IMG/VR virus record: IMGVR_UViG_3300036832_000839
Span: 1-20,880 of that record
Direction: 5' to 3' (one strand)
Length of the DNA stretch: 20,880 bases
DNA from: a virus
Shown piece by piece: positions 1-20,880 of the stretch. Position numbers and translations under genes: made by a program. The notes beneath the pieces were generated by a model. It worked only from the letters and a program-made list of their open reading frames with translations, was not told the DNA's origin and did not search any database. Positions within the stretch are counted from its first letter, which is position 1. Each line of letters starts with the position of its first letter.

Positions 1-334
1 GATGGCCACTGATCTGCTGGCGACCATGTCGGGCATGGTCTCCAGCCCGCGTCCCTATCAGGAATGCACGTTGACGATGTACCTCGTGAAGTCGATGCCC
101 ATCGCCGACTACTACAAAAACCAGTTCTCTTTCTCGACCATCATCGGCACGGTGTTCGTCTATCCCGACACGTCGGACGCCACCAACGCCAGCGCGGTGC
201 TGTCGAACTTCCAACTCAACAACATGGCGCTTGAGAACATCGCCGAGATGAGTTTCGCGGGCGACGCGCCGACGCTGCAAGTCACCATGAAGGGCTACTA
301 CCTCGTCAACCAAGGCTTCTTCGGCGTCACATAA
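1..334 (+). CDS. Probable tail tube protein, 3' part (5' end outside window)
   Basis: The visible 110 residues are likely the C-terminal part of the tail tube subunit, which polymerises into the inner tube of a contractile tail. The segment from about residue 20 reads like a tube-type beta-rich protein: YQECTLTMYLVKSMP, then GTVFVYPDTSD, then a closing VTMKGYYLVNQGFFG. The first ATG is at base 2 and only one base precedes it, so the true start cannot be decided. Tube proteins are usually somewhat longer, so a start upstream is probable. The position fits: tube genes commonly lie directly before the chaperone and tape-measure genes, and a strong terminator-like hairpin begins on its stop codon. 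The family assignment is an inference from weak sequence resemblance plus gene order; another small virion protein is possible. Confidence 0.5.
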   Translation, partial: MATDLLATMSGMVSSPRPYQECTLTMYLVKSMPIADYYKNQFSFSTIIGTVFVYPDTSDATNASAVLSNFQLNNMALENIAEMSFAGDAPTLQVTMKGYYLVNQGFFGVT

Positions 335-359
335 AAACTCTGCAAATTTGCAGAGTTTT
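334..359 (+). terminator. Perfect 13-bp inverted repeat, probable intrinsic terminator
   Basis: Bases 334-359 form a perfect palindrome, two 13-base arms with no mismatch. It can fold as a hairpin with an AATT loop and a CTCTGCA/TGCAGAG stem, flanked by A4 on the left and T4 on the right. The A and T flanks make it a candidate bidirectional rho-independent terminator. It begins at the last base of the tube-like gene's stop codon and ends 25 bases before the chaperone start. It would allow tube (and upstream major structural) transcripts to accumulate above downstream minor tail genes. Confidence 0.75.
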
Positions 360-384
360 CCTCACCCCCCCGTGAGACCTCCCC

Positions 385-993
385 TTGCCAGCCACCATTT
401 CGCGTCGTCTCAACGTCGTCCTGCCGCCGGTCGAGACCAAGGACGGGCTGCTCTACATCCATTCGCAGCCGGTCGGCCGCTCGGTGTTCGACGCCTGCTA
501 CCGGCCGATGGCGCGGGCGATGTCCACCCTGATCAGCGACGGCATCGGCCCGATCACCGGACCCAGCGTCGCCATGCTTCAGCTTCTGAGCGAAGCCGAC
601 CTGATGGGCGAGGGCGACAAGGTGCGCAATCTCCTGATGTCGGAGATCAAGCGGCTGACCAATTGCGCCATCGTCGGCGGCGAGACCAAACCGGGCGGCG
701 ACAGACAATTGCCCTACGTGGTCGCCTGCCAGCAAGGGCTGCTCGATGAGGACCAGCAAAGCGAGGTCGAAAACATCCTCGTATATTTTACCTTAGCTTC
801 ATGGGTCAGGATTCCGGACGGGCTGTCGTCCGGTATGGGGCTGGAAGGCCTCCGGCAACTCTGGAAAGTGCAAACTTCGTCGTCAACGCTTACGGAATAC
901 ATGCTTTCCTTGCCGACCTCGACGCCGGAAGAGAATACTGGCGAGAAGCCCCCGATCATCCAACAGGTCTACCCGTCGTCCACGGCTGCCTGA
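385..993 (+). CDS. Tail assembly chaperone, short form (gpG-like)
   Basis: This 202-aa protein sits directly before the tape measure, the usual place of the tail assembly chaperone that coats the tape measure while the tube polymerises. The N-terminal pattern RRLNVVLPPVETKDGLLYIH followed by a VFDACYRPMA helix fits the chaperones I know from contractile-tailed phages. So do the middle EVENILVYFTLASW and the Ser/Thr-rich tail LSLPTSTPEENTGE. An in-frame stop at 373-375 limits the start. TTG at 385 is the best candidate, with a weak GTGAG upstream; ATT at 397 is an alternative, and the first in-frame ATG (508) would remove the conserved N-terminus. Its last 240 bases overlap an open reading frame in the -1 frame (see next entry), the classical arrangement for a frameshifted long form. 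Confidence 0.65.
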   Translation: MPATISRRLNVVLPPVETKDGLLYIHSQPVGRSVFDACYRPMARAMSTLISDGIGPITGPSVAMLQLLSEADLMGEGDKVRNLLMSEIKRLTNCAIVGGETKPGGDRQLPYVVACQQGLLDEDQQSEVENILVYFTLASWVRIPDGLSSGMGLEGLRQLWKVQTSSSTLTEYMLSLPTSTPEENTGEKPPIIQQVYPSSTAA

Positions 994-1109
994 CATGGCT
1001 GATCGAGGAAGGCTTCCAAGCCTTCATGCGCCAGTTCGACGTCCCCGACGAGATCGACATCTCCACCGTTGCGGCGTGGCGCTCGCGGTATATCCTGCGG
1101 TCGATGTGA
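750..1109 (+). CDS. -1 frame extension of the tail chaperone (gpGT-like C-terminal part)
   Basis: This frame is open from just after the TGA at 747-749 to the stop at 1107-1109. It is one base back from the chaperone frame and overlaps it for about 240 bases. Its translation looks like genuine protein, for example FVVNAYGIHAFLADLDAGRE and later GFQAFMRQFDVPDEIDIS. The only early ATG (801) has no convincing ribosome binding site. A -1 ribosomal frameshift would give a fusion of about 241 aa whose extension contacts the tape measure, as established for gpG/gpGT and P2 E/E'-type genes. There is no canonical X XXY YYZ heptamer in the overlap. Candidate slip points are TTTT (786-789) and GGGG (837-840). 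Independent initiation or a sequencing error are alternatives. The stop lies 12 bases before the tape-measure ATG. Confidence 0.6.
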   Translation, partial: GPAKRGRKHPRIFYLSFMGQDSGRAVVRYGAGRPPATLESANFVVNAYGIHAFLADLDAGREYWREAPDHPTGLPVVHGCLTWLIEEGFQAFMRQFDVPDEIDISTVAAWRSRYILRSM

Positions 1110-1121
1110 GGGCGACGCGTC

Positions 1122-4100
1122 ATGGCCGACAAGAGCGTCTTTTCGCTTGACCTCGAAACGCAGGCTTTCGACAAATTCAAGCGCGACTTTGACGATTACT
1201 CGCAGAAGCTGAGCGGCACCGTCGCCGGGTGGAAACAGGCGGCCAAGGCGATCAACGACGCCAAGGCTGCGGTCACCGGCCTCAATCAGGGCATGGCGCG
1301 GATGCAGGCGTCGATGCGCCCGCTCACCGTGCAGATGCGCGACTACACCGGCACGGTGCGGCAGGCGCTCGGCTATTGGCGCGAGATCGCCACCATCACC
1401 GGTCAGATCGCTGGCAACGTCAACACCGCCGCTGCGGCGTCGCAGAGGATGCGGACCGGCGGCGGGGTGATCGAGGGACGCCTCGCGCCTCAGCCACGCG
1501 CGTTGCCGCCGCCGACGCCCACCCGGCCACCCACGGTGCCGTCATCGCATCAGCCGCCGCCGGGTTTCAACTTCGGCGCAGTGATGGTCTCGATTCAGGG
1601 ATCGATGCAGCATACCGCGCGGGAGATCGGCGGCATCGGCAAGGCGATCACTTCGCAGGTGTTCGGCACCGGCGGGGCGGCGTCGGCGGCGATGGGGTCC
1701 ACGATCAATTCGGTGGCGGCGTCGCTGCGCGGCGGCCCCATCGCGGCGGCGATCTCGGCGGCGGCGGCGCTGGCGGGCGGCCTGATGGCCGCGCCGTTCA
1801 TGGTCGCGCCCGGCGTCGCCGCGCTGCGCAGGCAAAGCCTTGGCATGGCGGGCGTCGGCATCAACCAACTGCGCGCGGCGGGGGCGGCGTCGTCGTGGAT
1901 GATGAACCCGGAAGGGGCGCTGGCGGGCATCATGACCGCGCGCCGCGATATCACCAGCGACGAGCGCCGGGCGATGGGCAACCTGTTCCGTGGCCGCACG
2001 CAGGAGGAACTGGCCAAGTCGAAGACCGCGCCGGGCCAAGTGATGTTCGAGGCGCTCAGAGAGGCGCGCAAGCAACTCTTGGCGATGCCGGAAGCCTCGC
2101 GCGACACGATGGCCAACACGCTCGGCTACAGCGGCCTGCTCGGCGCGGGCAACCTGCGCGCCGTGCAGACGATGTCGGACGAGGAGCTTGCCCAGCATCA
2201 ATCGCGGTGGGCGAACATTGCCCAACAGACCAAGACCACGCCTGCGCAGGATAGGGCGTGGTTCGATTTCTACGACAAGATGAATCAGGCCGGGGCGCTG
2301 ATGGAATCGGCGCTGATCAAGCATCTCGCGCCGTTGCAACAACCGCTCGCCGACCTGATGGATAGCTTCGTCAAGTTCGCCCAAAGCCCGGTGATGGACG
2401 ATCTCGTCCAGAGCTTCGGCAACCTGCTCAAGGGCATCAAGCCAGAACAGGTCGAGAAGGGGGTCGAGGGTTTCGTCACCGGCTTGGCCGACATGTACAA
2501 GGCGATGGCCGGGTTTGTCAGTTGGGCCAACGCCGCCGCCGGTTATCTCAACGCGTTCAACAATGCTCTGCAAGACACGGCCAAATGGCTGCACGTGCAT
2601 CTCGGCATCGCCGCAGTCGAGCATAAAGCCGCAACCGCCGAACGTTCCGCCACCGGGCATTCCGCCGCGCCGTTGCCGGGGGTGACGCATTTCCTCGAAC
2701 GGCATCTCGGCCGCCCGTTCCACACGGCTGAGCACCACGCCGCGTTGGCGCAACACCACGCCGCGCTGGCGCAGGCCGCCGCCGCCCCCTTCCGCCAGCC
2801 CCCGCATCCGCACACGCCGACGCCGCTCCATGCGCTGTCGCGCACGCCTTTAGCCACGCCTTCGGCCACGCCGCCTGTTGGACGCGCCGCCCCGGCGCAT
2901 CATTCTTGGCTGGGCGGCCTGTTTCACCGCACAGCCTATGAGGGCGGCGGCGACGATTACCATCAGTACATTCAGAAGGCGTCGTTCCTCGACAACCCAA
3001 TCGTCAAGAAGGGCAGGCAAGCCTATAGCTGGTACGGCAAATTCACCGGCAACCCGGCCTCGTCAACCCTCAGCGCGACCAGCGAGGCGTTGCTGTTCCA
3101 GAAGTATGTCCTGCCGTTGATCAAGGGCTATGGCGGGGCCGCCGCCACTGGGCTTGGGATCGCTGCCGCCCCGGCGATGACCGGGCCGTTGACGGCGGGC
3201 GGCATGAAGGGCGCAATCGCCAGCGACGATGCGAACAGGGCGCAGTTCTACCGCTTGCTCAACCTGTTGCGCGGCGGCGAAGGCGGCGGATCGACCGTGA
3301 CGACGAAGGATCAAGTCAAGGAGCAACAGAAGACCAACGACATCCTGACCGACATCAAGCTCGGCGCGACCAAGGCCAGCGCGGCGGGCGGCGACGATTG
3401 GCACAAATACATCTCGAAGGCCGCTTACGTGACCGGCGGCGACGGCGCGACCGGCGGCGGGGATGGCGGCGCAGGCGGCGGGGCGGGCGGCGGTGATCAA
3501 GGCGGGGGCGGCCAGCCCGCGATGCCCGGCATGCCCTCGCTCACCACGCGCGGGGGTGGCGGGATACTGGGTCGCGTGCGCGGCATGTTCGGCGGCGGGT
3601 TCAAGGGCGGTGGCGGGGGTGGGAGAGGCGGCGGCTTTAAGGGCGGCGGCGGGTCGTCTGGCGGCGGCGGCGCGAGCGGCGGCTGGGGCGACCCCGGCGT
3701 GGCCGCTCCGCATCTGAAGGCGAACCGAAAGGCAGTGGCGTCGCTGGTGGCGTCTGAGTTTGAAAAGGCCGGGGCGTCCAAGGAGGGCGTCGCGGGCATG
3801 TTCGCCAACATTGGATCAGAGAGCGGTTTCAATCCGGCGATCATGGAGAAGGGAGGCACTGGTCTTGGGCTGTGGCAATTCAGCGGGACAACCGCCGGAA
3901 GTGAAAGAGGCCGGATGCTGAAATGGATGAAGGACAACAATAAGGATTGGCGCGACCCCAAGGCCCAGACCGATTATCAGATTCAAAATTTACAGAAGAA
4001 CTATCCAAAGCTTTGGGCGGAAATGAAGACCCATGCATCCTCCAGTTCGCAAGCGACCGCGTATCTAAAAGACTACGAGAGGCCGCGTGCAGATTATCTG

Positions 4101-4364
4101 GCGCAGCGCGCCGCAAAGTATGGGCGCGGCGTGCCCGATGTCGCGTCCTATACCGGCGGCGGCGAGACTGCCGTCGCTTCGCGCCTACCCGCGCGGCCGG
4201 TCAGCCGCACGCCCAACCCGCCGCAGGGCGGCGAAGCCCCGTCGGTCGCGGTCAGCAATCCGCTCGGCATGGGCAATTGGCAGGCGGCCCCGAAACCCAG
4301 CATCAGCTTGCACAACAAGACCGGCAGCGATGTGTTCATCAACTCCAGCACCACGGCGGTGTGA
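1122..4364 (+). CDS. Tape measure protein with C-terminal tail-lysozyme domain
   Basis: At 1080 aa this is the longest protein in the window and sits right after the chaperone pair, as tape measures do. It sets tail length, occupies the tube lumen and is ejected with the DNA. Residues 1-110 are helical and coiled-coil-like, starting KSVFSLDLETQAFDKFKRDF. Around residues 204-240 there is a hydrophobic, Ala/Gly-rich membrane-active-looking segment. Residues 500-590 are His/Pro/Ala-rich, with a tandem HHAALAQ repeat. Residues about 770-860 are an extreme Gly-rich linker. Residues about 866-1010 resemble the phage tail lysozyme family: GMFANIGSESGFNPAI, with Glu900 as the probable catalytic acid, then GLGLWQFSG. 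This domain probably opens the peptidoglycan during entry. The start ATG 1122 has GAGGG at 1108-1112, which overlaps the previous stop. Confidence 0.9.
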   Translation: MADKSVFSLDLETQAFDKFKRDFDDYSQKLSGTVAGWKQAAKAINDAKAAVTGLNQGMARMQASMRPLTVQMRDYTGTVRQALGYWREIATITGQIAGNVNTAAAASQRMRTGGGVIEGRLAPQPRALPPPTPTRPPTVPSSHQPPPGFNFGAVMVSIQGSMQHTAREIGGIGKAITSQVFGTGGAASAAMGSTINSVAASLRGGPIAAAISAAAALAGGLMAAPFMVAPGVAALRRQSLGMAGVGINQLRAAGAASSWMMNPEGALAGIMTARRDITSDERRAMGNLFRGRTQEELAKSKTAPGQVMFEALREARKQLLAMPEASRDTMANTLGYSGLLGAGNLRAVQTMSDEELAQHQSRWANIAQQTKTTPAQDRAWFDFYDKMNQAGALMESALIKHLAPLQQPLADLMDSFVKFAQSPVMDDLVQSFGNLLKGIKPEQVEKGVEGFVTGLADMYKAMAGFVSWANAAAGYLNAFNNALQDTAKWLHVHLGIAAVEHKAATAERSATGHSAAPLPGVTHFLERHLGRPFHTAEHHAALAQHHAALAQAAAAPFRQPPHPHTPTPLHALSRTPLATPSATPPVGRAAPAHHSWLGGLFHRTAYEGGGDDYHQYIQKASFLDNPIVKKGRQAYSWYGKFTGNPASSTLSATSEALLFQKYVLPLIKGYGGAAATGLGIAAAPAMTGPLTAGGMKGAIASDDANRAQFYRLLNLLRGGEGGGSTVTTKDQVKEQQKTNDILTDIKLGATKASAAGGDDWHKYISKAAYVTGGDGATGGGDGGAGGGAGGGDQGGGGQPAMPGMPSLTTRGGGGILGRVRGMFGGGFKGGGGGGRGGGFKGGGGSSGGGGASGGWGDPGVAAPHLKANRKAVASLVASEFEKAGASKEGVAGMFANIGSESGFNPAIMEKGGTGLGLWQFSGTTAGSERGRMLKWMKDNNKDWRDPKAQTDYQIQNLQKNYPKLWAEMKTHASSSSQATAYLKDYERPRADYLAQRAAKYGRGVPDVASYTGGGETAVASRLPARPVSRTPNPPQGGEAPSVAVSNPLGMGNWQAAPKPSISLHNKTGSDVFINSSTTAV

Positions 4365-4365
4365 G

Positions 4366-5730
4366 ATGCGCTTCTATGCCGTGGTGATCGATGGCGCGCC
4401 GACCGCGTTCATGCGCGCGCCGGGCGCGCCGTTGATTCCCGGCGCGCAATTCTGCTCGGTGGTCGATACCGGCGGCGGCTTCGGCTTCCAGAACGATCCC
4501 AGCGCGCTGCGCTGCCAGATGCACATCGAGATCGGCCCGGTGCATCAGGCGTTTTCCAACGGCTTCGTGCGCCTGTGGGGGCCGGACCTCAGCATGCTGT
4601 CGCAGGCCAGCAACCTCACCAATCTGCCAATTGGGGTTTACGGCGGCTTCTGGGGCGGCGGCCCGCGCGGGCTGGCGCTCGAACTGGCGAAGGCGGAAGC
4701 GCCCTTCGCCGGTCTGGTGGCCAGCGGGCACATCTATTGCGCAATGGGCAACTGGGTCGGTCAGGACATGACCTTGGACATCTTCCTCGCCCCGTCAGGA
4801 CCGCCACAGAGCGCCGGTGGCGGGGGTGGCGGCGGCGGTGGGGGTGGAGGAGGGGGCGGGGCGCAAGACGTCTCGGCGAGCGCCCGGCGGCTGCGGCAGC
4901 GGCAATTGATCGGGCGACCGATGACCCGCGCTCGGCCGCCGGTGTCGGCGACCCAGTTCGACAATCCGCTGGGCGGACTGACCGGCGATATTTCTTCGCT
5001 CGCGCAGGCCTTCTCCGGCTTCACCAGCGGCGGCTGGCTGCAATCGCCGCTCAACATGATTCACAACATGATGCCCGGCATGTCGCTCGACAGCGCGATG
5101 CAACAGACCTTGGGCACCGTCTTCCCGACCTCGAAGATCGTGTCGCTGATGAAGAGCGGGCTGAAGCTGCCCTATCAGGACGCCGGGTTCTACCAGACCT
5201 TCAGCCAGTACGCCGGTTACGCCAAGGCGCTGTCGAAGAGCATCGTCAATGGCGCGGGCGCGGGTTCGTCCGGCGGCCCGTCCGTCAGCGCCGCCAGCGT
5301 CGGCAGCATGGCCGGTGGTTCATCTGGCGGCGGCAGCTACGGCGGCGTCAACATCTTCCCGGTCAAGGACAAGATTTTCCTGCACGACGGCACGCAAAAT
5401 TCCGGCGAGGTGGCGCTGCGCTTCATCGACCTGATCGGCCAGCCGACGTGGGTCAAGCCGGGAACAATCAATTTCATGACGCCGATGCGGGACGACATCG
5501 TGCCGACGATGATGGTCACCATGCCGCCGAACACGCTTCAGTCCATCGCCGCCGATCCGGCCAACCGCTACGGCGGCGGCATCCTGCCGCATTCGCTGGC
5601 GATCAATTTCCAAGGTTCCTTTCAAGTGCAGCACGTCATCATTGTCGGCGATTCGCGCCATCCCGACGGCAAGTCGTGGGCGCTCAGCGTTCAGGCCACC
5701 GTCGGCGGCGCAACCGGCGATGGCGGTTAG
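4366..5730 (+). CDS. Baseplate hub-like protein with poly-Gly linker
   Basis: This 454-aa protein begins at ATG 4366, one base after the tape-measure stop; the frame is open further upstream but that part lies inside the tape measure. Residues 1-145 form one domain, with CQMHIEIGPVHQAFSNGFVR, VRLWGPDLSMLSQASNLTNL and IGVYGGFWGG. It resembles hub proteins of contractile or Mu-like tails, in which VxVWG...L followed by a small VYGG element recurs. Fifteen consecutive glycines (codons 151-165) link it to a basic stretch and a middle region. A C-terminal domain (about residues 325-450) follows, with KDKIFLHDGTQNSGEVALRF and a closing WALSVQATVGG. The position between tape measure and spike genes supports a hub role. 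The family link is an inference; the C-terminal domain could belong to another tail component. Confidence 0.55.
   Translation: MRFYAVVIDGAPTAFMRAPGAPLIPGAQFCSVVDTGGGFGFQNDPSALRCQMHIEIGPVHQAFSNGFVRLWGPDLSMLSQASNLTNLPIGVYGGFWGGGPRGLALELAKAEAPFAGLVASGHIYCAMGNWVGQDMTLDIFLAPSGPPQSAGGGGGGGGGGGGGGGAQDVSASARRLRQRQLIGRPMTRARPPVSATQFDNPLGGLTGDISSLAQAFSGFTSGGWLQSPLNMIHNMMPGMSLDSAMQQTLGTVFPTSKIVSLMKSGLKLPYQDAGFYQTFSQYAGYAKALSKSIVNGAGAGSSGGPSVSAASVGSMAGGSSGGGSYGGVNIFPVKDKIFLHDGTQNSGEVALRFIDLIGQPTWVKPGTINFMTPMRDDIVPTMMVTMPPNTLQSIAADPANRYGGGILPHSLAINFQGSFQVQHVIIVGDSRHPDGKSWALSVQATVGGATGDGG
4816..4860 (+). repeat. Poly-glycine codon tract (15 Gly), G-run rich
   Basis: Fifteen Gly codons in a row, using GGT, GGC, GGG and GGA mixed, connect the N-terminal domain of the hub-like protein to the rest. 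The coding strand contains several runs of four to five G within 45 bases. It could form G-quadruplexes and is a likely site of length variation by slippage. The mixed codons argue against a recent pure expansion. Confidence 0.9.
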
Positions 5731-5740
5731 GAAGTGAGCG

Positions 5741-6463
5741 ATGGTCTTCAATCCCAAATTGGCGTTTCAGGTTTCACCGGTCTGGCTGACCGGCCCGCCG
5801 GTGGCCAACATGCAGGGCAAGATGCTGCCGATCATCGCCATCACCGATCCGCAGCTTTATTCGCAGGTCGCCATGCCGGTCGGCGCGCCACGGGTGCTCA
5901 ATCCGATTGATCTCGATGACGCCTTCGGCGCGTTTCAGGTGATGCCCGGCGGGTCGCTGATTAAACAGGAGGTCGCCCAATATCCGTTCGCCAACCAGTA
6001 TGTCGCGGGCAACGCCACCATCTTCTCGCCGCTCGAAGTGTCGCTGATCTGGGACACGCCGATGCGCGGCGCTGGCGCGTGGGCCAACCGGATGGGGGTG
6101 ATCGGGATGTTGCAGGCGTGGCTATACAATCACAACAACAGCGGCGGCACCTTCACCGTGGTCACGCCGTCGTTCATCTACGAGGACATGCTTCTGACCT
6201 CGCTCACCGATAGCTCGCGCGGCCAGAACCCCATCCCGCAGAATGCGTGGCGCTGGGACTTCACCAAGCCGATGATCCGGATCAGGGACCTCACCCTCGC
6301 CCAGAGCGCGCTGATGTCCAAGCTCACCGCTGGCACCCAGACTGACGGCAGTTGGAGCGGCTATCTGGCCGGGGTCAACGTGCAAGCGCAGTTGCCGCAA
6401 TTCACCGTTCCCGGCACGATGGCGCTCCCCACCGGGCAGGGCGGCCAAACGATGACAGCATGA
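5741..6463 (+). CDS. Putative baseplate/tail structural protein
   Basis: This 240-aa protein has no clear signal peptide or catalytic motif. It is rich in Pro, Gly and aromatic residues and probably mostly beta, typical of virion proteins. Landmarks are the N-terminal FNPKLAFQVSPVWLTGPPVA, a central VSLIWDTPMRGAGAWANRM, and a WRWDFTKPMIRIRDLTLAQS segment. The start ATG 5741 has an AGGAAG element just after the upstream stop at 5728-5730. Its stop overlaps the next ATG (ATGA at 6460-6463). Lying between the hub-like gene and the plug-like gene, it most likely contributes to the central baseplate. I do not recognise the family with certainty. Confidence 0.6.
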   Translation: MVFNPKLAFQVSPVWLTGPPVANMQGKMLPIIAITDPQLYSQVAMPVGAPRVLNPIDLDDAFGAFQVMPGGSLIKQEVAQYPFANQYVAGNATIFSPLEVSLIWDTPMRGAGAWANRMGVIGMLQAWLYNHNNSGGTFTVVTPSFIYEDMLLTSLTDSSRGQNPIPQNAWRWDFTKPMIRIRDLTLAQSALMSKLTAGTQTDGSWSGYLAGVNVQAQLPQFTVPGTMALPTGQGGQTMTA

Positions 6464-6963
6464 CCACGACCTACGTGCCCTTCACGCCGGGCGGCGTCGC
6501 GCCGCCGCAATTCTACGTCGAATTTGACGCGGTCTACAGCATGACCGTGAAATGGAACGTCTCGGCCCAGCGCTATTATTTCGACCTCTACGATCCCTTT
6601 GGCACGTGGGTGGTGACCATGCCGCTGATCGCGACGGCGGCGAACATTCCCATCGCCGCGTGGACCTACGACCCGCTCCAGCGGACGATGAGGTTCAGTC
6701 TCAGCCGCGCGTGGTTCCGGCCGAAAGGGCAGATGGTTGACGTCACCATCGAGGGCGCTGATCCGATTGTGCTCAATGGCGTCAAGCGCTGCGAGGTGAT
6801 CAATGACACCGACCGGCAATTCCCGCTGGCGATTGACCCCGGTCAGATCGCCACGCTCGGTTCCAAGAATTTCTACAACAACCTGATCGAGGGCTACATT
6901 CCCGGCTGGGTGATGATCTTTCGCAATAACGCGTTCGAGATTTCGCCCGCGACCGGAGGGTAA
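6460..6963 (+). CDS. Baseplate plug-like small protein (Pam3 gp18-like)
   Basis: This 167-aa protein starts at ATG 6460, which overlaps the previous stop; the frame is open upstream but only within the previous gene. Residues 18-55 read FYVEFDAVYSMTVKWN, then RYYFDLYDPFGTWVV. The pattern is a short beta-hairpin with a W-N, a Y-hydrophobic-DLYD and a following G. It recalls the small baseplate plug family described from cyanophage Pam3 (gp18) and found in many myovirus baseplates, which closes the hub around the tail axis. This protein is longer than the usual ~100 residues; the extra C-terminal part (about 100-167) is unassigned. It precedes the spike gene, which fits a hub or plug role. Assignment is from remembered family pattern only. 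Confidence 0.5.
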   Translation: MTTTYVPFTPGGVAPPQFYVEFDAVYSMTVKWNVSAQRYYFDLYDPFGTWVVTMPLIATAANIPIAAWTYDPLQRTMRFSLSRAWFRPKGQMVDVTIEGADPIVLNGVKRCEVINDTDRQFPLAIDPGQIATLGSKNFYNNLIEGYIPGWVMIFRNNAFEISPATGG

Positions 6964-6969
6964 AGCGCC

Positions 6970-7794
6970 ATGGCCGACAACGCCCTCAAGACCCCGCTGT
7001 CGCAAACCGTCGGCGCTTACGCCGACCAACGCTCGAACAGTTTCACCCACACCCAAGCCAAGGGCATGCCGTGCCGGGTGGTGAAGGTCGAGAAGGACAT
7101 CCTGACCATCGCCTTCGAGGGCCAGAACAACATCTGGACCATGCCGCAGATGAAGGTGCCGCAGGCGTTCTCGCCCTATGGCCGCGACCCGACACAGGTC
7201 GGCGACAAGGGCACCGCCCATCCCGGCGACTTCAATCTCGGCGGCGTATCCGGTCTCGGCGGCGGCCCGTCCGATTGGACCCCGCGCGGCAATCTGACGC
7301 CGCTGGTGTTCCATCCAACCTCGAAGGTGAACTCGGAGACCCGCGACTACGATCAATACACCGGCGCGGGCGGCCCCAACGGGATGAAGTTTCTCCAGAA
7401 GGCCAACCAGCCGAAAGACAACCAGCAACCGCCGGGGACGCCGAATCCGCAATTGCTCAAGCGCATGCTGGGCTGGAGCAGCCGGGCGCGACAGGCGTGG
7501 GCCAATCGTCCGCGCGCGACCCCGCCGTCAAGTCAGCAGAAGGACGACCGCTCGTATATGGAGATCGACAAGAACGGCGTCGTCAATCACTGGAGCAAGA
7601 CCGGCAAGCATCAGGTCACGGTGGACGAGGGCGGCAGCAAGATCACGCTTAAGGTGCCGGTGTCGGGTTCAACCGCGTGGCTTGGCGGCACCGGCAAAGA
7701 CCCCGGCCTGTACGGGCCGATGCTGGTGGCGACGCCGATGGGACTGATGGTCACCTGCAACTCGAAGGGCAAGTGGCAGAGGCAGGACGACTGA
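6970..7794 (+). CDS. Baseplate assembly protein V-like tail spike
   Basis: This 274-aa protein is the likely central spike of the baseplate (P2 gpV / Mu gp45 type), which trimerises and punctures the outer membrane. Residues about 31-70 look like the OB-fold domain: GMPCRVVKVEKDILTIAFEG, then WTMPQMKVPQ. Residues about 190-250 look like the narrow beta-helical stalk, with alternating polar and hydrophobic positions (VVNHWSKTGKHQVTVDEGGS, KITLKVPVSGS). The C-terminal tip is short. A strong GGAGGG at 6956-6961 precedes ATG 6970. It is followed directly by wedge genes, the standard V-W-J order. No metal-binding HxH tip is seen in the spike itself. Confidence 0.75.
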   Translation: MADNALKTPLSQTVGAYADQRSNSFTHTQAKGMPCRVVKVEKDILTIAFEGQNNIWTMPQMKVPQAFSPYGRDPTQVGDKGTAHPGDFNLGGVSGLGGGPSDWTPRGNLTPLVFHPTSKVNSETRDYDQYTGAGGPNGMKFLQKANQPKDNQQPPGTPNPQLLKRMLGWSSRARQAWANRPRATPPSSQQKDDRSYMEIDKNGVVNHWSKTGKHQVTVDEGGSKITLKVPVSGSTAWLGGTGKDPGLYGPMLVATPMGLMVTCNSKGKWQRQDD

Positions 7795-7807
7795 CGGGAC
7801 GACTGAG

Positions 7808-8179
7808 ATGAAGCGCACCTACGGGCGAACCGTCGATACCCTGACCGGCGAGAAGACGTGGGTCGAGGTGACCACCGACGCCAACGGTTACGACGATATG
7901 GTGTGGCTGACCACGCTGGTGCAGGTATGCAAGCTCAACCTTGGCGAAAGCCCGTTCTATTCCGATTGGGGCATCCCGGCGCACGCCAGCGTCATCACCC
8001 AGATTTACCCGGATTTCTACATCGCCTTGACCCAGCAACGATTTGCGCCGCATTTCATGTCGCTGTTCCTCTACAAGGTCGATGATGCTTTTGACGACAC
8101 CGGGCGGCCTGCGCCACAGTACCGCTTCGAGGCCGTGACCAACGCCGGGGCCTATCTGGCCCGCGCCGTGCCGATGTAG
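7808..8179 (+). CDS. gp25/gpW-like baseplate wedge protein
   Basis: This 123-aa protein lies between the spike and the gpJ gene, the invariant slot of the gp25/gpW wedge subunit that joins the sheath to the baseplate. The core reads LVQVCKLNLGESPFYSDWGI, a helix leading into a turn with aromatic and Gly residues, followed by QIYPDFYIALTQQRFAPHF. That matches the general gp25 scheme of a helix, 'P(F/Y)..D.GIP' and a long second helix. Its length is typical for the family. Start ATG 7808 lies 13 bases after the previous stop. Function is inferred from length, this core motif and context. Confidence 0.65.
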   Translation: MKRTYGRTVDTLTGEKTWVEVTTDANGYDDMVWLTTLVQVCKLNLGESPFYSDWGIPAHASVITQIYPDFYIALTQQRFAPHFMSLFLYKVDDAFDDTGRPAPQYRFEAVTNAGAYLARAVPM

Positions 8180-8189
8180 GAAACGCGCG

Positions 8190-9662
8190 ATGGCGATTCT
8201 GCCGCTGATCATGACCGACCAAGGCTTGCAGCCGCGCGCGCCGCTCGACATTCGCAACGAGATGGTGGCGCGGGTCGCCTTCACCAATCCCGGCTACACC
8301 GACAATCTGCCCGGTTCGCTGGTCGAAGATATCATGTCCACCGGCACGGCGGCGGTGGTGGAGAGCGACCAGTTCCTTGTCGATCTGGTCAACTCGATCT
8401 CCCCGCGCGGGGCCAACCCGTTCATGCTGCGCCAGCTTGGGCTGACCTACGACATCATGCCCAAGGACGCGACCAACACGGCGGTCTATGTCGTGTTCGT
8501 CGGCCCGCCCGGCTTCGTGGTGGTGAAGGGCTTCACCGTCGGCGACGGTAATTATCAGTACGTCTGCCAGAGCGGCGGGGTGATCGGCGCGAGCGGCCAG
8601 AGCATGCCGATCTACGCCGTGGGGACCCTCACCGGCGCGTGGGCGGTCCCGGCCGGGGCGGTGCGGGTGCTGATCACCAGCGTGCCGGAAGTGATCATGA
8701 ACGCCGGGTTCGGGGTCATCAATCCAGCCGATGGCATTCCGGCCAGCGCGGGCGAGGCTATCGAGGACTACCGCGACCGGGTGCAGACCGCAGGCCTCGC
8801 CGGTTCGAGCGGCGGGTCGCGCTATCTCAAGACTTTGGTGTGGCCGGTGCCGGGGGTGATCAAGCGTCTGGTCAGCCTGCGGCAGGATAAAGCCAGCGGG
8901 CGCTACATGGTGATGGTTGGCGGCGGCGACGCCTATCAGGTCGCCTACGCGATCTACGAGGCCTTGTTCTGGGTGATCGGCCTCACCATTCCGACGATTG
9001 CGATCAGCGACATCAGCATCACCAATCCGGCGGTGATCACCACCTTCGACAACCACAATCTCTCCGACGGCATGGTCGAGACGATCACCGAGGTGGAAGG
9101 GAGCGGGCGGCTGGTCGATCCCGATCTGGGCATCAATGGCAAGAGCTTTCCGGTCACCGTGATCGACCCCAAGACCTTCTCGGTCCCGTTCGACCCGACG
9201 CCGACCGGTTCGACCTACATCGTCGGCGGGGTGGTGACGCCGAACCCGATTGTCGAAGAGGTGACGCTCAACGATTGGCCGGACCACTACGCCATTCAAT
9301 ACGTGATCCCACCCGCGCAGGAGGTGGCGCTCACCGTGGTCTGGAGGACCGACAGTCCGAATTACATCTCTCCCGCTGCGGTGGCGTCGGCGGTGCAGCA
9401 ACCGCTGCTCGACTATGTCAACGGCGTCCCGGCCGGTCCTAACCCGCTGTCGCTGTACGAGCTTGAGAACACCTTTCTCGACGCCTGCGACCCGACCTTG
9501 CCGCGCGAGACGATCATCTCGCTCGTCTTCAATGTCAGCATCAACGGTGTCGGCGTCCTGCCGGAGACGGGAACCGGGGTGATCTACGGCGACGTCAACA
9601 GCTATTTCGCGCTGGCGCTCACCGATCTCACCGTGCTCGAAGCGCTTGGGGACATCTACTGA
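8190..9662 (+). CDS. Baseplate J-like wedge protein with inserted FCCH-like domain
   Basis: This 490-aa protein is a gpJ / Mu gp47-type wedge protein, six copies of which ring the hub. Residues 1-95 show the usual opening, with PGSLVEDIMSTGTAAVVESD and NPFMLRQLGL. Residues about 95-265 form the J core, including EAIEDYRDRVQTAGLAGSSG and VKRLVSLRQDK-like segments typical of the family. Residues about 269-350 are an insertion (ITNPAVITTFDNHNLSDG, then FPVTVIDPKTFSVPF). It resembles the small beta domain annotated as ubiquitin-activating E1 FCCH-like in many phage proteins. The C-terminus from about residue 365 returns to J-like sequence. It follows the gp25-like gene and overlaps the next start (TGATG at 9660-9664). 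SD AGGAAA precedes ATG 8190. Confidence 0.85.
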   Translation: MAILPLIMTDQGLQPRAPLDIRNEMVARVAFTNPGYTDNLPGSLVEDIMSTGTAAVVESDQFLVDLVNSISPRGANPFMLRQLGLTYDIMPKDATNTAVYVVFVGPPGFVVVKGFTVGDGNYQYVCQSGGVIGASGQSMPIYAVGTLTGAWAVPAGAVRVLITSVPEVIMNAGFGVINPADGIPASAGEAIEDYRDRVQTAGLAGSSGGSRYLKTLVWPVPGVIKRLVSLRQDKASGRYMVMVGGGDAYQVAYAIYEALFWVIGLTIPTIAISDISITNPAVITTFDNHNLSDGMVETITEVEGSGRLVDPDLGINGKSFPVTVIDPKTFSVPFDPTPTGSTYIVGGVVTPNPIVEEVTLNDWPDHYAIQYVIPPAQEVALTVVWRTDSPNYISPAAVASAVQQPLLDYVNGVPAGPNPLSLYELENTFLDACDPTLPRETIISLVFNVSINGVGVLPETGTGVIYGDVNSYFALALTDLTVLEALGDIY

Positions 9663-10783
9663 TGGCCGACGCGCCCGCCATGCGCCTCGTCGGGGCGCAG
9701 ACCCCGCGCGTGCAAAAAGGCGGCGTCAGCAACATCATCATGCCGATGACCGCCAACATCTATGGCGGCTTCCTCATCAACCCGGTCGATCCCTCCGGCC
9801 AGACGATCTCGCCGCCGGAGGAACTGTACGTCAGCATCTCCGGGCCTGCGGGATTGGCCGAGAGCGTCACCACGACGTCGCTCGACCCCGGCCAATATTT
9901 CACCATTCCCGGCGGCGTCGATGTGTGGGTGAACGCGCTCAGCGACGGCCACCGCTTCACCGCGCTGTTCGGCATCCCGGTCGAAGCGCCGCCGCCGACT
10001 CCAGTGGTGACGGCCGAGGGCTGGCCGCCGACCGGGCCGACCGGCCTCATCGCGGTGATGTACGCCTACCTCTACCAAGAATATTCCGACGACGACGACT
10101 TGCAGGGCTTCGTCACCGCGCTGAACGCGATGCAGCAAGATTACGTCGATACCTTCAACGGCATCCAACTGCCGATCTACTCGAACCCGGTGATCGCCGG
10201 GAAGCTGGCCGATTGGGCGATGGAGGGCATCTACGGCTACAAGCGGCCGACGCTCTACTCGCAGCGGCAGAAGCCCATCGGCCCCTTGAACACCTACTGG
10301 CCGAACTTCAACGTGCCGCTCAACATGATCGAGCGCCAGCCCGCGACCGACGTCCACGTGGCCACCGACGATCTCTACAAGCGCTGCCTGACGTGGCATT
10401 TCCAGAAGGGCGACGGCAAGTATTTCAACATCCGCTGGCTGAAGCGCCGGGTGTGGCGGTTCATGATCGGGGCCAACGGGACCTGCCCGCACATCGACAA
10501 CACCGACCGGGTCTCGGTCGAGTTTGGCGAAAATTTCAACGTCACCATTCGCATCGTCATGCGGCAGGCGGTGGTGACCGGGGGCGCGATGCCCAATCGG
10601 TTCGGCCCCAATGGGGTGATCGATGATCGCACGCGCGGGCCGCGACCGGTGCCGCCAAACACGCTATTCTGGGTCGAAGACCAATTGCCGCCGCTGCCGA
10701 TGGCCTCCCAGTTTCAGGAAGCGGTGCAAGCAGGGATTCTGGAGCTTCCCTTCCAGTTTTCTTGGAATGTGGTCATACAGTAG
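9662..10783 (+). CDS. Baseplate/tail protein in the gpI position with duplicated N-terminal domain
   Basis: This 373-aa protein occupies the gpI position after gpJ, where the wedge-tip or fibre-attachment protein normally sits, but it is nearly twice as long as a typical gpI and I see no clear gpI motif. Residues about 25-104 are a beta-rich domain (GGFLINPVDPSGQ, ELYVSISGPAG, SLDPGQYFTIPGG, LSDGHRFTALF). It is clearly related to the free 101-aa protein at 12820-13125. After a Pro-rich linker (108-130), residues about 135-330 are a mixed domain with MYAYLYQEYSDDDDLQGFV, a helix with WAMEGIYGYKRP, and FNIRWLKRRVWRFMIG. The C-terminus is LPFQFSWNVVIQ. It probably connects the wedge to the fibres. 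Start ATG overlaps the gpJ stop by one base. Confidence 0.6.
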   Translation: MADAPAMRLVGAQTPRVQKGGVSNIIMPMTANIYGGFLINPVDPSGQTISPPEELYVSISGPAGLAESVTTTSLDPGQYFTIPGGVDVWVNALSDGHRFTALFGIPVEAPPPTPVVTAEGWPPTGPTGLIAVMYAYLYQEYSDDDDLQGFVTALNAMQQDYVDTFNGIQLPIYSNPVIAGKLADWAMEGIYGYKRPTLYSQRQKPIGPLNTYWPNFNVPLNMIERQPATDVHVATDDLYKRCLTWHFQKGDGKYFNIRWLKRRVWRFMIGANGTCPHIDNTDRVSVEFGENFNVTIRIVMRQAVVTGGAMPNRFGPNGVIDDRTRGPRPVPPNTLFWVEDQLPPLPMASQFQEAVQAGILELPFQFSWNVVIQ

Positions 10784-10809
10784 GCTGAACACGTCAGGGG
10801 TCAGGGCGA

Positions 10810-12186
10810 ATGACCATCCTGTTTTGCAACGGCGGCACCACTACGGTTGCCGGGTCGATCAATAACACAGAGACAACGCTCAATTTGAATGCGGGCGACG
10901 GGGTGCTGTTCCCCAGCCCGTCCGGCGGCGATTACTTTATCGCCACCCTCTACAAGAACGACACTTCCGAACTGAACGAGATCGTCCACGTCACCGCCCG
11001 CAACGTGGACACGCTGACCATCGTCCGCGCGCAGGAGGGCACGCAGGGGCAACTGTGGAACCCCGGCGACACCTTCTCGGCGCTGATCACGGCGGCGGCG
11101 CTCAACCATTTCCTGCAACAGCCGGACGGCCTGAATACCTCGCAAATCTACGACGGCGTGGACATCGGCACCGTCAACCACATCAACATTCCATCGGTCG
11201 TGCCCGCGCCCGCCACCAACCCGCAGAACGGCATGGTGGTGCTGGTCACCGTCAACGCGGCGAACACCGGCCCGGTGGACATGAGCGTGATGGGGCTGGC
11301 GGCGCTGCCCCTGTACGACGGGCTTGGCCGACCGCTGCAAGGCGGCGAGCTTGCGCTCGGCCAGCGCATCCTCGCGGTCAACGCCTCGAACGCCCTCTAC
11401 CAGATGGTGAACTTTGAACCGCTGCTCGGCCAGCGGGTCATTCACGTCGGCGAGGACATCAGCGACACCGTCAACGCCATCGTCTCGAACGTGTCGCCGC
11501 TGCCGCCCTCGCCCGGCTATGCGCCCGGCATGCAGTTCAACGTCCGGGTCAAGAACTCGAACACCGGGCCGATCACCGCCGCCTTCAGCGGCTATCCGAC
11601 CCTGCAATGCCTGAAGACCGACGCGACCCATTGCATCGAGGGCGATGTGATCGGCGGGCAGGAATATGTGTTCGTCTTCAACGCCGCCAATTTCTTCCAG
11701 ATCATGGGTCCGGGGTCAGTCGGCGTGCAAGGCCCGCAGGGCAATACCGGCGGCCCCGGCGCACAAGGCCCGCAGGGCGTGCAGGGGCCGCAGGGAGCGC
11801 CCGGCAACCCCGGCCCGCAGGGTATCCCCGGCACCCCCGGCGTGCCCGGCCAGATCGGCCCGCAGGGCGCGCAAGGGTCGCCCGGCAACCCCGGTCCGCA
11901 AGGCCTGACCGGGCCGCAGGGGGCGCAGGGTCCGGGCGGGCCACAGGGGCCGCAGGGCGGCCAAGGACCGCAGGGGGCGCAGGGTGCGCCGGGTCCGGGC
12001 GGATGGCAGGGCTACGGCGGCTTAGGCAGCGTCTGGATGACCTCCGGCTTCACCTATGGGCCGGTTGATCCGAACAGCAACGGCATGCCCGGAACGTGGA
12101 TACACATCGGCACTTGCTTCGATTGGTCGAGCGGCAGCTACAACGGTCCGGTCCCGGTCAACTACCTCTGGCAGCGGAACGCGTGA
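10810..12186 (+). CDS. Collagen-like tail fibre protein
   Basis: This is a 458-aa fibre or spike protein exposed at the tail tip. Residues 1-100 match the common phage fibre N-terminal module: [53 protein letters not shown]. It probably anchors to the baseplate. Residues about 105-300 form beta-rich shaft or receptor domains. Residues 302-400 are 33 uninterrupted Gly-X-Y triplets, a collagen-type trimeric rod. Many Y positions are Gln and some Pro; hydroxylation is not expected in bacteria. The last 58 residues form a small tip with two Trp-rich patches ([24 protein letters not shown]). It follows the gpI-position gene and precedes small fibre-associated genes. Whether it is a main receptor-binding fibre or an accessory rod is unclear. 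Confidence 0.85.
11713..12009 (+). repeat. 33 Gly-X-Y collagen triplets
   Basis: Every third residue is Gly across 99 residues with no break. Frequent triplets are GPQ, GAQ, GNP and GAP. The coding DNA is a near-periodic 9-base repeat rich in GGCCCGCAG-like units. It forms the rod of the fibre and could support recombination or length variation. Confidence 0.97.
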
Positions 12187-12187
12187 G

Positions 12188-12823
12188 ATGGCGAACACCT
12201 ATCCCGACGAAGTGCTGGGGCTGCTGAACTCGCTCAAGAACCCGCGCTACGCCACGCAAGACCCACCGGCGGAAGCGCCGATTCTGTTCGATGGCGTGCT
12301 TCAGAACAAGAATGTCGCCTTCATGGCCGCGTCCCACGACCCGCATGATTATGGCGTCGAGGTCTGGCACAAGGCGCAGGCTGGCGAGTACGGCCCGATT
12401 GCGCCCTACACGGCAGCGCCGCGCCCACCGACCTCGCCGCCCACCGACGCGCCGATTGAGGGTCTTTGGCCGATGCCGGTGACGGCGTTCAACGTCCATT
12501 ACATGCGCCAAGTCGCGCCAAGCCTTCCAATCATGGAAGCGATCAGTCAGGCGGCGGTGATGCTGAATGGCGCGGGCGGCAGAGCGCTGGGCGGGGCGAA
12601 GGGCCAAGCCCTCGCCAGCCTCGCCAAGCTGCTTGGCCTGTCGGTCGAAAGCTTCGTCACCTTCGTCAACGCGCTCGATGACCTGCGCTTCGTCTTCGTG
12701 GTCGCGTTCGCCGAAACCGTCGCCAAGGGCAAGATCACTCAGGAGTTCAACGCGACGATGGCCAAGGCGGTCGCCGCCTACAATTCCGTCAGCCCGATCA
12801 AGATCAAAGAGGCCGCGCCATGA
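12188..12823 (+). CDS. Hypothetical fibre-associated protein
   Basis: This 211-aa protein starts at ATG 12188, within GTGAGATG overlapping the end of the collagen fibre gene; the frame is open upstream only inside that gene. The first 115 residues are Pro-rich and extended, with VEVWHKAQAGEYGPIAPYTA and a PRPPTSPPTDAP stretch. Residues about 115-211 look helical, rich in Ala and Leu (GQALASLAKLLGLSVESF, LRFVFVVAFAETVAKGKI). There is no signal peptide. Its stop overlaps the next ATG (12820). By position it may be a fibre assembly factor or a small tail-tip component. I do not recognise a family. Confidence 0.6.
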   Translation: MANTYPDEVLGLLNSLKNPRYATQDPPAEAPILFDGVLQNKNVAFMAASHDPHDYGVEVWHKAQAGEYGPIAPYTAAPRPPTSPPTDAPIEGLWPMPVTAFNVHYMRQVAPSLPIMEAISQAAVMLNGAGGRALGGAKGQALASLAKLLGLSVESFVTFVNALDDLRFVFVVAFAETVAKGKITQEFNATMAKAVAAYNSVSPIKIKEAAP

Positions 12824-13125
12824 GCACGCCTGTCGCAGGCATCGCCACCCAGACGTCGGCGGTCGCTGGGCAGCCGATCAACGCCATCTCGCCCAACATG
12901 GCGGGCGGCTTCATCGTCAACCCGCTCGATCCCAAGGATCAGGGTCTGGCCGCCTCAGAACCGCTATTCGTCAGTCAAGCCGGACCGGCGACGACGACCG
13001 CCAACAACACCACGCTCGCGCTCCAGCCCGGCCAGAGCTACTCGGTGATCGGCGGAACCACGACCGGGGTCAGCGTCGCCAGCCTGTCCGCCAACCACAA
13101 GTTCACGTCAGTGCAGTGGGCGTGA
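12820..13125 (+). CDS. Free copy of the tail domain found in the gpI-position protein
   Basis: This 101-aa protein is collinear with residues about 25-104 of the protein at 9662-10783. The matches are GGFIVNPLDPKDQ with GGFLINPVDPSGQ, EPLFVSQAGPA with EELYVSISGPA, LALQPGQSYSVIGG with SLDPGQYFTIPGG, and LSANHKFTSVQ with LSDGHRFTALF. A single compact beta domain makes up nearly the whole protein. It starts by ATGA overlap with the previous gene and ends one base before the 795-aa fibre gene. The paralogy suggests a shared binding partner or mixed oligomers at the baseplate-fibre junction. The family name is unknown to me. Confidence 0.75.
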   Translation: MSTPVAGIATQTSAVAGQPINAISPNMAGGFIVNPLDPKDQGLAASEPLFVSQAGPATTTANNTTLALQPGQSYSVIGGTTTGVSVASLSANHKFTSVQWA

Positions 13126-13126
13126 C

Positions 13127-15514
13127 ATGAACAAACGGGTCAAACCACCGCCGGTCAAACTGCCGCTCGCGCCCGCCCAGCTAGCGCTCACCCAAGCGCC
13201 GGGGGCGCAGCCGCAGGCCGGACCGCAGCCGCCGCCGACGCCGTGGGTCAAGCACGGCACCTTCATCTCCTACCCGCGCGGGGTGGTGGTCGGCCAAGCC
13301 TACAGCATGGGCGATGGCACGCTGAACGCCCAAGCGCTCTACGTGAACGGCAAGCCGATCATCTCGATGCCGGAAGCGCCGCTCGACGGCACCACCTACG
13401 GGCGCTCGAACGGCACGTGGCTGCGGACCCCGCCCTATGCGGCGACCGCCGACATTGACGGCAAGTCGCCTTCGCCGACGGCGGTGGTGCCGTCGAGCGG
13501 GCTGCGCGCCATCACCGGCGGCCAATTGGCGACGCTGAACACCGTGTCGAAGACCGGCCTCATCCCCGCGATCAACGAACTCAACACCACCATCAAGGCG
13601 GTCGCCGGGGGGATGGAGTTGTGGGGCGAGTTCAGCGCCGCCGACGGCAGCATCACGTGGAACACCTTGAGCGGCCAGAGCGGCAACGCCCTGCCGACGC
13701 CGGACGCGGCGATGGACGGCGTCTATCTCGTGTGCTCGCAAGGCGGCGGCGTGCCGCCGGTCGGCGCGGTGGTCGAGGCCTATCTCGCGGGCGACGAACT
13801 CTTGTGCGACGGCGACCGCTGGGCGCATATCGAGATCAACTCCGGCACCGTCTACGCCTCGACCGTGGTGACCAGCCCGGTGGTGCTCGGCCAAGCGACC
13901 GTGCAGGCCTCGCTGGCGGCGCTTCAGACCTATGCCGATTCGATGGACGCGGGGATCGTCGGCGTCGCGCCGACCCAGATCATTCAGTCCTTGCGCTCGA
14001 CCGCGCCGAACACCGCGCCCGCCGCCGGGGCGCGCTCACCGGGCGAATTGTGGGTCAATTTTCCTGACGGCCAGATCGGGTCCATCGATGAGGCGCAGAA
14101 CCCGGTGCCGTTCGTCGGCGTGCGTTATTTCTCGTCGCAGACCAACTACGCCATCGGCGATCACGTGGTCTATGCTGGGGCGCTCTACCGGGCCATCGCC
14201 CCGGTCATTCCGGCCGCGTTCGATCAATTGCAATGGACGCTGGCGGGTGGCGCGGTCACCGTCGCCGACGTCGCCCCGGACAATCCGCAACCCGGCAATC
14301 TGTGGTTCGACGGCGTCGGCGCGCAACTCTATATCTGGGTGGACGACGGCACCTCGAAGCAATGGGTGATCGCCATCAACCAGCCGCCGCCGACCGGGCT
14401 GGTGCCGGAAGCGCCGACCGACGGGGCGGTGTACGGCCGGTCCAATCTGTCGTGGCAACCGGCGCTGCCGCTGGCGGGCGGGACGATGGGCGGCGAATTG
14501 ATCTTGGCCGGAGACCCGGCCCAGCCGCTGCAAGCCTGCACCATGCGCCACGCCGACACCAAGCTGCCGCTCAGCGGCGGGGTGATGACCGGTCCGATCA
14601 CGCTTGCCGCCGATCCGACGCAAGCCCTCCAGCCAAGCACCAAGGCCTATGCGGACACCAAGCTCGCGCTGGCGGGCGGCACACTCACTGGACCGGTGGT
14701 GTTGTCCGGGCCGCCGACCGCCGCGCTGAATCCAGCCACCAAAGGCTACGTGGACAACGCGCTGCCGGTCGGCGCGGTCACCCTGTGGGGCGGCGGACTC
14801 GCTCCGGCGAATTGGCTTTTGTGCGACGGCACGGTCTACCCAAACGCCAATATTCCGTTGCTCGCGCCCGTGCTCGCCAACCGTTGGGGCGGCGTTTCAG
14901 GCACCTCGAACGCGGTGCCCAATCTGGTGAACTGCTTCCCGCTTGGCGCAGGCGGCGGCACCGCGTCCGGCGCGACCGGCGGCGCATCGACGGTGGCGCT
15001 CGACATCTCGATGCTGCCGCCGCACGCCCATGTGGTCAACGACGGCGGCCATGTGCATGGCGTCAACGACCCCGGTCACGCGCACTCGGTCGCTGACCCC
15101 GGCCACAACCACGCCTTCCAAGACCCGCAGCACACCCATGGCATCGGCGACCCCGGCCACGCGCACGGTCTTTCCGATCCCGGCCACGCGCACGGCTATC
15201 AGCAATGGGGCACGGCGACCATTCCTTGCTACGGTCAGGCCACCTATTATCAGGGCAACGTCAACGCCACGACCGGCGGCAGCGGCACCGGCCAAGGCGT
15301 CTACGGCGCGGGCACCAGCATCAGCATCTCCTACGGCGTCACCCGCTGCTACAACAGCGCCTCCGGCGTCGGCCTTGGCATTTACGGCGCGGGGACCGGC
15401 ATCTGGCTGGCGGTGAATGGGACGGGGATAACCCTTCAGAACACCGGCAGCGGCGCGGCGCACAACAACATGCCGCCGTGGCTGGGGATCAATTTCATCA
15501 TCAAGTATCAGTGA
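13127..15514 (+). CDS. Large tail fibre with collar domain and His-x-His needle
   Basis: This 795-aa protein is the main fibre candidate. The N-terminus (1-40) is Pro-rich. Two copies of an 'AP-DG--YGRSN--W' motif occur (about residues 85-100 and 428-443). Residues about 335-375 (NYAIGDHVVYAGALYRAIAP, then a Trp) resemble a small carbohydrate-binding module. Residues 447-545 are three tandem 33-residue fibre repeats. Then comes a phage tail collar domain (VGAVTLWGGGLAPANWLLCD). Residues 633-689 carry seven His-x-His motifs at exact nine-residue spacing. Such motifs chelate iron along the trimer axis in the T4 gp37 tip. The C-terminal ~100 residues are Gly/Tyr/Ser-rich and end MPPWLGINFIIKYQ, a common fibre ending. 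A fibre chaperone is probably needed. Confidence 0.85.
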   Translation: MNKRVKPPPVKLPLAPAQLALTQAPGAQPQAGPQPPPTPWVKHGTFISYPRGVVVGQAYSMGDGTLNAQALYVNGKPIISMPEAPLDGTTYGRSNGTWLRTPPYAATADIDGKSPSPTAVVPSSGLRAITGGQLATLNTVSKTGLIPAINELNTTIKAVAGGMELWGEFSAADGSITWNTLSGQSGNALPTPDAAMDGVYLVCSQGGGVPPVGAVVEAYLAGDELLCDGDRWAHIEINSGTVYASTVVTSPVVLGQATVQASLAALQTYADSMDAGIVGVAPTQIIQSLRSTAPNTAPAAGARSPGELWVNFPDGQIGSIDEAQNPVPFVGVRYFSSQTNYAIGDHVVYAGALYRAIAPVIPAAFDQLQWTLAGGAVTVADVAPDNPQPGNLWFDGVGAQLYIWVDDGTSKQWVIAINQPPPTGLVPEAPTDGAVYGRSNLSWQPALPLAGGTMGGELILAGDPAQPLQACTMRHADTKLPLSGGVMTGPITLAADPTQALQPSTKAYADTKLALAGGTLTGPVVLSGPPTAALNPATKGYVDNALPVGAVTLWGGGLAPANWLLCDGTVYPNANIPLLAPVLANRWGGVSGTSNAVPNLVNCFPLGAGGGTASGATGGASTVALDISMLPPHAHVVNDGGHVHGVNDPGHAHSVADPGHNHAFQDPQHTHGIGDPGHAHGLSDPGHAHGYQQWGTATIPCYGQATYYQGNVNATTGGSGTGQGVYGAGTSISISYGVTRCYNSASGVGLGIYGAGTGIWLAVNGTGITLQNTGSGAAHNNMPPWLGINFIIKYQ
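14465..14761 (+). repeat. Three tandem 33-residue tail-fibre repeats
   Basis: Three exact 99-base units (14465-14563, 14564-14662, 14663-14761) encode the pattern LPLAGGTMTGP-I-LA-DP, followed by LQP-TK-YADTK. They probably form successive trimeric shaft segments ahead of the collar domain. A fourth unit lies at 15957-16055 in a separate small gene. Confidence 0.95.
15023..15193 (+). repeat. Seven His-x-His motifs with 27-bp period
   Basis: HxH codons start at 15023, 15050, 15077, 15104, 15131, 15158 and 15185, exactly 27 bases apart. The nine-residue unit is D-P-G-H-x-H-x-x-x in its best form. In a parallel trimer each HxH would supply six His ligands to one metal ion, as known for the T4 long tail fibre tip. 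Confidence 0.95.
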
Positions 15515-15522
15515 GAGGACCA

Positions 15523-15840
15523 ATGACCAACGGGCCGCGCGAATACACCTACAGCCGCTCCCCGCAAGGGATCATCAAGCGCAATGAGGATGGCGCGCTG
15601 ATTCCGGAGCACGAACCCGACAACGTGGCGACCAAACTCTATCTGGCGTGGCTGGCGAAAGGGAACAAGCCGCCGCCGGGCGACGGCCCGCGCCCCAACG
15701 CCGAATGGACGCCGCCGGAATATAGGCCCCCGCCGCCGCAGCCGGAGGTGCCGCCGGAGTTCGAAGCGCAGACGCGCAGGGAGCAGCCGCACGGCGATCA
15801 CCCGCACGAGAACACGCACGAGCACCCGAAAACGCGATGA
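15523..15840 (+). CDS. Small Pro-rich protein with His-rich C-terminus
   Basis: This 105-aa protein starts at ATG 15523 after an AGAGG element at 15514-15518; the same frame is open upstream only as a shadow of the fibre gene. Residues 1-48 look folded (REYTYSRSPQGIIKRNEDGA, ATKLYLAWLAKGN). Residues 49-80 are Pro-rich and extended. The end holds seven His within about 20 residues, including HPH and HEH. Its stop overlaps the next ATG (15837). Lying directly after a fibre with seven metal-type HxH motifs, it might act in fibre folding or metal delivery, or be a small tail component. No family recognised. Confidence 0.6.
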   Translation: MTNGPREYTYSRSPQGIIKRNEDGALIPEHEPDNVATKLYLAWLAKGNKPPPGDGPRPNAEWTPPEYRPPPPQPEVPPEFEAQTRREQPHGDHPHENTHEHPKTR

Positions 15841-16085
15841 TCGATTTCCCTGACACGCCAACCACCGGCGACACCTTCGTCCAAGGCGGGGTGACGTGGA
15901 TGTGGGACGGCAACAAGTGGACGACCCAATCGTCGGCCGCCGCGCTGGGCGGCTTCCTGCCGCTTGCAGGCGGATCGATGGCCGGGCCGATCAATCTGGC
16001 CGCCGACCCTGTCAATCCACTCGAAGCGGCCACCCGTCAATATGTGGACGCCAAGCTCGCTGGCCTGCGCGTGGACGTGCCATGA
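15837..16085 (+). CDS. Mini tail-fibre module protein
   Basis: This 82-aa protein is made of two known fibre pieces. Residues 1-32 are a short beta module (DFPDTPTTGDTFVQGGVTWM, WDGNKWTTQ) that often opens fibre proteins and displays Trp residues. Residues 41-73 are one copy of the 33-residue repeat (LPLAGGSMAGPINLAADP) found three times in the large fibre. It then stops after a few residues. It starts and stops by ATGA overlaps with both neighbours. It may be a short fibre, a cap for the large fibre, a remnant of a longer fibre, or a spare cassette for recombination. Confidence 0.7.
   Translation: MIDFPDTPTTGDTFVQGGVTWMWDGNKWTTQSSAAALGGFLPLAGGSMAGPINLAADPVNPLEAATRQYVDAKLAGLRVDVP
15957..16055 (+). 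repeat. Fourth copy of the 33-residue fibre repeat
   Basis: This 99-base unit encodes the same LPLAGG-M-GPI-LAADP---PLEA-T--YVDAK pattern as the units at 14465-14761, but lies in a separate 82-aa gene about 1.2 kb downstream. Confidence 0.9.
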
Positions 16086-16258
16086 CCCTTGGCGATGTCA
16101 GCAAGGAGACCATCGGGGCGCTGAAGGGCCAGCCGATGTTGTTGGTGATCGTCATCCTCAACGTCTTGATGCTGGCGATGATCGGCTATTCGGTGCGGAC
16201 GGCGCAGGCCAACAATCACGCCATTCTGCAACTCGCTCTGGAGAAGTGCGGCAAATGA
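16082..16258 (+). CDS. Putative holin, single transmembrane segment
   Basis: This 58-aa protein has one strong membrane segment at residues about 17-36 (QPMLLVIVILNVLMLAMIGY). A short N-terminal helix (LGDVSKETIGALKG) precedes it and a polar helix ending in EKCGK follows. It overlaps the stop of the previous gene and the start of the endolysin gene (ATGA at both ends). The endolysin has no signal sequence and so needs a pore to reach the cell wall, which makes this the best holin candidate. The single TM and small size fit a class III-like or pinholin-like protein. A spanin subunit is less likely, since no lipobox partner is seen. Confidence 0.7.
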   Translation: MTLGDVSKETIGALKGQPMLLVIVILNVLMLAMIGYSVRTAQANNHAILQLALEKCGK

Positions 16259-16917
16259 CCATGCAGCAATTCGACCGCGACTATTTCTTCGACGTGGTGC
16301 GCGCCAGCCTGTTCCATGGTTCACTGTCGCAAAGCCAAGTCGATGGGATGAATTACATCCTCGATCAATGGGACAAGCTCTGGGAAGCCAACTTCCCGCG
16401 CGGCGACAAGCGCCATCTCGCCTACTGTCTCGCCACTGTCTACCACGAGACCGGGCAGGCGATGCGTCCGGTCGAGGAATGGGGCAAGGGCGAGGGTCAC
16501 TCCTATGGCCAGCCGACCGGGCCTTACGATCACTGCTACTACGGTCGCGGCCACGTTCAACTGACATGGGAAGACAATTATATCGCCGGGACCGAACGGC
16601 TGAAGCCCTACGGCCTCGACGCGGACCTGCATCAGCATCCGGAACTGATGCTGGAGGATGCGATCTCGGTCACCATCCTGTTCGATGGCATGCGGGACGG
16701 CTGGTGGACCGGGGTCGATCTCGACAAATACATCAACGATGCGACTGAGGACCCGGTGAACGCGCGACGGGTGGTCAACGGCACCGACAAGGCCGACACC
16801 ATCGCGGGCTATTACTGGAAGTTCAAGGACGCGCTGCAACCCGCTCCGGCCGAACCGGAGCGTCCGACCGACGGGCCGCAGATGGAGAAACCTCGCCGCC
16901 GCTCGCGTCCGCGCTGA
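16255..16917 (+). CDS. Endolysin, GH19 chitinase-like lysozyme
   Basis: This 220-aa cytoplasmic lysin should cleave the glycan backbone of peptidoglycan at the end of infection. Residues 54-67 hold LAYCLATVYHETG, with Glu65 as the probable catalytic acid of the GH19 fold. EEWGKG follows and then YYGRGHVQLTWEDNY (residues 95-109), the strongly conserved GH19 substrate-cleft motif. The fold continues to about residue 190 (ARRVVNGTDKADTIAGYYWK), again typical. The last 25 residues are Pro-rich and then Arg/Lys-rich (EKPRRRSRPR), perhaps a disordered tail binding anionic membrane or LPS. There is no signal peptide. The start at ATG 16255 overlaps the holin stop; an ATG two codons later (16261) is an alternative. 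Confidence 0.88.
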   Translation: MTMQQFDRDYFFDVVRASLFHGSLSQSQVDGMNYILDQWDKLWEANFPRGDKRHLAYCLATVYHETGQAMRPVEEWGKGEGHSYGQPTGPYDHCYYGRGHVQLTWEDNYIAGTERLKPYGLDADLHQHPELMLEDAISVTILFDGMRDGWWTGVDLDKYINDATEDPVNARRVVNGTDKADTIAGYYWKFKDALQPAPAEPERPTDGPQMEKPRRRSRPR

Positions 16918-17132
16918 TGGACTTGGACGAAGAGACTTACGCGATCATCACCGCCAACGCCGATGCGGCCAAGCGCGTCGAGGCTAACCAGCATCGCGCG
17001 CCGGTCGAAAGGGTGATGTCGATGGAGACGGTGCTGGAACAGCGGCGAAAGGTCGAGGCTTTGTGCGCCAAGATGCGGGCGCGGGCGCGGGCGATCACCG
17101 AGGGGCCGCAAGCTCCTGCCGCAGCCGGTTGA
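16917..17132 (+). CDS. Small helical hypothetical protein
   Basis: This 71-aa charged protein starts by one-base overlap (TGATG) with the endolysin stop. It is almost all helix-forming, with a coiled-coil-like stretch from about residue 28 to 62 (ERVMSMETVLEQRRKVEALC, AKMRARARAI). It is the last plus-strand gene, and its last 38 bases overlap the minus-strand gene ending at 17095. There is no membrane segment, so it is unlikely to be a spanin. Function unknown. Confidence 0.55.
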   Translation: MDLDEETYAIITANADAAKRVEANQHRAPVERVMSMETVLEQRRKVEALCAKMRARARAITEGPQAPAAAG

Positions 17133-17436
17133 GCGCCAGAGCGCGCTCGGCCGCGAGTTCTTCGTCCCACGGTTTAAGGTCCGGCCAGAGTTCAGCCCCT
17201 TCAGGCGTGAGCACGACCTCCCGCGCGGGCGGGTCAACTTGGGCCGGGTCGTCGGTGGCCTTGAGCGCCGCTTCTTTGATCGGCGGCGTCACCGCCACCG
17301 GCGGCGTGCGACGGGCGTACAGCCCGCCGCAGTGTTGGGGCGTCTTGTAGTTCCAGATCGAATAGCAATGGGCGTCGGCCGGTCCCGCAATTGCGATTGC
17401 GATCACCGCAATTGCGGGTTTCACGATTCGCCCCAT
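17095..17436 (-). CDS. Exported small protein, unknown function
   Basis: The 113-aa product has a Sec-type signal peptide: MGRIVKP, then a hydrophobic Ala/Ile core to about residue 18, and a likely cut after ADA (residue 22). The mature protein begins HCYSIWNYKTPQHCGGLYAR, with Cys24 and Cys36 able to form a disulphide. A Pro-rich stretch and an acidic/helical C-terminus (ELWPDLKPWDEELAAERALA) follow. ATG 17436 overlaps the end of the collar-like gene by 16 bases, so the two are probably coupled. The frame is open further upstream, but that part lies inside the collar-like gene. It may be a periplasmic partner of that protein. No lipobox, so it is not an obvious o-spanin. Confidence 0.65.
   Translation of the reverse strand: MGRIVKPAIAVIAIAIAGPADAHCYSIWNYKTPQHCGGLYARRTPPVAVTPPIKEAALKATDDPAQVDPPAREVVLTPEGAELWPDLKPWDEELAAERALALNRLRQELAAPR
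17384..17418. repeat. 12-bp inverted repeat in the signal-peptide codons
   Basis: Arms at 17384-17395 (CCCGCAATTGCG) and 17407-17418 are perfect reverse complements with an 11-base spacer. The sequence encodes the Ala/Ile core of the signal peptide of the 113-aa protein, so it may simply reflect repeated GCA ATT GCG codons. On the plus strand it is followed only by TTT, too little for a confident terminator. Confidence 0.6.
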
Positions 17437-17753
17437 GAGTCCAATGACGGCAGGATCATCCCGGCTGACGTTATGCCATACTTGATCAGGGTGACGCCGA
17501 CCGGCGGCGACTCGACGGCGGCGCGCATGTCTGGCAGACGGAATCTGTCGTGCGACCCGCCATAGAGATGGCCAAGAAGGCTGAACAGTTCCGGTTCGTC
17601 GCTCGCGCGCAGCCAACCGCCGTCGCACAAGAGAAGGCCGTTGCTCAACCGGGTCGCCGATGGCCGCCATAGCTTGACCGGCATGAGCATCTCGGCCCGC
17701 GCGATGGCGGGCGCGGCGATCAGTCCGAGAAAGAATGTGCGCCGGTTGATCAT
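17421..17753 (-). CDS. Exported tail-collar-domain protein (Tat-like signal)
   Basis: The best start is ATG 17753, giving 110 aa that begin MINRRTFFLGLIAAPAIARA. This is a twin-arginine-like or Sec signal with a likely cut after ARA. The frame opens slightly earlier (17777), but that would bury the signal. The mature part (about 21-85) is a compact version of the phage tail collar fold: LWRPSATRLSNGLLLCDGGW, then a helix LFSLLGHLYGG, then FRLPDMR. The CDG and LPD-R signatures are both present. The C-terminus is VTLIKYGITSAGMILPSLDS. It is encoded with early-type genes, opposite to the virion genes. An exported collar domain might shield a receptor or block a superinfecting tail; this is inference. 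Confidence 0.75.
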   Translation of the reverse strand: MINRRTFFLGLIAAPAIARAEMLMPVKLWRPSATRLSNGLLLCDGGWLRASDEPELFSLLGHLYGGSHDRFRLPDMRAAVESPPVGVTLIKYGITSAGMILPSLDSWGES

Positions 17754-17764
17754 CGCTAGCGGCG

Positions 17765-18208
17765 CTACTCGCCCCACGACGGGTCATTGTCCGCGCCGCC
17801 TTCGCTCGACATCGAGCGCAGCATGCCGAACATCTGGCGCGCCAGCTTGCCGTCCGGCACCGAACAGACCCGCCTGCCCAGCCGGGTGCGGTGACGGCGC
17901 AGGAGTTCGATCACGTCGGCCATCGCGGCGTCGAGATCACGCTGGGTCTGCTCGTCGGCTTCCGCCGCGCGCTGGCGCTGGGCGCTGTCGGCGGCGACGG
18001 CGACGAGGGTCATCATGTCGTTCTCGACCGCTTCGTGGATGTCGGCGTTGCGCACGGCTTCGATCACGCTGGGTCTAGCTTGGTTCATGTCTCTCACCAT
18101 TGCTCTGTTTGACGTGATGTCGCCCGTCTCGTGGGCGCTGTGGACGGTCCAACCGGCGGCCTCTAAAGCCGCCACTTGATCGAATGGAACCTCAATCCGC
18201 TCGATCAT
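17765..18208 (-). CDS. Hypothetical protein downstream of ssb
   Basis: This 147-aa protein starts at ATG 18208, overlapping the SSB stop by one base. The N-terminus (IERIEVPFDQVAALEAAGWT) looks like a small alpha/beta element. Residues about 37-115 are mostly helical, rich in Ala, Glu, Asp and Arg, and might form a coiled coil (DEQTQRDLDAAMADVIELLR). The C-terminus is acidic (SMSSEGGADNDPSWGE). No membrane segment and no motif recognised. Coupling to SSB suggests a role in DNA replication or recombination; this is only contextual. Confidence 0.6.
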   Translation of the reverse strand: MIERIEVPFDQVAALEAAGWTVHSAHETGDITSNRAMVRDMNQARPSVIEAVRNADIHEAVENDMMTLVAVAADSAQRQRAAEADEQTQRDLDAAMADVIELLRRHRTRLGRRVCSVPDGKLARQMFGMLRSMSSEGGADNDPSWGE

Positions 18209-18726
18209 CAGAATGGGATGTCGTCGTCTAAGGGCGGGTCGGGCTGGCGGCGACCGCCCAAGGCCTCGTCGCGGGACATCCCGGTGGCCCGGTTGCCGTA
18301 GCCGCCATTGTCGCGGCTGGGCCGCGTGCTGCCGCCCGCGCCGTCGTTGTAGCGGTCGCCCCGGTCGTCGCTGTCGCTGCGGCTGCCAAGCAGCACGAGG
18401 TCGCCGCCGAATTTGGGCATGGTCACCTCAGTGGTGCTGCGATCCGCGCCGTTCTGGTCAACCCATTTGCGGGTTTGCAGCTTGCCCTCGATATAGATTT
18501 GCTTGCCCTTGGTGACGAAGCGCTCGATCACGCTGATGAGGTTCTGGTTCCAGCATTGGACGCGATGCCACTCGACCCGCTCCTGTTGATTGCCGTCGCG
18601 GTCCTTCCACCTCTCGTTGGTGGCCATAGTGAAATTGGCGACCCGGTCGCCGCTCTGCATCGTCTTGATTTCCGGGTCCTGTCCGACGTGGCCGACAAGG
18701 ATCACCTTGTTCATACTGCCGCTCAT
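18208..18726 (-). CDS. ssb: Single-stranded DNA-binding protein
   Basis: This 172-aa SSB binds and protects single-stranded DNA during phage replication and recombination. Residues about 5-110 are the OB-fold with standard family landmarks: MNKVILVGHVGQDPEIKTMQ, VANFTMATNERWKD, VEWHRVQCWNQ and KGKQIYIEGKLQTRKW. A Gly/Arg/Asp-rich disordered linker follows (about 118-160). The C-terminus is DDDIPF, the acidic tip that recruits replication proteins. ATG 18726 has an AGAGGA element upstream and overlaps the HNH stop; an internal ATG at 18714 (MNKVIL) is the usual family start and a second option. It looks full-length and functional. Confidence 0.95.
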   Translation of the reverse strand: MSGSMNKVILVGHVGQDPEIKTMQSGDRVANFTMATNERWKDRDGNQQERVEWHRVQCWNQNLISVIERFVTKGKQIYIEGKLQTRKWVDQNGADRSTTEVTMPKFGGDLVLLGSRSDSDDRGDRYNDGAGGSTRPSRDNGGYGNRATGMSRDEALGGRRQPDPPLDDDIPF

Positions 18727-19106
18727 GCTCTGCTTCCTCTGATTGGCCCGCGCGGGATGGTCTTGGACGTGGGAGCGCATGGGCTGGGCTTGGGTGGGCG
18801 TGGGGCGAAGCCCCGCGATTGCATCTTGGGCGGTTCGCGCAGGCCGAGATGCTTGGCCTCGATGCGGCCCATGCGCTTGACCACCGCGTTGTCGGCGGCG
18901 TCCTTTTCGGCGAAGCAGCAATAGCCAAGCACCTGCGCGTTCTCCAGCGTCTTCGCGCCGTTGAGACCGGCGGCGCGGATGTGATCGACCCGCTTGCGTT
19001 TGATGATCAAGCCGCAGCCGTCGCAGTGAATCTCGCCGTTCATGTCGGTGGCGCGCTTGATCGCGGCGATCTTGACCGCGCGCGAGAAATCGTTGGGGCG
19101 GGTCAT
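18723..19106 (-). CDS. HNH endonuclease-like protein
   Basis: This 127-aa protein has a compact HNH core. Cys28-x2-Cys31 (HCDGCG) is followed by VDHIRAAGLNG with the Asp41-His42 pair, then TLENAQVLGYCC with Asn57 and Cys63/Cys64. ADNAVVKRMGRIEAKHLG comes next, a helix seen in small phage HNH proteins. The third metal-ligand region reads CCFAEKDAAD instead of a clean C-x2-H, so activity is uncertain. The C-terminal 35 residues are basic and Pro-rich. The start ATG 19106 overlaps the upstream stop (ATGA); a TTG two codons earlier is possible. In this operon it could process replication intermediates or act as a nicking enzyme. Confidence 0.75.
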   Translation of the reverse strand: MTRPNDFSRAVKIAAIKRATDMNGEIHCDGCGLIIKRKRVDHIRAAGLNGAKTLENAQVLGYCCFAEKDAADNAVVKRMGRIEAKHLGLREPPKMQSRGFAPRPPKPSPCAPTSKTIPRGPIRGSRA

Positions 19107-19354
19107 AGCCAACTCTCCACGATCTTGGCGTCATCGTCCGGCGAACGGTTGATGCGGGTCAGACCGGCTTGCAGAAGGTGCTTGCGGAGCGTGTAGAGAT
19201 CGTCGGCCTTGACCGTATCGTCGGTGGCCAGCGGGCCGCTCGCCAGAACCTCGTGACGACGGGCGATGTAGCCGTTGGGGTAATCGGTCGGGCGGTCGTA
19301 GATGGTCCAGATCGACAGGACGCCGCCCGTCATGCGGTCCACCGGAGCGGTCAT
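19103..19354 (-). CDS. Small hypothetical protein
   Basis: This 83-aa protein starts at ATG 19354, overlapping the stop of the 71-aa gene upstream. The frame is open further upstream, but that part is inside its neighbour. The sequence looks like one small alpha/beta domain: GGVLSIWTIYDRPTDYPNGY, ARRHEVLASGP, then a helix DDLYTLRKHLLQAGLTRINR. No catalytic motif, membrane segment or signal peptide. It ends by ATGA overlap with the HNH gene. Function unknown. Confidence 0.6.
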   Translation of the reverse strand: MTAPVDRMTGGVLSIWTIYDRPTDYPNGYIARRHEVLASGPLATDDTVKADDLYTLRKHLLQAGLTRINRSPDDDAKIVESWL

Positions 19355-19566
19355 TGCAGCTTCTCCCCGGCTTGCGCTTGCTCGGCGAAGTAGTCGATGG
19401 AGATGTTGGCCAGCATCCGGCACATGAACTTGAGCGGTTCAAGCTGTTCGCCCTTCCACGCCCCGCGCGGGTTCATGACCGCCTCGAAGCGCGCGGCCAG
19501 TTCGTCGGCCGCGAGGCTGACGACGCTGTTCGCCACGCTGACCAGCTTCTCTTCATTCTCGCCCAT
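19351..19566 (-). CDS. Small helical hypothetical protein
   Basis: The 71-aa form starting at ATG 19566 (MGENEEKLVSVANSVVSLAA) is preferred, because codons upstream of it are Arg-rich and lie inside the neighbouring gene. It is predicted mostly helical, with a middle FEAVMNPRGAWKGEQLEPLK and a C-terminal MLANISIDYFAEQAQAGEKL. Its start lies inside the previous gene, with a 14-base overlap. Function unknown. Confidence 0.55.
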   Translation of the reverse strand: MGENEEKLVSVANSVVSLAADELAARFEAVMNPRGAWKGEQLEPLKFMCRMLANISIDYFAEQAQAGEKLQ

Positions 19567-19768
19567 GCTCGCCGATCCATCTCTGCACGTCGGTCGCCGC
19601 CGTGAGGTAGGCCGCTGACGGCGTCTTGGTGATCTCCTGTCCCGGCACATAGGTCGCCCAGATGCGATCACGCAAAGGCTTCGGCAGCCGGAACCAATGT
19701 TCGCGGCAGCCCCACATTTTCGGCGGCACCGCGCGCGGGCAACCCGGCCAATGACAATGATGGGTCAC
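19553..19768 (-). CDS. Cys/His-rich small protein, possible zinc-binding
   Basis: This 71-aa protein starts at GTG 19768, which overlaps the upstream stop (GTGA). The N-terminal 24 residues hold Cys5, Cys10, Cys21 and His24 (THHCHWPGCPRAVP, WGCREHWF), a plausible single zinc site. A basic amphipathic segment LPKPLRDRIWATYVPGQEIT and a C-terminal helix follow. Small proteins of this type recur in phages of Alphaproteobacteria as I remember them, without known function. A DNA- or protein-binding role is possible. Confidence 0.65.
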   Translation of the reverse strand: MTHHCHWPGCPRAVPPKMWGCREHWFRLPKPLRDRIWATYVPGQEITKTPSAAYLTAATDVQRWIGEHGRE

Positions 19769-20217
19769 GCGCTCTGTTTCTGCTTGGGCAGGTGTGATTC
19801 GGTCATAGGAAACGCTGGGCCTCTAAGCCACTTGCCACCGCCGATCTGCTCCACGATGCCGTGGGCGCGCAGGTTTTGCAGCCGCGATCCGACCGAATTG
19901 CCGGAATAGCCCTTGGCCTTGAGCGGGTCTTCTAGATCGGTCGCTCGGTGTGGCTGGCCATCCGACAGGATACCTACGATGATGCCATTGATGCCTTCGC
20001 TCAGATTGAGGCCGTTGCTCTTGCGCTTCGCTCGCTGTGGCTTTGCCAGCTTCTTGACTTGAGCGACGTTGAGGCGCGCCAGTGCGGGCTTGGTTGGCGG
20101 CGCTTTGGGACGCACTTCCTCGACGCTGAGATTGTCTACCGGCAGGAACTTGGCGAGCAGCCCGAACAGGACCTCGCCGGACACCTCGAAACCGATCTTG
20201 AAATTTACCATGACCAT
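19765..20217 (-). CDS. Putative winged-helix DNA-binding protein
   Basis: The preferred start is ATG 20217 (MVMVNFKIGFEVSGEV), overlapping the HTH gene's stop by one base; ATG 20211 is an alternative. The N-terminal 35 residues are a compact beta/alpha segment. A basic linker follows (KKLAKPQRAKRKS). Residues about 72-133 look like a winged helix: LSEGINGIIVGILSDGQPHR, a recognition-helix-like NSVGSRLQNLRAHGIVEQIG, then GGKWLRG as a wing. It probably binds DNA and may regulate this operon or the late genes, together with the HTH protein encoded just before it. Confidence 0.6.
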   Translation of the reverse strand: MVMVNFKIGFEVSGEVLFGLLAKFLPVDNLSVEEVRPKAPPTKPALARLNVAQVKKLAKPQRAKRKSNGLNLSEGINGIIVGILSDGQPHRATDLEDPLKAKGYSGNSVGSRLQNLRAHGIVEQIGGGKWLRGPAFPMTESHLPKQKQSA

Positions 20218-20537
20218 CACTTGCCCTTCTTGAATTTCGCCATCTGGACGACGTGCCGCGCCGACGCGGGTGCGGTAACAATCACCGGCTTCGCGGCAGC
20301 GCCCATCGACACCACGCCCAGCTTGTAGCCAAGCGATCTCAGCACCGCGTTGACGGTGGCGGCTTGCGGGCGGCGGGTCTTGCCGTCGAACCATTGGCGC
20401 AATGTGTGGGTGGTGACGCCGCTCTCGTCCTCGACCCATTGCTTGCTCACCCCGGCAGCGTCGAAGACTCCCCGCACCTCATCGATAATCGGGTCTTTGT
20501 CCACGAACGAGTAGCTCTTGTAAGTAAACCCAGCCAT
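20217..20537 (-). CDS. Cro/XRE-like helix-turn-helix protein
   Basis: This 106-aa protein starts at ATG 20537, with a strong GGAGGAGGA element upstream and a one-base overlap with the previous stop. Residues about 16-72 read as a five-helix HTH: DEVRGVFDAAGVSKQWVEDE, SGVTTHTLRQWFDGKTRRPQ, then ATVNAVLRSLGYKL. The 'GVTTHTLRQW' helix would be the recognition helix. The C-terminal 30 residues are basic (AKFKKGK). It is a candidate repressor or activator of phage early genes. No peptidase-type cleavage domain is fused to it, so it is not a LexA/CI-type repressor. Confidence 0.75.
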   Translation of the reverse strand: MAGFTYKSYSFVDKDPIIDEVRGVFDAAGVSKQWVEDESGVTTHTLRQWFDGKTRRPQAATVNAVLRSLGYKLGVVSMGAAAKPVIVTAPASARHVVQMAKFKKGK

Positions 20538-20680
20538 CAATCCTCCTCCAGAAATCGATAGAACGAAGCCCCGGCGGCGGCCCCGACCAGAAAGGCGGCT
20601 ATCGCATACCAGCCAGTGAGCGCCACCACGCCGCCAAGCAGCGCCGTAACGATGAAGATGAGCGTCCAATGGTCAGTCAC
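20537..20680 (-). CDS. Small membrane protein, two TM segments
   Basis: This 47-aa protein starts at GTG 20680, overlapping the upstream stop (GTGA). It is nearly all hydrophobic, with segments at about 6-22 (TLIFIVTALLGGVVALT) and 24-41 (YAIAAFLVGAAAGASFYR), and a charged end FLEED. The frame is open further upstream, but with Arg-rich shadow sequence. It is encoded in the early operon, far from the endolysin, so a holin or antiholin role is possible but not supported by position. An early membrane protein for superinfection control is an alternative. Confidence 0.6.
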   Translation of the reverse strand: MTDHWTLIFIVTALLGGVVALTGWYAIAAFLVGAAAGASFYRFLEED

Positions 20681-20880
20681 ACGAACACCTTGGGCGGCAT
20701 CGGCATGTCGAAGCGGTGCTTGCGCCACAAGTGAAGGACGTAGGGGTGGACGTTGATGTGGTCGGCTTCGTTGACGTGGTACTCCCACGCGGTTTCTTCC
20801 GGCTTGAAGAAGACCCGGTGGATGTGACTCATCTCCAGCCAGTTCGGGCAGCGGTTGGGCAGCGACACGCTGATGTGGTC
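20677..20880 (-). CDS. DUF7694-like phage protein, 3' part (5' end outside window)
   Basis: The frame is open to the window edge, so the gene is probably cut; a GTG at 20868 would be the latest start. The visible 67 residues contain SLPNRCPNWLEMSHIHRVFF, then KPEETAWEYHV and NVHPYVLHLWRKHRFDMPMP. The pattern 'SLPNRCP-W--M', a phenylalanine pair, then 'HP--LHLWR' followed by a Pro-rich end is what I remember for the small phage proteins grouped as DUF7694, common in phages and without known function. Its stop overlaps the GTG of the membrane protein. Confidence 0.65.
   Translation of the reverse strand, partial: DHISVSLPNRCPNWLEMSHIHRVFFKPEETAWEYHVNEADHINVHPYVLHLWRKHRFDMPMPPKVFV

Follow-up and report, generated by a model that had tools for sequence, protein, structure and literature searches.

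A small phage protein with a Tat-type leader and a tail collar domain represents a putative family of envelope-directed proteins with interchangeable, often virion-derived cargo

The present analysis suggests, with a probability of about 0.6, that the 110-aa phage protein P0001 is a putative Tat-exported envelope protein and belongs to a family of small phage proteins in which a conserved Tat-type signal and a mature start of the form xSLMPV[K/R] precede an interchangeable cargo that is often derived from the virion. In P0001 (ORF translation, 110 aa: MINRRTFFLGLIAAPAIARAEMLMPVKLWRPSATRLSNGLLLCDGGWLRASDEPELFSLLGHLYGGSHDRFRLPDMRAAVESPPVGVTLIKYGITSAGMILPSLDSWGES) this cargo would be a minimal tail collar domain. 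The signal peptide is predicted to route the product via the host TatABC translocase, signal peptidase would cut after ARA at residue 20, and the resulting mature protein, of roughly 9.8 kDa and beginning EMLMPVK, would be active in the periplasm or envelope of the infected cell. As to its job there, our leading guess, a tentative one even if this picture is right, is that P0001 acts in the envelope as a modulator of infection or superinfection.

The window analysed is a complete IMG/VR record of 20,880 bases, a phage fragment, and its relevant features are collected in Table 1. On the minus strand, transcription proceeds from an HNH endonuclease-like gene through SSB, the 147-aa gene, and the leader-collar gene to the 113-aa gene, and these genes are convergent with the plus-strand endolysin-type gene. 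This order, converging on the endolysin-type gene, places the leader-collar gene outside the virion operon. The sequence-only reading of this DNA had located the gene on the strand opposite to the virion genes and next to SSB; the strand assignment is correct and SSB does run in the same direction, but the 147-aa gene separates the two. The codon-position GC of the leader-collar gene (0.60/0.51/0.79) fits the coding genes of the phage. The 113-aa product matched no family and was not found near other leader genes, nor was the HCYSxW neighbor conserved alongside the leader in other loci. The holin-like ORF and the endolysin-type gene that it precedes are likely a lysis cassette, convergent with the exported-type genes.

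Table 1. Features of the window discussed in the text, with residue numbers referring to P0001
Feature	Coordinates	Strand	Remarks
Leader-collar gene, P0001, 110 aa	17421..17753	-	ATG start at 17753; in-frame GTG at 17777 as alternative start
Tat-type signal peptide, predicted, residues 1-20 (MINRRTFFLGLIAAPAIARA)	17694..17753	-	Leader HMM; leader alignment
Predicted mature start EMLMPVK, residues 21-27	17673..17693	-	Family consensus xSLMPV[K/R]; protein-level conservation ends just beyond
Compact tail Collar domain PF07484, residues 38-79	17517..17642	-	Pfam match; gp12 similarity; model
C-terminal 31 residues	17424..17516	-	Align with C-terminal part of the L004 leader-collar protein; low-confidence structure
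Next gene, 113 aa	17095..17436	-	16-nt overlap with the leader-collar gene; predicted Sec-type signal, mature start HCYSIWNYKTPQHCGG
147-aa gene	17765..18208	-	Directly upstream of the leader-collar gene; no confident family
SSB	18208..18744 (region searched)	-	PF00436, E = 8e-35; phrog_44
Ordinary tail fiber, 795 aa	13127..15514	+	Own Collar domain at 14771-14941
Holin-like ORF, 58 aa	16082-16258	+	One TM; directly precedes the endolysin-type gene
Endolysin-type gene	16258-16917	+	phrog_181, E = 3e-26

P0001 has the layout MINRRTFFLGLIAAPAIARAEMLMPVKLW...LLCDGG...LFSLLGHLYGG...FRLPDMR, and the proposal of the sequence-only reading that it joins an export-type signal to a compact collar is borne out by profile searches of both parts. 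Specifically, the N-terminus matches an HMM built from 71 other leaders, with P0001 itself excluded, at E = 1e-11, whereas none of a background of 5,279 ORFs, taken in six frames from other loci, matches at E <= 1, and residues 38-79 match Collar (PF07484) at E = 3e-11 and 43.5 bits against a gathering cut-off of 24. The signal carries a twin arginine (R4R5), a 13-residue hydrophobic stretch (residues 6-18, GRAVY 2.05), a basic R19, and an A-R-A cleavage-like site; such a basic residue immediately ahead of the cut is the kind of feature known to disfavor Sec. P0001 is absent from the matches to the Pfam TAT_signal profile (PF10518) at E <= 1, and just 11 of the 72 family leaders reach E <= 0.1, but this profile is short and weak and thus a poor discriminator of Tat substrates.

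Across 23 aligned collars the invariant residues are C43, G45, F71, L73, P74, D75, and R77, some of which were part of the pattern used to collect them, and P0001 retains all of these. In tblastn and phmmer searches P0001 matched T4-type gp12 short tail fibers (E = 1e-5, and E = 0.001 for T4 gp12 among solved structures, 1ocy, aligned over residues 26-78). The single-sequence fold of P0001 reached a pLDDT of 34, and an AlphaFold2 model that included the 23 collars is confident over the collar core alone (residues ~31-80, pLDDT about 71-91); the top matches of this model in a fold search, T4 gp12 and a cyanophage fiber, were weak (E about 1). Compared one to one, the collar of P0001 and that of the phage's own 795-aa fiber are barely alike (E = 0.046). 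P0001 also departs from a virion tail fiber in consisting, at 110 aa, of a signal and then a collar, with neither shaft nor oligomerization region, and in lying outside the virion operon. The earlier view of an exported collar protein distinct from the virion fiber is therefore well supported at the sequence level. No close relatives of P0001 were found in IMG/VR, and in a related phage (G001, 48% baseplate protein) there was no match to P0001, with a leader regular expression negative over the first 13 kb.

The leader is far more widespread than this particular combination. A pattern search at the DNA level for APAI[VA]RAxx(L)MPV hit 69 stretches of IMG/VR but just 6 among the GTDB genomes (257 Gb), and the matches are nearly all short ORFs of the form RR-x-F...GL...AAPAIVRA-xSLMPV[K/R] whose C-termini are unrelated. 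Since the pattern was built on P0001 and on prior knowledge of leaders of this type, these counts, and with them the size and limits of the family, are biased toward P0001. The alignment invariants are R4, R5, A14, P15, A16, and I17, the last four of which were imposed by the search pattern, while the twin arginine, LxGL, the S before LMPV, and the K/R after it are conserved outside the pattern. Third codon positions vary with little constraint, and conservation breaks off directly after the K/R, so that selection acts on the leader as protein; for the same reason, a mobile DNA repeat was rejected as the nature of the leader, the conservation being at the protein and not the DNA level. Among 43 records, all selected for having at least one leader copy, 41 have exactly one, one has two, and one has three, and a reversed control pattern gave 0 matches. 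The family members come almost entirely from uncultivated contigs, and the leader alone found no match among isolate phages, to which the low-complexity filter may contribute. No fixed neighborhood was found around the leader genes, their neighbors being diverse. Collectively, these sequence comparisons indicate that P0001 belongs to a widespread and apparently undescribed phage family of small proteins with a conserved leader and interchangeable cargo.

About one-third of the cargos are recognizably pieces of virion proteins, namely of major capsid proteins (MCPs, of four lineages), portal, and tail collar; about two-thirds have no recognized origin, so a virion derivation is not shown for all of them. 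In BLAST comparisons with phage ORFs the cargos matched large phage proteins, which PHROGs names as major head proteins (phrog_283, 212, 334, 9953) and head-tail adaptors (portal-type connectors). With HMMs built from the MCPs of these phages (iE < 0.01), MCP pieces were found in 20 of 73 leader proteins but in just 1 of 616 further small ORFs from these loci (Fisher p = 5e-20, a value made optimistic by related members and spurious control ORFs), and shuffled cargos gave 0 matches at E < 0.01, also when the MCP sets were enlarged. A donor search over 3,215 ORFs of phage contigs returned MCPs and one portal as clear donors, with 0 of 365 shuffled cargos matching. For phages whose MCP lineage is known, the cargo agrees with that lineage. 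The pieces derive from the N-terminus, middle, and C-terminus of the MCP and are sometimes out of order; in the gene at L043:2910-3290, cargo residues 5-42 correspond to MCP 376-413 and are followed by residues 48-75, which correspond to MCP 103-130. In L071 and L008, an MCP piece is joined to a short portal-like YGRSP piece. When 19 other leader proteins were scanned against PHROGs, the L004 collar was the one cargo to receive a name. Two routes to such cargo were considered. Recent, spacer-like capture from a competitor was rejected for the L013 and L043 cargos, since no MCP above 57% identity to them was found in IMG/VR, and they are thus not fresh captures from anything in that collection. 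An origin of the leader genes by tandem duplication of the MCP gene, or by its read-through, was rejected as a general cause, the leader gene lying 0.5-50 kb from the MCP gene; in 6 of 22 cases it is on the opposite strand.

Individual loci illustrate the diversity of these cargos. The phage of L043 carries three minus-strand leader genes (1240-1602, 2910-3290, and 3287-3673), each with different MCP pieces, and L008 has two overlapping tandem leader genes (5701-5970 and 5964-6290, plus strand), again with different MCP pieces, the second also bearing the portal-like piece. In L065 (4469-4717, plus strand) the cargo resembles a piece of the phage's own portal (phrog_1216), and capture is therefore not limited to the MCP. 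L029 (4591-4848, minus strand) and L061 (477-734, plus strand) have in common a Cys-rich cargo with a GMCAHTGGP motif (51% identity over 39 residues) that is possibly metal-binding. A recurrent subfamily with long cargo of no assigned origin (143-167 aa, APAIVSAQNLMPVK) is represented in L010, L015, L021, L039, L041, L046, L048, L052, L068, and L110, and the non-MCP cargo of the L010 family is under purifying selection, with a median dN/dS of 0.24.

Several other models could account for such a protein. One holds that the leader alone matters, either for targeting or as the source of an xSLMPVK peptide freed by cleavage, and that the cargo is drifting filler from coding DNA supplied by recombination. 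The abrupt stop of conservation after the K/R, the lack of relatedness of cargos between phages, and the fact that cargo pieces can be permuted and cut from anywhere in the MCP all fit this model. However, the donors are strongly nonrandom, being nearly always the MCP and then portal or collar, the L010 family cargo is under purifying selection, and the collar of P0001 has kept every invariant residue, and we consider the model unlikely. A cytoplasmic role is distinctly less probable. Here the leader would remain unprocessed, as an anchor or within the cytoplasm, and the virion-like cargo would act inside the cell, for instance as a decoy that engages host sensors of virion proteins (capsid, portal, tail) or as a modulator of assembly. 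Capsid and portal proteins are known to be sensed by bacterial immunity, and the cargo is indeed self-virion material, mainly MCP and portal. Against this model, the leader retains every feature of a cleavable Tat signal, the basic residue ahead of the cut site among them, and a decoy would have no need of one.

The sequence-only reading had proposed a third function, in which the collar, once exported, would sit on a target in the periplasm or at the surface and thereby block superinfecting tails. P0001 does unite a signal with a receptor-tip domain in a single small protein encoded apart from the virion operon, and L004 encodes a relative with the same plan. Nevertheless, the other proteins of the leader family mostly bear different cargo; where this is recognizable, it consists chiefly of pieces of the phage's own MCP, and in some cases of portal, which would be useless for blocking a receptor. 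Exclusion is thus not supported as a function of the family in general. For P0001 alone an exclusion role is possible, but its collar differs from that of the phage's own fiber, and fibers such as T4 gp12 have a trimeric shaft and a receptor-binding tip, neither of which accompanies this collar; we regard tail blocking as quite improbable. Least probable is that P0001 is an ordinary minor component of the virion or tail whose N-terminus misleads: collar domains are otherwise parts of tail fibers and P0001 is similar to T4 gp12, whereas the opposite strand, the early-type neighbors, the missing shaft, and a leader common to nontail cargos all speak against it. We thus favor the model of a Tat-exported envelope protein with interchangeable cargo. 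A bolder extension of this model, which we hold to be unlikely, is that many phages possess a one-gene system for the repeated capture of pieces of their own virion proteins (capsid, portal, collar). Each piece would be joined in frame to an invariant Tat leader and exported into the host envelope, there to act as a mimic of virion components directed at phages that compete or return, or at an envelope target of the host.

In the open-access literature we found no description of such leader-cargo proteins, nor are we aware of another family that places exchanged, in some cases permuted, parts of a phage's own capsid, portal, or tail proteins behind one conserved export signal. The combination of leader and swapped virion cargo would therefore be a new architecture, with a function that is putative. 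If the products are exported, these phages keep a dedicated gene that places fragments of their own virion in the host envelope, an activity that is as yet unexplained. Should the cargo prove to be filler, the leader would still identify a common phage gene that as yet has no name, and the preference for MCP pieces would still call for a mechanism.

Several known systems resemble P0001 in part. The releasin of phage Mu, gp25, is also small, has a twin-arginine motif at the membrane, and has been suggested to touch the Tat system, but its topology is reversed, its role is in lysis, and no relation to P0001 is shown (PMC9239132). The sole other collar-bearing leader protein found is that of L004 (IMG/VR 3300020122_000201); two pattern scans for leader-plus-collar proteins otherwise returned only ordinary tail fibers. 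It shares with P0001 the leader, the compact collar, and a similar C-terminus (39% identity in the alignment), and its cargo matches that of P0001 at E = 1.6e-7, with the alignment extending into the C-terminus, whereas at 157 aa it is longer, both at its C-terminus and through roughly a dozen extra residues that separate the leader from the collar. The two may share a single origin. T4 gp12 and other PF07484 collar proteins have the CDG, LYGG, and FRLPDMR elements of residues 38-79, from which P0001 differs in lacking a shaft and tip, in bearing an N-terminal export-type leader, in its length of 110 aa, and in its position away from the virion operon. RhiB-type proteins, which are among the nearest plasmid matches of P0001 (39% over residues 13-77), are likewise small and collar-bearing, and their genes too lie apart from any set of virion genes; however, RhiB is 195 aa long, has a longer tail-type C-terminus and no such leader, and belongs to a bacterial rhi operon. 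In L003 (4080-6049), rhiA-rhiB-rhiC lies on a Rhizobium plasmid, where RhiB is a collar protein without phage context. Finally, prophages and phages encode exported envelope or exclusion proteins such as Bor and Lom of lambda, Cor of phi80, Imm and Sp of T4, and gp15 of HK97. To our knowledge, none of these has a comparable leader or a cargo taken from its own capsid, portal, or collar, which sets them apart by description, but like P0001, for which the targeting is predicted, they are small, phage-encoded, and directed to the envelope.
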